Shown here: piece after piece, positions 1 to 64,000 of the stretch
Layout: every line of letters begins with the position of its first letter
Position numbering within the stretch: the stretch's first letter is position 1
Origin: a virus
Strand: one strand, 5' to 3'
Length of the DNA stretch: 64,000 nucleotides
Virus record (IMG/VR): IMGVR_UViG_3300001097_000002
Location: 1 to 64,000 of that record
Program-made: the position numbers and the translations under genes
The notes under the pieces: model-generated
What the model was told of the DNA's origin: nothing
Database searches by the model: none
Seen by the model: the letters and a program-made list of their open reading frames with translations, nothing else

Positions 1-300
1 ACAAGTAAGGGCAAGCCCATTGCTAAGTACGGGCAACGCTTCAACGTATGGGATATGAATACAGAGCTATCTAGTAAAAACAGATTACACCCTGCGCCAT
101 TTCCTGAACATTTAGCAAACGACCATATACTATCATGGTCAAATGAAGGTGATACTGTGTTTGATTGCTTTATGGGTAGTGGTACAACTGGAAAAATGGC
201 TGTTCTTAATAACCGAAAGTTTATCGGGATAGAGTTAGATACTGATTACTTCGAAATAGGTAAGAAACGCATTGAAGAACACGTATTGCCTAATAAATAA
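1..300 (+). CDS. DNA methyltransferase (N4/N6), C-terminal part
   Basis: Open from the first base of the window, so the 5' part is missing. The protein end carries the SAM-binding motif DCFMGSGTTG followed by a typical closing stretch (KFIGIELDTDYFEIGKKRI). The tail preceding it (NRLHPAPFPE) is usual in beta-class N4-cytosine/N6-adenine methylases. The catalytic DPPY-type motif would lie upstream, outside the window. Phage methylases of this kind usually protect DNA from host restriction; specificity cannot be read. An internal ATG at 55 is unlikely to be the true start because coding sense continues upstream. Confidence 0.85.
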   Translation, partial: TSKGKPIAKYGQRFNVWDMNTELSSKNRLHPAPFPEHLANDHILSWSNEGDTVFDCFMGSGTTGKMAVLNNRKFIGIELDTDYFEIGKKRIEEHVLPNK

Positions 301-365
301 AACAAAAAGGGAATTATTAAATGTTTAGTAAAATACTAAGGTTTTTCCGTTGTGAAAAAAGAGAT

Positions 366-410
366 AAACAAAGAAGAATACCAATCTGTTCTTGGTATTC
401 TTCTTTGTTT
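366..410. other. Perfect 19-bp hairpin, 7-base loop
   Basis: AAACAAAGAAGAATACCAA (366-384) pairs perfectly with 392-410 around a TCTGTTC loop. It is followed by AGGGTAGG, not a T-run, so it is not a standard intrinsic terminator. A possible 36-codon reading frame (321-431, preceded by AAGGG) runs through it; the perfect pairing suggests RNA or DNA structure matters more than that frame. It lies between the methylase and the LamG virion gene. Confidence 0.6.
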
Positions 411-507
411 AGGGTAGGCTTGGTACTCTAAGGACTAACTTAACCTACAGACTAATCATTGTATATACATTAAATAACGACATATAAACATTTTTGAGAT
501 AACCGAT

Positions 508-2388
508 ATGGCGGGATATAAACAGACAGTTAAAGACTTAAAACCACTATGCTTTTTAACGTTTGATGGTGACACGTTATACAATAGTGGTAATGGCGAA
601 TTAATTTACAAACATATAACTGACGAAAGCAACAACGGTCACCATGGTATATTGCAAACAAATGATGATTTGAAAAAAAGTTATCTAATGGGTCAACCGT
701 CATTAATTGAGCGCGAAAATCATGCGGGTCAAGCAAGTATAACATTTGCGCCTTTTGGTTATGATTTAGATGATAGAGTAAACTTCCCATATGAGAAATC
801 AATGGTTGAAGTATTACACGCTGATGCACTATTGTTGCCTACTGATTATACTTTAATGTTTAACTTCAACAAATATAGCAATGATAACTACTTGCGTAGC
901 ATCATGTGGGACGAAGCAACTAGTTCATACCTAAAGCGCAATTACTCAAATTCATCAACCTTTAAACGTACACTGATACGCAAAGGTCCACATATTGAAG
1001 TGGTATATGAGGATAGATATTACAGTAACAACAACGTATTAACCTTTACGTTTCCTGGGTACAAATACGAAATTGACATCGATAACATTATAGGTACCAA
1101 CGGTAGTCATTCTAATTTTTACAATCACGTTTGGCATGTTGCTGTTACTCATAAAGTAATACGCCATAGTGGTAACTTATCACAGAACAGGTATAGGGTA
1201 TATATTAGTGGTATTCTCATACACGAACATTTCACTGACAAGAGATTCAAAGCTTTCAGCGCAGAAAACGTAAGTCCTATAGAAATTGGTGGTAATAGAG
1301 ATGCAAGTGACCCAAACTATCTAAACGATAGACAAACCACACCATTAAACATGGACCAAATATCTTTATTTGATAATGCGCTGTCATCATTCCAAGTAAT
1401 GGATTGCTTTAAGAAAACTGTTAGTTACATTAAACTTATTGATAAGAGTGAGCCAACATTATATATACCATTTGATGATACAGAAGCAACCAACAATAAT
1501 AATATGAGAATATTAGTTGGTAACAGTAGTTATTGGCGCTCAACATACAGTAATAATTATCCGTTTGTGCAGAAAGGAAAAATACTAAGTTCTAATAGAA
1601 TTGGTACTGAGCGTGGAGTAGAATTTTTTAATGCAAACGCAAAAGTACAAGACACTAGATACAATTCTAATATCATAAACGCCAGTGGTGATTTTACAGT
1701 TGAGTTTTGGTGTAGTTTTACTGATATTGAGAGAAGTGTTCTAGTATCATGTCAAAGTAACGTAGCACCATTTAAGGGGTTATTAGTAGAGGGTAATCGT
1801 TATTTCAACGAAGATAGACCTGGTATGATACAAATTAGACTTGATGATACTAATTTTTTAACGTGCCCGTTATACAATGCCAAAGGTGGTAATTCATCTT
1901 ACAATGATGGTGTGATTAGGCACTACGCTATTGTTAGACGCGGTACAGACTTTATGTTGTATATTGATGGCGTGGTTGTTAATACAGTAAGCGTACCAAG
2001 TGAAACATTAGTGCCTAACTTTGGTGTGCTGTATTTTATGGGTATGGGTCCAGGTGATACTAATTCAAATGGCGTCATGGGTCAATTTGTATTTTATACT
2101 AGAGCACTTGGCGCACATGAGGTATCAGCACGTAGCTTTTTTAACGTTAAGATGATTATCAAAGGGCGTGTAACATTACAGGGCACACCATATAAATGTG
2201 ATATACGTATCTATCAACATGGTACTGGAGAACTGTTATACGAATATGAAAGCGATACAAACGGTGACTATGCAATTAACGTATACACCAATAACTTTGT
2301 TGATATCATTTTCTTAGACAAAGAAGATACAAGTATCCAAATGCGTGTTATAGGTCCAATTATCGCACACGAATATATTGACTATTGA
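508..2388 (+). CDS. Large virion protein with LamG/concanavalin-like domains (tail fibre or receptor-binding candidate)
   Basis: 626 residues. Two concanavalin/LamG-like beta-sandwich regions are visible: about residues 10-310 (ending QISLFDNALSSFQVMD) and about 320-560 (GDFTVEFWCSF ... HYAIVRRGTDFMLYIDG ... FVFYTRALGAHEVSA). The last 70 residues form a small beta-domain (KGRVTLQGTPYKCDIRIYQ, DTNGDYAINV) of the carboxypeptidase-regulatory type. Such LamG modules in phages normally bind surface polysaccharide. The function as tail fibre or capsid fibre is inferred. Start ATG has a weak GAG-type site upstream. Confidence 0.65.
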   Translation: MAGYKQTVKDLKPLCFLTFDGDTLYNSGNGELIYKHITDESNNGHHGILQTNDDLKKSYLMGQPSLIERENHAGQASITFAPFGYDLDDRVNFPYEKSMVEVLHADALLLPTDYTLMFNFNKYSNDNYLRSIMWDEATSSYLKRNYSNSSTFKRTLIRKGPHIEVVYEDRYYSNNNVLTFTFPGYKYEIDIDNIIGTNGSHSNFYNHVWHVAVTHKVIRHSGNLSQNRYRVYISGILIHEHFTDKRFKAFSAENVSPIEIGGNRDASDPNYLNDRQTTPLNMDQISLFDNALSSFQVMDCFKKTVSYIKLIDKSEPTLYIPFDDTEATNNNNMRILVGNSSYWRSTYSNNYPFVQKGKILSSNRIGTERGVEFFNANAKVQDTRYNSNIINASGDFTVEFWCSFTDIERSVLVSCQSNVAPFKGLLVEGNRYFNEDRPGMIQIRLDDTNFLTCPLYNAKGGNSSYNDGVIRHYAIVRRGTDFMLYIDGVVVNTVSVPSETLVPNFGVLYFMGMGPGDTNSNGVMGQFVFYTRALGAHEVSARSFFNVKMIIKGRVTLQGTPYKCDIRIYQHGTGELLYEYESDTNGDYAINVYTNNFVDIIFLDKEDTSIQMRVIGPIIAHEYIDY

Positions 2389-2399
2389 TAAGGGTTATC

Positions 2400-2798
2400 A
2401 TGTATATTAGTATGAAAGAAACAACATACGAAAAAATTAAACAGTATATCGAAAGTTTTAATTATATTGATTATGATGAAACACGACTGTTTACTGATAG
2501 AACAGTAAGCTACCATAGCGATATCAAATTTCTACAAGGTGATTTTGCAAGTCAAATACAAACCATTACTGGTGAGAGGTTAGCATGCAAAAATATACAA
2601 CTAATCGAACAATTTAAATACTTGCATGAAATTTATGCTAATTTTGAAGAACATGCATTAAGTGACCTACATGACTTGCGTGGACTTGATGTTTATAGTA
2701 TAATCGACTATGTACTATATAGAATGAATATTAAAAATATTGATACGTTAACTTTAAATATGTTTGGTATAAGGAAATTAACACTTAATGAATATTAG
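2400..2798 (+). CDS. Hypothetical protein (132 aa)
   Basis: Unrecognised soluble protein rich in Tyr and acidic residues. The ATG at 2400 is chosen over an upstream TTG because AAGGG lies just in front. It overlaps the next gene by 11 bases, indicating translational coupling, and directly follows the LamG protein, so an accessory or chaperone role for that protein is possible but only an inference from position. Confidence 0.6.
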   Translation: MYISMKETTYEKIKQYIESFNYIDYDETRLFTDRTVSYHSDIKFLQGDFASQIQTITGERLACKNIQLIEQFKYLHEIYANFEEHALSDLHDLRGLDVYSIIDYVLYRMNIKNIDTLTLNMFGIRKLTLNEY

Positions 2799-3075
2799 TT
2801 TATTATTGAATGATATGTCAAGTGTCACAGGTGCGTTATTTTTGATTTTTGCTTATTGGAAAGTATCCACTGATAGATGGAGCAGTAACGATAAAAAGTT
2901 CTATATCGTTAACTTCATCGGTGCTGTATTTGCATTGATAGGTGTAATATATCGTTTTAATTTGAGCGTTATTATACTAGAAATAGTGTTTGGTTTTTTG
3001 AGCTTGCAAGGTTGGTTACGTGTTCGCAAACTTGAAACGGAACAATCGACATTGGTTGCTAAAAATAGTAATTGA
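2788..3075 (+). CDS. Small integral membrane protein (95 aa)
   Basis: Three hydrophobic segments (about residues 10-25, 41-56 and 58-75) with a short charged tail. The pattern SSVTGALFLIFAYWKV plus a closing hydrophobic pair resembles small CBU_0592-type membrane proteins; that assignment is tentative. Starts inside the end of the previous gene. Confidence 0.65.
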   Translation: MNISLLLNDMSSVTGALFLIFAYWKVSTDRWSSNDKKFYIVNFIGAVFALIGVIYRFNLSVIILEIVFGFLSLQGWLRVRKLETEQSTLVAKNSN

Positions 3076-3099
3076 CCGTACAACATAATGGTGTATAAT
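3072..3099 (+). promoter_or_regulatory. Early sigma70-type promoter
   Basis: TTGACC, 16-base spacer, TATAAT. It is followed immediately by a stem-loop with a T-run (3101-3134), the arrangement of promoter-early/stem-loop cassettes described in T4-type phages. Drives the 3148 and 3294 genes. Confidence 0.7.
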
Positions 3100-3100
3100 C

Positions 3101-3134
3101 AAACTTGTATTAATAACTAATACAAGTTTTTTTA
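3101..3134 (+). terminator. Stem-loop with T-run
   Basis: AAACTTGTATTA pairs with TAATACAAGTTT around ATAAC, followed by TTTT. It sits just downstream of a promoter start site and upstream of a gene, so it may terminate transcription coming from upstream while protecting or attenuating the new transcript. Confidence 0.7.
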
Positions 3135-3147
3135 TTGGAGACATTTT

Positions 3148-3297
3148 ATGAACCTTATCAATGTTGGCGGATATGATTTTATAATGTTATACACCAACAA
3201 TGGGAAACGTGATAACTTTCTATATGAAGTACCTTATGACATTAGACAATCAGTATTAGACTTTTTTTACGCTGACATAAACGGAGAACTATTATGA
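3148..3297 (+). CDS. Small hypothetical protein (49 aa)
   Basis: ATG preceded by TTGGAG. Encodes a 49-residue soluble peptide beginning MNLINVGGYDF and ending in GELL. Its TGA stop overlaps the next ATG (ATGA), so the two genes are coupled. Confidence 0.6.
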   Translation: MNLINVGGYDFIMLYTNNGKRDNFLYEVPYDIRQSVLDFFYADINGELL

Positions 3298-3629
3298 TTG
3301 AAGTATATATTTGCCCAAAAAACCACTATGTATCATTCTTAAAAGATAAGCTTACTGGTGATGTTGTAGTTTATCCAGAAATTGAAGTTGCATATTATGA
3401 CTGGCATACATTCTACATGAACGAGAAGGATAAATTCACGACCGTAGTTACACAGTCAAGTGAATTTATTAAATTTTTGCGCACATGTAAAATTGAGTGT
3501 AAGGTTAATATGCTACAGGACAGTGACATGCTCGTAGACTCATTTACAGAAGTCAGTTTAAAAGAAGCGTCAATGGCACTGTTGGGTTGTTATGAGATGC
3601 TATCATTTCAGAGTAAAATATTTGATTAA
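3294..3629 (+). CDS. Hypothetical protein (111 aa)
   Basis: Not recognised. Soluble, mixed alpha/beta composition, two Cys in RTCKIECK. Translationally coupled to the 49-residue gene upstream; both are under the promoter at 3072. Confidence 0.6.
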   Translation: MIEVYICPKNHYVSFLKDKLTGDVVVYPEIEVAYYDWHTFYMNEKDKFTTVVTQSSEFIKFLRTCKIECKVNMLQDSDMLVDSFTEVSLKEASMALLGCYEMLSFQSKIFD

Positions 3630-3759
3630 CATTACACGATGCATGTATAACTAACATAAAGGTTTACACTAGTACCAGTAGAAGTAATATAGTATTATAC
3701 ATACAGTATATCAAATATACTGTTTTAAGTTCAACGTCATTTATATAATGGAGCACAAA

Positions 3760-4347
3760 ATGAGTAACGACAGGAAACTTGTACTAGAAGTAAACCATGC
3801 ATACCCAATTGGTTTATTGGTAACAGATAATGCGGACATATTGTTGACAACCAACAATAATGCATATGAATTATATGACCACACTATTATCAATATCAAC
3901 AAAACGAAATACCTAACCGTATACCTGGACGATAGTAAAACCGCACACTTTTTATACCCTATTCCAAACAGTGAAACGATGTTACCCATCGTTACTGAAT
4001 ACCTAAACGTATGGAACAAAAAAGCATTACTAGAAATTAAAAATAAACGTGAACGCGATTTCCTTAATAATATTGATTTCACGCTACGCTTTATTCGTAA
4101 GAACATTGATAACAAAAAGTACGAAACGCGTTTTAAAATATACCCGATTGAACAACCTGGTAATGAACGCCCAATCATACAGTTTGAAATAAACATGAAT
4201 GCTCAGTATGATAAGTCTTTAAACCACAAGCGCTATTTTGACCTAAAGGATAAGTGGTTGAGTGAATACGTAGACGTATTCCCACAAGAATCATATTTCC
4301 TTAAAAATATTAACGTTGTATTCAAGCAAAATGAAGTCGCGTTATGA
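3760..4347 (+). CDS. Hypothetical protein, paralogue of the 4834 gene
   Basis: 195 residues from the ATG at 3760, preferred over the ATG at 3748 because GGAG lies 7 bases upstream of it. The C-terminal stretch RYFDLKDKWLSEYVDVF matches RCFALNDKWLDEYLDLAF in the 4834 gene, and both have a middle segment with a [T/D]F[T/D]xxF[I/V]R helix. They are therefore diverged duplicates. No known family recognised. Confidence 0.65.
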   Translation: MSNDRKLVLEVNHAYPIGLLVTDNADILLTTNNNAYELYDHTIININKTKYLTVYLDDSKTAHFLYPIPNSETMLPIVTEYLNVWNKKALLEIKNKRERDFLNNIDFTLRFIRKNIDNKKYETRFKIYPIEQPGNERPIIQFEINMNAQYDKSLNHKRYFDLKDKWLSEYVDVFPQESYFLKNINVVFKQNEVAL

Positions 4348-4387
4348 TAGACGACAAACAACTAAGCAATACCAACTGAGAAATATT

Positions 4388-4792
4388 ATGAGAAATTTAA
4401 TACTAAAAACAATAGGAACTGTATTTTTAAAAGAAGGTAACGATTATAGAAACTTAAGATGTAGGTTTGAAAACGTTTACATTGACGAGTACGGTAATAC
4501 TTTTACTGATGACTGGAAAATGCATTGCGAAATACGTGATACACGTTATGATATTGGACAACTTCGCTTGCCCGGAAATCAGATAACTATAGACCAAGAT
4601 TTCAGTCAAGAATCAGAATTTACAAAAGAAGTGTCATCAGAGATTATTGAGTTTATGAATCTCAATAACATAGAAAAAATATCAGAAGTATTTGTTATTA
4701 TGCATAATGAGTCAGAATACACTTTTTACTCTCAGAGCGCTGTAAAGGCATTTATCCTAGGTCTCAATTTAGGAAATGGTTACAATCTTTAA
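4388..4792 (+). CDS. Hypothetical protein (134 aa)
   Basis: Starts at ATG 4388 after a weak GAG site; a longer frame reaches back to 4316 but has no ribosome site. Unrecognised, acidic in the middle, hydrophobic near the end. Lies between two paralogues in the same operon. Confidence 0.55.
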   Translation: MRNLILKTIGTVFLKEGNDYRNLRCRFENVYIDEYGNTFTDDWKMHCEIRDTRYDIGQLRLPGNQITIDQDFSQESEFTKEVSSEIIEFMNLNNIEKISEVFVIMHNESEYTFYSQSAVKAFILGLNLGNGYNL

Positions 4793-4833
4793 TCTCATGA
4801 CTAATGTATACCACGAACAAACGGAGCCAAACG

Positions 4834-5427
4834 ATGCAAGATGATACACGAAAATGTACACTGGAAACATTAGACACGGAAAGTCAAAGTGAGATTTATC
4901 TATATGTGATTGATGATGGTTACGTTGTGTTTCGCACGCCAGAAAATTCATATAAAGTAGTGGTTAATCACGTTACCATTTCTGACGGTATGCCAGCACT
5001 TTATATATACGCTTGCGACGGTAGCAAGTCACCTTTTACATATGAACTTAGTGTTGAAGTTGTGCAAACTGTACGCGAATACTTTATCTATTGGTCAGAT
5101 AACGCACTTGGTATTGTTAAGCAACAAAAGTTACAGAATTTCTTAGATTTCTGGGACTTCACTATTAATTTTGTACGTGATAATGTTGACGTAGAAACAC
5201 TTAAACCAACGTATGAATTATATGCAAGTGACTATAGAGAATATGAGGGTGACTTAACGATACATTTTGAGGTTGCTATGGGTGGTAAGTATGTTGACAG
5301 TAACGGCGAACTTGATTATTATAGGTGTTTTGCGCTAAATGATAAGTGGCTGGATGAATACTTAGATTTAGCATTTCACAACGATTATAATCTGTTTGGT
5401 AAAATATTTATAGCATTTAGACCATAG
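4834..5427 (+). CDS. Hypothetical protein, paralogue of the 3760 gene
   Basis: 197 residues from ATG 4834 (GGAG 8 bases upstream; an earlier ATG at 4804 lacks a site). Shares the C-terminal NDKWLDEYLDL element with the 3760 gene. Function unknown; the duplication within one operon suggests accessory host-interaction genes. Confidence 0.65.
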   Translation: MQDDTRKCTLETLDTESQSEIYLYVIDDGYVVFRTPENSYKVVVNHVTISDGMPALYIYACDGSKSPFTYELSVEVVQTVREYFIYWSDNALGIVKQQKLQNFLDFWDFTINFVRDNVDVETLKPTYELYASDYREYEGDLTIHFEVAMGGKYVDSNGELDYYRCFALNDKWLDEYLDLAFHNDYNLFGKIFIAFRP

Positions 5428-5433
5428 GATATT

Positions 5434-5946
5434 ATGAGAACTTTTTTAATACACAAAAAAGATAACGAGATAGAAGTACATCATTCAAGCAACAGTCATA
5501 CGCGTGTATTGGCGTGTGCTGGTTCGTTTGATTACTTTGGTAGTGATGTACCACAATTGGAGTTTGAAACGGTAGAGCCAACGTTTATACGTGTTGGTGC
5601 CACCGATTACATGACGATTGATGGTATGACCCCTAAAGGTACTAGAATTAATAAAGTAGGACATGGATACGAGGCAGAGGTGGGTTATGTTGCCATGCCA
5701 GGTAGTGTTTTGCGCATGGTGATAGGCGATTATGAACTTCAATCGGACGATATTAGACGTAAAAATACTGAACTTACTAAAAGTAAAAACAATTTAACTA
5801 AAGTATTGAACGAGAGTGTAACCGAAATACATTCATTAAAATATGATAACAACAAATTAAAAGCAGAGGTAAATCATATGAACGAATTGCTTGTTTATTA
5901 TGATACTGGTTTGTTAAGTCGCATAAAACGTTTTTTAATTAAATAG
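5434..5946 (+). CDS. Hypothetical protein with C-terminal coiled coil
   Basis: 170 residues. The N-terminal 95 residues look like a beta-rich domain; residues about 100-150 (DIRRKNTELTKSKNNLTKV onwards) form a heptad-rich coiled coil, and the end is basic (LLSRIKRFLIK). Follows the previous gene by 6 bases. No family recognised. Confidence 0.6.
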   Translation: MRTFLIHKKDNEIEVHHSSNSHTRVLACAGSFDYFGSDVPQLEFETVEPTFIRVGATDYMTIDGMTPKGTRINKVGHGYEAEVGYVAMPGSVLRMVIGDYELQSDDIRRKNTELTKSKNNLTKVLNESVTEIHSLKYDNNKLKAEVNHMNELLVYYDTGLLSRIKRFLIK

Positions 5947-5954
5947 GTAATATT

Positions 5955-7559
5955 ATGGAAAGTATATACACACAACTTGATGATGACATACACAATATAC
6001 CTAACGTGTATAAAAAGAACGGTGCATATAATGGTTCCGCTCTTAACAGTAAAAAGAACAAACATATCATTGATAATGTTAAAGAAGTCACTGATTTCTT
6101 AAAAGACACTGTTAAGTTGGCTGAACGTATATATTGCATTGTCAATAAACTATACGAATATCCAACGTGTGCATGTGGTGGTAAAATTACACTATTCTAT
6201 AACGAAGGTGGACGCAAAGAATATGCTGATTATTGTTCGCGCGGTTGCCCTGCTAAACGTTCAAATAGCGCTGAATATGCTACTGGTCGCACACCAACAC
6301 AAGCGTCTAAAGATAAGCAAAAAGAAACAATACTTGAACGCTATGGGGTTGACAATTATTTTAAAGCGCCAGATTTTATCAAGGATAATTATAATGATGA
6401 ACTAGTAGCTAAGCGCGACGCTAATAGAAAAATAGCAGTACAAGAAAAATACGGAGTGGATAATGTATTCATGCTCGATAATGTTAAGGAAAAAATAAAA
6501 GACACCAATATAGACAAGTACGGTTTTCCTAACTACGCACAAATTAATATGAGTGATGATACACTTGAAAAAATTAATTCATATGACTATACGAGTGGAG
6601 TTAATAAACTATATAATCCTAGTCATATAGGACGTATGTTAAGCGTGCATAGTACAACTGTAATGGCGTATTACGAGCGTCTCGATATTGTACCAATAAA
6701 ACACAACGAAACAGCGTGTGAAGTGGTTATACGTGAGATATTAGATGCTTGTGGTGTATTATATGAGCAAAACTATACTAAGCTTTTAGGTGGTCGTAAA
6801 CACGTTGACTTCTACATACCGTCTCACAAACTAGCAATTGAATGTAATGGTTTATATTGGCATAGTGAAGCCATTCGCACCGATGTTAATTTCCATCAAG
6901 AAAAATATGAATTATGCACACAACAAGGTATACAACTTATACAATTTTGGGAACATGATATATACAATAACACTGACGTCATAGCATCATTTATCAAGAA
7001 TAAACTTGGATACAGTAAAAAAATATATGGTAGAAAATGTAAGACTATAAAGATTGACGCCAATACAGCATCGTTGTTTGTTATTGCCAATCACTTGCAA
7101 CCGTTAAAAACCAATAGTATTCATCAAGCATACGGTTTATATTATAATGACGAACTATGTTCGGTTATGACGTTTAATAATACAAACAAGCCCATATTAA
7201 GTAGATTTTGCACTAAGAAAAATCATGTTGTTGTCGGTGGTTTTAGTAAACTATTAAAACATGTAATATCCACAAACAACTTCAATACAATCACCAGTTA
7301 TAGTGACTGTATGTATAGCACCGGTAACATATACCATAATACTGGTTTCATTGATGTGACAAATAATGCAAGTGTATCTTATTACTATACTGATAACTTT
7401 ACTAGTTTAGTTAATAAACGCGTGTTTAGAAAAGACAATATTAAAAAAATGTATCCAATGACGTATTCACCTAATAAAACAGAGCGTGAAATGACCGCGG
7501 AGCTAGGTTTTACTCGAGTTAACGGTTGTATAATTAAAACGTGGGTGCTTGAACTGTAA
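5955..7559 (+). CDS. Homing endonuclease, Vsr-like (PD-(D/E)XK) with DUF723-type repeats
   Basis: 534 residues. The N-terminal part has a Cys cluster (CACGG ... CSRGC, about residues 74-96) and repeated ERYGVDN/EKYGVDN/DKYGFPN units typical of DUF723 DNA-binding modules. The nuclease core (about residues 280-350) has HVDFYIPSHKLAIECNGLYW followed by HQEKYELC and IQFWEHDI, the signature of very-short-patch-repair-like nucleases. A Vsr-fold homing endonuclease family was described with fractured, split-intein genes in phage metagenomes. A homologous enzyme follows directly. Probably a selfish free-standing endonuclease; target unknown. Confidence 0.8.
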   Translation: MESIYTQLDDDIHNIPNVYKKNGAYNGSALNSKKNKHIIDNVKEVTDFLKDTVKLAERIYCIVNKLYEYPTCACGGKITLFYNEGGRKEYADYCSRGCPAKRSNSAEYATGRTPTQASKDKQKETILERYGVDNYFKAPDFIKDNYNDELVAKRDANRKIAVQEKYGVDNVFMLDNVKEKIKDTNIDKYGFPNYAQINMSDDTLEKINSYDYTSGVNKLYNPSHIGRMLSVHSTTVMAYYERLDIVPIKHNETACEVVIREILDACGVLYEQNYTKLLGGRKHVDFYIPSHKLAIECNGLYWHSEAIRTDVNFHQEKYELCTQQGIQLIQFWEHDIYNNTDVIASFIKNKLGYSKKIYGRKCKTIKIDANTASLFVIANHLQPLKTNSIHQAYGLYYNDELCSVMTFNNTNKPILSRFCTKKNHVVVGGFSKLLKHVISTNNFNTITSYSDCMYSTGNIYHNTGFIDVTNNASVSYYYTDNFTSLVNKRVFRKDNIKKMYPMTYSPNKTEREMTAELGFTRVNGCIIKTWVLEL

Positions 7560-7680
7560 AGCGTAGTATAAAAAACCGTAATATATTCACCACATATTTT
7601 GTGTTAAAACTCTTGTATTATTACTCTAAATAACATATGATACGGTATTGTGTTGCTTTATATAAAATTTGAGGTTGTAT

Positions 7681-9279
7681 ATGAACAGAGTTGAAATTAC
7701 TGCATTTATAAAAAATAATGCATATACTAGCAATGGTAGATTACGGCCAAATTATTTAGATAAACACCCATCTATAAAGACTGTGATATATGATGCGTTG
7801 CCTTTTATGCCGACAAGTGCTTATCAAAGCGATTATATAAAAGCATACATTAGTGAACTAGACACAACTAATAACATTGTGCTTGAATTATACGATACTA
7901 AGATAAAACCAAAACAAATAGCCAAAAAAACAAAAATAGATGATGAAGTGGTGTACGCAACATTAAAATACCACAATATAATTAAAGGTTTTAGTTTAAA
8001 CTATGTTAGTAGCGAGCAAAAAGTCGTTGATTTGTATGATAGTGGGTTATCAATATATGATATTGCGAAACGTGTAGGTACTAGTGTTTCGCCAGTAAGA
8101 CGTATATTAAAAGAAAATAATATCAATATGCGATTAACAAAAATGATAATTGATGAAGAAGCTGTTTTGTTAGAGTATGTTACCAACAAAAACACTATCG
8201 CTTATATATCTAAACTATTTGACTGTTCCGTTACAGTAATAAATAAGATTCTTATAGAAAACGAGGTACTTAAAAATAACCACCTATTAGATGCATCTGT
8301 CATGAACGAAGCCATTTTAGAATATTTAAGCGGTGTCACTGGAACATACGTAGCACTCAAATATAATGTATCAACAACTGCAATATATAAAGAAATGGAA
8401 CAACGAGGTATGACTAGACGTTCTAGTACATATTACTCGGACACAGACATTGAGTTGATAATTAAAGATATACTCGATAAACACAACGTACATTATGTAA
8501 AAAATGATAGGGAACAGATAGGACCAAAAGAGTTAGATTTTTATCTACCTGAATATAATCTTGCTATCGAATGTAACGGGTTATATTGGCATTCATCTCA
8601 TAATATGACCTCTGTTGATTGTCACTATCAAAAGTTTAAAATGTGCGATGATAAAAATATACAGCTCTTACAATTTTGGTGTAATGACATTAAGCAGAAG
8701 TATAATATTGTTGAGTCTATAATAAAAAATAAAATAGGTTTATCAAATAGAGTATTTGCTAGGAAGTGTGAAGTAAAGGATGTTGACGGTACAATGACCA
8801 GACAATTCTTAGTCAATAATCATATACAAGGGTACGCTACAAGCTCAATTAATAAAGGTTTGTACTACAACGATGAATTAGTAATGATTATGACTGTTAG
8901 TAAAAGCAGATTCGACAAAGGTTCTTATGAGTTAATACGAGTAGCAACTAAACTTGGCTTAGTAGTGGTTGGTGGGTTTAGTAGACTATTGGTTAATATA
9001 AGGCGTTGCGTTAACAGTGCTATCTTAACCTATTGTAATCTAATGTATGGTAATGGGAATGCATATTTAAAAAATGGTTTTAGGTATATTGAGGATACCT
9101 CAGTTGGATATTTTTATCATAACACTACCAACATCATTATTAGTAGGTATAAACTACAAAGTAAAAAGTTTAAAGACTCAATAGAATATGACTACAATAT
9201 CAACGAGAAAGATAATATGTTAAATGCTGGTTATTACATGTGTAATGACGCAGGAAATAGAAAATATATTTTTGAATGA
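7681..9279 (+). CDS. Homing endonuclease, Vsr-like with helix-turn-helix repeats
   Basis: 532 residues from ATG 7681 (GAGG upstream). The C-terminal half is homologous to the previous gene: ELDFYLPEYNLAIECNGLYW, then YQKFKMCDDKNIQLLQFWCN and a shared extension (VVVGGFSRLL). The N-terminal half differs: several helix-turn-helix-like units such as DIAKRVGTSVSPVRRIL and YISKLFDCSVTVINKIL. So two enzymes share a nuclease but have different DNA-binding parts. Ends at a bidirectional terminator. Confidence 0.8.
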   Translation: MNRVEITAFIKNNAYTSNGRLRPNYLDKHPSIKTVIYDALPFMPTSAYQSDYIKAYISELDTTNNIVLELYDTKIKPKQIAKKTKIDDEVVYATLKYHNIIKGFSLNYVSSEQKVVDLYDSGLSIYDIAKRVGTSVSPVRRILKENNINMRLTKMIIDEEAVLLEYVTNKNTIAYISKLFDCSVTVINKILIENEVLKNNHLLDASVMNEAILEYLSGVTGTYVALKYNVSTTAIYKEMEQRGMTRRSSTYYSDTDIELIIKDILDKHNVHYVKNDREQIGPKELDFYLPEYNLAIECNGLYWHSSHNMTSVDCHYQKFKMCDDKNIQLLQFWCNDIKQKYNIVESIIKNKIGLSNRVFARKCEVKDVDGTMTRQFLVNNHIQGYATSSINKGLYYNDELVMIMTVSKSRFDKGSYELIRVATKLGLVVVGGFSRLLVNIRRCVNSAILTYCNLMYGNGNAYLKNGFRYIEDTSVGYFYHNTTNIIISRYKLQSKKFKDSIEYDYNINEKDNMLNAGYYMCNDAGNRKYIFE

Positions 9280-9299
9280 TAAACATTCACTTGCCAGTA

Positions 9300-9330
9300 A
9301 AAAAGCCGTAATGTAATTTACGGCTTTTTG
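9300..9330. terminator. Bidirectional intrinsic terminator
   Basis: AAAAAGCCGTAA pairs with TTACGGCTTTTT around TGTAAT, between two convergent genes. Confidence 0.85.
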
Positions 9331-9347
9331 TTGAATAATGATTTATA

Positions 9348-10319
9348 TTACAATTTAGCCTTACGTATATTAACCTTATCAGTAAGGCGCTGTATATCAA
9401 AGTCGTGTTCTACTTGACCACTAACACCATTAACAACTTCATCAATAGACATGGTTGTTATTTGTGCATCTGACAACTTGTTCATGTATCGTGTAGCTAG
9501 CCTATTACCTGTTGATTTTTTAGCGTTTAGTGACATCTGTTCGCGTGTATGTGTATGACTACAATGTGCTTTCATAGATAAACTAATCTGTTTTCTAGCA
9601 TCATCATTCTCAAAACGCCTTTTGTTGGCAGCGCTTATCTTATCACGATATTCTTGGGTTGTGACACTCGCAGTATGATTGGCTTTATATTCTTCATTCT
9701 CAAATAATTCTATTGTTTTATTACTAGCAGCTTTTTTATATTCTGGTGTATTGTGAGCGTCTTTAAGTTTTTGTCTATAGTCATCACACGCATAACGCTC
9801 TTTTGCTGCCGCTGATATCTTATCACCGCTTTTACTTGCGCCTACTAAGCGTGCTTCATAATCACGTTGTTCTTGTTCTGGTGTTCTGTTTGCAATGTAT
9901 CGGTTTCTACTATCAGACAGTTTTTCATTTCTTGCTACTTTTTGCTCAATACTCATTTCACTATGCCATTCAGTTACAGCACTTGATATAATAGAACTTC
10001 TTTGTTCGTGCGATAAATCCCATAATCCGCTTATTACTTGATTTAACCAGTTATCATTATTGGCAACATCTAAGCGCGTTAATACATTTTTTTCCCATGT
10101 AACAGCATCTAGTGAATTATCAAATACTTTTCGGACTTCGATAATATCAGGCTCTCCGTGCTCATTTCTATACTGTTCTACTATTCTGGATGAAGTGTAA
10201 TAGTTAGTCCATAGGTCTGTTGGATTACAACCAATAGCGTATTTTACACCATAGTAATGTTTGTTTATTTTTGACCAGGCAATGTGATACGTGAATGGGA
10301 TTGTGTTTGGAGTAGACAT
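9348..10319 (-). CDS. GIY-YIG-family homing endonuclease with NUMOD-like repeats
   Basis: 323 residues. The N-terminal segment HIAWSKINKHYYGVKYA is a degenerate GIY-YIG core, followed by the expected DLWTNYYTSS and TWEKNVL elements (catalytic Glu candidate in WEKNVL). Residues about 100-300 contain repeated NUMOD3-type units (SDSRNRYIANR, KISAANKRRF, QMSLNAKKSTG) used for DNA binding. Third homing endonuclease in a row, inserted between the tail-associated gene and accessory genes. Confidence 0.75.
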   Translation of the reverse strand: MSTPNTIPFTYHIAWSKINKHYYGVKYAIGCNPTDLWTNYYTSSRIVEQYRNEHGEPDIIEVRKVFDNSLDAVTWEKNVLTRLDVANNDNWLNQVISGLWDLSHEQRSSIISSAVTEWHSEMSIEQKVARNEKLSDSRNRYIANRTPEQEQRDYEARLVGASKSGDKISAAAKERYACDDYRQKLKDAHNTPEYKKAASNKTIELFENEEYKANHTASVTTQEYRDKISAANKRRFENDDARKQISLSMKAHCSHTHTREQMSLNAKKSTGNRLATRYMNKLSDAQITTMSIDEVVNGVSGQVEHDFDIQRLTDKVNIRKAKL

Positions 10320-10320
10320 A

Positions 10321-10368
10321 AAAAATCCTAGTAAGCTAAATTGTATTAGTATTTACTAGGATTTTTTG
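10321..10368. terminator. Stem-loop terminator
   Basis: AATCCTAGTAA pairs with TTACTAGGATT, followed by TTTT; separates the 10421 gene from the endonuclease on the minus strand. Confidence 0.65.
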
Positions 10369-10420
10369 GAGATTACGCGAGCTAGTTGCTGTTATTGTTT
10401 AAAGAGTAAACAAATGTTGA

Positions 10421-10861
10421 CTAACATGTTGCCCTTGAAATTTTTAACTGATTTTGTAATATTCGTGGAGCCCCGTCTCCAGCACTTACTGGTTTTGATG
10501 TACCAATATTACCTACCCATAACATATTACCGCCAGTAGCAGCATCATATAAGCATACTGATGTAATTGTACCCCACGATGCGGAACCTGGAACATTAAA
10601 TGTCAATTCTTTTAAGTTGCTGTATTCTAAGTTAACACCTGATGGTGTTGACCAATCGCTTGAACTTTGTGGGATAGCCACGCGAGCGTAGTTCGTGCTG
10701 CCATTGATTGTAACTTCTGTCCCGCCAGTACCGTCTAGGCTAGGAGAGCCGTTTGTGAACAAGGCTAAGTACAATGTTGTGGGTGGTGTCCATGCAACAC
10801 CTTTTAATACGTTGTCTAAGATTTTAGTCTGCAAATAATTACTAGTCGTGGCTGATGCCAT
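10421..10861 (-). CDS. Phage tail-fibre-like/virion accessory protein (146 aa)
   Basis: Belongs to a widespread phage family recognised by NYLQTKILDNVLKG, TTLYLALFTNG, GGTEV...YARVAIP, WGTITSVCLYDAATGGNMLW and a closing GDGAPRILQNQLKI. The family is usually annotated as tail-fibre or decoration-like and is beta-rich; the exact virion position is not known. AAGGAG precedes the ATG at 10861. Confidence 0.65.
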   Translation of the reverse strand: MASATTSNYLQTKILDNVLKGVAWTPPTTLYLALFTNGSPSLDGTGGTEVTINGSTNYARVAIPQSSSDWSTPSGVNLEYSNLKELTFNVPGSASWGTITSVCLYDAATGGNMLWVGNIGTSKPVSAGDGAPRILQNQLKISRATC

Positions 10862-11163
10862 TGTTAAGCACTCCTTAAATATTGTTTGATTATATTAACA
10901 AATGAGCCATCAAGTATTTGATTTTCCCATAATGTTAAAGGCTGTATCCTTATTATATTTGTATTTACTTACTAATTATGATACAAAGTACAGTTGTTAA
11001 GTTTGATATGAAAGCATAACGTTTACTGCCTAGGGTGACAATAATAATGTAATTACTGCTAGTATTAAAGTCGGCGGTTCTAGGTACATATTGTAACCTT
11101 TTGATAATATTTTATTTACTTACAATAAACATTTGAGGTATTAAATTATGATTGGTTGCATAT
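10862..11163. other. Gene-poor stretch
   Basis: About 300 bases with no convincing gene. It contains the first copy of a divergent promoter cassette (11087-11157) flanked by two very short reading frames (19 codons leftward from 11102 and 14 codons rightward from 11148) that look like remnants of duplicated genes. Confidence 0.5.
11087..11157 (+). repeat. Divergent leader cassette, copy 1
   Basis: Matches 11350-11447: the leftward leader CAAAAGGTTACAAT-ATG and rightward leader AACATTTGAGGTATTAAATT-ATG are the same in both. The rightward frame here stops after 14 codons. Confidence 0.8.
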
Positions 11164-11352
11164 TTATATTATGTAAAAATTCACACAGTTAATTACCAGT
11201 GTAAGAATACAAAGTATAATGGATGTCATCAGAACATACTTATATTCATCATTATCTTTTAAACTAGTGTGTTTTACAGTTACTCTTAACCATGTTGTTA
11301 ATAATAGAACTATTAACGTTGGTATTATTGTCATAATTTCAATTATTTGCAT
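11164..11352 (-). CDS. Small membrane protein (62 aa)
   Basis: Two hydrophobic segments (about residues 5-25 and 40-61). ATG at 11352 is preceded by AAAAGG, which is part of the duplicated divergent cassette. Function unknown. Confidence 0.5.
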   Translation of the reverse strand: MQIIEIMTIIPTLIVLLLTTWLRVTVKHTSLKDNDEYKYVLMTSIILCILTLVINCVNFYII

Positions 11353-11447
11353 ATTGTAACCTTTTGATAATATTTTTATTTACTTACTATATATTTTTAT
11401 GCTAGTATTAACTTACAATAAACATTTGAGGTATTAAATTATGATTG
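11350..11447 (+). repeat. Divergent leader cassette, copy 2
   Basis: Second copy of the 11087 cassette with a 27-base insertion carrying a TAGTAT -10-like box. Serves the minus gene at 11164-11352 and the plus gene at 11441. Confidence 0.75.
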
Positions 11448-11593
11448 GTGCAATATTTAAATTCTTTATGAACATGATTATCACGTTTATCGGTATTATA
11501 TTCTTACTGTTTTTCTTTGCGGCAGTATGGGTCGAGGAACAAGAAGCAAAAAAACATACTGATGAAACTAGTGTTATAGTGGATAATGAGTAA
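11441..11593 (+). CDS. Single-pass membrane peptide (50 aa)
   Basis: Begins MIGAIFKFFMNMIITFIGI with one long hydrophobic stretch (residues 3-28), then a charged cytoplasmic-type tail rich in Glu, Lys and Asp. TTGAGG precedes the ATG. The truncated frame at 11148 begins with the same MIG.IF residues, so that copy is probably a decayed duplicate. Confidence 0.6.
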   Translation: MIGAIFKFFMNMIITFIGIIFLLFFFAAVWVEEQEAKKHTDETSVIVDNE

Positions 11594-11616
11594 TATTAAA
11601 CTAGATGTATTAAGTA

Positions 11617-11850
11617 ATAATTCGACGCGAGCGTCTTCATCTTGCTTCGCATATCTAACTGCTGTCATATTAACTAACCAACTAACTAACTAACCAACTA
11701 TTGGCACTTAACATTTGAGAGTGACCATACTTCTATACTATAAAACATTATACTATTTGGTTATGCTAGATACTTATATTATCAAACACACATAACATAT
11801 ATATATCCCGGAGGCATAGGGTATAGAGAATTTCTTAAGCATATTGTATA
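11617..11850 (-). ncRNA. Candidate structured RNA, copy A
   Basis: Transcript predicted leftward from the promoter at 11857-11885. Its sequence matches copy B (51575-51846) in three blocks: the first about 55 nt of the RNA, a 65-nt middle block ending in GTGCCAATA, and a 3' GCGAAGC...GAAGA hairpin. The 3' stem is GACGC/GCGTC here and GATGC/GCATC in copy B, a compensatory pair change. The variable segment is closed by GTTATG/CATAAC. No T-run follows. It overlaps the 3' side of the 11441 gene region in antisense orientation only downstream. Function unknown; a regulatory RNA or an origin-associated transcript are both possible. Confidence 0.5.
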
Positions 11851-11900
11851 AATGATAGAATAACACCCCTGTCAAGCATTGTCAAGTAAAGATTTGTAAT
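11699..11900 (-). repeat. Inverted duplicate, copy A
   Basis: Reverse complement of 51525-51729. The first about 100 bases differ at one position, then about 35 divergent bases, then about 65 identical bases. Confidence 0.9.
11857..11885 (-). promoter_or_regulatory. Early promoter of RNA copy A
   Basis: On the minus strand TTGACA, 17-base spacer, TATTCT; identical to the promoter of copy B. Confidence 0.75.
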
Positions 11901-11932
11901 TAAATTATTATCAACTATTTTATTATATTTTC

Positions 11933-11961
11933 TTTACATCATATGATTTGTTTGCTATAGT
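11933..11961 (+). promoter_or_regulatory. Sigma70-type promoter
   Basis: TTTACA, 17-base spacer, TATAGT, followed by a leader ending ATTATTGGAGTT before the ATG at 12015. Divergent from the copy A promoter. Confidence 0.7.
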
Positions 11962-12014
11962 TAAGAAGTAAAGCAATATCGCATTACATTTATTTTATTA
12001 TTGGAGTTAAAAAT

Positions 12015-12476
12015 ATGAGCGTTTATGAAGTGGTTAATAACTATAATGGCTTTATACAAGAACTATTTAAAAACGGGTTTTATCCTTTTACTAACATGTC
12101 GAAAGATAAAATTGATGATAAACATTTTTACCGATTTGGAGCGGTTGGCTTTATTGAGCGTGATAACGAACTTTATTCAGTATATATTTCCTTGCATAAC
12201 AGTACGGTTACTGGTGAGCCAGACTCAGTATTCATGTTTGAATATCCTGTTAATCAATATGGTCCTAGTCGTAAAGTACGTAAGGCTCATGTTAATCATT
12301 TAGGCCAATTAGCAAGTGAAGTTGTAAAAATGTTTGACCTCGTTAAATTAAATGTCGGGTTTAATAATATGGAGTTCATTACTTTTGAGCGCGTTGATAG
12401 TGCCATATTCAAAGATGATTATGGTGTATTACACAACAAACCGATTATGTATTGTGAACAAGAAATAACTCATTAA
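12015..12476 (+). CDS. Hypothetical protein (153 aa)
   Basis: Own promoter and the conserved TTATTGGAGTT leader. Soluble alpha/beta-looking protein with no recognised motif. Converges with the HIT gene, overlapping its end by a few bases. Confidence 0.6.
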   Translation: MSVYEVVNNYNGFIQELFKNGFYPFTNMSKDKIDDKHFYRFGAVGFIERDNELYSVYISLHNSTVTGEPDSVFMFEYPVNQYGPSRKVRKAHVNHLGQLASEVVKMFDLVKLNVGFNNMEFITFERVDSAIFKDDYGVLHNKPIMYCEQEITH

Positions 12477-12979
12477 GTTTTAGCATTATCCTTATTCCAA
12501 ATAGTTACTGTGTCATCATCTTTATAGCGCGGGACTATGTGGACATGTAAATGGAATACGGTCTGGTCAGCATCCGCGCCTTTATTAACAATTAAATTAT
12601 AGTGTTTATAACCAGTTTCGTCTGCAATGGTTGATGCTAATTCAAACGCCACACCTGTTATGTGAGATTCTGTGCTTGCATCGTCAACGTGTATTACTGG
12701 TATAACAAGTAAGTGACCTGGTGTAATAGGGTCAAGTGGTGTGAAAGATAAAAAGTCAATACCTTTTAGTTTGTGTTTTTCGATGTTACTTGCTTCTATT
12801 TTTGAGTGGTCGCAAAACACACAATCCTTTTTTACAGGCGCTGCCTTTACTTCATCAACTGTTAAGAACTTTTTATTATATTCAGATTTGACCATATCGT
12901 CAAATATCTTGATACCACCTCCATCAAAAAGACCAGTACCTTTTTTCTCATTTAGAAACTCGTTAAAATTCATCATCAT
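12473..12979 (-). CDS. HIT-family protein with capsid-targeting-like leader
   Basis: Residues 35-160 are a HIT domain: KDCVFC...HSK zinc-type start, TPGHLLVIPVIH, and the catalytic HxHxH stretch FHLHVHIVPR. HIT proteins are nucleotide hydrolases or transferases. The N-terminus MNFNEFLNE resembles the T4 capsid-targeting peptide (MKTYQEFIAE), which the gp21 protease cuts after Glu, so the enzyme may be packaged in the head and injected. Three consecutive ATGs (12979, 12976, 12973) are possible starts. Overlaps the HNH gene upstream. Confidence 0.8.
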   Translation of the reverse strand: MMMNFNEFLNEKKGTGLFDGGGIKIFDDMVKSEYNKKFLTVDEVKAAPVKKDCVFCDHSKIEASNIEKHKLKGIDFLSFTPLDPITPGHLLVIPVIHVDDASTESHITGVAFELASTIADETGYKHYNLIVNKGADADQTVFHLHVHIVPRYKDDDTVTIWNKDNAKT

Positions 12980-13371
12980 TTGCTCTCATTTATTATGATT
13001 TGTTCAAACCAAAACGCTACTGGTTCGTCTGTTACTTCTACTTGATTGTATCGCTCAGCGAACTTAAAACACGTTGAGTTCTCACGTAACGATTTTATGC
13101 GGGCCGCTATTCTTTTTCTAAAATCTTCTATGGTTGAAGTGCTTTTATATATATTACAACTCGGACAGGATGGTGTCATATTCTCAAATGTGTCATTTTG
13201 CGGGTTTTTACTTTTACCTACGTCTATGCTAGTCAGCTTACCATCAACAACCTTAAACTCACACAGTCTATGTAAAGGCTTCATATGGTCAGCATGCCAA
13301 CCTTTTTGTAAATCTGTACCGCAATACGTACATTTACCACTGTACTCACGCTGTTTTTTAGATAATGCCAT
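12976..13371 (-). CDS. HNH endonuclease
   Basis: 131 residues. CTYCGTDLQ, then WHADHMKPL (the HNH Asp-His pair) and CPSCNIYKSTSTIEDFR give two zinc CxxC knuckles around the HNH core. Size and context between the HIT gene and the gp5-like spike suggest a small free-standing homing or nicking enzyme. Shares ATGA with the HIT gene. Confidence 0.85.
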   Translation of the reverse strand: MALSKKQREYSGKCTYCGTDLQKGWHADHMKPLHRLCEFKVVDGKLTSIDVGKSKNPQNDTFENMTPSCPSCNIYKSTSTIEDFRKRIAARIKSLRENSTCFKFAERYNQVEVTDEPVAFWFEQIIINESK

Positions 13372-13380
13372 TGTTACATC

Positions 13381-14184
13381 CTAGTTTAATTTAATAAGTG
13401 ATGCTTTGTGTGTAGATACACCACCACTTTTATATAGTGCTGAGGAACCACAGGTATTTGAAAATGAGCTACCTGTTTTTATTTTTGTTGTGCTACCAAC
13501 TTTCACACTGTAATTTTTACCAATAGTAACGTCCATGTTACCACCAACTTCCAACGTATAGTTACCTGCTATGTACTCTCTAACGTTACCACCAACCCAA
13601 ATACTTTGATTATCCGCAACAATCTCGTAGTCGTCTTTAACTGATTTACGTACAAAGTCACCGTCAGGGTAAAACTGATAGTATGTGCCGCTTTTATGTC
13701 TTACGTGAATACGTTCTGCGCCAGGTGTATCATCAATTTCTATAGTGTGGTTTGCGGTTGTTTTGGTTACTTTGTTATTTGGATATTCAGCACCATACGG
13801 ACTACCTGGCTCATAACCAATAGCGTTATTTTTGATAGTATTGGTGCCTCTACTCAATTCACTAACATCTAATTTGTCGTCAGTCTTAGCAGGGAAACTA
13901 AACAGCACCATTGGCACGTTGTTAGCTTTACCATCAACAAAAAATCCAACAATTTGACTACCAACCACGAGCGCGTGCGGAAGTGTACCAAGTTCACTTG
14001 TACTTGCGCTGTCAGTAGAGTTTGCTACAATAGCCCAAGGTAGTTTTTCTTTATTCACTGTCCCTTCAGCAGAATGCTTCCCAAACACTTGTACTTTTAC
14101 ACGACCTGATTCTAAAGGGTCCATTATATCAACAACTTCACCCATAAACCAGTGAAATTGTCCAAAACCAAATTCGTTATTCAT
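13381..14184 (-). CDS. Baseplate central spike, gp5-like, without lysozyme domain
   Basis: 267 residues. Residues 1-120 are the gp5/VgrG OB-fold (FMGEVVDIMDPLESGRVKVQVFG, LPWAIV, VGSQIVGFFVDG). Residues 135-267 are the beta-helix spike with repeated YTLEVGGNMDV/IGKNYSVKVG units. T4 gp5 has a lysozyme domain between these parts; it is absent here. Should trimerise on the gp27 hub at the tail tip. Confidence 0.85.
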   Translation of the reverse strand: MNNEFGFGQFHWFMGEVVDIMDPLESGRVKVQVFGKHSAEGTVNKEKLPWAIVANSTDSASTSELGTLPHALVVGSQIVGFFVDGKANNVPMVLFSFPAKTDDKLDVSELSRGTNTIKNNAIGYEPGSPYGAEYPNNKVTKTTANHTIEIDDTPGAERIHVRHKSGTYYQFYPDGDFVRKSVKDDYEIVADNQSIWVGGNVREYIAGNYTLEVGGNMDVTIGKNYSVKVGSTTKIKTGSSFSNTCGSSALYKSGGVSTHKASLIKLN

Positions 14185-14258
14185 ATATAGATTTCTCTTG
14201 TAAAGTGTGTATGTATCATATATAATATTTACTAACGTAAACTATTGGAGTAATTATT

Positions 14259-14552
14259 ATGAAAGATATATTAACAGAGCATTGCATAAGTCAAGATAGT
14301 TCTATTACTATTAAAGGCACAGACTGTTTAACAATATATATGTTCGTGGTGCACGGGTATGATGATACGTCATCATTAAAAATTGTTATTCATGATGCTT
14401 CATATGACACGGATATATACGACGAAATTGTTAGTGATAATGTTAAAGACATTCGCGATTTTATGAATAAATCATATCCACTAACATTAAAAGAAATTAT
14501 TAAGGCATCAGTTGTTTCTTTAAAAACAATGATTATACGTAAGCCTTTATAA
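14259..14552 (+). CDS. Hypothetical protein, paralogue of the 15393 gene
   Basis: 97 residues. Shares IRDFMNKSYPLTLKEII and VVSLKTM with the 15393 protein (IRDFMNKAYPLSFREVV, VVSLKSM). TTGGAGT leader before ATG. Unknown function. Confidence 0.65.
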   Translation: MKDILTEHCISQDSSITIKGTDCLTIYMFVVHGYDDTSSLKIVIHDASYDTDIYDEIVSDNVKDIRDFMNKSYPLTLKEIIKASVVSLKTMIIRKPL

Positions 14553-14565
14553 CTGGAATAAAAGT

Positions 14566-14928
14566 ATGAGTGACTTTATGTTAAGCGGAACAGTAAAAAG
14601 TAAAAAACTTAGAACGTTTAGAGTAACAACCAATGATGATTGCGAAGGTAAAACATCAAAACATATTGGTTATTTTAAAGCGTTTAGTTTAGAACAGATA
14701 GCAGAATACATTGTGGAAAACGATATACAATATACCTATGATTATTACATTGACACAGTAGACGTAATTGACGTATCACACAATGAAGTAATATATGTTG
14801 CATCAGCAGTCCGCGGACGATATGGTAGAATAGATGTTGTGATACGTGAGAGTTTAAAAAAAGAATACCAAGCCACTAAAGGTTTAGCAAAATTAACAGT
14901 GGACGAGAAAAAGGCGCTGGGTCTTTAG
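14566..14928 (+). CDS. Hypothetical protein (120 aa)
   Basis: Soluble, beta-rich start, C-terminus resembling a flexible tail (KGLAKLTVDEKKALGL). Follows the previous gene by 13 bases; not recognised. Confidence 0.6.
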   Translation: MSDFMLSGTVKSKKLRTFRVTTNDDCEGKTSKHIGYFKAFSLEQIAEYIVENDIQYTYDYYIDTVDVIDVSHNEVIYVASAVRGRYGRIDVVIRESLKKEYQATKGLAKLTVDEKKALGL

Positions 14929-14934
14929 TATTGT

Positions 14935-14963
14935 TTGCAATATACGTGTATATGTGTTACTAT
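14935..14963 (+). promoter_or_regulatory. Probable early promoter
   Basis: TTGCAA, 17-base spacer, TACTAT, followed by a CTATTGGAGTTATT leader and the ATG at 15005. Confidence 0.5.
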
Positions 14964-15004
14964 TATATCAGTTAGTTAAATTTACTTAAACTATTGGAGT
15001 TATT

Positions 15005-15175
15005 ATGTCGTATTCAATTCATCAGTTAGAAAATATGGACAACCTTGAGTTATTAACTTTAAGCGAGCATAACCCTGATGATAAAAATATTCAGAAGGCT
15101 ATTGCTTATAAGTTTGCTGAGTTAGTCAATAACCAACGTGACTCAGTACCTTTACCTCATTTAAAGTATCTTTAA
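15005..15175 (+). CDS. Small hypothetical protein (56 aa)
   Basis: Begins MSYSIHQLENMDNLELLTL; helical, acidic. Good TTGGAG site. First gene of a run of tightly packed small genes. Confidence 0.65.
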   Translation: MSYSIHQLENMDNLELLTLSEHNPDDKNIQKAIAYKFAELVNNQRDSVPLPHLKYL

Positions 15176-15178
15176 CTC

Positions 15179-15382
15179 GTGGTAAAATCACAATTCCCAG
15201 CAGAAGACTTTTTAGAGGACACGATGTCAATCACTAGACTGTTGACAGATAAATCAACATTAAAAAAAGATATGGTTGTTTATGCAGAGGGGTTAAGGGA
15301 TGCCTTGAGAAGTATACAGGATGAGCAAGTAGGGTCAACCGAATATGCTTACGAAGTGGCTAATAATGTTGAAAACTATTAA
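15179..15382 (+). CDS. Small hypothetical protein (67 aa), GTG start
   Basis: The GTG lies 3 bases after the previous stop with no separate ribosome site, so re-initiation is likely; an ATG at 15224 is the alternative. Helical, acidic. Unknown. Confidence 0.5.
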   Translation: MVKSQFPAEDFLEDTMSITRLLTDKSTLKKDMVVYAEGLRDALRSIQDEQVGSTEYAYEVANNVENY

Positions 15383-15392
15383 GGTATAACTA

Positions 15393-15689
15393 ATGAAAAA
15401 CAATATCAAAAGCGAGAACAACAATACCCGTTTTAATTCATTATCTATTGGATGTGAGGATACGTTGCAACTTGATATGTATGTCACACACGAGCATGAT
15501 AATGAAAGTAATTTTCAAATTCAAATATACGATAAAGTGTATCAGGATATTTTATATGATGAAATGTTATCAGAAAACGCACGTAATATCCGTGATTTTA
15601 TGAATAAGGCATATCCACTATCGTTTCGCGAAGTTGTAGGTGTAGCAGTCGTTTCACTAAAATCAATGGTTGCGCTGAGGGGTTTATAA
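15393..15689 (+). CDS. Hypothetical protein, paralogue of the 14259 gene
   Basis: 98 residues; see the shared IRDFMNK(A/S)YPL motif. Its stop overlaps the next start. The pair about 1 kb apart is a local duplication. Confidence 0.65.
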   Translation: MKNNIKSENNNTRFNSLSIGCEDTLQLDMYVTHEHDNESNFQIQIYDKVYQDILYDEMLSENARNIRDFMNKAYPLSFREVVGVAVVSLKSMVALRGL

Positions 15690-15787
15690 TGAGTCTTTTT
15701 GAAGAAAGTAACAAGGTATTCTGCCTCTCGGAACCATTGATTTTTGGCATGCGTAAGGAAACCATATCAACAGAAGGCTTACTATGA
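15689..15787 (+). CDS. Very small protein (32 aa)
   Basis: MSLFEESNKVFCLSEPLIF start; overlaps both neighbours by ATGA-type junctions (stop shared with ATG 15784). The coupled arrangement is the main evidence that it is translated. Confidence 0.45.
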   Translation: MSLFEESNKVFCLSEPLIFGMRKETISTEGLL

Positions 15788-16074
15788 AACATTTTTTTAT
15801 AACTACTAAAATAGAGGGTAATGTCAGTATTGAGGAACACGGACGATATGAATTTTATGGCAACAAGGACGTAAAATACACACTAAACAGCGCTAAAAAA
15901 GAATACTTAACTCGATTAAAAACACTGTCAAATGAGCTAATTCAAGCCATAGACTACATTGAGAACGATGAAGGTGCATACATACCACCGGTACTATTAA
16001 AGTCGCAACATGGCTGTAATAACCAGGATATTGATGATATGTGTAACACAACGACCTTTAGCGAAATAGGATAA
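15784..16074 (+). CDS. Hypothetical protein (96 aa)
   Basis: Helical middle (SAKKEYLTRLKTLSNELIQ), coupled to the 32-residue gene by ATGA. Not recognised. Confidence 0.6.
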   Translation: MKHFFITTKIEGNVSIEEHGRYEFYGNKDVKYTLNSAKKEYLTRLKTLSNELIQAIDYIENDEGAYIPPVLLKSQHGCNNQDIDDMCNTTTFSEIG

Positions 16075-16078
16075 TAGT

Positions 16079-16195
16079 ATGTCAAATGTAAGAGATAGTA
16101 TAGTAACCGATATTGACCACGATTTATATATATTAAGAGACAAGTTAAAGCAGGAAGACGATAATGATTATATTGCATTCATGCGTGGTAAATAG
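16079..16195 (+). CDS. Small protein (38 aa), paralogue of the 16250 gene
   Basis: Pattern DHDLYILRDKLKQEDD..YIAFMRGK matches HQLSIVHNLLQEEED..RISFLRGR in the next gene. Short helical hairpin. Confidence 0.5.
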   Translation: MSNVRDSIVTDIDHDLYILRDKLKQEDDNDYIAFMRGK

Positions 16196-16249
16196 CAGCG
16201 CTTGATACTTTACGCACAAATATATTAAACGAATATTAAAGGACAAAAC

Positions 16250-16417
16250 ATGTACACTGAATCGGATTTTTTATTATTGGATATCGAACATCAACTATCA
16301 ATAGTACATAATTTATTACAAGAAGAAGAAGATGTAGTACGAATTTCATTTTTGCGAGGTAGATTGGACGCATATGAACAGATGCAACGCACGGTGTTAC
16401 GCAAATATCAAGTTTAA
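16250..16417 (+). CDS. Small helical protein (55 aa)
   Basis: AAAGGA precedes the ATG. Acidic helical hairpin, paralogous to the 16079 gene but with a longer C-terminal helix. Unknown. Confidence 0.6.
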   Translation: MYTESDFLLLDIEHQLSIVHNLLQEEEDVVRISFLRGRLDAYEQMQRTVLRKYQV

Positions 16418-16418
16418 T

Positions 16419-16447
16419 TTGACAACTTTATAGTATACAGTTACAGT
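16419..16447 (+). promoter_or_regulatory. Probable early promoter
   Basis: TTGACA, 17-base spacer, TACAGT, upstream of the 16493 gene. Confidence 0.5.
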
Positions 16448-16492
16448 TACTACCTATTAAGACATTTAACTACCGAAATCATTGGAGTTATT

Positions 16493-16822
16493 ATGAAAAA
16501 TACAATTACTAATATTATGGACCCGTACTATACTTGTGCTGATGGTTTAGCTATACTTTTAAAAATTAGAGATGAATTAAGCGGTATGTATAATAGTGTT
16601 AACTCTGCTAAGATTTGGCAAAATGTAGAAAACCGCATTATAGAAACCGTATCAGAAGACGAATGGTTTATTATTGGTTGTCTATTGTTTAATGATGACC
16701 TAACCGACGATGAATTGTATAATGAATTTTTTAATACGGGTCATTACAACGGTATGGTAGAATTTATCGCCAATCCTGACGTTGTAATGGAACAAGTTTT
16801 TAATATTGTCGGTCACGGATAA
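16493..16822 (+). CDS. Hypothetical protein (109 aa)
   Basis: Helical, acidic; CATTGGAGTTATT leader. No family recognised. Confidence 0.6.
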   Translation: MKNTITNIMDPYYTCADGLAILLKIRDELSGMYNSVNSAKIWQNVENRIIETVSEDEWFIIGCLLFNDDLTDDELYNEFFNTGHYNGMVEFIANPDVVMEQVFNIVGHG

Positions 16823-16837
16823 TTATTGGAGTTTATT

Positions 16838-17068
16838 ATGAAATTTTTAGAAAGTTACTTTGTTATCGTCACTGGTTCAGAAGACGAGCGTTACGTCATT
16901 GTTGACAACAATGGACATTATGATTTATGTTCGCTCATACCTTGTGATTTAAGGTTTGAAAAGTTGAGTGACGCATATAAGTTATTACTTGATATTAATA
17001 ATTCTAACATGTTCGATTTTACAACATTAAGAATTGTACAAGTATCATCAAATATTGTACCATTATAG
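16838..17068 (+). CDS. Hypothetical protein (76 aa)
   Basis: ATG 16838 chosen because ATTATTGGAGTTTATT ends right before it. Beta-rich (VIVTGSEDERYVIVDNNGHYD). Unknown. Confidence 0.6.
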   Translation: MKFLESYFVIVTGSEDERYVIVDNNGHYDLCSLIPCDLRFEKLSDAYKLLLDINNSNMFDFTTLRIVQVSSNIVPL

Positions 17069-17113
17069 ATTGCTGCCAGTGTTTAGTATCAATGGTAACT
17101 ATAAGGATTTAAC

Positions 17114-17518
17114 ATGAAACATGCAGTATGTGTATTAATTGTAGATGATAACGGCGAAGTGTTATGCGTCTCACGTAAAGATGATTTGATGGATTGGGGT
17201 TTGCCTGGTGGTAAACTTGATGATGGTGAAATGTCAGTCGTAGGAGCCATTAGAGAAACTGCTGAAGAAACTGGTCACAAAATAGTCATTGATAATATCG
17301 ATGAGTATTTTATTGGACGCTGTGGTGATTATAATGTTATAACATATAGAGCAAGCATAGTTGAATATGACTTCATTAAAATCTCACAAAAAGAAACTGG
17401 TGCAGTTGCGTTTCTTGACCCAAGTTATTTATTAAATGGCTCTTTTCGTAAATATAACGAATATTGCTTGTCATTTTTTAATGTTAAAACAAAAGAGGTA
17501 TATGATGAAACAGATTGA
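17114..17518 (+). CDS. Nudix hydrolase
   Basis: 134 residues with a complete Nudix box, GGKLDDGE(x)5AIRETAEETGH (residues 34-56), giving the metal-binding RETAEE. Hydrolyses a nucleoside diphosphate linked to another group; the substrate is not predictable. It overlaps the next gene. T4-like phages carry Nudix enzymes acting on nucleotides or RNA caps. Confidence 0.9.
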   Translation: MKHAVCVLIVDDNGEVLCVSRKDDLMDWGLPGGKLDDGEMSVVGAIRETAEETGHKIVIDNIDEYFIGRCGDYNVITYRASIVEYDFIKISQKETGAVAFLDPSYLLNGSFRKYNEYCLSFFNVKTKEVYDETD

Positions 17519-17621
17519 CACTAATCCAGTTAAGCGTAATATGGACAAAATGCATAAACCAGTTGAGCATAGAGATAAGAAAAAAGATGCTAAACGAGGT
17601 TATATTAAGAATCAAAAGTAG
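17502..17621 (+). CDS. Small basic phage protein (39 aa)
   Basis: MMKQIDTNPVKRNMDKMHKP, then HRDKKKDAKRGY: the NPV-K-N and DKKK..KRG pattern is seen in a common family of very small basic phage proteins (DUF7230-like). GAGG precedes the ATG. Overlaps the Nudix gene by 17 bases. Confidence 0.65.
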   Translation: MMKQIDTNPVKRNMDKMHKPVEHRDKKKDAKRGYIKNQK

Positions 17622-17682
17622 TAATAGTTAAGTGTTTTTATGTTATACTAAATACATATTCAAACACTACTAGGATATGACA

Positions 17683-18156
17683 ATGATTACATTTAGAGAG
17701 TTTTTAAACGAGGGTACTGATAACCACCCATTTTTCATGCATGATGTTTTGATTCCACATAAAGCTAAATATGATATAATCAAGGCGGATGGTACACTTA
17801 CTAACCCTAAAGATTTGGGATGGGGTAGTCCCAATTTGACTGCTAGTGACATGCCTTATTACATTGGTACTATTGGATACCGAGTTGTCGGAAAAGAGGT
17901 AGGATACGAGTTATTCGAATTAAATGATTATGACAAAAAAGAATTTGGTAGTAGTAATGTATTTATGGTGTCTGGTGAAAGAATGATACATCAAACCCGC
18001 ACTATTGTTAAAATCAAAGGTCAAAAAATATATTTCATCGACAATGAAGCTTATGAGAATGGTGAAATAAAGTTTGAAAGTAGAGGTAATAATATTGTTC
18101 GTATTAGACTTAAAAACGAGAAGTATAATAAAAAAATCGCTGATATGGTAAGTTAA
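17683..18156 (+). CDS. Putative internal head protein with capsid-targeting-like leader
   Basis: 157 residues from ATG 17683 (AGGA 7 bases upstream; the ATG at 17677 is too close). N-terminus MITFREFLNE|G fits the targeting/cleavage pattern; cleavage after Glu is inferred. The rest is a soluble, beta-rich domain without recognised homology. Confidence 0.65.
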   Translation: MITFREFLNEGTDNHPFFMHDVLIPHKAKYDIIKADGTLTNPKDLGWGSPNLTASDMPYYIGTIGYRVVGKEVGYELFELNDYDKKEFGSSNVFMVSGERMIHQTRTIVKIKGQKIYFIDNEAYENGEIKFESRGNNIVRIRLKNEKYNKKIADMVS

Positions 18157-18177
18157 CAGTACAGTTACAATTACAAC

Positions 18178-18300
18178 TTGACCTTACCTATGTATGTTGC
18201 TATAATGTTTATGTAGGTTGGGAAAAGAGGTGTTTATTGCCACTCAACAAACAAACAAACAAACAAACAAACAATTAATTATATTATTGGAGTTTATGTT
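18178..18300 (+). promoter_or_regulatory. Early promoter plus repeated leader cassette
   Basis: TTGACC, 17-base spacer, TATAAT, then TTTATGTAGGTTGGGAAAAG..., a run of about seven CAAA units (18247-18273) and AATTATATTATTGGAGTTT before ATG 18301. The same leader occurs on the minus strand at 32168-32250. Confidence 0.75.
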
Positions 18301-18576
18301 ATGAATATGTCAGAAATGAATTCAACACCATTTTTTAACTATGCATTACGTCCGGATATTGAGCCAGAAGCGCTCAGTTCAGACCACGAGAAAGCAGACG
18401 CGCTTAAAAAACTAGTACGTAAGCAAAAATCGGTTTTCTGTTTTGTTGGTGATAGTGAAAAGCTTGTAATAATTGTTGGTTGTAAGAACAGAACTAGTAA
18501 CGATGACATTGACCTTTTTACTAGTAAAGATGACGATGGTTGGACAGTTAATCAACTTCAGCCTATCATTGAGTAA
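18301..18576 (+). CDS. Hypothetical protein (91 aa)
   Basis: Soluble; SVFCFVGDSEKLVIIVGCKN suggests a small alpha/beta fold. First gene behind the 18178 cassette. Unknown. Confidence 0.6.
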   Translation: MNMSEMNSTPFFNYALRPDIEPEALSSDHEKADALKKLVRKQKSVFCFVGDSEKLVIIVGCKNRTSNDDIDLFTSKDDDGWTVNQLQPIIE

Positions 18577-18922
18577 TTAATAGGAGGTCATATAAGCGTT
18601 GGTAAAAGTTGTATTGTTTCTGATGCAATATATGATTGGTTTAACAATAAACGCGAGTATTATATTTTTAACTAATTATAACAGGATTTATATTATAATT
18701 TTACTTTATTATTAAGTCTAAGTAACGATATACCTGCACCAATCAAGTGCAATGAAGAATATCCTGAAACATGGTTTAATCATACACTTGTTAAATACTC
18801 GAGGCTGGTAGCATGGTTTAAAGAACATGCTGTGTTAATTGATAGTAACTTTGAAAATGACGGTGAATGTCATTTGGGGTTCGACTCCCACGCAAGCCGC
18901 CCATATTTAAGTTGTAATATAG
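18577..18922 (+). other. Gene-poor stretch with tRNA-like 3' end
   Basis: No gene with a standard start. 18590-18720 holds short frames preceded by GGAGG (a hydrophobic frame from TTG at about 18599). At 18871-18903 TTTGGGGTTCGACTCCCA and a terminal CCGCCCA look like the T-arm and CCA end of a tRNA, but no matching 5' half could be paired, so it is at most a remnant. Confidence 0.4.
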
Positions 18923-19002
18923 TTGACAAGGTATATTATTTTTGTTATACTATTTTAGTAAGTTAGAAGTTTAGCAGTTAATTATATTATTGGGAGTTTA
19001 TT
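18923..19002 (+). promoter_or_regulatory. Early promoter and leader
   Basis: TTGACA, 17-base spacer, TATACT; leader ends AATTATATTATTGGGAGTTT before ATG 19003. Likely also transcribes the tRNA cluster. Confidence 0.75.
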
Positions 19003-19140
19003 ATGTCAAAAGAAATAACGTACGGTTACTTTTTTCTACTTGGTGGATTGACTAATCCTAAATGTAGTACACGGTCTGTTTATAATGGCGATGTGTATAT
19101 GTACAGAAGATATTTTAAAATGTTTGATATTATTGCGTAA
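19003..19140 (+). CDS. Small hypothetical protein (45 aa)
   Basis: MSKEITYGYFFLLGGLTNPK start; aromatic-rich. Strong promoter-leader context supports translation. Confidence 0.55.
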   Translation: MSKEITYGYFFLLGGLTNPKCSTRSVYNGDVYMYRRYFKMFDIIA

Positions 19141-19160
19141 ATACAATTAAAAAAAATCAT

Positions 19161-19238
19161 GTGCCCTTAGTTTAGCGGTCTAAAACACACAGCTCATAAC
19201 TGTCGAGAGCGTGAGTTCAAATCTCACAGGGCGCACCA
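19161..19238 (+). tRNA. tRNA-Met (CAT)
   Basis: Acceptor GTGCCCT/AGGGCGC with encoded CCA, anticodon loop CTCATAA, T-loop TTCAAAT. CAT could also be read as lysidine-modified Ile; this cannot be distinguished here. Confidence 0.9.
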
Positions 19239-19263
19239 TATATTTATATTATTGGAGTTACTA

Positions 19264-19530
19264 ATGAAAGATTTATTATTAGAAGTAATGAAGCTCAATA
19301 AAAATAACAAACACTGGACTAAAGTGTTTACAACAGAACATCCTATGTTGTATCTATTCTCACAAAACTATTACATTAAGGTTTATGAGAAAGATAGTGA
19401 TACCGCGATACTTGGCGCTATAAGTACAATTAACGATAAGTTGTTAGACACTATACATTGCCATACGGATGTAGACGCTGTAAATACAACTATAACAGTG
19501 CTTGTACATAGACAAAAAAGTATGTTATGA
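19264..19530 (+). CDS. Hypothetical protein (88 aa)
   Basis: Leader TTTATATTATTGGAGTTACTA directly before ATG 19264, only 25 bases after the tRNA. Alpha/beta, soluble, unknown. Confidence 0.6.
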   Translation: MKDLLLEVMKLNKNNKHWTKVFTTEHPMLYLFSQNYYIKVYEKDSDTAILGAISTINDKLLDTIHCHTDVDAVNTTITVLVHRQKSML

Positions 19531-19598
19531 TAAGCATATCAATTAGATGTTAAATTAATTTTTATATATTATAGTAAGTACAAGTAAAAAAAGAATAT

Positions 19599-19686
19599 GG
19601 AAGTCAGGCGAATACGGTTTGTCGCACCGGACTGTAAATCCGGCACTCACCATAGTATTTGGGTTCGAATCCCAAGGCTTCCACCA
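19599..19686 (+). tRNA. tRNA-Tyr (GTA)
   Basis: Class II tRNA: acceptor GGAAGTC/GGCTTCC, anticodon arm CCGGA-CTGTAAA-TCCGG, variable arm, T-loop TTCGAAT and encoded CCA. Confidence 0.92.
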
Positions 19687-19690
19687 TTTA

Positions 19691-19765
19691 CGGGTCTAGC
19701 TTAATTGAATAAAGCGGCATACTATGGTGTATGTAGACATTGGTTTGATTCCAGTTACCCGACCA
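19691..19765 (+). pseudogene. Degenerate tRNA-like sequence
   Basis: CGGGT...ACCCGACCA ends and a GCTT/AAGC D-stem are present, but the anticodon stem CATAC/GTATG encloses only six bases (TATGGT), the T-loop lacks the usual C, and the acceptor has a mismatch. Pro-like acceptor ends, no clear anticodon; probably a decaying tRNA. Confidence 0.5.
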
Positions 19766-19794
19766 CTTTTAATAATAGTAGGAGATATACAATA

Positions 19795-20162
19795 ATGAAA
19801 ACGTTTGAAGAGTATTTACAAGAAAGTAGTTCACGTGATGGGTATTTTGGTGTCCTGCCACACCAGGTGAAATACCGTTACTTGATGTTGTTCAACGCGT
19901 ATTGAGTCAAAAGAATATTGATTTTACAGTTTTTCCATCGCGTGGTCTTGGTGATACTTTTATTACAGTTGAATACACACAATATAATGAAGCGTTAGGT
20001 ATTGTTGATAAAAAACTTGCTAATTTTGAACATTTAGGTAATAAAGGTCGTGTTATTGATACCGTGGTAGTTCGCACATCGCAAGACTCACGTATTACTA
20101 ATGCTGTTTCATACACTGCTAAAAGTTCTGGTAAAGGTGTTACTAAAAAAGTAACTAAGTAA
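19795..20162 (+). pseudogene. Capsid-targeting-leader protein with frameshift
   Basis: ATG 19795 (AGGAG upstream) starts MKTFEEYLQE|S, close to the T4 targeting peptide. This frame stops at 19905 (36 aa). The -1 frame is open from about 19840 and reads EIPLLDVVQRVLSQKNIDF on to 20162, with good coding character but only a TTG (19902) as a start. One base change near 19855-19870 would join them. Either a broken gene, a sequencing indel or programmed frameshift; no classical slippery heptamer was found. Confidence 0.55.
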
Positions 20163-20229
20163 ATGTTTAATACGGTCATGTAGGTTAAGACTAAAGTTGC
20201 AATTGATACTTAAAATCCTACCCTAATAC

Positions 20230-20305
20230 ACTTCCATAGCTCAGTTGGTAGAGCAGTAGCCCGATAAGCTATTTGTCCCTGGTTCAAGTCCAGGTGGAAG
20301 TACCA
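20230..20305 (+). tRNA. tRNA-Ile (GAT), with C33
   Basis: Acceptor ACTTCCA/TGGAAGT, D-arm AGCTCAGTTGGTAGAGC, anticodon arm GTAGC-CCGATAA-GCTAT, T-loop TTCAAGT and CCA. Position 33 is C instead of the nearly universal U. Confidence 0.88.
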
Positions 20306-20534
20306 CTTTACATAGATGTTTTAGGGATGCGTTAGTATAAGAAATCATAGTATGCGGAATAATTAACCATTACATACTAGGATTGGATATTAGGCGTTAA
20401 TGTCTGTCTGTTGTACACCAGAAACACATTAAACTTGAGCTTATTACAACATTACTATGATGGTAGTGGAGATGTTCCAATATGACGGGCACGCATCCTT
20501 AAAACATTTACTTTTTATATTATTGGAGTTATAT

Positions 20535-20807
20535 ATGATTTATGTTCTACTAGTTATTTTTATTGGATTTTGTATTGCGTGTTTGGTAACTTTTATGCGT
20601 AGTGAAAGACCCTCAAAAGTTATGTGTAAAAAACATATCAGCAAACAGATTGCTAAGGTTTTGAAAAAAGAACAGAAGTTTGCCAATGCTGCTAAACGCG
20701 CTAAAAATAAAGGAGATTTTAATTTAGTAGCAGTTCATCGCTTGAATGAAAGTATCTTCTTTAAAAAGCGTAGAGAGTTAGAAAAAGATTTAGATTCAAT
20801 GATGTAA
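20535..20807 (+). CDS. Small protein with N-terminal membrane anchor (90 aa)
   Basis: ATG 20535 follows TATATTATTGGAGTTATAT. Residues 2-22 (IYVLLVIFIGFCIACLVTF) form one membrane segment; the remainder is strongly basic and helical (KKEQKFANAAKRAKNKG). Unknown. Confidence 0.6.
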   Translation: MIYVLLVIFIGFCIACLVTFMRSERPSKVMCKKHISKQIAKVLKKEQKFANAAKRAKNKGDFNLVAVHRLNESIFFKKRRELEKDLDSMM

Positions 20808-20814
20808 CAATTAT

Positions 20815-20900
20815 GGAAGGTAAACCAACGAGGTGTTGGAGCCGCCTGCTAAGCGTACTGTCTGTAACCGGATACATTTCGATTATGTTGCCTTCCTCCA
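20815..20900 (+). tRNA. tRNA-Ser (GCT)
   Basis: Class II: acceptor GGAAGGT/GCCTTCC, discriminator T and CCA, D-stem CCAAC/GTTGG, anticodon loop CTGCTAA, variable arm, T-loop TTCGATT. The anticodon stem has only three good pairs. Confidence 0.8.
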
Positions 20901-20916
20901 TATTTAGGATTATATT

Positions 20917-21144
20917 ATGAACGCTCTATTGTTACACGTTAAAAAACTTGTAAATACTATCAAAAAGCGCTATGATAAAAGAATGTATTGCGTTATTACT
21001 ACGCCATTAAATACTTATAGAGGCGTTGATTATAGTTCATTACGTGTTACAGTTGATACTTTGCAATTTGACTATTACGGTGCTACTGTATACGTAAGTA
21101 ATGACACCGTTAAGATTAGTTTAATACACAACCAAAGGAAATAA
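20917..21144 (+). CDS. Hypothetical protein (75 aa)
   Basis: Basic N-terminus (HVKKLVNTIKKRYDKR), beta-rich remainder. Sits between tRNAs; AGGATTATATT before ATG. Unknown. Confidence 0.55.
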   Translation: MNALLLHVKKLVNTIKKRYDKRMYCVITTPLNTYRGVDYSSLRVTVDTLQFDYYGATVYVSNDTVKISLIHNQRK

Positions 21145-21148
21145 TATA

Positions 21149-21391
21149 ATGCTATCGTTTGAAGAATATATCAATGAAAGTAAAAGTGCAAAACTAGGTC
21201 AGGCTGACAAACTGTCAAAGGCAAATGAGTTTAAAGATGAAGTTCGTTATACTGCCACTGTTGGTGATGATGAATATGAAGTATTTGTCGCTAAGTCAAC
21301 AAGTCTTGATAAAAGTGAAACTCTAGCTACACTTAAAACTAAGAAAGTTGCTGTTAATCGCACAACAAAGAACAATATTACAGTTCGATAA
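21149..21391 (+). CDS. Putative internal head protein with capsid-targeting-like leader
   Basis: 80 residues, MLSFEEYINE|S at the N-terminus, then a Lys/Ser-rich small beta-domain. Small, basic and with the cleavable-type leader, like T4 internal proteins. Ends 7 bases before tRNA-Asn. Confidence 0.65.
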   Translation: MLSFEEYINESKSAKLGQADKLSKANEFKDEVRYTATVGDDEYEVFVAKSTSLDKSETLATLKTKKVAVNRTTKNNITVR

Positions 21392-21398
21392 TTAATAA

Positions 21399-21474
21399 TG
21401 CTTAGTAGCTCAGTTGGTAGAGCAGTAGACTGTTAATCTATTGGTCGCAGGTTCGAGCCCTGCCTAAGCAGCCA
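21399..21474 (+). tRNA. tRNA-Asn (GTT)
   Basis: Acceptor TGCTTAG/CTAAGCA, anticodon arm GTAGA-CTGTTAA-TCTAT, T-loop TTCGAGC, discriminator G and CCA. Confidence 0.93.
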
Positions 21475-21572
21475 TTTTAAAATTAGCTTTAGGTAACGAT
21501 GTGTATTATGTTTTAAGGCACACCCTAAGGACAATGGTTCTACTAGTCCCATGTCTCAATACTAGTAATTAC

Positions 21573-21648
21573 GCTGGAATAGCTCAGTTGGTAGAGCAGG
21601 GAACTTGTAATTCTCAGGTCGTGAGTTCAAATCTTACTTTCAGCACCA
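21573..21648 (+). tRNA. tRNA-Thr (TGT)
   Basis: Acceptor GCTGGAA/TTTCAGC, D-arm AGCTCAGTTGGTAGAGC, anticodon arm GGGAA-CTTGTAA-TTCTC, CCA encoded. Confidence 0.93.
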
Positions 21649-21674
21649 CATATTTATATTATTGGAGATACATT

Positions 21675-21881
21675 ATGAAATATGCAATCGAAATTGTTAA
21701 TGCTTTTATACAAGAGAAAAAAGCAACGTTGAGTGATATTAAAAAACACCCAATGTATAACAGAGGTAATCACGATGTTAGTATTACCTTAACCGTCAAT
21801 GTACGAGAAATTGAAAGTCAAATCAAAGTTTTACAGGACGTTAAAAAGCAAATGCAATTGACTGATAAAGTATCCGAGTAA
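21675..21881 (+). CDS. Hypothetical protein (68 aa)
   Basis: TATATTATTGGAGATACATT precedes ATG 21675, 26 bases after tRNA-Thr. Helical C-terminus (EIESQIKVLQDVKKQMQ). Unknown. Confidence 0.6.
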   Translation: MKYAIEIVNAFIQEKKATLSDIKKHPMYNRGNHDVSITLTVNVREIESQIKVLQDVKKQMQLTDKVSE

Positions 21882-21882
21882 A

Positions 21883-21980
21883 GGCGTAACCTTAGGTGTC
21901 GTGGCACGGAGTTGATGCGCCTTGCTAGTCAAGGAGAAAGAGAGTTCCTAACCTATAGTAAAGTGAACTACGCACTGAAC
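21883..21980 (+). ncRNA. Possible structured RNA before terminator
   Basis: About 100 non-coding bases with GGCG...CGCC and CCTTG-CTAGT-CAAGG pairings, ending in a strong terminator. GC content is higher than the surroundings. It is not a recognisable tRNA and may be a small RNA or tRNA remnant. Confidence 0.35.
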
Positions 21981-22015
21981 ACCGCTTATACTTAATGGTA
22001 TAAGCGGTTTTTTAT
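21981..22015 (+). terminator. Intrinsic terminator of the tRNA region
   Basis: ACCGCTTATAC pairs perfectly with GTATAAGCGGT around TTAATG, followed by a T-run. Confidence 0.9.
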
Positions 22016-22034
22016 TGGTTATTTTTAAAACTAA

Positions 22035-22116
22035 TTGACAAGCGTGTCATATATTGTTATAGTTAGTACGCAGGTTAGGAGATAGGCACTTAAATTATAT
22101 TATTGGAGTAATTATT
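22035..22116 (+). promoter_or_regulatory. Early promoter and leader
   Basis: TTGACA, 17-base spacer, TATAGT; then TTAGTACGCAGGTTAGGAGA and AATTATATTATTGGAGTAATTATT. Same cassette family as 18178, 33682 and 51852. Confidence 0.75.
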
Positions 22117-22395
22117 ATGTCAAACATTAAAAAAGTTCACTTCGCAGAATTCGTTTTAAATATTTTAGACGTAGAGTTCAATACAGCTGATATCAACATT
22201 GATAAAGATGGTAGAGTTATTGACATTGATATTAATGATATGAGTATCCTAATGTTGTTCTCAAGTGATATGAAAATCGTTAGACAATTCCACGTTATGC
22301 AAAATGGAGAGACATTTTACAAAAAACGTAATAGTCCAGTTAGTGCATTACTAAAAGACATTGACGAAATTCATTCTGTATTGAATATTGCGTAG
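22117..22395 (+). CDS. Hypothetical protein (92 aa)
   Basis: First gene behind the 22035 cassette. Alternating Asp/Ile stretch (VIDIDINDMSILML), soluble. Unknown. Confidence 0.6.
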   Translation: MSNIKKVHFAEFVLNILDVEFNTADINIDKDGRVIDIDINDMSILMLFSSDMKIVRQFHVMQNGETFYKKRNSPVSALLKDIDEIHSVLNIA

Positions 22396-22454
22396 CATTG
22401 TTTACTTTGACACATCTAGTCTATTAAACTAGTTTTTTATATAAGGATTATAAT

Positions 22455-22667
22455 ATGGCAAGCGAGAGATATTTCCACGTTGCATTTACTACTGATAACA
22501 CACGTGGAGCAATACAATTTAAAACGGACAACTACCAATACGTTAACCTAAAAGTATTGACCAAACATATAGAAACTGATTTTTTTAAACATGGTATGCA
22601 AGGTATGTTAGTTATAACAAATATATTGGAGTTAGATAAAAGCGATTATATGGACTTTATGCGTTAA
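22455..22667 (+). CDS. Hypothetical protein (70 aa)
   Basis: AAGGATTATAAT before ATG. Small, mixed fold. Lies 12 bases upstream of the HicB-like gene but shows no HicA features (no conserved Gly-His-x-x-x-Pro region). Confidence 0.55.
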   Translation: MASERYFHVAFTTDNTRGAIQFKTDNYQYVNLKVLTKHIETDFFKHGMQGMLVITNILELDKSDYMDFMR

Positions 22668-22679
22668 TAGGAGTAAAAA

Positions 22680-23111
22680 ATGAGTAATGAAATTATTGAT
22701 AAGTTAGTTATCACTGATGATGACCAGAATAAAATGGTAGTAGAAAACCGCGTGATTGAAAGTGAAGATTTATTAGTTATTAATGTTGGCAGCCAATCAA
22801 TTTATCTAAGTGAAGATGCTGATATTATTGCAATTATTCGATATGCGGCAAAACACTTAACAGTAAGTGAACCCGTACATACATGCAATAAAACGTCACA
22901 ATATTCATATCCAGCAACGTTCCAACAAGAAAATGGTGTATTTGCGGTAACGTTTCGTGATGTTCCAAGCGCTATAACACAAGGCGATACGTTTATAGAA
23001 GCTGTTGATATGGCACAAGACGCGCTGTTAGTAATGTTGATTGGCAAGACTGATATGCCGCGTCCTAGTATCCCAATCAATGGCGATGTCGTTATTACTA
23101 TTACATTATAA
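22680..23111 (+). CDS. HicB-like antitoxin-domain protein, no HicA partner
   Basis: 143 residues. The C-terminal half YPATFQQENGVFAVTFRDVP, then TQGDTFIEAVDMAQDAL is the partial RNase-H-like HicB fold (YPA..., DxP, GDTxxEA...A.DAL). HicB normally neutralises the mRNA interferase HicA. The N-terminal 75 residues are unrelated and no HicA-size gene lies nearby, so it may act as a stand-alone regulator or as an anti-toxin against a host HicA; the latter is inference. Confidence 0.75.
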   Translation: MSNEIIDKLVITDDDQNKMVVENRVIESEDLLVINVGSQSIYLSEDADIIAIIRYAAKHLTVSEPVHTCNKTSQYSYPATFQQENGVFAVTFRDVPSAITQGDTFIEAVDMAQDALLVMLIGKTDMPRPSIPINGDVVITITL

Positions 23112-23142
23112 GGGCGCGGCATGCGTATATTTTGGGCGGTGC

Positions 23143-23171
23143 TTTACATTGCAATATATACATGCTAGTAT
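23143..23171 (+). promoter_or_regulatory. Probable early promoter
   Basis: TTTACA, 17-base spacer, TAGTAT, upstream of the 23202 gene and the ligase. Confidence 0.5.
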
Positions 23172-23201
23172 TAAACAATAAATTAAATCATTTGGAGTAT
23201 T

Positions 23202-23573
23202 ATGAATACGTATATTAGCATTTACCGTACCGATGCGCAAAAACAGGATAACAAACACGTGCAACTAACAACAATACGCGAAGAATATAAAGACCATATC
23301 CTAGAGCTAAAACTTGTCATTAATGGTATTGTACAATTGAGCGGATATGCCAATTCAAGTGACACTATTTTGACAGTCCAATATGACAGTGCTCACTTTA
23401 GAAATCACGGACTAGTATCAAAGGTTGCACCTCATTTCTATATGAAAGATGAAGACCCGTATCAACATTATATTAATATTGCTGATATACCAAAACCATT
23501 AAAAATATATGTTGCTAACTGGCGCACTGATAAAACATCAAAACTTATATACGAAGATAAAGAGGATTTCTAA
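23202..23573 (+). CDS. Hypothetical protein (123 aa)
   Basis: Beta-rich, soluble; CATTTGGAGTATT leader. Immediately abuts the ligase gene, so co-expressed with it. Not recognised. Confidence 0.6.
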   Translation: MNTYISIYRTDAQKQDNKHVQLTTIREEYKDHILELKLVINGIVQLSGYANSSDTILTVQYDSAHFRNHGLVSKVAPHFYMKDEDPYQHYINIADIPKPLKIYVANWRTDKTSKLIYEDKEDF

Positions 23574-24776
23574 ATGCGTCAAACACTAACTTGCAAATAT
23601 TTAGGGGATAACATGCTAAACGATAAAGTTATATATTCAATATCAAAAACAGGTAAGTTACTAGTGTGGTCGGCTAGTCTTTCACAGACACCAAACGTTG
23701 ACGGATACTTAGAAATTGAAGTAACATCTGGTCAAGATACGGGTAAGAAAGTTAATAAAGTCCGTCATGTAAAAGGGGGCAAGAACATTGGTCGCAGTAA
23801 TGAGACTACACTACATGAACAAGCGTATATTGAACTAGAACGTTTATACACTAAACAGCATGAAAAAGGATACGTTGACAACAGAGAAAAAGTATCAATG
23901 GATAAGAAAGTAGGTGATGTACCAAAACCTACGTTGGCTGATAAGTATCCTGATAAGGCGCATCGTTTACCAACTAATACTGACCATATTGTAACACAAC
24001 CAAAGATTGATGGTGTACGCTGTTTTATCACTAAAATGGAAGATGGTAGTTTGCGCTTTACAAGCCGTAGTGGTAAGCCAATCCCTAGCGTTGACGTAAT
24101 TGTAAACGATGTTAAGGATGTTCTACCTGTAGGTCATATTATGGACGGTGAGCTTTACATTAAAGGTTATGAATTACAAGATATTGTTAGTGTAATTGCA
24201 CCAACCAAAAATAGAAAATTAGATGAATTAGAGCGTGTTGAATTATACTGGTATGATTATATCCCGTTAAACGGCGAATATTTAACATATGTAGAACGAT
24301 TCTTAGATAACAAATTGACATTTGCAGATAGTTTAGTGATTAAAAAACTTGAAAGTGACGCATACGACGTATCTACGCTTGAATATAACTTTGAGAAATA
24401 CCTAGCCGAGGGGTACGAAGGTTTGATGATACGCGATATTATGGCGCCATACCATTTTGGCAGACGTTCTGCGTCATTATTAAAGTACAAGAAAATGCAT
24501 ACTGACGAATTCCGAATTGTTGATATCATTGAATCCACACAAGATGATACTCCACGGGTCGTTTGTGACTTGCGTAACGCCAAGACTGTTACAGTGCGTA
24601 TGATGGGCGACAAAGAACATAACTTGGAATATCTCAACAACAAAAAATTATACATTGGTAAGTGGTTAACTATCAAGTATCAGACGTGGACTAAAACAGG
24701 CTCATTACAGTTTCCAGTAGGAGAAGGTATACGTGCCGGTGAAGTTGTTGATGGTGCGTTTATACCGTCACTATAG
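23574..24776 (+). CDS. ATP-dependent DNA ligase
   Basis: 400 residues. Adenylation motif QPKIDGVRC with nucleophile Lys144; motif III MDGELY, motif IV EGLMIRD, motif V LLKYKK, and a C-terminal OB domain (GKWLTIKYQ). The N-terminal about 105 residues (GKNIGRSNETT, EQAYIELERLY) form an extra WGR-like domain found in some phage ligases. Seals nicks during replication and recombination. T4 ligase gp30 has the same role but a different N-terminus. Confidence 0.93.
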   Translation: MRQTLTCKYLGDNMLNDKVIYSISKTGKLLVWSASLSQTPNVDGYLEIEVTSGQDTGKKVNKVRHVKGGKNIGRSNETTLHEQAYIELERLYTKQHEKGYVDNREKVSMDKKVGDVPKPTLADKYPDKAHRLPTNTDHIVTQPKIDGVRCFITKMEDGSLRFTSRSGKPIPSVDVIVNDVKDVLPVGHIMDGELYIKGYELQDIVSVIAPTKNRKLDELERVELYWYDYIPLNGEYLTYVERFLDNKLTFADSLVIKKLESDAYDVSTLEYNFEKYLAEGYEGLMIRDIMAPYHFGRRSASLLKYKKMHTDEFRIVDIIESTQDDTPRVVCDLRNAKTVTVRMMGDKEHNLEYLNNKKLYIGKWLTIKYQTWTKTGSLQFPVGEGIRAGEVVDGAFIPSL

Positions 24777-24909
24777 GAGTATTTTATGCGTGCACATACC
24801 TTTTTGATTAGCGATTAAATATATAAAATATATGAACAAACTACAATCAGGAGAGTATTATGAACGAAACAACTATTGCGTCGATGTTAGTTATTTTTGC
24901 GGCTTTTTA

Positions 24910-25038
24910 ATGTCGCCATCAAAAACAGTGTCTGAGTTTTGCATTGATGACGTCACATACGTTACTACACTTTCTGGTATTACTGCTAAGCTAGACAGTA
25001 AAACTAGTAAAATTATTAAATGTACTGGTGATAACTAA
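24910..25038 (+). CDS. Small Cys-containing protein, possible second half of a frameshifted secreted protein
   Basis: The ATG overlaps the TAA stop of a 16-codon frame (24860-24910) that has the only good ribosome site (AGGAG) and encodes a hydrophobic signal-like peptide (MNETTIASMLVIFAAF). The downstream FCIDDVTYVTT...IIKC resembles ACYDGVVYLSN...KVC of the next gene. Together they look like an exported paralogue split by a frame change; an in-frame ATG at 24832 lacks a ribosome site. Confidence 0.4.
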   Translation: MSPSKTVSEFCIDDVTYVTTLSGITAKLDSKTSKIIKCTGDN

Positions 25039-25039
25039 T

Positions 25040-25264
25040 ATGAAAATATTTTTATACTTGTTTGTGTCGCTCATTTTAATATCGTGTTTAAAATTACCAA
25101 CGGTAAAAGATGGTACTAATGACGATTTTGGTTTTGCTGAGGCGTGCTATGATGGCGTAGTGTATTTGAGTAATACATTATTTGAAAGTAGCACAGTTAA
25201 GTTTAATCATAATGGATTAGTGGCAACAACGACAAGTGACGGAAAAGTTTGCAAACCACATTAA
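25040..25264 (+). CDS. Small lipoprotein (74 aa)
   Basis: MKIFLYLFVSLILISC is a lipoprotein signal peptide with the lipobox LISC (Cys16). The mature part has two further Cys around CYDGVVYLSN and KVCKP. Similar small exported peptides are common in T4-like phages; function unknown. Confidence 0.65.
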   Translation: MKIFLYLFVSLILISCLKLPTVKDGTNDDFGFAEACYDGVVYLSNTLFESSTVKFNHNGLVATTTSDGKVCKPH

Positions 25265-25277
25265 AGTAGTCTATAAT
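25249..25277 (+). promoter_or_regulatory. Sigma70-type promoter
   Basis: TTGCAA, 17-base spacer, TATAAT; leader ends AATTATTGGAGTTGTT before ATG 25313. Confidence 0.65.
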
Positions 25278-25312
25278 ACTAAGTATAAGTTAATTTAATT
25301 ATTGGAGTTGTT

Positions 25313-25774
25313 ATGATTAGTGTAAGTGATTGGGTTTATTATGTTTCACCTAGTAATGGTGTTACGTTGGAATATGTGCTTGTACGAGGTGATGGTGCGT
25401 TCCAGTTAGAGTATGATTCTACAGGTGTTGTTTTTGATGATGATGGATATATTAATATCAGTGATTTATTACCGTCTTTCATCCTATCAACTGTTGATAA
25501 TTACCATACTCTTGTTAAACTATATGGCGATAATGTTGTGCCTAAACCTATGGTTAAGCTTAACAATAGAGAATTTATAGAACATTTATGTTTTACTAGA
25601 AATCACGGTGTTAGATGTCTTAATAATGATACTAATGAAATAGTTAAAATATTCTCAGTTATCGTCGATGTTGCAGTATCGAATAACCATAATTACACAT
25701 TGGACAAATTGACACCAGTAGACGATAACAACGTACCGATTAAAAGTGTAACCAAACAATATGGAGGTGTGTAA
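25313..25774 (+). CDS. Hypothetical protein (153 aa)
   Basis: Beta-rich, soluble (VTLEYVLVRGDGAFQLEYDS). Behind its own promoter. Ends 1 base before the next ATG. Unknown. Confidence 0.6.
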   Translation: MISVSDWVYYVSPSNGVTLEYVLVRGDGAFQLEYDSTGVVFDDDGYINISDLLPSFILSTVDNYHTLVKLYGDNVVPKPMVKLNNREFIEHLCFTRNHGVRCLNNDTNEIVKIFSVIVDVAVSNNHNYTLDKLTPVDDNNVPIKSVTKQYGGV

Positions 25775-25775
25775 T

Positions 25776-26132
25776 ATGTTACTGTCTAATGCATTAAATT
25801 CAACCAACGTATACGAAGCATATATAGAATATATTAAAGGTTTCGTTGCGTGTTTTAACCTAAACACTAATAACGTTAAGTTGACACACGATATACACAT
25901 GTTTAAAATATCAGCAATTGACGGTAAATCTTTTATCAATTGCAATATGCCAAAAACTGATAATGATAATGGTTTTTACAAGATTAAAATTTATCGTGAA
26001 CTTAACGGTTTAGATGAATCAACAACGCTTCGCGTTAAGTCAATGTCACACTTCTTTACTATGATTGACTTACGCGCATACTTACACCATGCTTACATAT
26101 TATCATTAGTTAAAGACATGGTACACGTTTAA
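25776..26132 (+). CDS. Hypothetical protein (118 aa)
   Basis: ATG 25776 has GGAGGT 7 bases upstream, inside the end of the previous gene. Mixed fold, unknown. Confidence 0.6.
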   Translation: MLLSNALNSTNVYEAYIEYIKGFVACFNLNTNNVKLTHDIHMFKISAIDGKSFINCNMPKTDNDNGFYKIKIYRELNGLDESTTLRVKSMSHFFTMIDLRAYLHHAYILSLVKDMVHV

Positions 26133-26147
26133 TTATTGGAGAATATT

Positions 26148-26441
26148 ATGAAATTTGACGATGCAAGATTTATCACTCAATATGTAAGAAGTGCTTGTAT
26201 ATATCACGGGTATACGATTCTACAGGACGGTAAAATTATTGACCCAAAAAATATTGTTGTTGATGACGAAGGTATACGTATTGTTGATGACAATATAACT
26301 CACGTCCTGTTTGTTAATGACGCTGATGAAGACGAAGGTTTGTATTGTCATAAGGATGTATGGGTTAATAGAACCTTTGTTGAGGACAGGTCATTTGTAA
26401 AAAATGTTGATATTAAAGATATGATAAAAGGATTAGTATAA
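26148..26441 (+). CDS. Hypothetical protein (97 aa)
   Basis: ATTATTGGAGAATATT directly before ATG 26148. Asp/Val-rich. Last gene before a strong bidirectional terminator. Confidence 0.6.
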   Translation: MKFDDARFITQYVRSACIYHGYTILQDGKIIDPKNIVVDDEGIRIVDDNITHVLFVNDADEDEGLYCHKDVWVNRTFVEDRSFVKNVDIKDMIKGLV

Positions 26442-26472
26442 AAAGCCCTTCTAAATTGAAGGGCTTTTTTTA
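26440..26472. terminator. Bidirectional terminator
   Basis: AAAAGCCCTTC pairs with GAAGGGCTTTT around TAAATT, between the accessory genes and the minus-strand baseplate cluster. Confidence 0.88.
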
Positions 26473-26484
26473 TTGAAAGTGTTA

Positions 26485-27222
26485 TTAGTATGTGCGGTTA
26501 ATACGCTGTGAACTTTCCAATGATAAGAAATACCTATAGTTGAACGTTACGTTGATTGTCAGTAAGTTATTAGTATTACCATACGATAACTCAACAGGTG
26601 ATAGATTAGTAGGGTATGCTTGTATAAGCTTAATACCATGAACATCCTCACCTTCATCATTAATAATGTATAAGTTAACGTCACTAGTATATTCGTCGTA
26701 ATAATTAACAGTGTTATCACTATAGTTCATGATAGCAGCTTGCCATGTCTCAAAATATTTTAAGCTGTCCATTGTTGCGTCTGCGTAAAAACTAAACGTT
26801 ACTGGCTCATATGTTATACCGTAAGGAACTTTAAACTTAATATTATTTTGAGTTACTTCAAACGTACTAAAACCTCTACTCGGGATAGACATGGTATGGC
26901 ATTTTATTGATACCGAATCCTTAGCGTTTAAATCACGTTCAACACCCCTAATGCTACCCGCACGGCTGTTAGCGTCAACCATGTTACCCACAGCGCCTCT
27001 TGGGAGCGACATTTCTATTCTGTACTTTGTTGGTTTAGCTACACCGTTCTCAAATGCTGATATAAATGACCATATATCAGCATTTGATTCACGTTTAATC
27101 AGTTCGTTAGTCTCGCCCGTAAAATTGCTAAAATTAACACCGTCACGCCCGATTATATTGGACACTAGGTTATATAGCGATATACCATTTGACACCAAAT
27201 TTGATGAATTAATATTTATCAT
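26485..27222 (-). CDS. Tail-tube-fold protein (gp19/gp54 type)
   Basis: 245 residues. Residues about 60-245 have the tail-tube fold pattern: KPTKYRIEMSLP near the start, FSFYADATMDSLKYFETWQ in the middle, and IKLIQAYPTNLSPVELSY plus VTFNYRYF at the end. T4 gp19 (163 aa), gp48 and gp54 share this fold. With gp48, gp53 and gp27 next to it, it could be the gp54 tube initiator or the tube protein itself; a separate gp19 may lie outside the window. Confidence 0.7.
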   Translation of the reverse strand: MININSSNLVSNGISLYNLVSNIIGRDGVNFSNFTGETNELIKRESNADIWSFISAFENGVAKPTKYRIEMSLPRGAVGNMVDANSRAGSIRGVERDLNAKDSVSIKCHTMSIPSRGFSTFEVTQNNIKFKVPYGITYEPVTFSFYADATMDSLKYFETWQAAIMNYSDNTVNYYDEYTSDVNLYIINDEGEDVHGIKLIQAYPTNLSPVELSYGNTNNLLTINVTFNYRYFLSLESSQRINRTY

Positions 27223-27225
27223 ATA

Positions 27226-27834
27226 CTACTTCCGTTTATTTTTGACACCAAAAACCTTATCCCATTTCTTACGCGCTTTTTTAACCTTTGTACCTTGTGC
27301 ATCATTCCAAACTTGCTGCTGGCTTGCTTTCTTAAAGTCTTGTAGTGGTAACCGACCTACAGTAGTCCAAAAAGATGGTTTAATGATAGCGAACTTACTT
27401 CTAACGTGACTTGTCAAATAATGCTTGTACGTATGTCCAAACAGTGATGAATCGCCATAAGCGACTAACAAAGGCATAACCTTTTTAATATATGCCTTTT
27501 CGTCATCGCCAGCATCCTTTTTCATTTTGACCATTTCTTTAATAAGTTTTTTTCGTATTGGTGGTGGAATGTAATGCAGATTAATGCCAAAAAAGTTTTC
27601 ACCATTCTCAATCTTGACCATTAGCACAAGTGGATTAACGTCATAATAAGGCAGCACGTTATCATCATCTTTCCATTTAGGGTCGTACTTAAACAGTGCT
27701 ATCTCACCAATTGGTGGATATTTTTTAGTTGATACGTCAACCATACCGTCAGGTATTTTACTAGCTATTTTCTTAACGGCACCTTTAAACCACTCGACAG
27801 CTTTATTATCGTCTAATACACTCATATGTTGCAT
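27226..27834 (-). CDS. Conserved T4-type virion/baseplate-cluster protein
   Basis: 202 residues. Core pattern GEIALFKYDPKWKD, LPYYDVNPLV, then FFGINLHYIPPPIRKKL is found in a protein accompanying tail and hub genes in many T4-like phages. The C-terminus is very basic (KKARKKWDKVFGVKNKRK). The exact role is not known. Situated between the tube-like protein and gp27. Confidence 0.6.
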   Translation of the reverse strand: MQHMSVLDDNKAVEWFKGAVKKIASKIPDGMVDVSTKKYPPIGEIALFKYDPKWKDDDNVLPYYDVNPLVLMVKIENGENFFGINLHYIPPPIRKKLIKEMVKMKKDAGDDEKAYIKKVMPLLVAYGDSSLFGHTYKHYLTSHVRSKFAIIKPSFWTTVGRLPLQDFKKASQQQVWNDAQGTKVKKARKKWDKVFGVKNKRK

Positions 27835-27901
27835 TGCCTATTATGTTGTGTTACTATTATTTAACAAGTTATTTATCACCTTATATTCATTGGAGTTTAT
27901 T

Positions 27902-28444
27902 ATGGAAATCAATATTACAAATATACGTACACACGTTGACACTTCAATCTTACCTAATAACAGTATTACTCACTTTGAGTATGGTAATTACACAGATGAT
28001 AATTACGTTGCATTTTTCTTATGTAAAAGTAATGATGGTGTGCTTAGTGGTGAGAATAGTCCAGCTGACGCGGTCAGAGACGATGATGCGCAATATATCA
28101 CACCCGATAATATTGGTTATAACAGCCCATCAAAAGACGTTATAAACAAGTATAATGAAAGCACAAATAAATGGGAATATGTGGTTAATGATGTTTATGC
28201 ATACTACAGAATATTTAAACTACTATCCTTTAATCACAAACACACTTTTATAATTAAACTTATTAATACTGACATATCGGGTTTTGTTACATTAGACGAT
28301 ATACCATCAAATATTGTTACTAATTCATATCATAGTTTTAAAACCTTCACTGAGCTTAGCTTTTACTTGAACGAAATTAAAAATAACGCTCAACTTGATT
28401 ATATCCGCTTAACACACAAATTGTATACTTTGCGCAGTCAGTAA
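27902..28444 (+). CDS. Hypothetical protein (180 aa), inserted in the baseplate cluster
   Basis: ATG 27902 preceded by CATTGGAGTTTATT. Soluble, Asn/Asp-rich. On the strand opposite to the surrounding structural genes, hence a small accessory insertion. Confidence 0.6.
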   Translation: MEINITNIRTHVDTSILPNNSITHFEYGNYTDDNYVAFFLCKSNDGVLSGENSPADAVRDDDAQYITPDNIGYNSPSKDVINKYNESTNKWEYVVNDVYAYYRIFKLLSFNHKHTFIIKLINTDISGFVTLDDIPSNIVTNSYHSFKTFTELSFYLNEIKNNAQLDYIRLTHKLYTLRSQ

Positions 28445-28539
28445 TGTACGTTTAAATGTTGCGTGTGGGGTGTTACTATATAATGGACTGTACTATGCCA
28501 CAGCCCGCCAAATAATTGCAATGCTGACCCATAAGGGCT

Positions 28540-28890
28540 ATGAACAACATGAACTATAAAGATGATAACGATATTAAAATTGTTGATTACCTACATTCTG
28601 TATGGGATACACAAATTACATCAGAGGAAAATAAAGCATGGTATTCGCAGTTTAAAGATGAATTTAAAAAGAGAAACGTGGCATTCATTGATACTATACG
28701 AGAATGTGGTTCATTTATGTTCGTGTTTAATAGCGCGTTAGAGGTAGATAGTATACAACTGTATGAATATCGTTGCAAACCTAAAAAATATTATTGCAAC
28801 GATATCGAAATAACAGTAGAACATCTTATACACATAGCACATCTAGAAATAACTGGTATGTTATCGTCTACCCCTCAAACTCGCGTTTAA
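28540..28890 (+). CDS. Hypothetical protein (116 aa)
   Basis: Soluble, acidic with a Cys pair region (YRCKPKKYYC). Overlaps the end of the convergent gp27 gene by 23 bases, showing tight packing of an accessory insertion. Confidence 0.55.
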   Translation: MNNMNYKDDNDIKIVDYLHSVWDTQITSEENKAWYSQFKDEFKKRNVAFIDTIRECGSFMFVFNSALEVDSIQLYEYRCKPKKYYCNDIEITVEHLIHIAHLEITGMLSSTPQTRV

Positions 28891-30037
28891 CCAATTCTAA
28901 ATTTGCAACAAACATCTGCTTATTGAGAATAAAACCAATAGCAGTGACTAAATGTCTACCGCTTCTTTTTGGGTCCATTTGTGACCTATCAAAGTAATCC
29001 TGTTTAGGTATTTCTACCATAATGGATTTACCTAACAAATCAGCAAATTCCATATTACCACTGGTTTGTATCAGTAGCTTTTCTTGCTCTAGTTTAAAAA
29101 TAGATGAACGCCTACTTGGTAGCCAAGTGTTATAATCATTTAGTTCGCTATCACCGTCATCCATTATATTATGATGCATCGGTTGGAATATTGCGTGCGC
29201 GCTTGTATCCTCAGTATAATCCTCACCGTCACTTAACTTTTGCTTGTCCTCTGTGTTAGTGTATGTTTTATTTGTCCATTTCTTATTAGTGTAATCATAT
29301 GTTGATACGTTATTCCCATAAAAACCACTAGCTAAGTTGAGCGCACCATCATAGTGCTCTACTTCATACTTGTTTATTAGGTATGGATAATGCAATGACT
29401 CGCCAACAGCAGCAGGTAAATACTTAAATTTAATATCAACCGTATCATCATACATATCAGCAATACTTTTAACAGCAAATTCAGTGTTGCTTGTTTGTAC
29501 TAACAAATAATCCGCAACATTATTTTTATGGCATGATTTTAATAACTGCCCAAATGTATTAAATGCCGAATTAGCAGATGACATAAAATTAACTTGCCCA
29601 TTACTGCCGTCAGTAGTGCACGTGTACCCACTAAACACTTCACCGAACATATCAGCAATTAATTGTGAAGGCTCACCAACAAGACTACGACTAAAACGTT
29701 TGGTTATGTTTTTTAACATTGGCTCCATAGCAAGATATAACGTGTAGCCAATGCTGTGTTGCGTGAAGTGAACTTTATCACCTATTTTATACAGTACAAA
29801 GTTAAAATCCTTACTTTCCTTTTGCAAGAATTTATTACTGGTTTCTATCGTTATCATCACCTTAGCGTTTTTTTTCATTGGTAACGTGTTTATTAAGTCG
29901 ACACTATCAAGAAGAGAAACTTTGGCACTCCAACAGGGGTTGGTTATGTCCAAGTACACCTCAGCAATTGTAACTCCTTCTGTGATATCCTTACCATCAA
30001 CTGTTACCTTAAAGTTACTATATCCAAAATTACGCAT
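28868..30037 (-). CDS. 27: Baseplate hub protein gp27
   Basis: 389 residues, nearly the length of T4 gp27 (391). The order of features fits: an N-terminal tube-like domain (SNFKVTVDGKDITEGVTIAEV), MEPMLKNITKRFSRSLVGEP, FGQLLKSCHKNN, and the C-terminal second tube domain. A trimer forms the hub carrying the gp5 spike and adapts tail symmetry. Overlaps gp53 by one base. Confidence 0.85.
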   Translation of the reverse strand: MRNFGYSNFKVTVDGKDITEGVTIAEVYLDITNPCWSAKVSLLDSVDLINTLPMKKNAKVMITIETSNKFLQKESKDFNFVLYKIGDKVHFTQHSIGYTLYLAMEPMLKNITKRFSRSLVGEPSQLIADMFGEVFSGYTCTTDGSNGQVNFMSSANSAFNTFGQLLKSCHKNNVADYLLVQTSNTEFAVKSIADMYDDTVDIKFKYLPAAVGESLHYPYLINKYEVEHYDGALNLASGFYGNNVSTYDYTNKKWTNKTYTNTEDKQKLSDGEDYTEDTSAHAIFQPMHHNIMDDGDSELNDYNTWLPSRRSSIFKLEQEKLLIQTSGNMEFADLLGKSIMVEIPKQDYFDRSQMDPKRSGRHLVTAIGFILNKQMFVANLELVKREFEG

Positions 30038-30555
30038 TATAAGTATTTCAACCTTTCGTTGTATATGTTGATGAATTCCAATATCTTTTCTTCTTTGATG
30101 GTATAAATGACTTTCTTTTCCTCATTTAATTCCGCTTCATATTCGTAATTGGTTTTAAATGTTATCTCTGCGGGTAGCTTCATCCCTTGGTCATACAAGT
30201 ATTGCATATCCTTTGACAGTTTATGCGGAACGTATTCGCGTGTGCTGACATAGTAGAAACTTTGTGGCGCATCAGGGTTATCGTGCTTAAAGTCTGCGTA
30301 TCTACGCAATTGTGATGGTGCCATATACCAATCTTGATATGGATTAACAACATCGTTCAACAAGTACAATATCCAATAGTATTCGCTTGTATCATACAGC
30401 GCTAAACTTGCTTCTTGTGCGCTTTCACCTGATAGTGCGTAGCGCTTTAAATACTCTGTTTTTATATCAGTGATATCAACATGTACAAGGATATTAGTAA
30501 CATCCATATCCAGTTTATCAATAGTGTAATTTATGGTATTCTTTTTATATTTCAT
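30037..30555 (-). CDS. 53: Baseplate wedge protein gp53
   Basis: 172 residues. N-terminal LysM-like part (DIFR/DITDIKTEYLKRYAL region) and ALYDTSEYYWILYLLNDVVNPYQDW, the gp53 hallmark around the Tyr-Trp pair. Joins wedges into the baseplate. Located between gp48 and gp27. Confidence 0.85.
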   Translation of the reverse strand: MKYKKNTINYTIDKLDMDVTNILVHVDITDIKTEYLKRYALSGESAQEASLALYDTSEYYWILYLLNDVVNPYQDWYMAPSQLRRYADFKHDNPDAPQSFYYVSTREYVPHKLSKDMQYLYDQGMKLPAEITFKTNYEYEAELNEEKKVIYTIKEEKILEFINIYNERLKYL

Positions 30556-30557
30556 TA

Positions 30558-31331
30558 TTAAAATCCTTCATCAACGTCACCTCTTACAACTAATTCTAAT
30601 TCACTCCAGGATGTTGTTACAACTATTTGACTTGGAAAACCATTTCTTAGTGTAGTGAAACTTCCAGTACCAGTGTAGTTAACATCAATTTTTGTACAAG
30701 CGGCCTTTTTAAATTTATTGAGCCATTGATTTGGTCCACCTTTCCACATGTATTTTATACTACATTCGTATGGATATGATAGATATGCGCCGTGTGTCTT
30801 ATATGCTGGTAATGCCATTCTACGCATTTCAGATATAATAGTATCAATCAAAACACAATCAGCTTCACTCATTGGTGTGAAACGGAATACAAAGTCAAAG
30901 TTACGAAAGTTGACACCTCGGAAAATAGCTGTCACATAAGGGTTTGGTATTTTACCTGCTACACTACCCATTAAACCCTCAGAGCTTGCTCCACCACCCA
31001 ATCCTTTGTTAGCGACTTCGCCAGCGTTAAAAATCATAGCATTACCAACACGCGCCTTTACAGCTTCTGTCATGCTATCAATACTTTGTGATTCTGTGTC
31101 ACTACCGATAAACTTACGGATGCCTTGTCGCATCAAATCACCAGCCATACCAAACTTCTCGTTATCCCAACTAACAGTAGACGGTTGTGAAATACCTTCT
31201 GGCATCATAAGTGATATATTAGTCTCTGGAAATAATGACCCTAAGTCGTTTTTGTAGAACTGGAAGTTAATGTAAGCTGGATTTAGGTCTCTATTTACTA
31301 AATTACTTGGAAATATTAAGTGCTTAGCCAT
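30558..31331 (-). CDS. 48: Baseplate tail-tube cap gp48
   Basis: 257 residues from the ATG at 31331 (alternative ATG at 31343). The central NPYVTAIFRGVNFRNFDFVF and FTPMSEADCVLIDTIISEMRR match the gp48 family; the tube fold ends in SFTTLRNGFPSQIVVTTSW. Sits on the hub and starts tube polymerisation. First gene of the minus-strand baseplate operon. Confidence 0.8.
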   Translation of the reverse strand: MAKHLIFPSNLVNRDLNPAYINFQFYKNDLGSLFPETNISLMMPEGISQPSTVSWDNEKFGMAGDLMRQGIRKFIGSDTESQSIDSMTEAVKARVGNAMIFNAGEVANKGLGGGASSEGLMGSVAGKIPNPYVTAIFRGVNFRNFDFVFRFTPMSEADCVLIDTIISEMRRMALPAYKTHGAYLSYPYECSIKYMWKGGPNQWLNKFKKAACTKIDVNYTGTGSFTTLRNGFPSQIVVTTSWSELELVVRGDVDEGF

Positions 31332-31365
31332 ATTATATACCATTTTATTTGTATTTAAGCAATAA

Positions 31366-31397
31366 AAAATCTCCCTACGTTAATAGAGAGATTTTAA
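31366..31397 (-). terminator. Terminator (minus)
   Basis: AAAATCTC pairs with GAGATTTT; on the minus strand followed by TTTTTT. Ends the 31417 gene. Confidence 0.65.
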
Positions 31398-31416
31398 AAA
31401 GTGGTTATTAAGTGGG

Positions 31417-31740
31417 TTAGAAATAACATACATCGCAATCCTGTGATACAAATATATCGTGTATGTCTGTATTGGTGAATAAATCAATAAGACTAATGTC
31501 GTCAACTCTATGTATTAGTGCATTAGTGCCACTCATTCTAATATCAAACATTTCTACATACAAATACTTGTCACTCATTTGTAAATTAATGTGGTAGTTG
31601 TCTAATGTAATTTGTACCAAGTCAAGTTTAGAATTATAGTTCTTACGTAATACACGCTCTAAGATGTAATGATGGTTTAATACTAAATCACTTATAACAT
31701 CTAATGCAATAACCTTATCATCGTTAGATAATTTTTTCAT
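31417..31740 (-). CDS. Hypothetical protein (107 aa)
   Basis: ATG 31740 with TTGGAGATTATT upstream. Helical N-terminus, beta C-terminus, ends DCDVCYF. Unknown. Confidence 0.6.
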   Translation of the reverse strand: MKKLSNDDKVIALDVISDLVLNHHYILERVLRKNYNSKLDLVQITLDNYHINLQMSDKYLYVEMFDIRMSGTNALIHRVDDISLIDLFTNTDIHDIFVSQDCDVCYF

Positions 31741-31855
31741 AATAATCTCCAATAGTGTATCATTAATTTATAGTAGCGTGGACTGACAATATGACAGTCC
31801 CGTTATTCTTATTGAGTAATATAAGGTGAGTTCTCAGTAGTAAGGATATAATACA

Positions 31856-32167
31856 TTACTTGATGTGTCTCTTAACGTTATCGACATGCATCAATATATC
31901 TATAAAAGTAACACACTCAACTGAGAACAAAGTAGTAATATCACAGCTATCTATATTTGAACCATTGTCAAAAACACCAAAGTATAAAATTTCTTGCAAC
32001 GAAAAGTTAAATTCGATTTCTATGTTTACACCATGTTTGATATTTTTAACAAATACAGTGTTAGACATTGCGTCTACTTCAAACTTAATAGTATCATCGC
32101 AAATATCAACGCCAAAGTTATGCATGATTGACTTGGCTAATACTTCTGCTTTATATTCATTTGACAT
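31856..32167 (-). CDS. Hypothetical protein (103 aa)
   Basis: ATG 32167 follows TATATTATTGGAGTTACATATT; the longer upstream frame is the untranslated leader. Soluble, Asp/Val-rich. Driven by the minus-strand copy of the 18178 promoter-leader cassette. Confidence 0.6.
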   Translation of the reverse strand: MSNEYKAEVLAKSIMHNFGVDICDDTIKFEVDAMSNTVFVKNIKHGVNIEIEFNFSLQEILYFGVFDNGSNIDSCDITTLFSVECVTFIDILMHVDNVKRHIK

Positions 32168-32271
32168 AATATGTAACTCCAATAATATAAATAATTGTTT
32201 GTTGAGTGACGGTAAACACCTCTTTTCCCAACCTACATAAACATTATAGCAAGTATAACCACATCTGTCAA
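32168..32271 (-). promoter_or_regulatory. Early promoter and leader cassette
   Basis: Minus-strand TTGACA, 17-base spacer, TATAAT, then TTTATGTAGGTTGGGAAAAG and CACTCAACAAACAATT: nearly the same as 18178-18300 but without the expanded CAAA run. Confidence 0.8.
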
Positions 32272-32391
32272 ATAGTAATTGTAAGTGAATGTAATCAGTC
32301 CTCGTGGTCATCGCGTTACTAACTTCGCAATCCTTATAGACTTCAAAAGTATAATAGTAAGTAATGTTATAAACAACTAAGGTACTATAAC

Positions 32392-32847
32392 ATGTGGACA
32401 TATAAAGGCAAAGAATTCAAAAGTGAAGACATTGATAAAGCATTCGGTTTCATCTATATTATCACTGATACAGAAAGTGGTAAGAAATACATTGGTCAAA
32501 AACATTTCTGGTCAAAAAAGACAGTGCAAAAGAACAAGATTAAAAAGAAAGTAAAATGCGAAAGCGATTGGAAGAGATATACATCAAGTAGTGAAATACT
32601 AAAAAAACAGGACAAGGTTAAGCTAAAAAAAGAGATACTATTTCTTTGTATCAGTAAAGGCCAAATGAACTATGTAGAAACATTAGTTCAAATGGACTTA
32701 CGTGTTTTGGAAGACCAAGCGACTTGGTTAAATGGTATTGTGAATATGAGGTGTCATCATACACACCACAAAATTGAGAAAATTATTGATAGGGATGATG
32801 ATGCATTAAAGACACTGTATGCAGAACACTATATTCCGTTTGTTTAA
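32392..32847 (+). CDS. GIY-YIG-type nuclease-like phage protein
   Basis: 151 residues. GFIYIITDTESGKKYIGQK is a GIY-YIG core; DWKRYTSSS and KEILFLCISKG...ETLVQ follow. A widespread T4-like phage protein beginning MWTYKGKEF belongs here; it lacks a separate DNA-binding tail, unlike the longer homing enzymes at 9348 and 53803. Probably an endonuclease. Confidence 0.75.
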   Translation: MWTYKGKEFKSEDIDKAFGFIYIITDTESGKKYIGQKHFWSKKTVQKNKIKKKVKCESDWKRYTSSSEILKKQDKVKLKKEILFLCISKGQMNYVETLVQMDLRVLEDQATWLNGIVNMRCHHTHHKIEKIIDRDDDALKTLYAEHYIPFV

Positions 32848-33551
32848 TCGCGGTTAATGTAATAAGACAGGTTACTATGTACATAAATATTAAAGGATTC
32901 CCCTTCACCTTTCTTATCAACAAACGTACGACTAGAATCTAATGTATCAAGTACCATACGAAGTGTTCCATAAGTCAGTTTAATTTCACCACTTGAATTA
33001 TAATTATCGTCACGCATTCGGTAATCATGGCTAATATTGTCAAAGTCACCAGATGCGATAATTTTACGCGCTTGGGATTTGGTTACCTTGTCTTTATTTG
33101 CAACGCTACCAACCGATTTGAAGTTCTTTAACATGGCTGGATTAAAGCATGCAACAGACATATTCTTCGAGGTTGATAATCGAACATCCTCAATAACACC
33201 AGTATCAACTAAGCGTTCTGCTGTTTCTACAATACCATCAATACTAGTAAGCGCATCAAAAAAACCACCATCAGCTTCTGCTTCTTTGCTTATACTAATA
33301 CGGTGCACATTGCCGTTACCTGCTTTACCATATTTTGAAGTATCGACCACATATAATGCGCGGTTACGTCTATCACGTTTAAATGACCACTTACCGTCAG
33401 TTGTATAGCAATCACCGCCACCTATTCTATACCATTCTTTAAATTCTGATAATGTACCAACCATATGTGTATCACCATCAACCTTAAAACTAACAGCTTC
33501 AAGTAATGGTTGAGCAACACCTTCGTTTAAATATTCTGAGAAAGAAATCAT
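32844..33551 (-). CDS. Putative internal head protein with capsid-targeting-like leader
   Basis: 235 residues from ATG 33551 (GAGGTACAC upstream); the longer frame has no ribosome site. N-terminus MISFSEYLNE|G. The body is a soluble domain with GGGDCYTTDGKWSFKRDRRN and ASGDFDNISHDYRMRDDNYN. No known family recognised; likely packaged cargo. Confidence 0.65.
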   Translation of the reverse strand: MISFSEYLNEGVAQPLLEAVSFKVDGDTHMVGTLSEFKEWYRIGGGDCYTTDGKWSFKRDRRNRALYVVDTSKYGKAGNGNVHRISISKEAEADGGFFDALTSIDGIVETAERLVDTGVIEDVRLSTSKNMSVACFNPAMLKNFKSVGSVANKDKVTKSQARKIIASGDFDNISHDYRMRDDNYNSSGEIKLTYGTLRMVLDTLDSSRTFVDKKGEGESFNIYVHSNLSYYINRD

Positions 33552-33585
33552 GTGTACCTCTATTAAATTATATTGTGTATCGTAT

Positions 33586-33681
33586 TTACTGTACATGATA
33601 ATCATAAATCCCATTGGATAAAACATTTGACATATAAACAGCAACATTGAACTTCAACTCGCTCATTGTAACGTTAAACAT
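33586..33681 (-). CDS. Very small protein (31 aa)
   Basis: MFNVTMSELKFNVAVYMSN start, preceded by AATTATATTATTGGGGTTTTT, a full copy of the conserved leader. The leader is the main support. Confidence 0.5.
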   Translation of the reverse strand: MFNVTMSELKFNVAVYMSNVLSNGIYDYHVQ

Positions 33682-33734
33682 AAAAACCCCAATAATATAA
33701 TTAGTAAACTACCTATCTCCCAACCTACGTACTA

Positions 33735-33763
33735 ATTATAGCAATATTGGAGCCACCAGTCAA
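33735..33763 (-). promoter_or_regulatory. Early promoter
   Basis: Minus-strand TTGACT, 17-base spacer, TATAAT, followed by TAGTACGTAGGTTGGGAGATAG (cassette family). Drives the 31- and 235-residue genes. Confidence 0.7.
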
Positions 33764-34104
33764 GAAAAACCGTATCCACCATCAATGCGTTCGATGGCTT
33801 CATCATAATTGTCAAAAACGTAATAGTCCCAATTTTCAAATTCATCATCTACGATAATATTCTTAAGACGATTAACATTCATATCCTGACCTTTATAATC
33901 ATTACTTATTTTGTCACGCTCGACTATATAAGAACCTTCAATGGCTCCATGACCATATCTAACTTCTTTACGTAAACGCACTAACCAAACATCATTTACG
34001 TCCGGTGTAATAAACACACTGACATAGCCATTATTCTCGTACTCGCTATTATTAGTGAATGCGTATGTTGTAACGTTTGTTGTTTTTGCGAATTCAAATT
34101 TCAT
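33760..34104 (-). CDS. Hypothetical protein (114 aa)
   Basis: ATG 34104 follows TTATTGGAGTTTATT. Soluble, Asp/Tyr-rich, C-terminal FDNYDEAIERIDGGYGFS resembling small phage proteins that read a signal in a ferredoxin-like fold; not assigned. Confidence 0.6.
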   Translation of the reverse strand: MKFEFAKTTNVTTYAFTNNSEYENNGYVSVFITPDVNDVWLVRLRKEVRYGHGAIEGSYIVERDKISNDYKGQDMNVNRLKNIIVDDEFENWDYYVFDNYDEAIERIDGGYGFS

Positions 34105-34145
34105 AATAAACTCCAATAATTTAAATTAATTTATCGTACTTGATA

Positions 34146-34174
34146 ATTATATCAATTTACCACTACAAAGTCAA
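34146..34174 (-). promoter_or_regulatory. Early promoter
   Basis: Minus-strand TTGACT, 17-base spacer, TATAAT, upstream of the 33760 gene. Confidence 0.7.
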
Positions 34175-34183
34175 CAACTAAAA

Positions 34184-34219
34184 CAAAAAAAGTGGACACA
34201 CGTTACATGCATCCACTTC
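34184..34219 (-). terminator. Terminator (minus)
   Basis: AAGTGGA pairs with TCCACTT, followed on the minus strand by a T-run; ends the 34239-36239 gene group just before the next promoter. Confidence 0.75.
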
Positions 34220-34238
34220 GTTAATAAGCTATTTACTA

Positions 34239-34529
34239 TTAAGAGTTAAGTGTTTTACATCTGTTCCAATCTGTTCTTCTGTTAAGCTCTCTGTTTGTTG
34301 GTGGTAATGCTTCTTTGTATATATCAAATTGAATGTCGCCTCCATACTTTAGCACGCGCTCATAAAAGGCTTTGTTGATTCTAATTGGATAAAAACTCCA
34401 GTCGTTATCCATGCCATCAAAAGCATATGAACCGTTATTAATAGCGTCATTATATGTGGACATATGAGATGTACCAACACCTAAAATAATGTTTTGTTTT
34501 TTATCTAAAATGCAATAATGTAATGCCAT
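34239..34529 (-). CDS. Hypothetical protein (96 aa)
   Basis: ATG 34529 lies 1 base after the previous stop. MALHYCILDKKQNIILGVGT suggests a small beta-domain. Unknown. Confidence 0.6.
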   Translation of the reverse strand: MALHYCILDKKQNIILGVGTSHMSTYNDAINNGSYAFDGMDNDWSFYPIRINKAFYERVLKYGGDIQFDIYKEALPPTNRELNRRTDWNRCKTLNS

Positions 34530-34530
34530 A

Positions 34531-35043
34531 TTATGCTGCCTTGATAAATTCATTTAAGTTATAGAGTCTGTGGTCGCAATCAATACCAACATTAAAACGA
34601 TTCTCCATCATGTTTGGGCCATAGTTATGAGTATGCCCATGCAAGTGTATTGCTCCGTGGTGCTTGCAATCCCATGTCTCAATAGGATAATGGAATAATA
34701 CTAATTTGACTTTGTTTACTCTAAACGAATCATAATGTCCAATAACCTCATGTGGTGTCCCTTTGCATATACTACGAAGTTGTTCCATCTTGTCATGATT
34801 ACCAATGATGAATTTCCACTTACCGTTTAGCTGCGAGACAATTTCTTCAACATCCGCATATTTAGTTTTCTTGCCACATGTTAAATCGCCTAGATGCCAA
34901 ACAGTATCATTTTGCTTAACTGGTTTGTTTACAATATTATTAATCCAATCGTTATGGTCGGCAATCTTACATGGCCTGTTACAGTGTTCAATAATATTAT
35001 CATGATTATAGTGTAAGTCGCTTGTAACATAAATATTATTCAT
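34531..35043 (-). CDS. Calcineurin-like metallophosphoesterase
   Basis: 170 residues from ATG 35043 (GAGGA upstream). All metal motifs are present: TSDLHYNHDN, WHLGDLTCG, IIGNHDK, LFHYPIE, HLHGHTHN. Small phage-type phosphoesterase of the YfcE/MPP superfamily; substrate unknown (nucleotide or RNA end processing are possibilities). Confidence 0.88.
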   Translation of the reverse strand: MNNIYVTSDLHYNHDNIIEHCNRPCKIADHNDWINNIVNKPVKQNDTVWHLGDLTCGKKTKYADVEEIVSQLNGKWKFIIGNHDKMEQLRSICKGTPHEVIGHYDSFRVNKVKLVLFHYPIETWDCKHHGAIHLHGHTHNYGPNMMENRFNVGIDCDHRLYNLNEFIKAA

Positions 35044-35665
35044 AACCATTATCCTCTTCATCGCTTTTACCATAAGTGGCAGTTCTTAACAACGTGCATC
35101 TATAGCATCCACCCATGCCATCATAATCATCTAATCCATATGCGGCATTGTGTAGGTTGGTATCACTACAACTTGTTCGGTCATGTTGTGGCGCAATCAT
35201 GTTAACGTAGTTTATTCTTAATTCTTCTTCATCATTGCGTTCTACTGATAAGTTGTCAACCAACGGAAATTTAACTATCAATTTATCACGTAGTTCAATC
35301 ATTTGCGCATCACTACATTGTACACTCATACCATATGATGGACCCCAATTTAACGACACGCTGTTGAAGTTGTCAGTATACATAATAGAGATATTATTCT
35401 TATTAGCACTTTTGATAATATCATATGCATATACATGTGACATTGTTTCCATAATATCAGTCTTCACATTATTAATAAATATGTAATAATCGTCTACGCT
35501 TAATGAATCCGTTTGGTGTCTATTTCTAAGTTTCCATTCATCGTTTGCGCTTACAAGTGCTTGCGCATACGTCATAATGCGGTCATCAGTTTCTAGTTCT
35601 TCTGTAGTAAATCCACATGTTAATGCTAGTTTAGTTAGACTGTCTGTTACAACTACTGGTTTCAT
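35036..35665 (-). CDS. Hypothetical protein (209 aa)
   Basis: Acidic protein with a C-terminal Cys/His cluster (SCSDTNLHNAAY, GGCYRCTLLR) that may bind metal. Overlaps both neighbours by a few bases. Not recognised. Confidence 0.55.
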   Translation of the reverse strand: MKPVVVTDSLTKLALTCGFTTEELETDDRIMTYAQALVSANDEWKLRNRHQTDSLSVDDYYIFINNVKTDIMETMSHVYAYDIIKSANKNNISIMYTDNFNSVSLNWGPSYGMSVQCSDAQMIELRDKLIVKFPLVDNLSVERNDEEELRINYVNMIAPQHDRTSCSDTNLHNAAYGLDDYDGMGGCYRCTLLRTATYGKSDEEDNGYE

Positions 35666-35898
35666 TAGACCACCTCAATAAATACTTCAACATCAATAGT
35701 ATAAACGCATTTTATAGTGACTTGTGTTGGATACGTTGTAGGTAACGGTGTTTCAATGTTAAACATAATTTCCTGTATATCTACTTCACCGTTTGATAAG
35801 TGATAATATAACCCCATACTGCCTAATTGCCTATAAACAAGATTGATTAATTCTTCTATACTATTAACGGTTAGGATTGTGCTATTAGTTTCACTCAT
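35665..35898 (-). CDS. Hypothetical protein (77 aa)
   Basis: Small alpha/beta protein; start overlaps the previous gene's stop, AGGAGC upstream. Unknown. Confidence 0.6.
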   Translation of the reverse strand: MSETNSTILTVNSIEELINLVYRQLGSMGLYYHLSNGEVDIQEIMFNIETPLPTTYPTQVTIKCVYTIDVEVFIEVV

Positions 35899-36239
35899 AA
35901 TGATGCTCCTTTTAATGCATACTTATTTTCACATAATGTAAACAAGAACTCTGTAACATCATCAAACTCGTCTTGCAATACTGCTAGTTTTATCTCCTCG
36001 TCATATAATAAATGATACAACATGCATAAAGGTAAATGCGAAGCGAATAAATGCTCAGAACTACGAATTACAGACTTATATTCAGGTAAGAATTCAAGCT
36101 CATATACTTCTAGTAACTGACTAACATTAATACAGTCTTTAGCAATTTCATTTATACCCTTGTTAATGATACGCGCTTTCATATCAGGCGACTGGTTATA
36201 ATCTAAAACAAAGTTTTGACCTGTGAATAAAGTGTTCAT
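35895..36239 (-). CDS. Hypothetical protein (114 aa)
   Basis: ATG 36239 with GAGG upstream. Helical. First gene of the group behind the promoter at 36282. Unknown. Confidence 0.6.
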   Translation of the reverse strand: MNTLFTGQNFVLDYNQSPDMKARIINKGINEIAKDCINVSQLLEVYELEFLPEYKSVIRSSEHLFASHLPLCMLYHLLYDEEIKLAVLQDEFDDVTEFLFTLCENKYALKGASL

Positions 36240-36281
36240 AATATGCCTCATGATTTAAATGAAAAATTAGTGTACAGGTTC

Positions 36282-36309
36282 ATTATACACTAATTGTTAG
36301 ACTTGTAAA
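36282..36309 (-). promoter_or_regulatory. Early promoter
   Basis: Minus-strand TTTACA, 16-base spacer, TATAAT, upstream of the 36239 start. Confidence 0.65.
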
Positions 36310-36447
36310 GTATTATTTCATAATACGTTTTAGTTATTTGTCCATACTTCGATTGAAGTGCATGTAATATAACACAATAAATACACATATCAACTATTAT
36401 TTTTGTTTAAGTACAAGTAATCCAAACTATAACTATAAAGTGATATT

Positions 36448-36924
36448 ATGCAAACAGAACACATAACCGCGGAAAATTATCAATATAAGTTACCATTTGA
36501 CAATAAAGAAGGCAAAGACGTTTTTCGGTACATACCGCATGCACCAGAGATTGAGGATGTTGACGAGGATTTTAAAGAAAAGAACTGCTATAAGAACGAT
36601 ACTTTTATTAGGGGTGCGTATGTCAGTTACCCATACACTAAAGAACATCTTGATGAAATGAAACGTTGCAAAGACGATTCTTTTTACTTTATCCAAAATT
36701 ACGTAAGAATTAACACGCTTGATTATGGTGTACGGTTATTTGACCCTTTCCAGTATCAGAAAAATATGATTAAGATGATGGACGAAAATCGTTTTACAAT
36801 ATTTACAACTTCACGCCAAGCGGGTAAATGCGTGCACGGTACTACTGAAATAACAGTGCGTAATAAAACCACTGGCTTGATAGAAACAGTTGAGATAGAA
36901 GATTTCTTTTCGCGTTTTGAGTAA
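36448..36924 (+). CDS. 17: Large terminase gp17 N-fragment fused to split-intein N-fragment
   Basis: 158 residues. Residues 1-127 match the start of T4-type terminase: LFDPFQYQKNMIKMM (adenine-binding Q motif) and TIFTTSRQAGK, the Walker A loop up to its Lys127. Instead of the expected Thr-Thr, residues 128-158 begin CVHGTTEITV and continue to IEDFFSRFE before the stop. A Cys1 start with a Gly-Thr-x-Ile beta-strand is an intein N-terminus; 31 residues fits the atypically early-split inteins known from phage terminases (AceL-TerL, 25-residue IntN). Activity requires trans-splicing with an IntC-terminase C-half, not found in the window. Confidence 0.88.
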   Translation: MQTEHITAENYQYKLPFDNKEGKDVFRYIPHAPEIEDVDEDFKEKNCYKNDTFIRGAYVSYPYTKEHLDEMKRCKDDSFYFIQNYVRINTLDYGVRLFDPFQYQKNMIKMMDENRFTIFTTSRQAGKCVHGTTEITVRNKTTGLIETVEIEDFFSRFE

Positions 36925-36927
36925 CCA

Positions 36928-36953
36928 CAAAAAAGGAGTGTAAACACACTCCC
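36928..36953 (-). terminator. Terminator (minus)
   Basis: GGAGTGT/ACACTCC hairpin followed on the minus strand by TTTTTT; ends the 36974 gene against the convergent gp17 fragment. Confidence 0.75.
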
Positions 36954-36973
36954 AAATAACGTAGCGTTAACTA

Positions 36974-37207
36974 CTAGGCAACCTCACCATACAGTGATAC
37001 AACCAAATCTTTTAATGCTTTAAGTCGGTAATCATATGCTGGATAATATCCCAATTTAACTTTTCCATACGTTGAACGCGCCATACCAACTTCATCTGCA
37101 ATTTCATCACCGATGAAATCTTTATTAATTATGTGGTGTAAAGCAACAAAGCGTTTATTGTTAGTGCTTGCTGAATGTTGGTCACGAACGTTACAGGTTG
37201 GTTTCAT
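36974..37207 (-). CDS. Small helix-turn-helix-like protein (77 aa)
   Basis: DEIADEVGMARSTYGKVKLGYYPAYD resembles a helix-turn-helix and matches GVIANKLSIPTSSFSKIKLGYFYA in the 38182 gene (same spacing, shared F[V]xLH and KxKLGY). Predicted DNA-binding regulator, paralogous to that gene. Confidence 0.6.
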   Translation of the reverse strand: MKPTCNVRDQHSASTNNKRFVALHHIINKDFIGDEIADEVGMARSTYGKVKLGYYPAYDYRLKALKDLVVSLYGEVA

Positions 37208-37260
37208 ATAAATATTCCAATTATTAAAAGTTGTTGTGTTAACTAAATCCTACAAAACTA

Positions 37261-37288
37261 ATTATACACGATTATTTAGGGTTGTCAA
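37261..37288 (-). promoter_or_regulatory. Early promoter
   Basis: Minus-strand TTGACA, 16-base spacer, TATAAT, upstream of the 36974 gene. Confidence 0.7.
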
Positions 37289-37305
37289 TTACAAAGGTGG
37301 ATTAA

Positions 37306-37872
37306 ATGTTTTTAAAGTATAGCGTAATGCTCAATATTATTTTAGTTATGTTATCAGTGACTTTATTTTACAAGTACGACAAAACAGTAAAAGAAGTAGA
37401 ACTGGTTAAACTTAATTGCGAATTATCAATAACCGAATCTAACAATGATATTATTAAGGATAACATAATAGAACTTACACGTATTAAAGCATTACAAGAT
37501 AAACAACATCAAAAATTCTTAGAGGTCAACGATGAACTTATTAACACGCAACAAAAATTCAATGCTGACATTAGCGCTGTTAACGCTACTAATGAGCGGT
37601 TGCTCATTGATGCACAAGAAGCAAGAAGTAAAGCCTTTACCACAGATATCAAATCTGACAACCGTTCAGAAGCCTTACGTGAATATGCAACTATTAGAGA
37701 AGGATTACATGATGAATGTAAATATTCACTTATTGAGGTCTCAGAAGATGCTACAAGACTTCAGCAAAAAGTATTAGAATTTGATAAAAAATGGGATATC
37801 CAAAGTGATACTATACTAGGATTATCAGCCAATAAAAAAGCCGACACTAGTGACTTAGTACCGGCTCAGTAG
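37306..37872 (+). CDS. Rz: i-spanin (Rz-like)
   Basis: 188 residues. One N-terminal membrane segment (residues 5-23, YSVMLNIILVMLSVTLFYK) followed by a long periplasmic coiled-coil region (residues 30-150), the Rz organisation. Joins with the nested Rz1 lipoprotein to fuse inner and outer membranes at lysis. No endolysin or holin gene is recognised next to it. Confidence 0.8.
   Translation: MFLKYSVMLNIILVMLSVTLFYKYDKTVKEVELVKLNCELSITESNNDIIKDNIIELTRIKALQDKQHQKFLEVNDELINTQQKFNADISAVNATNERLLIDAQEARSKAFTTDIKSDNRSEALREYATIREGLHDECKYSLIEVSEDATRLQQKVLEFDKKWDIQSDTILGLSANKKADTSDLVPAQ
37532..37777 (+). CDS. Rz1: o-spanin lipoprotein (Rz1-like), nested in Rz
   Basis: 81 residues in another frame wholly inside the Rz gene; GAGG lies 6 bases before the ATG. 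Signal LALLTLLMSGC with lipobox MSGC (Cys24), then KKQEVKPLPQI. Complete embedding of Rz1 in Rz is a known spanin gene arrangement. Confidence 0.82.
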   Translation: MNLLTRNKNSMLTLALLTLLMSGCSLMHKKQEVKPLPQISNLTTVQKPYVNMQLLEKDYMMNVNIHLLRSQKMLQDFSKKY

Positions 37873-37887
37873 CAATTAAAACATTTT

Positions 37888-38148
37888 CTATGCTGCTAAC
37901 TCTTTAAGTTTTACCACACGTAGCGAAGTACCTCTGTGGTTTTTAAGGACTTTCAAAGCCATTGACGAATCAAGTTCAGTAACTGTCTTTTTAAGACGTG
38001 TAAGTTTTTTCTTGTTAGAAATAACCCACGCTTTAGAATTAACTTGGGTAATACCATCATAACTATAAATGCGGTTACACGACATACGATTAAGGTCTAA
38101 TGCGGCACGTATAACTGTGGTAGTGTCGTGTGTTTGGCGATTACTCAT
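37888..38148 (-). CDS. Small basic protein (86 aa)
   Basis: Very basic and helical (SNKKKLTRLKKTVTELDSS); probable nucleic-acid binder by charge. Adjacent to the helix-turn-helix-like 38182 gene. Unknown. Confidence 0.55.
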   Translation of the reverse strand: MSNRQTHDTTTVIRAALDLNRMSCNRIYSYDGITQVNSKAWVISNKKKLTRLKKTVTELDSSMALKVLKNHRGTSLRVVKLKELAA

Positions 38149-38181
38149 AATGTTTCCTTTGATAATTGATTTAAGATTGTA

Positions 38182-38544
38182 TTACTTAACGTTGATTGTA
38201 ATATCACCAACAAAGTTCAATGGGATATTAACAACAACTGACTTCTTCTTAGCGGCTGATTTCTTAACAGTAGTAGACTCTCCTAATACCGATTTACCAT
38301 GCATTTTAACTTCTTTGATATCTAAAATAGATGGACGAACTTCACTTTTAACTAACCGACTCATTGATTGCAAAATATCAGCATCAGCATAGAAGTATCC
38401 CAACTTGATTTTTGAAAATGATGAAGTTGGGATACTAAGTTTATTTGCAATAACACCATCACGATATTTCGATGATAATGTTTCGTGTAGTTTAACGAAT
38501 TTTTTGTTACATCTGGTGTGGTTGTACTGACCGCGAAATGCCAT
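38182..38544 (-). CDS. Helix-turn-helix-like protein with basic linker (120 aa)
   Basis: N-terminal 60 residues are paralogous to the 36974 protein (FVKLHETLSSKYRDG, SKIKLGY). A Lys/Ala linker (KKSAAKKKS) leads to a hydrophobic beta tail (VVVNIPLNFVGDITINVK). Predicted DNA-binding protein; function unknown. Confidence 0.6.
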   Translation of the reverse strand: MAFRGQYNHTRCNKKFVKLHETLSSKYRDGVIANKLSIPTSSFSKIKLGYFYADADILQSMSRLVKSEVRPSILDIKEVKMHGKSVLGESTTVKKSAAKKKSVVVNIPLNFVGDITINVK

Positions 38545-38588
38545 AAAATATCCTGTTTGATATAAATTGTTACTTGATTGTGTTGTTA

Positions 38589-38616
38589 AGTATAAACACT
38601 TTTAATATTAATGCAA
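38589..38616 (-). promoter_or_regulatory. Early promoter
   Basis: Minus-strand TTGCAT, 16-base spacer, TATACT, upstream of the 38182 gene. Confidence 0.5.
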
Positions 38617-38617
38617 G

Positions 38618-38893
38618 CTATTTTTTAACATTACGTTTATTACGCTTTCTGATAAGCGCCATTTGAATTTTATCAACAACCATCATAACAAGTTTAAAAA
38701 CGAATACTAATAATACGCAGGCGATAAGAATTACAAACAATAATAAGAACGGTCCCCAAATTGGTGAAAGCACCATTAACCAACTCATGTCACTAAAATT
38801 AAAAACTTTGGCTGCTGCAAATATCGCTGTCAACATAACAAAGATACTCGTGCCACCAACATATACTGGTGATGTTGAACTTTCTTTACGCAT
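38618..38893 (-). CDS. Small membrane protein (91 aa)
   Basis: Two hydrophobic segments (about residues 12-30 and 38-70) with a basic tail (RKRNKRNVKK). SDMSWLMVLSPIWGPFLLL resembles the phage Fragile-X-F-type membrane proteins. Function unknown. Confidence 0.6.
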   Translation of the reverse strand: MRKESSTSPVYVGGTSIFVMLTAIFAAAKVFNFSDMSWLMVLSPIWGPFLLLFVILIACVLLVFVFKLVMMVVDKIQMALIRKRNKRNVKK

Positions 38894-38930
38894 GATACTC
38901 CTTAACTGATTAATTAATAATAACTAAATA

Positions 38931-38959
38931 ACTATACACGTATAACTATGAGATGTCAA
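38931..38959 (-). promoter_or_regulatory. Early promoter
   Basis: Minus-strand TTGACA, 17-base spacer, TATAGT; drives the 38618 gene and overlaps the region just before gp4. Confidence 0.6.
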
Positions 38960-38967
38960 TAACTATT

Positions 38968-39429
38968 ATGGCTGGATATCCTAAACCAAAAAGGTTCAAA
39001 CCCGAAAACCCGAAAAAATATGTTGGTAAAGTAAATGACATTATCAGTCGTAGCAGTTGGGAAACAAAAATGTTCCATTGGTGTGACAACAACCCTAGCG
39101 TGGTACGTTGGAACAGCGAGGATGTTATTATACCATACTTTAGCAATGCTGACGGTAAAATGCGCAAATACCATATTGATGTTTACGCTGCTATTAAAAT
39201 GAAAGACGGCAGCGTAAAACAATACATTATAGAAATAAAACCTTACGAGCAAACGATTAAACCAAAAATGCGCGGACGTAAGAAAAAAGAAACATATCTA
39301 AAAGAATGCTATACATTCCAAGTTAATACTGACAAGTGGCAACATGCAACGGCATGGGCTAAGCAAAACGATATGGAATTTATCATAATGGATGAATATT
39401 CACTTGGTCTAAAAAAGAGAAAACCATAA
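38968..39429 (+). CDS. 4: Head completion protein gp4
   Basis: 153 residues from ATG 38968 (in-frame ATG at 38953 possible). Closely follows T4 gp4: NPKKYVGKVNDIISRSSWE, WCDNNPSVVRWNSE, IPYFSNADGKMRKYHIDVYA and IIEIKPYEQTIKP, a restriction-endonuclease-like fold. Adds to heads after packaging before tail joining. Confidence 0.92.
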   Translation: MAGYPKPKRFKPENPKKYVGKVNDIISRSSWETKMFHWCDNNPSVVRWNSEDVIIPYFSNADGKMRKYHIDVYAAIKMKDGSVKQYIIEIKPYEQTIKPKMRGRKKKETYLKECYTFQVNTDKWQHATAWAKQNDMEFIIMDEYSLGLKKRKP

Positions 39430-39443
39430 TGCTAAGTGACAAA

Positions 39444-39704
39444 TTAAAAATACATAACCTTTGCTAATGCATCCATCGAATATCTGTCTAATCTCATAGT
39501 GTTTTTCTCGGTTGAGTAAACCGTTTCTTTAACAATAATTTTTTGGTGTATATTTCTCTGTATATATGTAAACACTTTATCGTTAGATTCTAGTATAAAT
39601 ACGTCCTTAATTGGCTTGCCATGTTTATCTAAGCAAATCATGCCAATACGGTCCGCATTCATATTAGAACGCTCAAAATCAAAATTCTCATTAACGTGTG
39701 ACAT
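39444..39704 (-). CDS. Hypothetical protein (86 aa)
   Basis: GGAGTTAACT upstream of ATG. Small beta-rich protein, unknown. Confidence 0.6.
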   Translation of the reverse strand: MSHVNENFDFERSNMNADRIGMICLDKHGKPIKDVFILESNDKVFTYIQRNIHQKIIVKETVYSTEKNTMRLDRYSMDALAKVMYF

Positions 39705-39718
39705 AGTTAACTCCAGTC

Positions 39719-39747
39719 ATCATAACAATACTTGCATAGGTTGTCAA
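39719..39747 (-). promoter_or_regulatory. Early promoter
   Basis: Minus-strand TTGACA, 17-base spacer, TATGAT, upstream of the 39444 gene. Confidence 0.55.
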
Positions 39748-39751
39748 GTAA

Positions 39752-40246
39752 CTATCTTCTTTTATTCCATTGTAGTTCACTCCATTCAGTAGTGCTATCA
39801 TGATGACCTAGTTTATCTGTCGATACCAACCCATTTTTGATAGTAATGCGAATATGTCGACCATCATCAGCAAATAGTAAATCACTTTCATCAACTTGTA
39901 TAAGGTCAGTAATATATCCCACTGCTATACTTTTATTAACACCACCGTTTCCGTAGTGCTTACTATAAGGGGCGTATATGCCGTCATCAAAATAAAATAC
40001 TGGATACAGTGAATGTGTTACATTAGGTCCAAGATGAACACGCTCTAGCTTGATATATTTTAGCATGTTGTTGGTACTATGTACATTAATAAAAAAATCA
40101 TCTACTATTCTACGCCTACGAAAAATAGTATTAAAATAAAAACGTGCAATGTTCATTGCTGCAATGAAATTCAGTGCAGCAAATACAGCACCAACAACGC
40201 AAGCAAAAAGAAATCCTACAGATAAACAAAATATTATAAAATCCAT
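39752..40246 (-). CDS. Membrane-anchored protein (164 aa)
   Basis: One long hydrophobic N-terminal segment (residues 2-33, perhaps two passes), an RRRR stop-transfer sequence, then a soluble beta-rich domain. Unknown; possibly acts at the host inner membrane. Confidence 0.6.
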   Translation of the reverse strand: MDFIIFCLSVGFLFACVVGAVFAALNFIAAMNIARFYFNTIFRRRRIVDDFFINVHSTNNMLKYIKLERVHLGPNVTHSLYPVFYFDDGIYAPYSKHYGNGGVNKSIAVGYITDLIQVDESDLLFADDGRHIRITIKNGLVSTDKLGHHDSTTEWSELQWNKRR

Positions 40247-40412
40247 GACCATAATTCTTAACCCTCATAATCTATTTGGTTGTTTTAAGTGTAAACGTAA
40301 CAGTATCTTCTTGTTGATTGCACGCGCTAATTCACAGCGTTTAATTATACCATAATATAATAGTCAATTAATATTGTTTATATTAACACTCTTCTCACAT
40401 ATTGTACATATA

Positions 40413-40448
40413 AAAAAAGCCTAACACATTACGCATCAGGCTTTTTTG
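40413..40448 (-). terminator. Terminator after the uvsX operon
   Basis: AAAAAAGCCT pairs with AGGCTTTTTT; downstream of uvsX and the 37-residue gene on the minus strand. Confidence 0.8.
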
Positions 40449-40460
40449 TTACGATAGTAT

Positions 40461-40574
40461 TTATTTCTGACTTATTAGTTTAATCAGTTTACGCCACACG
40501 TACATAGTTGTGTTTGGCAAGTGTAGTATTACTAAAATAATAACAATTGTTGCTATAATTATATAAGTATTCAC
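40461..40574 (-). CDS. Single-pass membrane peptide (37 aa), GTG start
   Basis: The GTG overlaps the uvsX stop (GTGA). Begins MNTYIIIATIVIILVILHL, one membrane helix, then a basic tail. Terminator follows closely. Confidence 0.5.
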   Translation of the reverse strand: MNTYIIIATIVIILVILHLPNTTMYVWRKLIKLISQK

Positions 40575-41680
40575 TCGTCATTACCTAAAAAATCATCGCC
40601 ACCATCCCAATCATCGCCACCACCTAACATAGTTTCATTAGTATCAACTTCGTCGTGAATTAGTTTACCACTGCTAATTTGATACATAGTTTCCACGTCT
40701 GAATGGAATTTCTCTTCTGCAAACAAAGGACCCCAGAATTTAGAACTATTGGTATCTTTGGCGCGCCACTTCTGGTCTTCTTGTACACCTTCAATAACTC
40801 GACTATACCAACCATTTGATGGTTTTTTAATATAACCTACATTCATGCCCACTTCTAGCATACCAGTATACTTATTCATACCACCGTCAAAACGCATTTC
40901 GATTGGAAACTTAGATTTCTCTTTACAGTAACGACTTTTCTCAACGTTCATAATCAAGTTAAATCCAGTAATTTCTTTACCTTCTTTTTCTTGTTGTCGT
41001 CCCATAATGAACACTTGGTCACTTGAATACATGATACCTGAACCACCAGAAACAACAGCTTTTGAAAACAGTTCCATTGTTTGATATACATGCGCTACCC
41101 CAACCATAACAATTTTCATGATACGCAAGTAAGGTGTGACAATACGTGTTAATGATTTTAGTTCTTTAGCACGTGTCATATCAGCTTTGGCTTTACCTTC
41201 TAGTGCATCCTCTGCTTCTTTCTTACTTGCTAAGTTACCTAAGCTGTCAATATAGATAAACACTTTCGCACCTGGATATTCTTTCTTAATCATATCAAGT
41301 TGTTTAACAAGGTCAAACTTCAAGTTTTCAATGTTAAGAAGTGGCATATGCAAGATACGTGAAGTATCAATATCCAAACTGTCAAAATATGATTTAGGTG
41401 TACCGAACTCACTGTCATAAAATAACATGATAGCATCAGGATACTTGGTCATATACGCTTTCGCGCACACGTTAGACAGTACACTCTTACCATGTTTACT
41501 AGGACCCGCAAACAATGTCAAACCAGGTTTTAGTCCACGTCTTAAACTACCAGAGAACGCTAAATTCATTAGCGGAATATCAAGTAGAACATCCTCTTCG
41601 TCAAAAAATACACTGTTATCCAAACCATCAGTGCCTTCAATAATACTGTTTTTCTTTAACGCTTTTAGCATACTACTCAT
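40571..41680 (-). CDS. uvsX: UvsX recombinase (RecA-like)
   Basis: 369 residues. Walker A GPSKHGKS (59-66), Walker B KVFIYIDSLG (138-147), MYSSDQVFIMGRQQ and VEKSRYCKEK in the core, and an acidic Gly-rich tail (DDWDGGDDFLGNDE) as in T4 UvsX, where it modulates interaction with gp32. Catalyses strand exchange for recombination-dependent replication. Lies 9 bases downstream of the polymerase C-terminal piece, so co-transcribed with it. Confidence 0.92.
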   Translation of the reverse strand: MSSMLKALKKNSIIEGTDGLDNSVFFDEEDVLLDIPLMNLAFSGSLRRGLKPGLTLFAGPSKHGKSVLSNVCAKAYMTKYPDAIMLFYDSEFGTPKSYFDSLDIDTSRILHMPLLNIENLKFDLVKQLDMIKKEYPGAKVFIYIDSLGNLASKKEAEDALEGKAKADMTRAKELKSLTRIVTPYLRIMKIVMVGVAHVYQTMELFSKAVVSGGSGIMYSSDQVFIMGRQQEKEGKEITGFNLIMNVEKSRYCKEKSKFPIEMRFDGGMNKYTGMLEVGMNVGYIKKPSNGWYSRVIEGVQEDQKWRAKDTNSSKFWGPLFAEEKFHSDVETMYQISSGKLIHDEVDTNETMLGGGDDWDGGDDFLGNDE

Positions 41681-41689
41681 ATAATTCCC

Positions 41690-42775
41690 TTAAAAGAATG
41701 TTTTTCTGTTATGTGATTTCTTCTTGCCTACGCTTGTATCCTCAGTGGTTACATTAGCGCTTGCAACTAGACCATTATCAATATTTTCTCCATCACCAAA
41801 CTTAAATATTGAACCTGAATGACGAATGTTATAATTTAATAGTTTAGTAAATGATTCAAGCGGACGCATAAACGTCACTTCAAACATATTTTTTCTGTCT
41901 ATGTAATTGTCAAGATTAAACTCCTTTGGTAATTCATCAGGATAACCAATTACAGTTGAGTTAAGTGGATTTCCGTCTACTAGGTCAAGGTACTTAATTT
42001 TACTGCCGCTTTTGATTATGGGGTGGTTCTTAGTATGGATATCACTACTTCTAACAAAGTTGTTATATGTTATAGCAGCGCGTACATGTTTAGGACAACG
42101 CTTGATAGGTTGATTGTTTTCGTCACTCCATTTCTCAATCCCGTTAACACCTTTTGGATATGCAATTTTATTAGGATGTAGGTTTTTATAATCATTTCTA
42201 AATCCCTTAACATACTTGCGCAAACCGTCCTCGTCGCGTGTAACCATATATTTAATACATTCTGTTAGGCTGTTACGTATGACCGCAGGTGTAGAAGTCC
42301 TATTGGTTTCAATACCAAGCATTTTAAGTTTAGGCTCTGTATAACGTACGTGCTCCATATCATATACGTTTAATATATAGTTCTTTTTAGCTCGGAAAAT
42401 AGCACAATCACAAATTGCCTCGCGTTTCATTATCAATCTGTTTTCCATACCGTTTAAGTATTCTGATAACTCACCGTAAGATTTTTCTATAAATGGTTCA
42501 ATATTATCATGTACGTATTCGTCAATTATTGTTATTACTTCATTAGTATCAGTATTGACTGGTAAACTGTCAACCAATGGTGCAACTGTAAAATATAGAC
42601 TATCAGTGTCACCATAAATTGTATAGTCTATATTATTAGTTTTAAATTGTTCATTTAAAAAACCATTAAGCTTTTTCTCCATATATTTAATTGCCAATTG
42701 ACCTGTAGACGTAACAGCTTCTGCTATCTCACGTTTGAAATAACGAAAGCCTTCATTTCCAATCGCACCATAACC
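41690..42775 (-). CDS. 43: DNA polymerase gp43 C-terminal piece, exon 2
   Basis: Begins GYGAIGNEGFRYF, the second half of polymerase motif B, right after the predicted intron. Motif C TIYGDTDSLYF holds the catalytic Asp pair; KMLGIETNRTSTP and KYLDLVDGNPLNST follow as in T4 gp43. The tail (VGKKKSHNRKTFF) would be the clamp-binding end. A TTG at 42778 is in frame, but it lies in the intron end, so splicing from exon 1 is the preferred start. Confidence 0.88.
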   Translation of the reverse strand, partial: GYGAIGNEGFRYFKREIAEAVTSTGQLAIKYMEKKLNGFLNEQFKTNNIDYTIYGDTDSLYFTVAPLVDSLPVNTDTNEVITIIDEYVHDNIEPFIEKSYGELSEYLNGMENRLIMKREAICDCAIFRAKKNYILNVYDMEHVRYTEPKLKMLGIETNRTSTPAVIRNSLTECIKYMVTRDEDGLRKYVKGFRNDYKNLHPNKIAYPKGVNGIEKWSDENNQPIKRCPKHVRAAITYNNFVRSSDIHTKNHPIIKSGSKIKYLDLVDGNPLNSTVIGYPDELPKEFNLDNYIDRKNMFEVTFMRPLESFTKLLNYNIRHSGSIFKFGDGENIDNGLVASANVTTEDTSVGKKKSHNRKTFF

Positions 42776-43076
42776 CAAGATATTAATTCTGAACCGATAA
42801 CTAACCTCAGAATAAAAGTATTTTACTACTTTTGCAACATGTCACCATGTTGATTAGACTATATCATGACCCATTCTCCAGGGCCCTCACCGTTTCCAAT
42901 ACTCTTGTATTGTACTCTACTAACTGCGATTAAGCGCTTTCGATAGTCGTTGCACGCATCCCGTAGGACTTTGTACATGATTGTCTTATTGTGGCTCAAT
43001 AAGAGTTCCCATGTTTAGATGAGTTATTCACTTACACATTACCATGTAAGGCAGCAGTCTTGTTTTACTTGCTTTT
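42776..43076 (-). ncRNA. Group I intron (IA2-like), no ORF, in gp43
   Basis: About 301 bases. P7/P3-side elements are typical: GTGCAACGACTATCGAAAGC (R region) and GATATAGTCTAATC (S region), then CAACATGGTGACATGTTG, almost the hairpin of the T4 td intron at the same place. The 5' exon ends CAGT, pairing with GCTG in the intron to give P1 with the U-G splice-site pair; the intron ends in G (CTTG). Removal joins ...KILANS to GYGAIGN, restoring motif B. Confidence 0.88.
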
Positions 43077-43181
43077 ACTGTTTGCAAGAATCTTGTAGGC
43101 GTATTGTAGTGCGTCTTCTCTGCTAACATCGTTCTCTAATTCAGCTATGCGTTTATTAATAGACGCAATATCTTTATACAT
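43077..43181 (-). CDS. 43: DNA polymerase gp43 exon 1 (start of the C-terminal piece)
   Basis: ATG 43181 begins MYKDIASINKRIAELEND and ends QYAYKILANS at the 5' splice site; KILxNS is the first half of motif B. Without splicing it stops three codons later. AAGGA lies 11 bases upstream. It overlaps the preceding small frame by 8 bases. Confidence 0.75.
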
Positions 43182-43290
43182 ACTTTAAATATTCCTTATC
43201 TTTTGATACGATTGGATTATCGTAATTAAATATGTAACGTTTATCAGTATATTGTTGATACATAATAAACTTAATATCACTTAATTCCAT
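43174..43290 (-). CDS. 38-codon polymerase palm segment in a third frame
   Basis: Begins MELSDIKFIMYQQYTDKRY and ends KDKEYLKYV. The ATG overlaps the stop of the middle piece by 14 bases and its stop overlaps ATG 43181 by 8. By position it is the palm insertion between motifs A and B. Either it is translated as a coupled peptide or two single-base changes broke one reading frame. Confidence 0.5.
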   Translation of the reverse strand: MELSDIKFIMYQQYTDKRYIFNYDNPIVSKDKEYLKYV

Positions 43291-43999
43291 CTTTAATCAT
43301 ATCCTCTCTGAGAGCATATAACTTTTGTAACTCTCTTTCGCTGTCTTTCATACCACTCTTAATAACACTACGAGTATCAAACAAGTTTTCCATAGTGGCT
43401 GCAATAACACCAATTTTGTCTTTTGAATACAATGTACCATTAGCAGCAAGGCAATAATCTTTTTCGTGTGCTATTTTGGTACTATATTTCATATCTATCA
43501 TACTGTTTAATATATCGTCTACGTGCTCCTTTGATTTCATCACAAGAGTTTCAGCGCTCATGTTTAGCATCATTATGATAGATGGATACAAGCTTTTTAA
43601 ATCGCCACTAACAACCCAGTCAGTGCGTCCTAATACAGGTTCTTTAACGTGACCACCCATATAACTTTCACCGCCCTCAGCGTATACTTTAGGAGGTATG
43701 ACAATGCTATCTCTATCAAGTCTAGCGTAAATCATATTGTCCCATGGTTGCACGGTTGCAAAAATATCACTTGGGTTACTACGGCTTACGTGTGCAAATG
43801 ATAACGCCACCTGAATAAAGTTTAGCTTGTTATCAAGTTTAGATATTAATACAGTATCAGTCTCGTTATAGTCAATAAATGTGTTGAAGCTGTCCTGTTT
43901 AACTTTTTGGTTAACATCATCATATAATTTCTTAAGCTGTTCAAAACTCAACTTGTCAAGATGGTTCTCGACAAGCATTTCATACTTTTTTAAATTCAT
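43277..43999 (-). CDS. 43: DNA polymerase gp43 middle piece
   Basis: 240 residues. Carries exonuclease motif III YNETDTVL (Asp48) and polymerase motif A GDLKSLYPSI (132-141), plus MSAETL as in T4 (ISPETI). The N-terminal 30 residues (LKKYEMLVENHLDKLSFEQL) are helical and may replace the join with the N-terminal piece, 5.5 kb away. No intein residues are seen at either end, so the parts probably assemble non-covalently, as in Aeromonas phages with split gene 43. Confidence 0.85.
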   Translation of the reverse strand: MNLKKYEMLVENHLDKLSFEQLKKLYDDVNQKVKQDSFNTFIDYNETDTVLISKLDNKLNFIQVALSFAHVSRSNPSDIFATVQPWDNMIYARLDRDSIVIPPKVYAEGGESYMGGHVKEPVLGRTDWVVSGDLKSLYPSIIMMLNMSAETLVMKSKEHVDDILNSMIDMKYSTKIAHEKDYCLAANGTLYSKDKIGVIAATMENLFDTRSVIKSGMKDSERELQKLYALREDMIKDGIK

Positions 44000-44020
44000 A
44001 TATCACCAATGTTAGATGTT

Positions 44021-44052
44021 AAAAAAGGGCACCTAATTATTATAGGCGCCCA
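44021..44052 (-). terminator. Terminator just before the polymerase middle piece
   Basis: GGGC(G)CCTATA pairs with TATTAGG(T)GCCC-type arms, followed on the minus strand by TTTTTT; ends the 44090 gene 22 bases upstream of ATG 43999. Confidence 0.7.
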
Positions 44053-44089
44053 TTAGTATAACATAAAATTTTATAATAGCAAGATATAA

Positions 44090-44350
44090 TTAGATTTGCA
44101 ATTTCAATTTATTAGCAGCACAATACGCACGCATAGCTTCATCAAGCAAAAGTTTATTATAACCAATCTCTATTGAATACATGTCATTTACTAGCACCAG
44201 CGGCACTAAATTACCTTTCATATCAACATTAACCTTTGCGATAGGTTTTATATTAGTATCAAAAGTTGTCTTAGTTATATATTTCATATCATGGTTTTTA
44301 TCAAAATGATATAGAATGATAAAATCATCTGCGTTTGGTTTGTAGCTCAT
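44090..44350 (-). CDS. Hypothetical protein (86 aa)
   Basis: ATG 44350 follows TTGGAGTATTAT. Small soluble protein, unknown; one of the genes inserted between polymerase pieces. Confidence 0.6.
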   Translation of the reverse strand: MSYKPNADDFIILYHFDKNHDMKYITKTTFDTNIKPIAKVNVDMKGNLVPLVLVNDMYSIEIGYNKLLLDEAMRAYCAANKLKLQI

Positions 44351-44377
44351 ATAATACTCCAAATAATAAATTAGTTT

Positions 44378-44992
44378 TTATAGATAGTCTACGATAGTAT
44401 TACCTGGCGTTCCGAACATAATTTTCGTATGTTGACCACCACCAAGTTCACGACTGTAAAAATACTCTGCTAGCTCTGGATACTTCTTAGGATAAGCCGG
44501 GTCGACATGTTCAGTGTTCAGTTTCTTACCTAGAATATCGCGTGCGTCATCAACTGTCTGTGCATACTTAATCGCTTCTGACATACCAATTGAGCGCACA
44601 ACAAATTTGAGCATACCGGCACTAGTTTCACCCATTGAACGGTCAAATTCATTAGATACCAAATCAGCCAACGCAATCGCGCCTTGCTTTGTTTGGTTTG
44701 TGAAACTAGCTACTGACTTACGACCATTTTTGTCTTTGTACAACTTACCGGCAATGATTTCACCGTTTTTTCGAATCAGTTTCCAAAACGTAATATTAAG
44801 CATATCTTCAGGACTATCAAAACCAGACCCTTTAATACCACCAATCTTAGCATATGAGCGTTGAACTAAGTCCCATACTACTAACTTGTGTTTTTCTTTC
44901 TTCTCGTTATCACCAATGATATTAATGTAACGTTCGTTAAGGTCGTTACCACTATCGCGTTCATGTAAGTAATCTTCAAATGCAACTGTCAT
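44378..44992 (-). CDS. Putative internal head protein with capsid-targeting-like leader
   Basis: 204 residues. AAAGGA precedes ATG. N-terminus MTVAFEDYLHE|R. The body (VVWDLVQRSYAKIGGIKGSG, FWKLIRKNGEIIAGKLYKDK, DRSMGETSAGMLKF) belongs to a family seen in large phages and may be GNAT-like, but this is uncertain. The final third (HTKIMFGTPG) could be another small domain. Confidence 0.65.
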   Translation of the reverse strand: MTVAFEDYLHERDSGNDLNERYINIIGDNEKKEKHKLVVWDLVQRSYAKIGGIKGSGFDSPEDMLNITFWKLIRKNGEIIAGKLYKDKNGRKSVASFTNQTKQGAIALADLVSNEFDRSMGETSAGMLKFVVRSIGMSEAIKYAQTVDDARDILGKKLNTEHVDPAYPKKYPELAEYFYSRELGGGQHTKIMFGTPGNTIVDYL

Positions 44993-45014
44993 TATTTATT
45001 CCTTTCTTAGTTTA

Positions 45015-45539
45015 TCAAGATAATACTGGATATTTATACTTTCCGACGTCCTGAATCCCATCAATTATATCAGGGGTCCGGCAAATACGATGGTGTCCAT
45101 TGTCAAAGTATTTAACGTCATAGTTATCAGGGAAGTTATCAAATACGGCTTTAACTCCATTGTAATCAATGACTTCATCATCTTTCTCAACCAATACAGC
45201 AACATCTGCCTTACTTGGAATGAATTTAGTATTGTCATCGCAAATCTCAGGACGGTTCAATGTTGGGTTAATACAAGGACTAATCAATACCGCATTATGT
45301 CCATATTTTACACTCATTGCGTTTGCAATGTAAGCGCCCATACTGTGACCAACAACAATAACGTCTTCATAATCACTCAAATCTTCAACCGCTTTACTAG
45401 CAATTGCGAGGGCGTTCTCCAAGCCATCATCATAGTCGATTGCAACAGCAACCTTATTAGTGAAAATGATATTAGTGAATTTGTCAGTATTAACACTACT
45501 GCCATATCCGTGAAAAAACAAAATGATAGAATCTTTCAT
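45015..45539 (-). CDS. Alpha/beta-hydrolase (YqiA-like esterase)
   Basis: 174 residues. LFFHGYGSS (oxyanion loop), VVGHSMGAYIA (nucleophile Ser), KDDEVIDY (Asp) and FDNGHHR (His) give a complete catalytic triad. Similar in size to UPF0227/YqiA esterases. Substrate unknown. AAGGAGAT before ATG. Confidence 0.82.
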   Translation of the reverse strand: MKDSIILFFHGYGSSVNTDKFTNIIFTNKVAVAIDYDDGLENALAIASKAVEDLSDYEDVIVVGHSMGAYIANAMSVKYGHNAVLISPCINPTLNRPEICDDNTKFIPSKADVAVLVEKDDEVIDYNGVKAVFDNFPDNYDVKYFDNGHHRICRTPDIIDGIQDVGKYKYPVLS

Positions 45540-45601
45540 TAACTTATCTCCTTAAAGATTTATTATAACATAATATATACTATGGCACAACCGTAGAACC
45601 C

Positions 45602-46006
45602 TTACAATTGCGCGTATGTGAAATCATCAAGTTCATCAATAACACATTGTAAACCATTATCTTTGAAACGGTTGTAAAAGTAATTAACTTCCTTTGAACT
45701 CAAATTATACCCTATGGATAAATCATGAAGAAACTTAGAAGTTAGTTTTGATTTCTTGGAATTATACTCGCACACGGCCGCTTTAAAGTCATCTTCAGCA
45801 ACGACAACTTCGCGCACTGAATAATCAATAACAGTTTCGCGGACAATGGCTTTTTTAACGCCTAACATATCATAGTAAACATATGCACCTTCAACCGTTT
45901 CGCGCATGCCTACAACTCGACCTAACTTGTAATAGTAGATGGTTGTGAACATTGACTGTGTTGGTACTGGTGTATCGTTCATTGTATATTTATCTAAGTT
46001 ATTCAT
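45602..46006 (-). CDS. Hypothetical protein (134 aa)
   Basis: ATG 46006 after AGGAGAATTATT. Residues 95-134 (SIGYNLSSKEVNYFYNRF) are helical and could form a helix-turn-helix. Unknown. Confidence 0.55.
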   Translation of the reverse strand: MNNLDKYTMNDTPVPTQSMFTTIYYYKLGRVVGMRETVEGAYVYYDMLGVKKAIVRETVIDYSVREVVVAEDDFKAAVCEYNSKKSKLTSKFLHDLSIGYNLSSKEVNYFYNRFKDNGLQCVIDELDDFTYAQL

Positions 46007-46066
46007 AATAATTCTCCTATCATTTAAACTGTTTCTCAAAACTACCACTAAATTATATAACAGCCA

Positions 46067-46103
46067 CAAAAAAGTGTAAAGCTATATTACATAACTTTAC
46101 ACT
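46067..46103 (-). terminator. Terminator (minus)
   Basis: AGTGTAAAG pairs with CTTTACACT; minus-strand T-run follows. Ends the 46116 gene. Confidence 0.75.
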
Positions 46104-46115
46104 CAATGATTTAAA

Positions 46116-46547
46116 TTAAATTGTTTCGACTGATTGATAATCAATAACAGTAATAGGTACAGGTTTAACTTCAAAGTATTCAGTACCGTCAGTATCAAAT
46201 CCGTAATAACTTTCGTAATACCCGTGACATAACAGATATCTACCACTAGGCATATGTTTTACTACTTGTTCCCAATGGTCACCGTCGCCTTCTCCGCCTT
46301 GACGCCTAACAATTTCGTATAACGTTTTTTCATCAAACGCACGTAACTTGTCTTCTAGCGCATCAGTACGTTCTCGCATTTCTACTCTATCGTCACCGTT
46401 AGTTTCAACAAAATCACTAAATTGATACATAAATTCGTCTGCAAAAAATACTCTAAGCTCATTCATAACATCTTTAAAAGTTTCAAATGATAATTCTTTA
46501 CCATGTACCATTTCTTCAAGTGTGCTGATAACGTCTTCGAATTCCAT
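46116..46547 (-). CDS. Hypothetical protein (143 aa)
   Basis: Helical acidic N-terminal part, C-terminal GHWEQVVKHMPSGRYLLCHG...FEVKPVPITVIDY. The end EVKPV-x-x-V/I is also found at the end of the 48756 protein (EVKPVTRVIYEY), suggesting a shared small domain. Confidence 0.6.
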   Translation of the reverse strand: MEFEDVISTLEEMVHGKELSFETFKDVMNELRVFFADEFMYQFSDFVETNGDDRVEMRERTDALEDKLRAFDEKTLYEIVRRQGGEGDGDHWEQVVKHMPSGRYLLCHGYYESYYGFDTDGTEYFEVKPVPITVIDYQSVETI

Positions 46548-46602
46548 AGTGTTTTCCTTTTTGATAAAATTATATGTTACTAGTTTTTAACTACATTGTC
46601 AA

Positions 46603-46950
46603 TTATAATATATAGCAATCTGCACTATCAAGATGATACTTATTAACCATTACTTTTTCCTGTATTACTTTATCCCATTTATCATGTACCCACATTTCAC
46701 TATACAGTTCTTCAAAGCGCGATTGTTGATAATACTCGCCACTGACTTTATCAACATATATGTTAAAGTCAAAATAACTGCCGTGTTCAAATGACTCTAC
46801 ATATTCCATGCGCTCGTCAAACGCATTGACATCATCCATGAGCAAATAGCAAACAGTTACATCATATGCAAACTTTGTGCGTAATACCAGTAAGACTTCT
46901 TGTGGTAGCATATATTCACGGTTAATAAAACGATTATATAATTCTCTCAT
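46603..46950 (-). CDS. Hypothetical protein (115 aa)
   Basis: Soluble, aromatic and acidic. Start lies just after the stop of the 50-residue gene upstream. Unknown. Confidence 0.6.
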   Translation of the reverse strand: MRELYNRFINREYMLPQEVLLVLRTKFAYDVTVCYLLMDDVNAFDERMEYVESFEHGSYFDFNIYVDKVSGEYYQQSRFEELYSEMWVHDKWDKVIQEKVMVNKYHLDSADCYIL

Positions 46951-46959
46951 AACATAAGC

Positions 46960-47112
46960 CTAAATGTTGGTGTATTGGGTAACAGTAACTTCAGCGGTTT
47001 CGTATTGATATAATTGCACCAAATCAATGCAACAACCATCCATCAACACAAATAACATATCATCACGTGCTAGTTCTTTGTTGTTTAAGAAATCGTTAAT
47101 TAAGTTTTTCAT
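46960..47112 (-). CDS. Small hypothetical protein (50 aa)
   Basis: MKNLINDFLNNKELARDDML start; its ATG overlaps the preceding TGA (ATGA), so translation is coupled. Confidence 0.5.
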   Translation of the reverse strand: MKNLINDFLNNKELARDDMLFVLMDGCCIDLVQLYQYETAEVTVTQYTNI

Positions 47113-47449
47113 AATGTTCGACACTCGTATTGTACATTTACAAGCTCTACTTTATCCCAATACTCCCAGTTTTCTGCTGTGCCATTAAGTCTATATAAGA
47201 AACCAAATGATTTAATGATAATATAGTTATAAGGCCCTTCCATTGATACGTCAATAATTTCAATGGTGTCAAGTGAAATAACATGATGCATATATTTACA
47301 TGCGTCTGTCATCAATTTCTTATCTCTTACATCAAACAGAACATTATTGTTTAAAAATTCAGCACCACTAAACTATGTTCAACAGACATTCTGGCGCACA
47401 CGATGTGACGTTGTTCTTTTGATAATCCTGCTAATTCATAACTACTCAT
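47109..47449 (-). pseudogene. Hypothetical gene interrupted by one frameshift
   Basis: ATG 47449 has the good site GGAGAATGATT and encodes 32 residues (MSSYELAGLSKEQRHIVCAR...) to a TAA at 47351. The -1 frame then continues as SGAEFLNNNVLFDVRDKKLM through to 47109. The second part alone would have to start at ATG 47312 with a poor site. A single base change near 47365 splits one gene of about 113 codons. Confidence 0.55.
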
Positions 47450-47489
47450 AATCATTCTCCAATAATAAAATTTATATTAAACAGTATTG

Positions 47490-47861
47490 CTAGTACGGAG
47501 TATATACTGTTATTGTTTTTTCATGCGGCATAACTCTAGTCCAATTACCTATTTCGTATGATAGTGTATCGTATATCCTGTTAGGATACGTAAACATATA
47601 ATATACATCAGTATGTATACATTGCACAACTAAACAATCCTCTTCATCATCATCGCTACCTATAGACTCATATTCAAACATATTCCAAAATGCTTCATAT
47701 AGTAACGAATGGTTAACAATAATATCATCAACGATTACCGTCTCAATTGTATCAGCATCATTTAAATCAATTTTTACAAGCGTGTTTAACAAATCAAGCA
47801 AGTCAATATTTTGCATTCTTTCATTTGCTAAAAACAAACCTAGTCTATCTAAAATATTCAT
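47490..47861 (-). CDS. Hypothetical protein (123 aa)
   Basis: CATTGGAGTTTTCATT leader. Acidic (DDDEEDC) soluble protein; overlaps the next upstream gene by 4 bases. Unknown. Confidence 0.6.
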   Translation of the reverse strand: MNILDRLGLFLANERMQNIDLLDLLNTLVKIDLNDADTIETVIVDDIIVNHSLLYEAFWNMFEYESIGSDDDEEDCLVVQCIHTDVYYMFTYPNRIYDTLSYEIGNWTRVMPHEKTITVYTPY

Positions 47862-48769
47862 AATGAAAACTCCAATGATAAAATTTTACGATAATAGAAC
47901 GGGTCAAATGCATCAATAATATCTGAGTAATTATCAATAGCAAACGCTCTAAAGAAACCACTTGCTAAGTCAGTACATACACGCATCAATGCCCACATAA
48001 AAGAGCTTCTAGCGTAATATTCTTTACTGTCATTTACTAGTTTTGGAATGATGCATCGTTCACTAGCAATCACGTAACACTCTTCTAATACAGTTTGCAC
48101 TTTTTCTAATTGTGTGAACTTATTCCATAAATGCTTGTAACATAACACTTCTCCGTTCTTCTGCATTTTATTATACATGGGTTTATCATTATGTGCAAAC
48201 ACTTCATGCAAATAATCATGTTCGATATATTTCTTAACACCATCATCAAAAAAATGTTCTTTAGTAACATTTAGTTTAGGCAACTTTTGCGCACCAAGTC
48301 GCAAGTCTGTATCAATTCTTTGCGTTCTGATTAACTCGCTCACTGTGTATGCGCTTGTTCCATATTGTTCATCATCAGTTAAACCACGTACTCGGTTTAA
48401 CTGTACGAGGTCACTCATATGCTTATCCCATTTACGCATACGTTGGTGGATATGACCACGTTTGATAATGTATAGCATAGTTGTATCAGCAAGGCTAATA
48501 GGCGCCCTGTAATAGGCGTTATATAGCTCTGCTAGTGTATTATCATATGCTACCAATAGTTCAATACGCTGCTCACCATCATTAAATGGGATAATGCTGT
48601 CTTTAGATATCTTATCCCTAAAACGATACGGAATGTCTTTTGGCATAACCACAACATCCAAATCAGCTTTTGTTCTATCATCAAGAACAGTAATCGCTTG
48701 GCTACCAACAACAATACCGTTATAAATACCGTTACTATGTAACAGCGCTTTTATATCATGAATATTCAT
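47858..48769 (-). CDS. Nucleotidyltransferase-fold phage protein
   Basis: 303 residues. The N-terminal IVVGSQAITVLDD...ADLDVVVMP is the GS...DxD signature of polymerase-beta-type nucleotidyltransferases, followed by a helical domain (HEVFAHNDKPMYNKMQKN) typical of phage DUF7275 proteins. The substrate (tRNA, protein or small molecule) is unknown. AAGGGTGAT before ATG. Confidence 0.7.
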   Translation of the reverse strand: MNIHDIKALLHSNGIYNGIVVGSQAITVLDDRTKADLDVVVMPKDIPYRFRDKISKDSIIPFNDGEQRIELLVAYDNTLAELYNAYYRAPISLADTTMLYIIKRGHIHQRMRKWDKHMSDLVQLNRVRGLTDDEQYGTSAYTVSELIRTQRIDTDLRLGAQKLPKLNVTKEHFFDDGVKKYIEHDYLHEVFAHNDKPMYNKMQKNGEVLCYKHLWNKFTQLEKVQTVLEECYVIASERCIIPKLVNDSKEYYARSSFMWALMRVCTDLASGFFRAFAIDNYSDIIDAFDPFYYRKILSLEFSL

Positions 48770-49037
48770 AAATCACCCTTGTTACTGGTTTAACTTCATA
48801 CCATTCTTGTTCGTTGAATATGATGTGTGTACCATTGCGTGTATGTTGATAATAGCCGTTTTGTCGATAATGTTTACCATCATATGTGATAATCATATAC
48901 GCTTGACTATCAGTCAATATTTCTATAGCCGTACATTCAGCGCGTTCAACCATGGTATCATTAATCATGACACCATATTCAACGCTTGCGTGAACTAGAT
49001 GTTTATTGAGTTTATCCAAAAATTCGTCCTGTAACAT
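48756..49037 (-). CDS. Hypothetical protein (93 aa)
   Basis: GGAGGG before ATG. Beta-rich C-terminus ending EVKPVTRVIYEYS, shared with the 46116 protein. Overlaps the nucleotidyltransferase gene. Confidence 0.6.
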   Translation of the reverse strand: MLQDEFLDKLNKHLVHASVEYGVMINDTMVERAECTAIEILTDSQAYMIITYDGKHYRQNGYYQHTRNGTHIIFNEQEWYEVKPVTRVIYEYS

Positions 49038-49048
49038 AATCCCTCCAA

Positions 49049-49084
49049 TAAAAAAGTGACATACGAAATCATCTTATGCCACAA
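49049..49084 (-). terminator. Terminator (minus)
   Basis: GTGGCATA pairs with TATGTCAC (one mismatch), then TTTTTT on the minus strand; ends the polymerase N-piece transcript. Confidence 0.6.
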
Positions 49085-49115
49085 TTATAACAAATTATTG
49101 ATGCGCTGTAAAGGT

Positions 49116-49520
49116 CTAAAACAAATCAACTATATTCTCAGAAAGTATTCTTGCGAAATCACCATCTAACGGTTTTGAGTTATACACCATATTGTGCTTG
49201 ATTTCAGCAATTGACAATCCTGACGGTTTAGATAGTTCTACTGCTAATGCGTTAACATTTCGCAGCGCAACATCATTAATTATATTATCCTCGTTTTCTG
49301 CGCAATACTCCCATAATGTCATCAGTAATTCAGTAGTCATCATTTCAGCATATGCTAAGTTTTTAAACTGATAAGACATAACAATTGCTCTGGCGGTTGG
49401 CCTATACATTGTAACCGATACACCACTAAAATTTGATAATTGCATCGCCACTTCTATTTGATATTGTAGGCTAACAATCAAGTCGCCATCATCAAACTTA
49501 ACAATTTCTTTAAATGTCAT
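49116..49520 (-). CDS. Hypothetical protein (134 aa)
   Basis: GGAGGAGAACA before ATG; the start overlaps the end of the polymerase N-piece by 11 bases. Helical. Unknown. Confidence 0.6.
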   Translation of the reverse strand: MTFKEIVKFDDGDLIVSLQYQIEVAMQLSNFSGVSVTMYRPTARAIVMSYQFKNLAYAEMMTTELLMTLWEYCAENEDNIINDVALRNVNALAVELSKPSGLSIAEIKHNMVYNSKPLDGDFARILSENIVDLF

Positions 49521-50709
49521 TGTTCTCCTCCAACATCATATCAAGTCTTGTGGCAACCATAGTTCTAATCCTTGCCCATCGGTCTTTTTCTGGTAGTTCT
49601 TCAATGTTTGTTTCTTCTGGTAGTTCTTCAATGTTTGTTTCTTCTGGTATATCATACACACCACAATACAAGTTCATTAGACTGTCTTTGTATTCGCTAT
49701 AATTTACTTTTTTCTCGCCAAGCTCAACATCAGAAATATGGTCAAGTGTATATCGTTCTTGCTTAGCCTTTGCGTACTGTTTATATAATGCCATATAGTC
49801 TAAATGAGTAAGACCAAAGATATTATATTCTAATGATGGTGCTCGCTTGTTTTCTTTAATAACGTTCTTACCGTATGCACTAAATGGACTTAGTTTATTA
49901 GTAACAGCGTTACCTACAATCTTTCTAGCGCGAGTTACAAGATATGGTATATCAAATAACACACCAAACCAACTAGTGATAAAGTCAAACTGTTCGTCTA
50001 CAAAAACGTTGATAAATGCCGTAATCAGTTCTTTCTCATTTCTACATTGTAGATACTCAATATCCGATTTTCCAGTATACCCTTTTAATCCAAGTCCGCC
50101 TGTTTTAACAATGTTATGTCCAACGATAACTTGATAGGTGATACTAAGAATTTCAGCAATTGCATCCTCGGGTTTCGGAAAGCCGATGTTCTGGTCAGCA
50201 TACGTAGAGTCTTTATACCAAACCATTTTTTTATAGAACGGGTCCATCACTTTAATATCAGCAAGATTATCGAAGTTTTTAATTTGTTTGTAAAATGCTT
50301 CTTTAGTTGGACCCTTACCTTCTTTATATACAACGGTGTCGAAATTCGTATATGTAAAACCATCACCATGATTAACTTCAATATCAAAGGATATCGTTTT
50401 ATACAAAGGTTCGTCCACGCTTACTTCTTCATACTCCTTTGATATAAATTGCTGTATAGGTGAAGTGTTTCCGAATATATTTTCCATTTGGTTGTTGTGT
50501 ACGAAATCATTAAGCTTATATATAGTATCAAATTCGATACGTTTTAACTTGTCACCATACAAACTAATATAGTCTCCACTTATACTTTTTGTGAATAGTT
50601 CATATGGATAGTTTTTTACAATCTCAATATGACGTTCACCATCTTGTATATAACGATGAAACAGCGTGTCGCCCATTGTTCCCACGAACGTATAATACCG
50701 CTTACTCAT
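49510..50709 (-). CDS. 43: DNA polymerase gp43 N-terminal piece (exonuclease part)
   Basis: 399 residues. Exonuclease motif I ISFDIEVNHGDG and motif II region FDFITSWFGVLFDIPYLV are present; the usual Asn of the NxxxFD motif is Phe or shifted. HLDYMALYKQYAKAKQERYT and DVELGEKKVNYSEYKDSL match the stretch just before motif III, which is encoded on the middle piece. The C-terminus ends with two copies of EETNIEELP from a 27-base tandem repeat (about 49590-49650) and a short helix. It cannot have full exonuclease or polymerase activity alone. Confidence 0.88.
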   Translation of the reverse strand: MSKRYYTFVGTMGDTLFHRYIQDGERHIEIVKNYPYELFTKSISGDYISLYGDKLKRIEFDTIYKLNDFVHNNQMENIFGNTSPIQQFISKEYEEVSVDEPLYKTISFDIEVNHGDGFTYTNFDTVVYKEGKGPTKEAFYKQIKNFDNLADIKVMDPFYKKMVWYKDSTYADQNIGFPKPEDAIAEILSITYQVIVGHNIVKTGGLGLKGYTGKSDIEYLQCRNEKELITAFINVFVDEQFDFITSWFGVLFDIPYLVTRARKIVGNAVTNKLSPFSAYGKNVIKENKRAPSLEYNIFGLTHLDYMALYKQYAKAKQERYTLDHISDVELGEKKVNYSEYKDSLMNLYCGVYDIPEETNIEELPEETNIEELPEKDRWARIRTMVATRLDMMLEENNDI

Positions 50710-50747
50710 TTATAATCCTTAATAGTTAACAGATATACAATTATCAT

Positions 50748-51248
50748 TTAGTCGAACAGATTCTCATTCCATTCACGATGCCCTTCCCTAAATGCCATAT
50801 TCGATTGTGTTTCTCGAACAGAAACTCTATAGCACCACACATTTTTAGCAACTTCTTTACCAAACGCTTCTTCGATAAAAATACCGTTAATGTACTTGTA
50901 CACGAAGTCAGCGATTGATTCACAACCAGTATGCTCAACTTCAGTAATTTTAGCAATACCTAGTTCACCTAATGCTTTAATTTGGTTGTACATTGGGTCA
51001 TCACTACTTAGCAATAAAGTATGGTCAAACCATTCCTCCAACTTTTCTTTAAGTGGTTTCAAACCACCGTATTCTACTTGTCCCCAATTACGTGTATCTA
51101 ATTCATTTGAACCAAAATATAATTTAAAACTAAAACTATATCCATGTATTTTATTACAGTGTGAATCGGCCCTCCATTGTCTGTATGCACACGGAAAAGC
51201 ATCGACATATTCTTTCGTGACTGTGTATTTGTAATTTATGTTATTCAC
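50748..51248 (-). CDS. QueD/6-pyruvoyl-tetrahydropterin synthase-like protein, GTG start
   Basis: 166 residues. SHCNKIHGYSFSFKLYFG holds the zinc His pair of the PTPS/QueD family; FDHTLLL and VEHTGCESIADFVYKYI fit the rest, and VSVRET ends the fold. QueD makes carboxy-tetrahydropterin for 7-deazaguanines, used by some phages to modify DNA. GGGAG precedes the GTG at 51248. No other pathway gene is in the window. Confidence 0.82.
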   Translation of the reverse strand: MNNINYKYTVTKEYVDAFPCAYRQWRADSHCNKIHGYSFSFKLYFGSNELDTRNWGQVEYGGLKPLKEKLEEWFDHTLLLSSDDPMYNQIKALGELGIAKITEVEHTGCESIADFVYKYINGIFIEEAFGKEVAKNVWCYRVSVRETQSNMAFREGHREWNENLFD

Positions 51249-51290
51249 TTATTATCTCCCATTCTGTTAGTTTTTTATCGTTAACTTTTT

Positions 51291-51435
51291 TCATAATTTG
51301 ATATCTGTTAATATTAGTTGCCTGTACACATTCACTTGTTGACACACAAACCAATATGGTGTTTTTACCTTTATGCCTGTTGTTGGTGCTATACCTTTTA
51401 CAAACTCACCATTATTATACACTGTTTTGTATCAT
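51291..51435 (-). pseudogene. Possible frameshifted small gene upstream of the QueD-like gene
   Basis: ATG 51435 has a strong AAAAGGTG site but its frame stops after 6 codons. A neighbouring frame is open to 51291 and reads NGEFVKGIPPTTGIKVKTPY and then WFVCQQVNVYRQL. One base near the AAAA run after the start would restore a 48-codon gene. A 17-codon frame (51241-51294) overlaps its end and the QueD start. Confidence 0.35.
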
Positions 51436-51524
51436 ATTTTCACACCTTTTAATTGATTAGTTAATGCTTATATATAGTAATGCAAAACACGCCTAATGTA
51501 AAGTAAACGTATATCATTAAAACT

Positions 51525-51729
51525 ATTACAAATCTTTACTTGACAATGCTTGACAGGGGTGTTATTCTATCATTTATACAATATGCTTAAGAAATTCTCT
51601 ATACCCTATGCCTCTGGGATATATATATGTTTTATATGCATTCGATAATAATAGTAATGATGCATAACCAAATAGTATAATGTTTTATAGTATAGAAGTA
51701 TGGTCACTCTCAAATGTTAAGTGCCAATA
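51525..51729 (+). repeat. Inverted duplicate, copy B
   Basis: Reverse complement of 11699-11900; see that entry. The copies flank about 39.6 kb. Confidence 0.9.
51540..51568 (+). promoter_or_regulatory. Early promoter of RNA copy B
   Basis: TTGACA, 17-base spacer, TATTCT; start site predicted near 51575. Confidence 0.75.
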
Positions 51730-51846
51730 ATTGATAATACGCTTTATTTGAGTGATTAGCTACAAAAACAAGCTATAATAAGCTATATTTGAGTGATTAG
51801 CTATATAGTATAACGCGAAGCTAATGAAGATGCGAAAGCATCGAAT
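51575..51846 (+). ncRNA. Candidate structured RNA, copy B
   Basis: Predicted elements: hairpin around CCC-TATGCCTCT-GGG (51604-51618, loop differs by one base in copy A), stem TATGCAT/ATGCATA (51634-51666) where copy A has an unrelated stem, identical block 51662-51729, then two TATTTGAGTGATTAGCTA repeats (51745-51762, 51785-51802; not in copy A), and a 3' hairpin GATGC-GAAA-GCATC (51829-51842) that covaries with copy A. A 21-codon frame starts at 51583. It leads into another promoter at 51852, so it could also be a long leader. Confidence 0.5.
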
Positions 51847-51851
51847 ATAAG

Positions 51852-51934
51852 TTGACAACACATAATATTATTGTTATAGTTATTGAGTAGTTCGGAAAGG
51901 CAGTTTAAACAAATTTATATTATTGGAGTCTAAA
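51852..51934 (+). promoter_or_regulatory. Early promoter and leader, direct repeat copy 1
   Basis: TTGACA, 17-base spacer, TATAGT, then TATTGAGTAGTTCGGAAAGG and TTTATATTATTGGAGT before ATG 51935. About 60 bases are repeated at 52228-52290. Confidence 0.8.
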
Positions 51935-52198
51935 ATGAGTATTATCAAATTGGTTAGTAAATGTCTAAATGAGTATGGTCTACTATTCACATATAAGCAC
52001 ACAGGCTTACATACAATAACAATTAGTGATGGTATAACTTTACGTATCAATAATGATGGGAAATATATTGCATTTTATTACTATGGTTTAAGAGAAGAAC
52101 AAAGAAAAAACGAAACTGGTATTACTAAAGAAGATATACAATTTATACTTGATGATGCAATGCGCGTTAAACGCATTTATGAAGATTTTGTAAGTTAG
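51935..52198 (+). CDS. Hypothetical protein (87 aa)
   Basis: Soluble, alpha/beta; ATG 51935 fixed by the leader. Unknown. Confidence 0.6.
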   Translation: MSIIKLVSKCLNEYGLLFTYKHTGLHTITISDGITLRINNDGKYIAFYYYGLREEQRKNETGITKEDIQFILDDAMRVKRIYEDFVS

Positions 52199-52210
52199 TG
52201 TAATAATCAC

Positions 52211-52295
52211 TTGACCTGTTCGTCATATATTGTTATAGTTATTGAGTAGTTCGGAAAGGCAGTTTAAACAAATTTACATTATTGGAGTAATTATT
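52211..52295 (+). promoter_or_regulatory. Early promoter and leader, direct repeat copy 2
   Basis: TTGACC, 17-base spacer, TATAGT, then the same leader as 51880-51930. Confidence 0.8.
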
Positions 52296-52565
52296 ATGAG
52301 AGCATATCCACTAGTAAGAAACGTTATCATTGTAAACGAAGAAATTAACGGACTTGATACGGTAAAGGTTGATTTCACTCTAAGTTATGATTGTAATCCG
52401 TTTGATGCAGAAATGGTTGGTACTAATGTTAATACTGACGGAGCAGGATTTATTGAATTCAATAACTTTATAATTGATGATGTTGATAGCGTCAGTGAGG
52501 AGGACGAAGCCATTATCTTTAAAATATTACGTAAAGAAATCATGCAAGCGTTCACAGTCACATAA
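52296..52565 (+). CDS. Hypothetical protein (89 aa)
   Basis: Leader TTTACATTATTGGAGTAATT before ATG 52296. Acidic, beta-rich start. Unknown. Confidence 0.6.
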   Translation: MRAYPLVRNVIIVNEEINGLDTVKVDFTLSYDCNPFDAEMVGTNVNTDGAGFIEFNNFIIDDVDSVSEEDEAIIFKILRKEIMQAFTVT

Positions 52566-52610
52566 AGCTTGTTATGAGACATGCTAATTTGACAACAAGG
52601 AAAAACGGTT

Positions 52611-53036
52611 ATGACTAGTTTAAAGGCGCAATTGCCTATAAAACCAAAGTTCTCGCAAGTGTCAGAGAAAACTGGTAAAGTGTTTAATGATATGACTAAG
52701 GATATCAGTAAGAAAAACTTAAGAACTTTTGACAGTACCACTATTGGTAGTGACGGTGAAAAAGTATATATGTACACCAAGGGCGACTCTATCATGCAAG
52801 CGGCACATTCACGTGGTGGGGTTATTATAGAAGTCCGGTTTCCAACTGCTAATGCGGTTGATAGAGTAAGTGGATGGAATAAACATGCAAAGCGGAAATT
52901 CATGGTTGTTTATGATAATAGTAAACCTTACGCTGTTATCGGTTCTGGTAATAATGTTGATAGTATTTCCCATGTAGAACTTGATAAAGATGCTTGGTAC
53001 ACAGTTGATGAATTAGTATCGCGATGTAAAATGTAA
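52611..53036 (+). CDS. Hypothetical protein, paralogue of the 53161 gene without targeting leader
   Basis: 141 residues. Shares KxFDSTxI, VDRxxGWN, VVYxN(S/G)KPYAV(I/V)GS and the ending CKM with the 53161 protein. Its N-terminus (MTSLKAQLPIKPKF) lacks the aromatic-x-x-aromatic-Leu-x-Glu leader, so it would stay in the cytoplasm while its twin may be packaged. Confidence 0.65.
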   Translation: MTSLKAQLPIKPKFSQVSEKTGKVFNDMTKDISKKNLRTFDSTTIGSDGEKVYMYTKGDSIMQAAHSRGGVIIEVRFPTANAVDRVSGWNKHAKRKFMVVYDNSKPYAVIGSGNNVDSISHVELDKDAWYTVDELVSRCKM

Positions 53037-53071
53037 TAAGGTAACTATAGTATGGTAGATGATATATATCC

Positions 53072-53106
53072 GCGCTTAATTATAAAACATAGTTAAGCGC
53101 TTTTTG
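53072..53106 (+). terminator. Intrinsic terminator
   Basis: GCGCTTAA pairs with TTAAGCGC, followed by TTTTT. Confidence 0.8.
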
Positions 53107-53160
53107 TTGGTTGTAAATATATTATCTATGCTGTATAATACAGTTATAGACAAAGGATAT

Positions 53161-53613
53161 ATGATGATTAACACTTTTGAGCAATATTTGAATGAGGCTA
53201 AGCAGTTGCCAAACCATACTGCTCCATCAGAAGTTTCTAAAAAAGCAGGTAATGTTTTTGATTCTATGGCAAACGGTATTTATAAGAAAACTGTTGCTAA
53301 ATTTGACAGTACAGTAATTGAAGACCGTGGCGAAATTGTTTATATGTTTGCTAATAGAAAACCTATCATGGCGGCATATAAATCAGAAACTGGTGCCAGT
53401 GTTGAATTTTGCTTTTCTAGCTCAACTGCCGTTGATAGATGTGCAGGTTGGAATTTGTGGAATGGTCGTGAATTTGAGGTTGTATATTCAAACGGCAAAC
53501 CATATGCGGTAGTGGGTAGCGACTATAACAAACCAGAGTTATTAACACACGTCGAGTTAAGTAAAACGAAGTGGTACGACGAAAGTACGTTAGAAGATAT
53601 CTGTAAAATGTAA
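53161..53613 (+). CDS. Putative internal head protein with capsid-targeting-like leader
   Basis: 150 residues from ATG 53161 or 53164 (AAAGGA upstream). N-terminus MINTFEQYLNE|A, closest of all to the T4 pattern including Ala after the cut. The remaining 135 residues are a paralogue of the 52611 protein. Function of the shared domain unknown. Confidence 0.7.
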   Translation: MMINTFEQYLNEAKQLPNHTAPSEVSKKAGNVFDSMANGIYKKTVAKFDSTVIEDRGEIVYMFANRKPIMAAYKSETGASVEFCFSSSTAVDRCAGWNLWNGREFEVVYSNGKPYAVVGSDYNKPELLTHVELSKTKWYDESTLEDICKM

Positions 53614-53633
53614 CATTAAATAAGTATAAAACT

Positions 53634-53666
53634 AAAAGCGATATAGCTTATGTTATATCGCTTTTC
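53634..53666 (+). terminator. Intrinsic terminator
   Basis: AAAAGCGATATA pairs with TATATCGCTTTT around GCTTATG-type loop. Confidence 0.65.
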
Positions 53667-53802
53667 GGGTTGACTAATTTTTGGTTATATGTTAAATTAC
53701 TATGTAAATACGCACATAATCAATTACTATGAATGCCTTTGTCAATTCAACCCAAACTATAAAAATATTTCTTTTAGTAAATACAATAAAAAGGAATATA
53801 AA

Positions 53803-54792
53803 ATGGTTTACTACACTTACGAGATACAGTGCAATACAACAAACAAGCGTTATATAGGTTCGCGCATTACTGCAAACAGAGTTGATATTTTAGACGGGTA
53901 CTACACATCATCAAAAGTAGTTGCGCTATTAATAGAAAAACATGGCATTGATAATTTTAGTGTGATAGGAACTAAACTACACGACACACAAAAAGAAGCG
54001 ATTAAATATGAAAATATCCTGTTACTGAACGCTAAAAACAATAGGCATAAGTACTTAAATATTAATTTTAGCAGTAGTGTTAATGGAGCAGTAATTAAAA
54101 CACAAAGCCATATAAAGATTACTAATACGAAAACAAACGAATGTATATACTACCCTAAAAATGTTTCGCTGCCAAAAGGGTGGATAAAAGGTACTAACTG
54201 CAAACCACCTTCGAGAAAAGGGTTTAAGACGTATTATAATACTGAAACAGGTATTACACAGATACTTGGGCCACATGATGATAAAGTTGGTTACGTGCAA
54301 ATTACAGCTTATAAAAAGCTATTAAAAAATAAAATGAAATCTCAAAGGGGTATACGATGCGTATGGATAACAAATGGTACCAGTAACACTAAAATATACA
54401 AAGATGAGAAACCAAGAAAAGAATGGTGGTTTGGTAAAACGTCTAAGGCAACAAAGCATATTATAACAAACGGATATGAATCTAAGTGGACCAAACGTAC
54501 TGATGAAATTCCAGATGGATGGAAGAAAGGAAAACATTATAAAACGTTTAGTACTAAAGGTATGATTAGAATAACTGACGGATTATCAAACAAAATGATA
54601 AACTCCAGTGAAAAAGTACCGGAAGGATGGTTTAAGGGCAAAGCAAGTAAAAAAATATACATATATGATAATGTCACGTTTTTAAACAGAAAATTATTAC
54701 TAGAGTATCTTAATATATCTGCCAACACGTTTAACTACAATCAATTAAAAAATAAATACGATGGTATACTAGTCGTCAAGGAAAATATATGA
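53803..54792 (+). CDS. GIY-YIG homing endonuclease (Seg-like)
   Basis: 329 residues from ATG 53803 (AAAAGGA). Core YYTYEIQCNTTNKRYIGSR with DILDGYYTSS and YENILL (catalytic Glu candidate). The C-terminal 200 residues carry repeated LPKGWIKG, IPDGWKKGK and VPEGWFKGK units for DNA recognition, plus a final helix-turn-helix-like LLEYLNISANTFNYN. Its stop overlaps the uvsW ATG, so it has inserted directly in front of uvsW. Confidence 0.85.
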   Translation: MVYYTYEIQCNTTNKRYIGSRITANRVDILDGYYTSSKVVALLIEKHGIDNFSVIGTKLHDTQKEAIKYENILLLNAKNNRHKYLNINFSSSVNGAVIKTQSHIKITNTKTNECIYYPKNVSLPKGWIKGTNCKPPSRKGFKTYYNTETGITQILGPHDDKVGYVQITAYKKLLKNKMKSQRGIRCVWITNGTSNTKIYKDEKPRKEWWFGKTSKATKHIITNGYESKWTKRTDEIPDGWKKGKHYKTFSTKGMIRITDGLSNKMINSSEKVPEGWFKGKASKKIYIYDNVTFLNRKLLLEYLNISANTFNYNQLKNKYDGILVVKENI

Positions 54793-56564
54793 ATATAAAG
54801 ATACACTACTATAATGAAATATATATGCGTATTGAAACTGAACGTAGCATTGAATATGAATTGCGTGATGAATTTTCATTTTTCGCAAACGGTTATATGT
54901 ATAATAATAAGTTCAAGAGTGGACAATGGGATGGTAAAATACGCTTGTATAACGGGCGCGACAAAACGTTATACGTTGGTTTACTATTTGATTTATATAA
55001 GTTTGCTAAAAATAACGGCTATACAATCACTGTAAACGAGGATGATAAAAATCAATTCAAACCGTCCGTTGTACTTGATGACGCATGGATTGAGCGTTTT
55101 AATAATGGTATGTCTTTATATCCATTCAAAGAATATCAAGAAAAGGCTTTTATTCAGGCTATCAAATATAATAAAACGCTTATCCTAAGTCCAACAGGTA
55201 GTGGTAAGAGTTTCTTGTTATATGCTATCGTTCGTTACTTGATTGACTGTGGTCACGTGGGTGGTAAGAAGCGTATGCTCATTAACGTTCCAAATATTGG
55301 TTTAGTTACTCAATTACTATCGGACTTTAAAGAATACACCACTGATGGTTTTGATATCGAGAACTACATTACCCAAGCGGGTGGTGATAACGTTGAAGAT
55401 GATAGCAAACCAATTGTTATCAGTACGTGGCAGACTTCTATGCGTAAACCACAAGAATATTTTGAGAGTTTTACCGCATACGCGCTCGATGAAGCACACC
55501 AAGCAACTGCTAAAGAAATCACCAACATTATTGACAAACTTGAATTTTGCAAGTTTAAAATCGGTATGACTGGCACACTTGACGGCACCTCAATGCACGA
55601 ATTAGAAATGAGAGCGCGGTTTGGTAAACTGTATAGAGCCGCAACTACTAAGCAATTGATGGATAGTGGTGACCTTGCTAAGCTTGCAATTGATGCTAGA
55701 GTTATAATGTATGGCGAGGACGATATCAAAGCGCTACACAAGGAGATACGTGGCAAAACAGCGGTATTAAAGTATAAGGCTGAGATTGATTATATCGTTG
55801 AACACGAAGGTCGTAACAAATATTTAATGGATACTGCATTTGCCACTGATAAAAATACATTGATGCTTTTTAACTATGTTGATAAACACGGTAAGGTTTT
55901 ACTCGAGAAAATGATGCCTTTACAAGATGAACATTGCAAACGTGTATACTTCATATATGGTGGTGTTAAAGGCAACGAACGTGAAGAGATTCGACAATTG
56001 CTTGATAAAAAGCCTCCTGTATGGTACGACATTTATGTAAGCGACAATGAATTTATTCGCATTCGTGGGTCAAAAACTATTACATTAACAGATGGTAAAA
56101 CAGTAAGTGGTTACGATTTACAGCTTCACAAGAAATATGATATATGTAATGAATGGTTGAGGACTGTTATCGAGAACGAATTACATTACAATACCATTTC
56201 ATATAATGACGAAGTAAATTACAAATCCACAAAAACTGTTGTTAAACGCGGGTCATGCATTTTGTTAGCGTCATATGGTACACTGACCGTGGGTATTAAT
56301 ATTAAGAATTTACATACGTTATTATTATGTCACCCTGTTAAAGGTCAAATACGGTTATTACAAAGTATCGGGCGTATCCTACGTAAGACGAATGATAAAA
56401 ATGAGGTAACACTTATTGATGTTGTTGATAACTTAGAAAAGAAAACCGCTAAGAAAACAAGCAAAAATACGCTACTAAAACAGTTTTTAACACGTTTAGA
56501 AATATACGAAAAGCAAGAGTTTGATTACAATATTAGTAAAGTATCATTAGAAAATAACCAATAG
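54789..56564 (+). CDS. uvsW: UvsW DNA/RNA helicase
   Basis: 591 residues (T4 UvsW is of similar size). Walker A SPTGSGKS (134-141), DEAH at 234-237, GMTGTLDG motif III, and C-terminal SYGTLTVGINIKNLH and QSIGRILRK motifs (V and VI). N-terminal small DNA-binding domain (GQWDGKIRLYN). Unwinds R-loops and branched DNA and shifts replication from origins to recombination. Confidence 0.93.
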   Translation: MNIKIHYYNEIYMRIETERSIEYELRDEFSFFANGYMYNNKFKSGQWDGKIRLYNGRDKTLYVGLLFDLYKFAKNNGYTITVNEDDKNQFKPSVVLDDAWIERFNNGMSLYPFKEYQEKAFIQAIKYNKTLILSPTGSGKSFLLYAIVRYLIDCGHVGGKKRMLINVPNIGLVTQLLSDFKEYTTDGFDIENYITQAGGDNVEDDSKPIVISTWQTSMRKPQEYFESFTAYALDEAHQATAKEITNIIDKLEFCKFKIGMTGTLDGTSMHELEMRARFGKLYRAATTKQLMDSGDLAKLAIDARVIMYGEDDIKALHKEIRGKTAVLKYKAEIDYIVEHEGRNKYLMDTAFATDKNTLMLFNYVDKHGKVLLEKMMPLQDEHCKRVYFIYGGVKGNEREEIRQLLDKKPPVWYDIYVSDNEFIRIRGSKTITLTDGKTVSGYDLQLHKKYDICNEWLRTVIENELHYNTISYNDEVNYKSTKTVVKRGSCILLASYGTLTVGINIKNLHTLLLCHPVKGQIRLLQSIGRILRKTNDKNEVTLIDVVDNLEKKTAKKTSKNTLLKQFLTRLEIYEKQEFDYNISKVSLENNQ

Positions 56565-56571
56565 GGCGTAT

Positions 56572-56925
56572 ATGAGTTTTAATATGGATAATTATAGTTT
56601 AGAAGACATCATTACTAATCTCTGGTGTGTGATTGATACTGTTACGGGTTTAACCCACATCGGTGTTTTAGTTAATGAGAGTGATAACACTACTATTGTG
56701 TTACACTGTCCGAGATGTGTTATTGAGAACGAAAAAACAAACCAAGTTGTGTTAACACAACCAATGTATATTGGGTCACCTAAAGGCGTTTTTAAGCTAA
56801 ATTGCAATACTGCGAATATACAGTTTAGTCCATGTGATGAAGTGGTTGAAGCTTATATTAAATCATTAATGCAAGCAGAAGAATCGCTTAGTTCTGATAT
56901 GTATACCATAGACGCAATACAATAA
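56572..56925 (+). CDS. Hypothetical protein after uvsW, possibly Sm-like
   Basis: 117 residues, beta-rich. The middle and end (GVFKLNCNTANIQFSPCDEV, VEAYIKSLMQA) resemble small Sm-fold phage proteins, a weak pattern match only. Confidence 0.5.
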   Translation: MSFNMDNYSLEDIITNLWCVIDTVTGLTHIGVLVNESDNTTIVLHCPRCVIENEKTNQVVLTQPMYIGSPKGVFKLNCNTANIQFSPCDEVVEAYIKSLMQAEESLSSDMYTIDAIQ

Positions 56926-56938
56926 ATGAGGTATTATT

Positions 56939-57448
56939 TTGACAGTTAAAAGTGAAGAAAGGATTAGTGAAGTTACCGGTAAAAATGTTGTTGATTATGT
57001 TGATAATGAAACGTTCACTGCTGCAATGCATGCATATGTTACCAGACAAAGTGAGCGTGAAGAAGCAGGTTTAACACGTGAAATGATACCTGATTACATT
57101 GGTGCATGCATTCTAAAGATTGTTAACGGTTTAGGGTCACGTCCAAATTTCCGGAACTACACGTATCTTCCGGAAATGAAAGGTGACGCTACGGTAGCAG
57201 CAGTAAAAGCAGTACATAAATTTGATATTGAGCGCTGCAAAACTGGTGCATTTGGCTTTATCACTTTCTGCGCTTGGCGCTTCATGGTAAACCGTATTAA
57301 GATTGAGCATAAACAGCAATCCATTAAAGAAAGCATGATTATTGACCCAACCTTTGAATTTTATGAAACTATGGGACATAATGATGATGCTGTTAGTATC
57401 GACAAAGAAAACAGCATTGATACATACTTCCAAGGAAAAATGAGATAA
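56939..57448 (+). CDS. 55: Late sigma factor gp55, TTG start
   Basis: 169 residues. GLGSRPNFRNYTYLPEMKGDATVAA... and FDIERCKTGAFGFITFCAWRFMVNRIKIEH correspond to the sigma region 2 part of T4 gp55. Directs RNA polymerase to late promoters with gp33 and the sliding clamp. GAGG lies 8 bases before the TTG; no ATG is suitable. Starts 13 bases after the previous gene. Confidence 0.88.
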   Translation: MTVKSEERISEVTGKNVVDYVDNETFTAAMHAYVTRQSEREEAGLTREMIPDYIGACILKIVNGLGSRPNFRNYTYLPEMKGDATVAAVKAVHKFDIERCKTGAFGFITFCAWRFMVNRIKIEHKQQSIKESMIIDPTFEFYETMGHNDDAVSIDKENSIDTYFQGKMR

Positions 57449-57451
57449 ATT

Positions 57452-58165
57452 ATGAATACAAATAAAATTGAAAATAACTTACAGAAAATCAAGGCTATTA
57501 CATTTATTAATTCAGTTATAGATATTAAATGCGTTATTGATTTAGAAGACGAGTGCGTATTAAGTTACACGCATAATATTAAATCACCTATTAGAGATAG
57601 TAATTTTGGGCATAGTAAACTGTTAGCATATGAAGGCGCCATTGAGTTGTTTCACAAGCTATATGGTAATAATGTACCAGTTGAGAATGAACGCGGTAAT
57701 GACAGCGAATATGCAATGTCTGACTTAATTTATAATTTTATTGAAACTAATACGTTTGATGTTAAAAAATTAACATCTCTTATTAACACCATATCAAGTA
57801 ACCTGAACATTACAGGCGCGTTAAATCGCTTAGCAGGTGAGTTTATTCCTAAATTAATGGCGGGTCGTGCAACAGGTCATACACATGCCATCAAACGCTT
57901 TATTGTCGATAACCCTAATTTACGAATAGGAGTTGTTGTAAGTGAGTATCAATTTAGAGATGATTTTAAAAAATATAAAAACGCATATATGATTAGAAAG
58001 TGTATTGCACCAATCGGTTTCGTTGATGATAGATTACACGGTGTTAAACTTGATTATATTATATATGATGTCATTGGTGATAATGGACTTGACATTAATG
58101 CACTTCAACGTGTTTTATATGTAAACACTCACGATAATACTAGACTTGTTGGTTTAGGTAACTAA
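57452..58165 (+). CDS. P-loop-like ATPase-fold protein with altered Walker A
   Basis: 237 residues. MAGRATGHTHAIKRFIVDNP looks like a Walker A loop in which the invariant Lys is His (GxxTGHT). LDYIIYDVIGDNGLDINALQ follows at Walker B distance, and it ends DNTRLVGLGN. The surrounding pattern matches phage ATPases related to terminase-like motors, but the Lys loss questions ATP hydrolysis. Context between gp55 and gp47 does not reveal a role. Confidence 0.55.
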   Translation: MNTNKIENNLQKIKAITFINSVIDIKCVIDLEDECVLSYTHNIKSPIRDSNFGHSKLLAYEGAIELFHKLYGNNVPVENERGNDSEYAMSDLIYNFIETNTFDVKKLTSLINTISSNLNITGALNRLAGEFIPKLMAGRATGHTHAIKRFIVDNPNLRIGVVVSEYQFRDDFKKYKNAYMIRKCIAPIGFVDDRLHGVKLDYIIYDVIGDNGLDINALQRVLYVNTHDNTRLVGLGN

Positions 58166-58254
58166 ATTTATATAATTGGAGTTGTTATGTTTGGTATTTC
58201 TATGTTACAATACAGTTTATAAAATTGCAGAATGGGAACTAAAGGTAATTTAAT

Positions 58255-58674
58255 ATGATGTGGACCTCTGGTGTTTTAGATATTTTTATAAAAACCGAAT
58301 ATTCATACTTAGTAAAAACAGGTATGCTTGAACATGCAATGTTTGAAGAAAATGAAAGGGATTGCCCATACTTGCTTGTTAATGATGTCGATGCGTATAT
58401 TGAAGAACTTATAGGTATTTGTAAATATAATGATTATGTTATTGGTATTATATGCAACAAATCGAGTGATTTTAAAAAATACAGTCGCATACCTCAGAGT
58501 TTTCGCGTATCAGAAAACAGTATACGTGGACGCTCACCAACACACTATATTGTTGACTTTGACTGTATAGATGCAAATATAAACATTGCACACGATGCAA
58601 TTATGCGCTCATGTAATTTTACAGACGCAAAATATTTTAAAACTAAATGTTTACTACCAAAAGAGATTGTATAA
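58255..58674 (+). CDS. Hypothetical protein (139 aa)
   Basis: AAAGGTAATTTAAT before ATG. Soluble; GRSPTHYIVDFDCID near the C-terminus. Between it and the previous gene an 11-codon frame (58187-58222) follows a full TTATATAATTGGAGTTGTT leader and may be a leader peptide. Confidence 0.55.
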   Translation: MMWTSGVLDIFIKTEYSYLVKTGMLEHAMFEENERDCPYLLVNDVDAYIEELIGICKYNDYVIGIICNKSSDFKKYSRIPQSFRVSENSIRGRSPTHYIVDFDCIDANINIAHDAIMRSCNFTDAKYFKTKCLLPKEIV

Positions 58675-58675
58675 T

Positions 58676-58891
58676 ATGTTAGATAGCAATGATGACTTTG
58701 ACTTCATCGTAAAACAACAGAAGCGCAAAAAGCAAAGTAAATCAACTTCTGCTCTATATGAAGTTACATATACGAAAAACGAATTGGATAACGTTTATGA
58801 TGTACGCGCTAAAAATGAGGGTGAGGCATCACGTAAAGTAAAAAGTAAGTTTGGTAATGTATCAATATCAAATACAGTAGAAATTTCATAG
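58676..58891 (+). CDS. Small protein (71 aa), paralogue of the next gene
   Basis: The ATG follows the previous TAA at once. After a charged N-terminus, LYEVTYTKNEL...VRAKNEGEASRKVKSKFG forms a beta-beta-alpha pattern repeated in the 58891 protein. Confidence 0.55.
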   Translation: MLDSNDDFDFIVKQQKRKKQSKSTSALYEVTYTKNELDNVYDVRAKNEGEASRKVKSKFGNVSISNTVEIS

Positions 58892-59067
58892 TGTTTGATT
58901 ATGATTACGGTTTATTGTTGTTTACCATTACACTTCGTTGTAATGGAACAATTATTATTATTAGAGCGAAGTCAAAAAGTATACGCCTTGCTAGAATAGA
59001 TATTTTAAAACGTTTTAGTAACGCTGAAGTTGTCGACATTAAATTCATCGAATACGTAAGGTATTAA
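58891..59067 (+). CDS. Small protein (58 aa), GTG start
   Basis: GTG overlaps the previous TAG. LLFTITLRCNGTIIIIRAKS and ARIDILKRFSNAEVVDIKF follow the same pattern as the 58676 protein. Coupled translation likely. Confidence 0.5.
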   Translation: MFDYDYGLLLFTITLRCNGTIIIIRAKSKSIRLARIDILKRFSNAEVVDIKFIEYVRY

Positions 59068-59070
59068 ATT

Positions 59071-59658
59071 ATGAACACTGCTAAGAAAATAGAATTACCT
59101 GACTTAATTAATATGGTAGAAAATGTTAGTTATACAATCCTACCTGATAGTACAATTACGGTATGTAAAATTACATTAAAAAGTGGCTTTAAAGCTATTG
59201 GTTATAGTGTAACAGTTAACGAAGCTGATTTTAATGAACAAACAGGTCAACAGGTTTCGTACGATAATGCAATTGACACGCTATGGGAACTTGAAGGTTA
59301 TCACCGTATTGCCAAACAGTATGCTAGTGAACAAATAGATGAAGCTAACACTCACCTGTGGGAAAACAGCACACTTGGCGCTGATATTGAGTATGCACAA
59401 TTAGCACCACTTGCAGCCGATGTTATGTTGCAAGAAATTGTACAAGATAGAAAAGGTTACTTCGATTATTGTGACAAATATGCACCATCAACTGATGCGA
59501 ACAGTAACTATGTACTGCCAGAGCTTGGCGTAATTGAACAATATGTTAAAAAATCAAAAATGCCTGATTGTATAATGAACATATTAAAAGCAAATAAATT
59601 AACAGTTAGGGGTAGATACAAACAGACTAATCTTAAAGCACCTCACAGAGATAATTAA
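59071..59658 (+). CDS. N4 gp49/Sf6 gp66-like protein
   Basis: 195 residues. The central GYSVTVNEADFNEQTGQQVS...ALWELEGYH-type motif (here NAIDTLWELEGYHRIAKQ) is the signature of the phage N4 gp49/Sf6 gp66 family. Function of the family unknown. The C-terminal 80 residues are unrelated. Confidence 0.65.
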   Translation: MNTAKKIELPDLINMVENVSYTILPDSTITVCKITLKSGFKAIGYSVTVNEADFNEQTGQQVSYDNAIDTLWELEGYHRIAKQYASEQIDEANTHLWENSTLGADIEYAQLAPLAADVMLQEIVQDRKGYFDYCDKYAPSTDANSNYVLPELGVIEQYVKKSKMPDCIMNILKANKLTVRGRYKQTNLKAPHRDN

Positions 59659-59870
59659 AACATAAGAATTATACTTGGAACAGCAAAACACTCCATATCA
59701 TAGACGTAGGTGTTAATTTAAATTCGCATTCATTGGTTGTTATATGTTATACTAAAACAATAGCAAAGACATAACAGCAGTTATATTAGCTGATATTTGA
59801 ATACAAATAGTAAATATGTATAATGCGTCCTTGCTTAATAGGATTCAACAATTAATTAAGGAGTAAAAAA

Positions 59871-60551
59871 ATGAGCGGTTTTAGACAATACCTAAGGGAA
59901 AATGCAGACAACAATGAACAGTCACTTAACGAATCATCAATTACAAGATTTTTAAGACACTTCCAAAAATATGATGCTGCTATTATTACAGCTTTCCGCG
60001 ATGGTTTTACAAAACGCGAAAACAAAGCGCGTAATAAAGAGTTATTCTCAGCACTTTATGCGGCTGGCTACTCAATTACTCGAGTGGATGGTAGCTACAT
60101 TGAGAACTTTGATACTAAAGACGCTGTCACAGTAGCAGAAGAATCTTACGTTGTTGTCAACTACAAAGAAAAATCAAACTTTCATGCCACTATCAAAAAA
60201 CTTGGTATCAAATACGAACAGGATAGTGTATTACTTATCCACAGTGGTGATAAACCGTCTGCCGAATTATTTGGCACTAACAGAGATTCAGTCTGGCCTG
60301 CGTACGGTACAGGTGAAAAGACTGGTAAATTATCATTATCAAGTGGAAATCAATTCTTTACGCGCCTACGTAACAAAGAATTTGCGTTTCTGACTGATGA
60401 AGACAAAGAGGAAAAGCGCAAGCGTAATAACGGAAAGGTTAATGAAAACAATTATATTGATGTAGGCGATATTGCACCAACTTCACGTCTAAGTAAACAA
60501 GGTTGTGTTACAGTAGGCAATCGCATTTTAAGCGAATTAGGTCAAATTTAA
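59871..60551 (+). CDS. Putative internal head protein, DUF3293-like, with capsid-targeting-like leader
   Basis: 226 residues, AAGGAG before ATG. MSGFRQYLRE|N leader, a second LNE|S at about residue 20. Residues 30-175 (AAIITAFRDGFTKRENKARN, LYAAGYSITRVDGSYIEN) resemble DUF3293. The C-terminus is basic then acidic. Likely packaged protein of unknown activity. Confidence 0.65.
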   Translation: MSGFRQYLRENADNNEQSLNESSITRFLRHFQKYDAAIITAFRDGFTKRENKARNKELFSALYAAGYSITRVDGSYIENFDTKDAVTVAEESYVVVNYKEKSNFHATIKKLGIKYEQDSVLLIHSGDKPSAELFGTNRDSVWPAYGTGEKTGKLSLSSGNQFFTRLRNKEFAFLTDEDKEEKRKRNNGKVNENNYIDVGDIAPTSRLSKQGCVTVGNRILSELGQI

Positions 60552-60575
60552 TCTATTAAGAAGTATATGTTTAAG

Positions 60576-60600
60576 AGCCTCATTTATTGGGGCTTTTTTG
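60576..60600 (+). terminator. Intrinsic terminator
   Basis: AGCCTC pairs with GGGGCT (one G-U), followed by TTTTTT. Confidence 0.7.
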
Positions 60601-60656
60601 CGCTTGTAATTATACGATAATTGTTATATAATAATTACTAATCAATTGGAGATGCT

Positions 60657-60962
60657 ATGAACAAACTTAAACTTATTAATAAAAATAACGGTATAGAAGT
60701 AGATGATATTGGAATTATCAGTTTTTTCTTTACTGACAATAAAATACTAAGCATGTCAATTAATATTATAGATAATAAAATTAGTACTGACATGCTCCAT
60801 CAAGCCCATGCTGATTATTCGGGAATTCTACACGCGGTTATCGATAAACTAAACAGTGAGGTATTATCAGTCATGGTTGAAGATTGCAACCTGGAAAATA
60901 ATGCGGATGATTATTACCAAGCGGTTAATGCAATCAAAAAGTATTGTGCGGAGTCGTTATGA
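60657..60962 (+). CDS. Hypothetical protein (101 aa)
   Basis: CAATTGGAGATGCT leader. Soluble alpha/beta. Unknown. Confidence 0.6.
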   Translation: MNKLKLINKNNGIEVDDIGIISFFFTDNKILSMSINIIDNKISTDMLHQAHADYSGILHAVIDKLNSEVLSVMVEDCNLENNADDYYQAVNAIKKYCAESL

Positions 60963-61023
60963 CACCTGTGCCAGTATCAGATATACGCTCATTCAATAAT
61001 TGTAAACAAAAAGGAAAATAAAT

Positions 61024-62076
61024 ATGTTGATAGGTATTATAACCGATATTCATCTGGATTGCAGAGGTGGTAGTCAATACTTTTTAGACCAATATAAAAA
61101 GTTCTTTGATGAACAGTTCTTTCCATATTTAAAAGAACATAACATAACAACTGTTTTAATAGGTGGTGACACGTGGGAAAGCCGCAAGCACATTAACGTT
61201 AACACTATGTATCATGCCAAGCGTATGTTTTTTAGTCGTTTAAAGGAAAATAACATTGAGACCATTAGTATACTTGGCAACCACGATGTTGTGTACAAAA
61301 ATACAAATCAAGTTCATAGTATGGAGTTTGTTGAAGATACTTATAGTAATTTTCGCACTATTTATGATAGCGATGTTGTGGATTTTGATGGGTGTGCAAT
61401 TGGTCTTATTTCTTGGATAAACAAAGAAAACTTTGATGAACGCTTAAAATTTATTGAGACTGCTAAATGTGACTACTTGTTAGGTCACTTTGAAATTAAT
61501 GGTTTTGAAATGTCAAAAGGACATCCTTGCGAGAATGGTTTAAAGGCAAGTGTGTTTAAAAATTATACTGAAGTGTGGAGTGGTCATTTCCATATTAGAA
61601 GTAAGATTGATAATATTCGTTATTTAGGAAACCCATTCCAAACTACTCGTGGCGATATCGGTTACTCACGTGGCTTCCATGTTTTTGATACTGATGCGCG
61701 TGAACTGACTTTTATTGAGAATGAATTTAACATTTACGAAGCCGTATATTTTAATGATGATATCAATATAAAAGAATATGATTTTGACAAGTATACTAAT
61801 AAAATTGTTATAGTGTATGTGGATAATTTACTTAACGCCAATACTGACTTGCTTAATATTTTTATTGACAAACTCAACCACATATGCCACAAGGTTGAAG
61901 TAGAAGAAACTAGTCGTATGCAAGTTGATAACATTGCGGTAGATGATGCTGATGTTAAGTCGCACACAGAAATCATTGCTGATTATATTGATGGTGTTAT
62001 GGACGATGACGCTCAAAACAGTAAGGTTAAACAGATTATGATTGAACGTTATAATGAATGTATTAACGAGAGTTAA
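61024..62076 (+). CDS. 47: Recombination nuclease subunit gp47 (Mre11/SbcD-like)
   Basis: 350 residues. Phosphoesterase motifs: ITDIHLD, IGGDTWE, ILGNHD, GHFEI and WSGHFHIR. With gp46 forms the exonuclease that resects DNA ends for UvsX-driven recombination. Order gp47, two small genes, gp46 matches T4. Confidence 0.94.
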   Translation: MLIGIITDIHLDCRGGSQYFLDQYKKFFDEQFFPYLKEHNITTVLIGGDTWESRKHINVNTMYHAKRMFFSRLKENNIETISILGNHDVVYKNTNQVHSMEFVEDTYSNFRTIYDSDVVDFDGCAIGLISWINKENFDERLKFIETAKCDYLLGHFEINGFEMSKGHPCENGLKASVFKNYTEVWSGHFHIRSKIDNIRYLGNPFQTTRGDIGYSRGFHVFDTDARELTFIENEFNIYEAVYFNDDINIKEYDFDKYTNKIVIVYVDNLLNANTDLLNIFIDKLNHICHKVEVEETSRMQVDNIAVDDADVKSHTEIIADYIDGVMDDDAQNSKVKQIMIERYNECINES

Positions 62077-62116
62077 AGTGTGTTATTATGCATATATAAA
62101 TTAAAGGATGTGAAGT

Positions 62117-62464
62117 ATGTTTGAATTAATAAAAAAGTTTATGAACGCGCTAGGTAAAGACAAGAAAGCTCATATTCTAAAATGCGTAGAAGATGGCGAT
62201 GACGATGATAGAGAAGTTAAACTTTTTATTGCGTCGGTTTGTGAACACTTAAAAATTAACCGTTTTGATACAGGTATACAAAAAATAATTAGAAACAATA
62301 TCAGTAAACTATCTACTCACAAACCAGTAGTTACTAAGGTAAAAGTAGCTACCACGAAACCTAAACCTAAGACGATACCGCATACTGCTACCACATCAAC
62401 TGATAAAATACATAACAAGTCATTTGACGATAGTGGTACAAGGAAATCATTTTTTAACCTTTAA
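62117..62464 (+). CDS. Hypothetical protein (115 aa) between gp47 and gp46
   Basis: AAAGGATGTGAAGT before ATG. Helical N-terminus, then a Lys/Pro/Thr-rich linker (TTKPKPKTIPHTATT) and a short tail SFDDSGTRKSFFNL. Occupies the place of T4 46.x genes; unknown. Confidence 0.6.
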   Translation: MFELIKKFMNALGKDKKAHILKCVEDGDDDDREVKLFIASVCEHLKINRFDTGIQKIIRNNISKLSTHKPVVTKVKVATTKPKPKTIPHTATTSTDKIHNKSFDDSGTRKSFFNL

Positions 62465-62475
62465 GGTATATTATT

Positions 62476-62727
62476 ATGAACAATCTTAGTGGTCGTGATA
62501 AAATTTATAATATATTAACAGTCGTAATTGTTGAGCATCTCAATGTTTTTGCAAGTTTAGATTGGATGTTAGAATGTAGTTTAGATGAATTACGAGGTGG
62601 AGCAGAAGCTAATTTACTAGTAACCAAGGCAATTGAGAGGTTTACACATGATAAAGCTTCGTATGATGGGTATAGAGATGATATACTATTAATGATACCA
62701 GACATAATTGAGAAGGTTAACAAATGA
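62476..62727 (+). CDS. Hypothetical protein (83 aa) between gp47 and gp46
   Basis: Helical; stop overlaps the gp46 ATG (ATGA), so coupled with gp46. Unknown. Confidence 0.6.
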   Translation: MNNLSGRDKIYNILTVVIVEHLNVFASLDWMLECSLDELRGGAEANLLVTKAIERFTHDKASYDGYRDDILLMIPDIIEKVNK

Positions 62728-64000
62728 AGAAGTTAGAATTACAAAAAGTACGTTGGAAAAACTTCTTATCATATGGTGAGACGTGGAGTGAAATAGAATT
62801 TACTAGTCATAGATTTACAATTATAAACTCACCAAATGGTTTTGGAAAATCATCATTTATCGAAGCGACTTGTTTTGCATTGTTTGGTAAGACTATACGT
62901 AAAGTTCCAAAGTCAAATCTAGTCAATACTAAAAATCAAAAAGGTACATTAGTTGAATTAAAGTTTATTAGTAATGATAAAACATATTTAGTTAGGCGCG
63001 GTATCAAACCAGCTAAGTTTGAAATATACGAAGATAAGACATTAATAGCGCAAGACGCAAGTGTACGTGAATACCAGGAAAAACTTGATGCCATCATCGG
63101 TATTGACTATAACACTTTTATTCAAACTGTTATTATCAGTAAGACAAAATATGTACCATTTATGAAGCTAGATGCTGCCTCACGTAGAGAGTTCGTTGAG
63201 AACTTACTAACATTAACAGTGTTTGGTAACATGAATAAAAAACAAAAACTAATAATGTCAACTTTAAAAGAACAGTTGCAAACACTCAAAAGCCAATATA
63301 GTATAAATAAAAATAATATTGAGCAAGCAGAAAATAACGTTAAAAGTATCAATGAACTGTTACAACAGAACCTAACCGAAAAACGCGACTATATTAACAA
63401 TCGTATTGATGAACTAAAAGATACTAATGCAGAAATAAAAGAATCAGCTAAAAAATTAAAAGATACATTGTACGTTGATGAAGATGATACAATTAACGTA
63501 TGGGACGCAACGCAACGTTCAATTGTCGATTTAGTAGGTGAGGTAAAACATAGAGAACTTGTGTTAACAAAACTTAAAAATTCTTCTGATACGTGTGGCT
63601 CGTGTGGTCAGGAATTAACAGATGCGCATGTTGAGCACACGAATAAAAATATACGTGAGGAAGAGGATGACTTAGAAACGTGTAACATTAAATTGAAACG
63701 TGACCGCGAGCTATTATTAAAATTGCAACCTAAGTTTGATTTAATTATAGGAAACACTGAAACAGAACACGAAATAAAAAACATGGTACAAAAAATTAAA
63801 GGTAACATTAAGCAAATAGAAAATATTGAGCGTGAACGCGACAGTATTGTATTTGATGATAGTAATGATAAACTTGATGCCGCCAAAGAAAAGTTAATGC
63901 AATTCAGAAATGATTATGCTACAATAACGCAAGAACTTAAGGGTTGCAAAGAAGAGTACGAATATAATGCTATCGTTTATGATATGCTGAAGGATGGTGG
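62724..64000 (+). CDS. 46: Recombination nuclease subunit gp46 (Rad50/SbcC-like), N-terminal part
   Basis: Runs off the window end. ABC-type Walker A SPNGFGKSS (about 36-44), Q-loop region KYVPFMKLDAASRREFVE, then a long coiled coil with the zinc-hook CGSCG at about residue 290. The C-terminal signature and Walker B lie outside. Partner of gp47. Confidence 0.93.
   Translation, partial: MKKLELQKVRWKNFLSYGETWSEIEFTSHRFTIINSPNGFGKSSFIEATCFALFGKTIRKVPKSNLVNTKNQKGTLVELKFISNDKTYLVRRGIKPAKFEIYEDKTLIAQDASVREYQEKLDAIIGIDYNTFIQTVIISKTKYVPFMKLDAASRREFVENLLTLTVFGNMNKKQKLIMSTLKEQLQTLKSQYSINKNNIEQAENNVKSINELLQQNLTEKRDYINNRIDELKDTNAEIKESAKKLKDTLYVDEDDTINVWDATQRSIVDLVGEVKHRELVLTKLKNSSDTCGSCGQELTDAHVEHTNKNIREEEDDLETCNIKLKRDRELLLKLQPKFDLIIGNTETEHEIKNMVQKIKGNIKQIENIERERDSIVFDDSNDKLDAAKEKLMQFRNDYATITQELKGCKEEYEYNAIVYDMLKDG

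What the first reader, a model, noticed from the sequence alone, without database searches (positions are those of the whole stretch)
36448..36924. Large terminase cut inside its Walker A by an early-split intein
The gp17 gene ends 31 residues after the catalytic Walker A Lys127 (TSRQAGK|CVHGTTEITV). Cys1, the following beta-strand pattern and the total loss of the C-terminal 400+ residues fit a naturally split intein with a very short IntN, as known for AceL-TerL. Terminase activity, and so packaging, would depend on trans-splicing with a gene elsewhere. The stop is followed within a few bases by a terminator for the convergent gene, so the fragment is a settled gene boundary rather than a random stop.
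Basis: partly seen in the sequence, partly recalled or inferred. Interest (0 to 1): 0.88.

Follow-up and report, generated by a model that had tools for sequence, protein, structure and literature searches.

The report
Phage packaging motor encoded in pieces
In this T4-like phage the gene for the DNA-packaging motor is broken into several separately encoded pieces, at least 45,000 bases apart, whose ends carry split inteins (self-joining protein tags), so the motor can probably be made only by stitching the proteins together after translation.

Summary
ORF 36448-36924 encodes the first 127 residues of a T4-type large terminase (TerL). It stops inside the Walker A motif (SRQAGK|) and ends in a 31-residue tail. 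A profile built only from other phages' inteins at this site finds that tail as the only place in six frames of the 96,886-bp record (E=7e-11). 31 distinct split and 17 contiguous inteins share this site, so the tail is the N-part of an early-split intein.

Two more TerL pieces lie at record 81895-82617 and 82701-83873, with two further split inteins: one just before Walker B, one between ATPase and nuclease (AceL/GOS/Cat-TerL kind). TerL is therefore predicted to be four polypeptides joined by three split inteins.

The second piece (IntC1 + ~85 residues + IntN2), which holds the partner of the window's intein, is not in the record. The record is truncated: gp13, gp14 and gp15 are also missing. 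A complete four-piece TerL exists in another virus (L103/L104), and complete dispersed sets exist in Vibrio phage vB_VmeM-32 (two pieces) and a 352-kb phage contig (three pieces). Splicing itself is inferred, not shown.

The parts
36448..36828 (+). TerL piece 1, N-extein: residues 1-127 of gp17 up to and including the Walker A lysine (SRQAGK)
   Evidence: PHROG 5989 E=2.9e-20; T4 gp17 E=6e-13, alignment ends at Walker A
36829..36921 (+). IntN1: 31-residue N-fragment of the site-1 split intein (Cys1; C..GTTEITVRNKTTG)
   Evidence: Only hit of a site-1 IntN profile in six frames of the record, E=7.2e-11; 31 split (this one included) and 17 contiguous distinct sequences at the same site
36922..36924 (+). 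Stop codon TAA of TerL piece 1
   Evidence: Read directly; same in a second assembly, L007
36934..36953 (-). Intrinsic terminator of the convergent gene 36974-37207, 9 bp downstream of the piece-1 stop
   Evidence: 8-pair stem, loop 4, T-run; 1 found, 0.5 expected from shuffles

Best explanation
The phage encodes its large terminase as four separate polypeptides joined after translation by three split inteins. Piece 1 (window 36448-36924) = ATPase N-part up to Walker A Lys127 + IntN1. Piece 2 (not in the truncated record) = IntC1 + about 85 residues beginning with the Walker A Thr + IntN2. Piece 3 (record 81895-82617) = IntC2 (119 aa, ...SSN|) + Walker B and the rest of the ATPase + IntN3 (28 aa, Ser1). 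Piece 4 (record 82701-83873) = IntC3 (...SHN|) + nuclease domain. Each IntN pairs with its IntC; the usual splicing chemistry (acyl shift at Cys1/Ser1, transfer to Thr/Cys+1, Asn cyclisation) would join the exteins. Because the first cut lies between the Walker A Lys and Thr, no single piece can hydrolyse ATP: packaging ATPase activity would exist only after trans-splicing. Shown: the pieces, their homology, the intein fragments, the split sites and the same architecture elsewhere. Inferred: the splicing reaction, the existence and place of piece 2, and the dependence of packaging on it.
For: IntN1 by profile, E=7e-11, unique in the record, 43.6 bits against at most 13.8 for 2000 shuffles. Exactly two IntC-type regions in the record, both fused to TerL pieces; IntC3 matches CatC, PDB 6dsl_B, E=1.3e-18, and IntC2 E=5.9e-5. 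AlphaFold models of pieces 3 and 4 match intein structures and piece 4 T4/RB49 gp17 nuclease. The extein parts match T4 gp17 in order and leave only one gap of ~85 residues; junctions align without gaps to uninterrupted TerLs. The same site holds contiguous inteins in Ackermannviridae and split ones in dozens of IMG/VR loci. L103/L104 show the predicted four-piece set complete. VmeM-32 (complete, ~200 kb) has IntN1 and IntC1 pieces ~77 kb apart. A 352-kb contig has three dispersed pieces that together make a whole TerL. Two further assemblies are 100% identical around piece 1 and around pieces 3/4.
Against: Piece 2, which carries the partner IntC1, was not found in the record (tblastn, profiles). 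IntC2 ends SSN|C rather than the usual HN|C, so its activity and exact junction are less sure (the 352-kb phage also has an IntC ending SN|C). No expression or splicing data.
Confidence: 0.82

Rival explanations
1. The pieces are remnants of a decayed TerL, and a second, intact terminase gene lies outside the sequenced part.
For: The record is incomplete (gp13-gp15 missing), so an intact copy outside cannot be excluded; IntC2 has a changed penultimate residue.
Against: All three pieces are open with conserved Walker A, Walker B and nuclease motifs; the intein ends keep their splice residues; the Walker A and third breaks sit exactly where other phages carry inteins, and the second within two residues of such a site; piece 4 has its own Shine-Dalgarno (GGAG). 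A dispersed layout recurs in other phages.
Confidence: 0.08
2. The pieces are joined at the RNA level by an intron (cis or trans) rather than by protein splicing, as for terL of phage ICP1 (PMC10448857).
For: T4-like phages do carry introns, and this record has a group I intron in its DNA polymerase.
Against: No intron family at or near piece 1 or pieces 3/4 with permissive Rfam filters; the tails are homologous to inteins; the pieces lie 45 kb apart.
Confidence: 0.03
3. Piece 1 is now a free-standing protein that no longer splices (for example a regulator or decoy of the terminase).
For: It sits alone with its own stop and next to a terminator; its partner was not found.
Against: The tail keeps Cys1 and the conserved intein pattern (RNK.TG), which would not be expected to persist without splicing; no other source of the TerL N-terminus is present in the record.
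Confidence: 0.04
4. The layout is an assembly artefact (misjoined contig).
For: Metagenome assembly; mobile elements in the record.
Against: Two other IMG/VR assemblies are 100% identical over 12.5 kb (piece 1) and 12.7 kb (pieces 3/4); the 69-kb assembly starts at the same point and has piece 1 at the same coordinate, so it carries ~36 kb on one side of piece 1 and ~32 kb on the other.
Confidence: 0.03

Closest known systems
AceL-TerL / GOS-TerL / Cat atypically split inteins (PMC11766414; PDB 6dsl)
   Same: TerL host protein, very short IntN (25-37 aa) and IntC of ~104-115 aa; the third break here has GOS-TerL's Ser1/Cys+1 pair and IntC3 matches CatC at E=1.3e-18.
   Different: The window's intein sits at another site (Walker A, Cys1/Thr+1), and the same protein carries two more split inteins.
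Fractured genes of Dassa et al. 2009 (split inteins with a free-standing endonuclease between the halves; from my own knowledge, cited in PMC10448857, text not held here)
   Same: Breaks made by split inteins; in L103, L132, L015 and L016 an endonuclease gene or domain sits inside the break; Vsr-like endonucleases also occur in this record.
   Different: Here no endonuclease was seen in the breaks, and the pieces have moved at least 45 kb apart.
Aeromonas phage PX29 gp17A/gp17B and Vibrio phage VP-1 terminase
   Same: TerL split at the third site by a split intein, annotated as such in the PX29 record.
   Different: One break, adjacent genes, a GIY-YIG-like domain attached.
Vibrio phage vB_VmeM-32 gp17
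   Same: Same Walker A split, IntN piece followed by a terminator, pieces far apart (~77 kb) in a complete genome.
   Different: Two pieces only; a contiguous intein after the Walker B DE.
Contiguous Walker A intein of Ackermannviridae TerL (e.g. phage Maynard, KWBSE43-6)
   Same: Identical insertion point GK|T and homologous ends.
   Different: One open reading frame, expected to splice in cis.

Membership tests
T4-type large terminase (gp17) | ATPase with Walker A and Walker B, then RNase H-like nuclease | tested here: met
   Pieces 1, 3 and 4 match T4 gp17 and RB49 nuclease in order; Pfam Terminase_6N and 6C. The stretch from Walker A Thr to just before Walker B is not in the record.
Split intein, N-fragment (window) | Cys/Ser1 at the extein junction and block A-type beta strands, homologous to inteins at the same site | tested here: met
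   Cys1; profile E=7.2e-11, sole hit in the record; all 48 distinct site-1 IntNs begin with Cys
Split intein, N-fragment (window) | Complementary IntC on a separate gene of the same genome | tested here: inconclusive
   Not in the 96.9-kb record, which lacks gp13-gp15 and so is incomplete; present in VmeM-32, L103/L104 and the 352-kb contig
Split inteins 2 and 3 of the same protein | IntC with HINT strands, terminal Asn and Cys/Ser/Thr+1 | tested here: met
   IntC3 SHN|C, CatC E=1.3e-18, model matches 6dsl; IntC2 SSN|C, CatC E=5.9e-5, model matches inteins
Atypically (early) split TerL intein (AceL/GOS/Cat type) | IntN of about 25-37 aa and large IntC | tested here: met
   IntN1 31 aa, IntN3 28 aa; IntC2 119 aa, IntC3 ~117 aa
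Atypically (early) split TerL intein (AceL/GOS/Cat type) | Same insertion site as AceL/GOS-TerL (Cys+1, Glu/Lys+2, Phe+3) | tested here: not met
   Not met by the window's intein (GK|C...N|TT expected); met by the third intein, EYE|S...SHN|CKF. The site of AceL/GOS-TerL is inferred from Glu+2 in PMC11766414 and the CatC alignment.
Trans-splicing activity | Joined extein product | not testable with these tools
   Needs protein chemistry or proteomics

The most novel reading that the evidence does not exclude
A single essential enzyme made from four separately encoded proteins by three mutually selective natural split inteins, with the first cut through the ATP-binding loop, so that trans-splicing works as a built-in check or delay on DNA packaging.
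Probability: 0.2. Interest if true: 0.85.

Novelty: new variant of a known kind. Interest (0 to 1): 0.68.

Why it matters
Split inteins in phage terminases are known one at a time. A terminase predicted to need three separate protein-splicing reactions, with pieces tens of kilobases apart, would be an extreme natural case of gene breaking and shows that fragments can leave their original locus once inteins are split. The series seen here (uninterrupted, contiguous intein, split with an endonuclease inside, split and adjacent, split and dispersed) makes the path of gene fragmentation traceable in one protein family. Practically, it offers a large set of early-split inteins with 28-50 residue N-parts that act side by side in one protein, which could be tested for mutual selectivity.

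Tried and rejected
Looked for piece 2 in the record by tblastn, an extein-2 profile and IntC profiles for each site: absent. Looked for contigs extending past both record ends: one other assembly starts at the same base, none extends. The intron explanation was tested and rejected at the TerL pieces. PDB searches with the isolated 31-residue tails gave nothing: too short for a single-sequence search. The Klebsiella phage TTM-TASP117 split looks like a broken reading frame of a contiguous intein, not a true split, and was not counted.

Full report
Observation. The ORF at 36448-36924 is as described. Its first 127 residues are the N-terminal part of a T4-type large terminase: PHROG 5989 E=2.9e-20, T4 gp17 in the PDB E=6e-13 with the alignment ending at the Walker A SRQ-x-GK. 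The next 31 residues and the stop replace the rest of the protein. A minus-strand intrinsic terminator follows 9 bp after the stop. A second IMG/VR assembly (69,335 bp) is 100% identical over 12.5 kb here.

Is the tail an intein fragment? Yes. The best match by identity and coverage among named phages (Vibrio phage vB_VmeM-32) has the same cut, IntN and a terminator. Ackermannviridae TerLs carry a contiguous intein between the same Lys and Thr (QSGK|CVRGDSEV...LSHN|TTVV). A search of IMG/VR for the IntC-Thr-Thr junction gave 80 loci. Sorting all fetched loci by extein parts gave, at this site, 31 distinct split IntNs (31-53 aa, counting this one) and 17 contiguous ones, all starting with Cys, most of the split ones sharing RNK.TG(E). 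A profile of those from other phages finds one place in six frames of the 96,886-bp record, this tail (E=7.2e-11; next E=1). It scores 43.6 bits against at most 13.8 for 2000 shuffles.

The rest of the terminase. The window is bases 1-64000 of a 96,886-bp virus record. TerL homology was found at two more places. Piece 3, record 81895-82617 (240 aa): an IntC of 119 aa ending KSSN|, then CLYLDEFAF (Walker B) to ...KFSVEYE, then a 28-aa IntN beginning with Ser. Piece 4, record 82701-83873 (ATG with a GGAG Shine-Dalgarno): an IntC of ~117 aa ending ILSHN|, then CKFMGSAGTLI and the nuclease. IntC3 matches CatC, the consensus early-split TerL intein (6dsl_B), E=1.3e-18, and IntC2 at E=5.9e-5. Exteins match T4 gp17 at E=6e-11 and 9e-30. 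Models: piece 4 (mean pLDDT 79) matches T4 and RB49 gp17 nuclease and 6dsl; piece 3 (mean pLDDT 63, intein part up to ~93) matches gp41-1, VidaL and Cat inteins. The third intein's Ser1/Cys+1 pair is the one reported for GOS-TerL (PMC11766414).

The missing piece. Between the Walker A Lys and Walker B about 85 residues are absent from the record by tblastn and by profile, and no third IntC exists there. The record is incomplete: gp13, gp14 and gp15 were not found, while gp16 lies at the right end. So the partner of the window's IntN is expected outside the record. This is the main gap.

The same architecture elsewhere. L103/L104 (two IMG/VR contigs) hold E1-IntN1 | IntC1-E2-IntN2 | IntC2-E3-IntN3 | IntC3-E4 as four ORFs in order; endonuclease-like genes sit in the first two breaks. 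L134/L135 have site 1 split and sites 2 and 3 contiguous. Delftia phage PhiW-14 has an adjacent site-1 split. In all 46 loci with separate E1 and E2 ORFs the two lie 0-2 kb apart; this sample favours adjacent cases because loci were cut with 4-6 kb flanks. Dispersed cases: VmeM-32, complete genome, ~77 kb apart; a 352,419-bp contig with E1-IntN at 81.0-81.5 kb (-), IntC1-E2-contiguous intein-VLIDE-IntN at ~290 kb (-), and IntC-CAFI-E3-E4 at 253-254 kb (+), together a whole terminase; and a 305,782-bp contig with E1 about 14 kb from IntC1. Spliced in silico, VmeM-32 and L103 give TerLs that align without gaps at the junctions.

Mechanism. Most likely, each IntN folds into its own IntC and joins the flanking exteins. 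The first cut separates Walker A Lys from Thr, so piece 1 should not bind ATP productively by itself; packaging should depend on splicing. This last step is inference. Origin: contiguous intein, then fracture by an endonuclease gene, loss of the endonuclease, then relocation of pieces once the halves no longer needed to be neighbours; the intermediate states are all seen in the loci above, but no tree was built.

Uncertain points. IntC2 ends SSN|C, two residues downstream of the HN|C site of its relatives; an IntC in the 352-kb phage also ends SN|C. That the third site is the AceL/GOS site rests on the CatC match and Glu+2 in the review, since the original papers were not held. That no four-piece terminase has been reported rests on a limited literature search.

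Rivals and verdict. Decay with an intact copy elsewhere, RNA splicing, a non-splicing free protein and misassembly are each unlikely for the reasons given in their rows. The finding is real, its interpretation is supported, and it is a new variant of a known kind: a terminase broken by three split inteins with dispersed pieces.

Noticed in passing
window 41690-42778, 43277-43999, 49510-50709 (minus); intron 42835-43104: DNA polymerase is in three ORFs. A group I intron (RF00028, 61.8 bits) lies between the last two, although the whole-window gathering scan missed it. No TerL-type intein was found at the first break.
   Followed up: partly
L005:4204-4689, L016:3888-4451, L101:1362-2054, L102:3026-3718: Small TerL-like ATPase-only paralogues (Walker A-like and Walker B-like motifs, no nuclease) encoded next to gp17 pieces in several phages; function unknown.
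   Followed up: no
IMGVR_UViG_3300032007_000006 (352,419 bp): 81.0-81.5 kb -, 253.0-254.3 kb +, ~289.4-290.6 kb -: A second phage with a terminase in three dispersed genes, all parts present, with one contiguous and two split inteins.
   Followed up: yes
IMGVR_UViG_3300033498_000048 (305,782 bp): 222201-222305 and 222610-222861, minus: TerL N-fragment that is itself interrupted by ~300 bp just before the intein tail, about 14 kb from its IntC piece; possibly an intron inside a split-intein gene.
   Followed up: no
window 5955-7559 and 7669-9279; record 92406-93836 minus: Three Vsr-like putative homing endonucleases (phrog_3339 for the two in the window), the kind linked to fractured genes; free-standing here.
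   Followed up: partly
window 37306-37872 and 37532-37777: Nested pair of ORFs that looks like an Rz/Rz1 spanin pair (membrane anchor; lipoprotein-like LMSGC), just after the piece-1 locus. Read by eye only.
   Followed up: no
window 59871-60551: S-adenosylmethionine lyase-like gene (PF23780, E=3.7e-15), a possible anti-restriction enzyme.
   Followed up: no
record base 1 (window 1): Another assembly of the same virus (3300023301_000007) begins within 2 bases of the same point, which hints at a real end or a repeat that stops assembly.
   Followed up: no
window 19161-21645: Six tRNA genes.
   Followed up: no

Follow-up and report, generated by a model that had tools for sequence, protein, structure and literature searches.

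A T4-type phage DNA polymerase gene divided into three pieces, with breaks in the exonuclease domain and at the fingers tip

Replicative DNA polymerases need speed, accuracy, and processivity, and there is communication between their proofreading and polymerizing sites. A continuous reading frame is usual in T4-type gp43 polymerases but not universal, and Aeromonas phage 25 (NC_008208) is without one. Gene 43 of phage 25 is split into 43A and 43B and contains a group IA2 intron, and that of Aeromonas phage 44RR is split in the same way (PMC2988022, PMC2993671). The two phage 25 products co-purify and show polymerase activity (Edgell et al. review, PMC2988022). Another essential phage enzyme, NrdA of Aeromonas phage Aeh1, is split by a mobE insertion, and Crona et al. 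2011 (listed in PMC3267527) describe chains that interact via element-derived segments. A cellular precedent is Methanothermobacter thermautotrophicus, whose family B polymerase consists of chains encoded apart from each other (Kelman et al. 1999, cited in PMC3984812); this polymerase is archaeal and is likened to the one described here by its separate chains alone. We found no description of a split in the exonuclease domain or of a three-chain gp43 in the literature, chiefly openly readable papers.

The window, by which we mean the whole stretch of DNA analyzed, covers the initial 64 kb of a 96,886-base IMG/VR virus record (IMGVR_UViG_3300001097_000002), which is linear and a genome fragment. 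It contains a gene 43 of the T4/RB69 type on the minus strand, divided into three pieces, F1, F2, and F3. All three ORFs were found at the coordinates given in the original prediction (Table 1).

Table 1. Features of the divided gene 43 and its surroundings, in window coordinates
Feature	Position	Strand	Description
uvsX recombinase	40571..41680	-	Pfam T4_UVSX_C; directly downstream of F3
F3	41690..43181	-	motifs B and C; ATG at 43181; interrupted by intron
F3 exon 2	41690..42775	-	361 codons + stop; motif C, palm, thumb, and C-terminus, with the remainder of motif B
Group I intron	42776..43076	-	301 nt, within motif B, without homing endonuclease gene
F3 exon 1	43077..43181	-	35 codons, ending ...KILANS; second helix of the fingers, motif B up to the intron
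38-aa ORF	43174..43290	-	ATGTATAA; overlaps F2 stop and F3 start
F2	43277..43999	-	240 aa; exonuclease motif III, motif A (palm), and the first helix of the fingers
Terminator-like hairpin	44051-44027	-	just upstream of F2; consensus match only
Promoter-like TTGCTA-16-TATACT	within 44027..44082	-	just upstream of F2; consensus match only
Gap ORFs	44090..49520	-	12 unrelated small ORFs, ~5.5 kb, same strand as F1 and F2
Gap ORF, alpha/beta-hydrolase	45015-45539	-	Pfam/PHROGs
Gap ORF, DUF7275 protein	47858-48769	-	distant homologue in phage 25
F1	49510..50709	-	gp43 N-terminal domain and exonuclease motifs I, II; 399 aa
F1 C-terminal tail	49513..49665	-	CGVYDIPEETNIEELPEETNIEELPEKDRWARIRTMVATRLDMMLEENNDI; ~51 aa beyond SLMNLY; helix, low confidence in model

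F1 matches the Pfam family DNA_pol_B_exo1 (E 1.6e-17), and both F2 (E 1.6e-12) and F3 exon 2 (E 2.6e-7) match DNA_pol_B. When aligned to RB69/T4 gp43, as the original prediction had suggested, the pieces cover consecutive ranges, with F1 corresponding to about residues 2-306, F2 to 301-494, and F3 exon 2 to 567-900 (E 1e-20 to 1e-60, the value of 1e-60 being that of F3 exon 2 against RB69 gp43). Direct reading of the sequence identified exonuclease motifs I (SFDIEV) and II (FDIPY) in F1, exonuclease motif III (FIDYNETD) and motif A (SGDLKSLYPS) in F2, and motifs B (KILANS-GYG, divided by the intron) and C (YGDTDSLY) in F3. The catalytic residues of exonuclease motifs I-III and polymerase motifs A-C are all present in the T4/RB69 order, based on sequence and alignment. 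Judged from this sequence evidence, F1, F2, and F3 together are a T4-type gp43 family B DNA polymerase, encoded not in a single continuous reading frame but in three ORFs and an intron. The predicted distribution of motifs over the pieces thus agrees with Pfam, with the RB69/T4 alignment, and with the motifs as read. With exonuclease motifs I and II carried by F1 and motif III by F2, the exonuclease site needs two chains; with motif A carried by F2 and motifs B and C by F3, so does the polymerase site. Neither active site is complete on one chain, as had been claimed.

F3 was also correctly predicted to be spliced. Its intron matches the group I family RF00028 in Rfam (61.8 bits, gathering score 50, E 2.1e-15) in a scan of 451 bases, and was missed in a scan of 16 kb. 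We place the splice after AACAGT, with the terminal G of the intron at 42776. With these boundaries, which are our own reading, the exons rejoin in frame as KILANS-GYGAIGN and score 99 bits across motif B against a polymerase profile.

F2 and F3 are divided between motifs A and B, at the tip of the fingers. The break in phage 25 is placed alike: the first fingers helix of 43A is followed by its end, ...AIKKILASRGIKTDH, and 43B begins MELELFRDFNDAELEYL... ahead of the second. Phage 25 likewise has a group I intron in motif B, without its own endonuclease and in the C-terminal part of the gene (about 12 nt further on than in the window, from our reading of the sequences), and a polymerase active site common to two chains. 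Unlike the window, it has a whole exonuclease domain, two chains instead of three, and a homing endonuclease gene between 43A and 43B. By this comparison the fingers break and the motif-B intron are of the known phage 25 kind, and what appears to be new is the exonuclease break and its combination with the fingers break. The claim that the arrangement goes further than the two-part Aeromonas gene 43 therefore stands for that break and the combination, but the exonuclease break is not unique to the window, since two other loci (V45v66 and L068) share it.

The 38-aa ORF, which overlaps F2 at its end and F3 at its start, probably does not belong to the polymerase. F2 and F3 together have 78 residues in the fingers region (our count), compared with 44-69 in intact homologues, and since they already span the fingers the ORF is not needed. 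We rejected it as a fourth polymerase piece, as the fingers are complete without it and it has no homologue among the compared loci.

At the exonuclease break, F1 extends into a C-terminal tail and F2 begins with a lead of about 35 aa ahead of SFNTFIDYN. The AF2-predicted structure of F1 (pTM 0.75) has its best PDB matches in RB69 gp43 (E 5e-22, TM 0.67), and the tail is modeled as helical with confidence below 50. F2 alone gave no confident fold (pTM 0.44), still matched RB69 gp43, and folds as poorly as expected if it is an obligate partner. A tblastn search with the F1 tail against 50,697 phage records returned Variovorax phage V45v66 (PV558790.1) as the sole match (E 1e-7), and a scan of bacterial genomes returned none. 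V45v66 is an isolate phage; its genome is complete, has no annotation, and is flagged UNVERIFIED in GenBank. It has the same exonuclease break point, a homologous tail (RGEWHIP...LQEKDRWARMRGIIRDKL) on its 339-aa F1-like ORF, and a homologous lead (MSDDELIRMYNRVDNRACQLSF). Unlike in the window, the gap is about 0.3 kb with one 84-aa ORF, and the part corresponding to F2 and F3 is a single piece without an intron. The tail and lead pair scores 88 between the window and V45v66, against 26.5 +- 5.3 for shuffled sequences (0/2000), and is conserved as protein despite very different base composition.

The same break point, with tail and lead, also occurs in L068, an 8-kb IMG/VR contig (3300002304_000028). 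It differs from the window in having a gene for a 286-aa GIY-YIG-like protein on the opposite strand in the gap; this assignment is our reading of the start YVYAYI...YYIGKG, the protein falling in PHROGs families of unknown function and having no Pfam match. The intact relatives of L068, L021 (64% identical) and L207, are without tail and lead, and no such sequence is present at the intact exonuclease sites of ACP17, X1, Mendera, L015, and L136. L167 and L034 have an unbroken exonuclease, into which about 40-55 residues are inserted in frame at the position of the break. Shuffle tests of these tail, lead, and insertion sequences were strong for L068-L167 (4/2000) and L034-L167 (2/2000), weak for window-L034 (49/2000) and V45v66-L034 (54/2000), and marginal for V45v66-L068 (98/2000). 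There was no significant similarity for window-L068 (591/2000), and the remaining pairs were likewise unsupported. Since only some pairs pass the shuffles, we rejected the reading that the extra sequence of all five loci is one homologous insertion, and a single origin of all these segments is proposed only tentatively. From these comparisons, the exonuclease break point is one insertion hot spot, at which the window and V45v66 have one clearly homologous tail and lead pair.

The block between F1 and F2 was confirmed from its ORFs to have the length (5.5 kb), the number of genes (12), and the strand originally claimed. No homing endonuclease was recognized among these ORFs with Pfam or PHROGs. 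We also rejected the gap genes as a known element, the compared loci having given only one distant homologue, in phage 25. Promoter-like sites number 67, compared with 52.6 +- 8.0 in shuffles, and terminator-like sites 4, compared with 4.0. As in the window, uvsX follows the intact gene 43 of ACP17, X1, and Mendera.

We surveyed polymerase loci from IMG/VR, with 174 polymerase-bearing records (the window's own copies counted in). Fingers splits are present in L016, L031, L034, and L050. The polymerase ORF of L136 terminates at the fingers tip, and its C-terminal half was not found on its 78-kb contig. L034 has a motif-B group I intron too (RF00028, as in the window and phage 25), and L016 has a homing endonuclease gene (phrog_314) in the fingers gap. 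The exonuclease break recurs in V45v66 and L068, with no additional case in a further survey of 55 loci. The three-chain combination was not seen elsewhere among the surveyed loci.

In a quick polymerase tree (785 columns with the break regions excluded; SH-aLRT, no bootstrap), the window is in a seven-row clade with L136, L015, V45v66, ACP17, X1, and Mendera (SH-aLRT 98). Split and intact polymerases occur as sisters: V45v66 with ACP17 (100), L068 with L021 (99), and L016 with L057. The fingers splits require at least 5 changes on the tree. We rejected the window and V45v66 polymerases as sisters, a constraint that costs lnL 152 (AU p 2e-37). As they are not sisters, their common tail and lead moved horizontally or were lost repeatedly; ACP17, the intact sister of V45v66, has neither.

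We consider it quite likely that the three chains assemble non-covalently into one replicative gp43-type polymerase, with the tail and lead as insertion-derived docking segments. F3 would be completed first, by self-splicing of its group I intron. F1 would join F2 inside the exonuclease fold, bringing its motifs I and II together with motif III of F2 in one exonuclease site, and F2 would join F3 at the fingers tip, where its motif A and the B and C motifs of F3 would form the polymerase site. Each break would be at a spot where chain continuity is dispensable, one at the insertion-bearing point of the exonuclease and the other where the fingers hairpin turns at its tip. The split may have originated by homing-endonuclease insertion. 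The F1 tail and F2 lead would have arrived with the gene-splitting insertion and are most likely docking segments, by comparison with Aeh1 NrdA. That system resembles our proposal in that a mobile element has split an essential phage enzyme, which is assembled from two chains; it differs in that the enzyme is another one, the window gap has no recognizable endonuclease, and the docking role in the window is putative. The structure of the gene, the placement of its motifs, the intron, the conserved tail and lead, and the recurrence of both break sites are seen in the sequences; we infer the expression, assembly, activity, docking, and mobile origin of a three-chain enzyme.

The window comes from a metagenome contig, and a block of 12 genes misinserted into a normal gene 43 during assembly was named beforehand as an outcome that would count against the prediction. 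This is now very improbable. IMG/VR contig 3300023301_000007 (69 kb) matches the window with 100% identity across the whole locus, gap included, over 21.2 kb. Since its start and that of the window's record differ by no more than 2 nt, the samples may share data and not be independent, but a third contig (3300000525_001034) is 100% identical over 6.4 kb spanning F2-F3. These contigs are identical, and the isolate V45v66 has this exonuclease junction too, its tail and lead conserved, so the division of gene 43 is not an isolated assembly error; the F1 stop, moreover, overlaps the start of the next gene. The split gene could instead be a decaying remnant, with replication carried out by another polymerase, either one of the phage's own, encoded beyond the ends of the record, or that of the host. 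Multiple breaks in one gene are expected of a pseudogene, and the 96.9-kb linear record is a fragment that leaves part of the genome unseen. We regard a remnant as unlikely, because the catalytic motifs are all intact, no ORF breaks off within a domain core, F2 and F3 each have a start of their own, the intron is well formed, and uvsX comes next, as in relatives. An intact second family B polymerase, also named beforehand as contrary evidence, is not encoded on the 96.9-kb genome fragment, where we found no family B (PF00136, PF03104) or family A (PF00476) polymerase beyond F1-F3. V45v66, which has the same break in a complete genome, has no family A or B polymerase beyond its split gene 43.

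Slightly less probable still is a rejoining of the fragments, F1 and F2 by a split intein or trans-splicing, or F2 and F3 by frameshifting through the 38-aa ORF, which is open across the gap between them and overlaps both. In favor of rejoining, there is a well-formed group I intron nearby, but tail and lead are conserved as protein across differing base composition, and in both the window and V45v66 the tail ends in a stop and the lead begins with ATG. We rejected a split intein at F1/F2, given the lack of any Hint or intein family match on F1 or F2 (Pfam, E<=0.1) and the break residue, which varies among the three exonuclease-split relatives (Cys, Arg, or Ser), with no conserved nucleophile; that no intein ends were seen had been noted from the start. 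To fuse F2 and F3, frameshifting would have to occur twice in succession, and the product would gain 38 residues in fingers that are already complete.

Assembly from three separate chains therefore remains the reading we favor. A wider idea, which is possible but more doubtful, is that of a mobile gene-splitting cassette of T4-like phages. Such a cassette would use a fixed site in the gp43 exonuclease, encode the docking tail and lead at its ends, and move between polymerase lineages (the window and V45v66). It would carry an endonuclease in some phages (L068) and cargo in others (the 5.5 kb of the window), and may heal to an in-frame insertion (L034 and L167).

If the three-chain polymerase works, it would show how far the fragmentation of an essential enzyme's gene can go, and would mark the two break points as evolution's repeated choice. 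It would also be a natural three-part polymerase with a proofreading half that could be exchanged or omitted in vitro. With the matched tail and lead, one could test directly if the docking parts of a broken enzyme come from the mobile element that broke it.

The polymerase nearest to that of the window is encoded on contig IMGVR_UViG_3300011947_000002 (locus L136), and its ORF stops at the fingers tip, the break point between motifs A and B. We did not find its C-terminal half on the 78-kb contig. Two other loci with gene 43 split at the fingers, L031 and L050, each have a short ORF in the gap between the halves, and these ORFs have similar starts (GDVVS.V...GEFVGK). The L050 viral contig also has a match to permuted/alpha tmRNA.

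At L103, gene 43 consists of two ORFs with a gap of ~1 kb and contains an intein-like sequence (GDSVTGDTLIKT... and ...ILVHNTDS) that interrupts it near motif C. The L068 contig, on which gene 43 is split in the exonuclease domain, also carries an intein-like segment and an HNH-like gene that interrupt uvsX.

The T4-like phage of the window encodes an S-adenosylmethionine lyase family protein. A homing-endonuclease-like gene overlaps the start of uvsW, an arrangement that resembles T4, where segE adjoins uvsW. Two repeats in the window are possibly regulatory.

Features in the window and at related loci
Feature	Location	Strand	Match or note
Polymerase ORF	L136 4999-6927
Intein-like interruption, gene 43	L103 735-4843
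Intein-like segment and HNH-like gene, uvsX	L068 4534-6822
Permuted/alpha tmRNA	L050 282-658		Rfam, 110.8 bits
S-adenosylmethionine lyase family protein	window 59871-60551	+	Pfam PF23780, E 3.7e-15
Homing-endonuclease-like gene	window 53689-54792	+	phrog_314, E 3.6e-9
uvsW	window 54789-56564
61-bp repeat	window 51869-51929 and 52228-52288		98%; directly 5' of small genes
209-bp repeat	window 51525-51733 and 11695-11900		93%; copies ~40 kb apart

Follow-up and report, generated by a model that had tools for sequence, protein, structure and literature searches.

The T4 stable RNAs C and D are untranslated and come from single genes in the tRNA cluster. The PeSL (promoter early stem-loop) is a unit whose stem-loop acts as a terminator, and it occurs in many copies between small genes, in hyperplastic regions. 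Outside the coliphages, the origins and noncoding RNAs of T4-like phages have, to our knowledge, been little mapped. Shuffling in T4-like phages has been attributed to PeSLs, in work cited in PMC4503421. The T4 origins oriE, oriF and oriG lie near strand switches; oriE depends on an early promoter, and oriF and oriG consist of a promoter and an AT-rich unwinding element. These origins share no sequence motif, and R-loop formation at them requires no specific sequence (PMC3016281).

The element described here lies in a window of 64,000 nucleotides, the first 64 kb of a 96,886-base IMG/VR record (IMGVR_UViG_3300001097_000002), in two copies designated A and B. It resembles a PeSL in being a repeated intergenic unit of a T4-like phage, with a strong sigma70 early promoter, a stem-loop nearby and a likely part as recombination substrate. 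It differs in that the promoter precedes the stem-loop by about 250 nt, without a terminator, in that no gene is directly served, and in that the copies are few and large. With oriE, oriF and oriG it shares a promoter followed by an AT-rich stretch that is predicted to be transcribed and that lies, in two of the three known copies, at a strand-switch region; those origins, however, have no motif in common, whereas here one sequence is repeated. Like the stable RNAs C and D, it is predicted to be an untranslated RNA encoded by a T4-like phage, but it is multi-copy, and similarity to them, as checked via Rfam, gave no match.

The 96.9 kb fragment is from a T4-like myovirus, as assigned from its gene content: a gp23-type major capsid protein, portal, tail sheath and baseplate hub, together with UvsX, an SbcCD-like nuclease, DNA polymerase, ligase and primase. 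By capsid protein its closest named phages (approximately 50-52% identity) are Xanthomonas phage X1, Acidovorax phage ACP17, Variovorax phage V45v66 and Stenotrophomonas phages; no DNA-level match to named phages was found. A second record, IMGVR_UViG_3300023301_000007, is identical wherever compared and contains both copies in the same arrangement, and the orientation of A and B is the same in both assemblies of the phage (n=2). The match of the DNA polymerase frame at 49510-50709 is confined to the first third of its family profile (phrog_262, positions 7-304 of 856), so this gene may be split or interrupted.

The initial annotation of this DNA had described a duplicated, inverted element at two loci, and the alignment agrees with it. 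The homologous core, comprising the promoter and the 5' part of the predicted transcript, occupies 51525-51733 on the plus strand in copy B and, by repeat search and alignment with copy B, 11695-11900 on the minus strand in copy A. The two are inverted relative to each other, 40 kb apart, and their 93% identity over 209 nt (E 3.9e-86) is not a chance likeness. The inverted repeat consists of two blocks, I1 (11787-11900 paired with 51525-51638; 114 nt, 96%) and I2 (11695-11766 paired with 51662-51733; 72 nt, 99%), which are separated by a diverged middle of about 25 nt; the near-identical 5' segment followed by a diverged part had been correctly noticed, and the complementary arms noted there hold. 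The onset of homology is abrupt and lies about 8 nt before the -35 box; of the 13 aligned columns that precede it, 6 differ. Further downstream, at 51740-51808 in the 3' part of copy B, ATTTGAGTGATTAGCTA is present twice; the equivalent place in copy A (11668-11695) has unrelated TTAGT-type repeats. At 11113-11170 and 11406-11463, the start of a small membrane-protein-like gene and its leader are duplicated in tandem; the gene (11441-11593, plus strand; 50 amino acids) closely follows copy A, on the strand opposite to it.

The promoter of copy B is TTGACA-17 nt-TATTCT with an extended TG (51540-51568, plus strand; -35 box at 51540-51545, -10 box at 51563-51568) and has a predicted start near 51575; that of copy A lies at 11857-11885 on the minus strand, with a predicted start near 11850. 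In both, the shared strong early promoter that had been claimed is a near-consensus extended -10 sigma70 promoter with 10 of 12 matches. The hexamers and the TG are identical in all three copies known (the third is described below), which have TTGACA-17-TGTTATTCT in common, a strong sigma70-like early promoter of the kind that marks a PeSL. A middle promoter was also considered. The MotA box lies about 13 nt from the -10 box, whereas the TGCTTGA found here is 8 nt from it and reads TACTTGA in the third copy, and the candidate was rejected. At the other end, the unit closes with a hairpin, GATGC-GAAA-GCATC in copy B (51829-51842, plus strand) and, by comparison with it, GACGC-TC-GCGTC in copy A (11635-11624, minus strand). 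As had been claimed, the two stems differ, namely by a T-A to C-G exchange, within the common context GAAGA.GC..GC.TCGAAT. The hairpins are not scored as terminators because no T run follows either of them; terminator scoring of the A and B regions found no intrinsic terminator at the hairpins and no terminator-like site elsewhere in them, so that the terminator stem-loop of a PeSL is missing. The practical end of the unit in copy B is marked by the next promoter, TTGACA-17-TATAGT (51852-51880, plus strand), which serves the gene at 51935. Mini-hairpins of the d(GCGAAGC) type were dismissed: GCGAAGC is present in A and B, but also in four other places, and is absent from G001.

A third copy, C, 85% identical over 182 nt, lies on IMGVR_UViG_3300001097_000097 (20,566 bases, here L003). 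This fragment, too, is T4-like, with a gp41-type helicase, a baseplate hub and queC/queE among its genes. At E 1e-4 none of its proteins is matched in the window's genome. The tetranucleotide profiles of the two correlate at 0.77-0.80, where pieces of the window's genome among themselves give 0.74-0.81 and 20 other T4-like contigs of similar GC give 0.32-0.58. The two also have other repeated intergenic promoter cassettes in common, at 80-95% identity. From the tetranucleotide signature and the common cassettes, L003 probably comes from the same phage or a sister phage, of which it would be a part that does not overlap the window's fragment, in which case the phage genome would probably have at least three copies. 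Nothing beyond these three was found in IMG/VR by exact and degenerate patterns, and no copies were found in 84,980 prokaryotic genomes or in named phages. A covariance-model search of phage genomes, which the initial annotation had proposed, showed no wider family: in 22 records, including X1, ACP17, V45v66, Melnitz-3, DLP_6, Moby and C48C1, it returned the training copies only. One match in L035 and its relatives (E 0.1-1.1) was rejected as it overlaps coding sequence. A queD-like gene (50748-51248) adjoins copy B and queC/queE-like genes (L003:2793-7342) come after the third copy, which suggests 7-deazaguanine metabolism, perhaps for DNA modification.

These neighbours were the reason for considering a preQ1 riboswitch, since copy B is next to the queD-like gene and the third copy is upstream of queC. 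However, copy B is wrongly oriented, facing away from queD, no que gene adjoins copy A, and the element matched no Rfam 15 covariance model, even at E 10. Antisense action on a phage ribosome-binding site was likewise discarded. The CCAAUAAU of copy B matches 15 start regions, as do 6.6% of random windows, and it is absent from copies A and C; the phage's start regions are not enriched for pairing with the 5' tail (P 0.29 for the best, 0.48 for the top ten).

What the transcript could form by itself is a rod-like hairpin, a candidate with borderline support at 51599-51703 (plus strand) in copy B and 11725-11826 (minus strand) in copy A, with an outer helix CUAUAC/GUAUGG and, in the distal arm, wobble and compensatory changes. 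Such changes had earlier been taken to indicate a structured RNA, and they do exist. Of the 41 pairs in the consensus rod, three are changed on both sides, and 96.7% of cells pair. Two of these three pairs take in the sole substitutions, two in number, that copy C has within the first 55 columns of the RNA; one further two-sided pair is in the 3' hairpin. The covariation is nevertheless much weaker than was claimed, in that only three distinct sequences, two of them close, underlie all of these statistics. The covariation score of the rod was reached by 24 of 500 shuffles. When the substitutions of copy C were redrawn or repositioned, P was 0.05-0.09 for alifold energy, 0.29-0.30 for the two-sided count and about 0.05 jointly, and the number of pairs predicted from B or A alone that are kept in C gave P = 0.02-0.28. 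Folding the copies, also proposed earlier, gave the rod in B and A, but the folds are no more stable than those of shuffled sequences: full-length z-scores are -1.2, +1.0 and +0.3 for the three copies, and the 110-nt stretch alone, which forms the rod in all three, gives -1.3, -0.3 and +0.2. With the 5' tail included, the pair probability of the rod is about 0.9 in B, 0.74 in A and about 0 in the third copy, which prefers another fold, the rod being 3.5 kcal/mol worse there. Given shuffle and redraw P values of about 0.02-0.3 and a third copy without the rod, covariation across the copies is suggestive only and is not established.

Conservation is steeply graded along the unit. From -45 to about +73 the three copies are nearly identical, with 6-8% differences against about 48% downstream; between A and C, 7 of 118 columns differ in the first stretch and then 37 of 77 (P 1e-11). 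The spacer between the -35 and -10 boxes is conserved as strongly as the transcript, a pattern that gene conversion and a DNA-level function would explain equally well. The three copies have neither a ribosome-binding site nor a long ORF in common, and the earlier description of conservation without a long translated frame was thus accurate. The homology runs from just upstream of the -35 box to the 3' hairpin, an extent expected of an RNA gene rather than of a bare promoter or a recombination scar. Since it spans promoter to hairpin without a translatable frame, we favour, with the chances for and against about level, the reading that this T4-like myovirus carries an early noncoding transcription unit in several copies. 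The host's sigma70 RNA polymerase would then initiate at the extended -10 promoter as soon as infection begins. Its product would be an untranslated RNA of roughly 240-280 nt, invariant over about the first 73 nt, folded back on itself in the middle and with a small hairpin in the 3' part. We infer from the DNA sequence that the element is transcribed, where its transcript ends, and that the RNA may be the functional product, acting in trans. Homologous recombination in this UvsX phage appears to keep the copies alike, at least over the promoter and 5' part, and would explain the near-identity of A and B; it may also explain the sharp boundary shared with C, so that conservation by itself is no proof of function. 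Counted for the noncoding unit are the same promoter in three copies, the drop in conservation beyond +73, a 5' frame that lacks a ribosome-binding site, the placement of copy A, which cannot be a leader, and some compensatory changes, including both 5' substitutions of the third copy; counted against it are z-scores of -1.3 to +1.0, a rod that is not dominant in the third copy and the lack of a canonical terminator, as well as the absence of an Rfam match, a wider family and phage target enrichment, and the conserved promoter spacer. With two or three copies per genome that are kept alike, the unit is a compact target for work on transcripts or replication.

The conserved 5' part does contain a 21-codon ORF, from 51583, which could encode a nearly leaderless short peptide, MLKKFSIPYA[S/P]GIYIC..., such as a membrane peptide of small size. 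In all three copies the frame is open for the first 16 codons, where three substitutions occur, two of them synonymous and one Ser to Pro. We think such a peptide very improbable: the frame lacks a ribosome-binding site and is preceded by about 7 nt of leader, although neighbouring early genes of the phage have a TATTGGAGT-type site, its C-terminus is frameshifted between copies, and the promoter spacer is conserved as much as the frame. A mobile promoter cassette, repeated through homologous-recombination shuffling in the manner of T4-type PeSLs, with an RNA that has no function beyond the promoter, is also unlikely, but a less strained idea. The genome has other repeated early promoter/leader cassettes, some common to the third-copy fragment at 80-95%, the reported shuffling by PeSLs is a precedent, and a conversion tract could end at the sharp boundary at +73. 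Unlike those other cassettes, however, the element lacks a ribosome-binding site, and no gene follows it directly. Copy A, moreover, points into a convergent gene (11441-11593, plus strand) and is therefore not a leader, and no terminator was found. Two copies lie in 96.9 kb and a third on a second fragment; other cassette families are more numerous. If the element were only a shuffled promoter cassette, PeSL-like recombination would extend to a distant lineage.

The location of the copies raises a different question, namely whether the early promoter makes a primer transcript at strand-switch points, as at a transcribed origin of the T4 oriE type, the element then being a multi-copy DNA or RNA signal for replication start. 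The window's largest divergent strand switch, between minus-strand genes at 26-51 kb and plus-strand genes that begin at 51.9 kb, falls exactly at copy B, as does the minimum of the cumulative GC skew, and the third copy is at a minus/plus switch adjoining a gp41-like helicase gene; at both of these divergent switches the element has about 28-30% GC. Copy A, on the other hand, is away from any major switch. The skew follows gene orientation everywhere, the plus-strand genes at 14-26 kb having the same skew as those after 52 kb, and is thus no separate replication signal. T4 origins, for their part, have no common sequence motif, and R-loops form there without need of a specific sequence (PMC3016281). 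We therefore regard an origin of this type as doubtful; were it real, the phage would have a shared origin sequence, which T4 lacks. Rather less probable again is a dispersed, repeated RNA-primed origin, in which the same structured primer transcript would be made at several strand-switch points and replication would start from each, unlike in T4.

The candidate noncoding transcription unit is not the only repeated early element in this genome. A second multi-copy family, found at 18178-18300 (plus strand) and 32271-32160 (minus strand) and at 18400, 19711 and 20480 in G001, consists of an early promoter and a conserved leader, GTAGGTTGGGAAAAGAGGTGTTTA, ahead of a TATTGGAGT ribosome-binding site. 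It is common to both fragments, at up to 95% identity, and its leader may hold a small GGU...ACC hairpin. The variants GAGTAGTTCGGAAAGGCAGTTTA and GTACGCAGGTTAGGAGATAGGCACTTA of the GTAGGTTGGGAAAAGAGGTGTTTA leader occur upstream of small early genes at 51869-51929, 52228-52288, 22046-22119 and 33666-33747.
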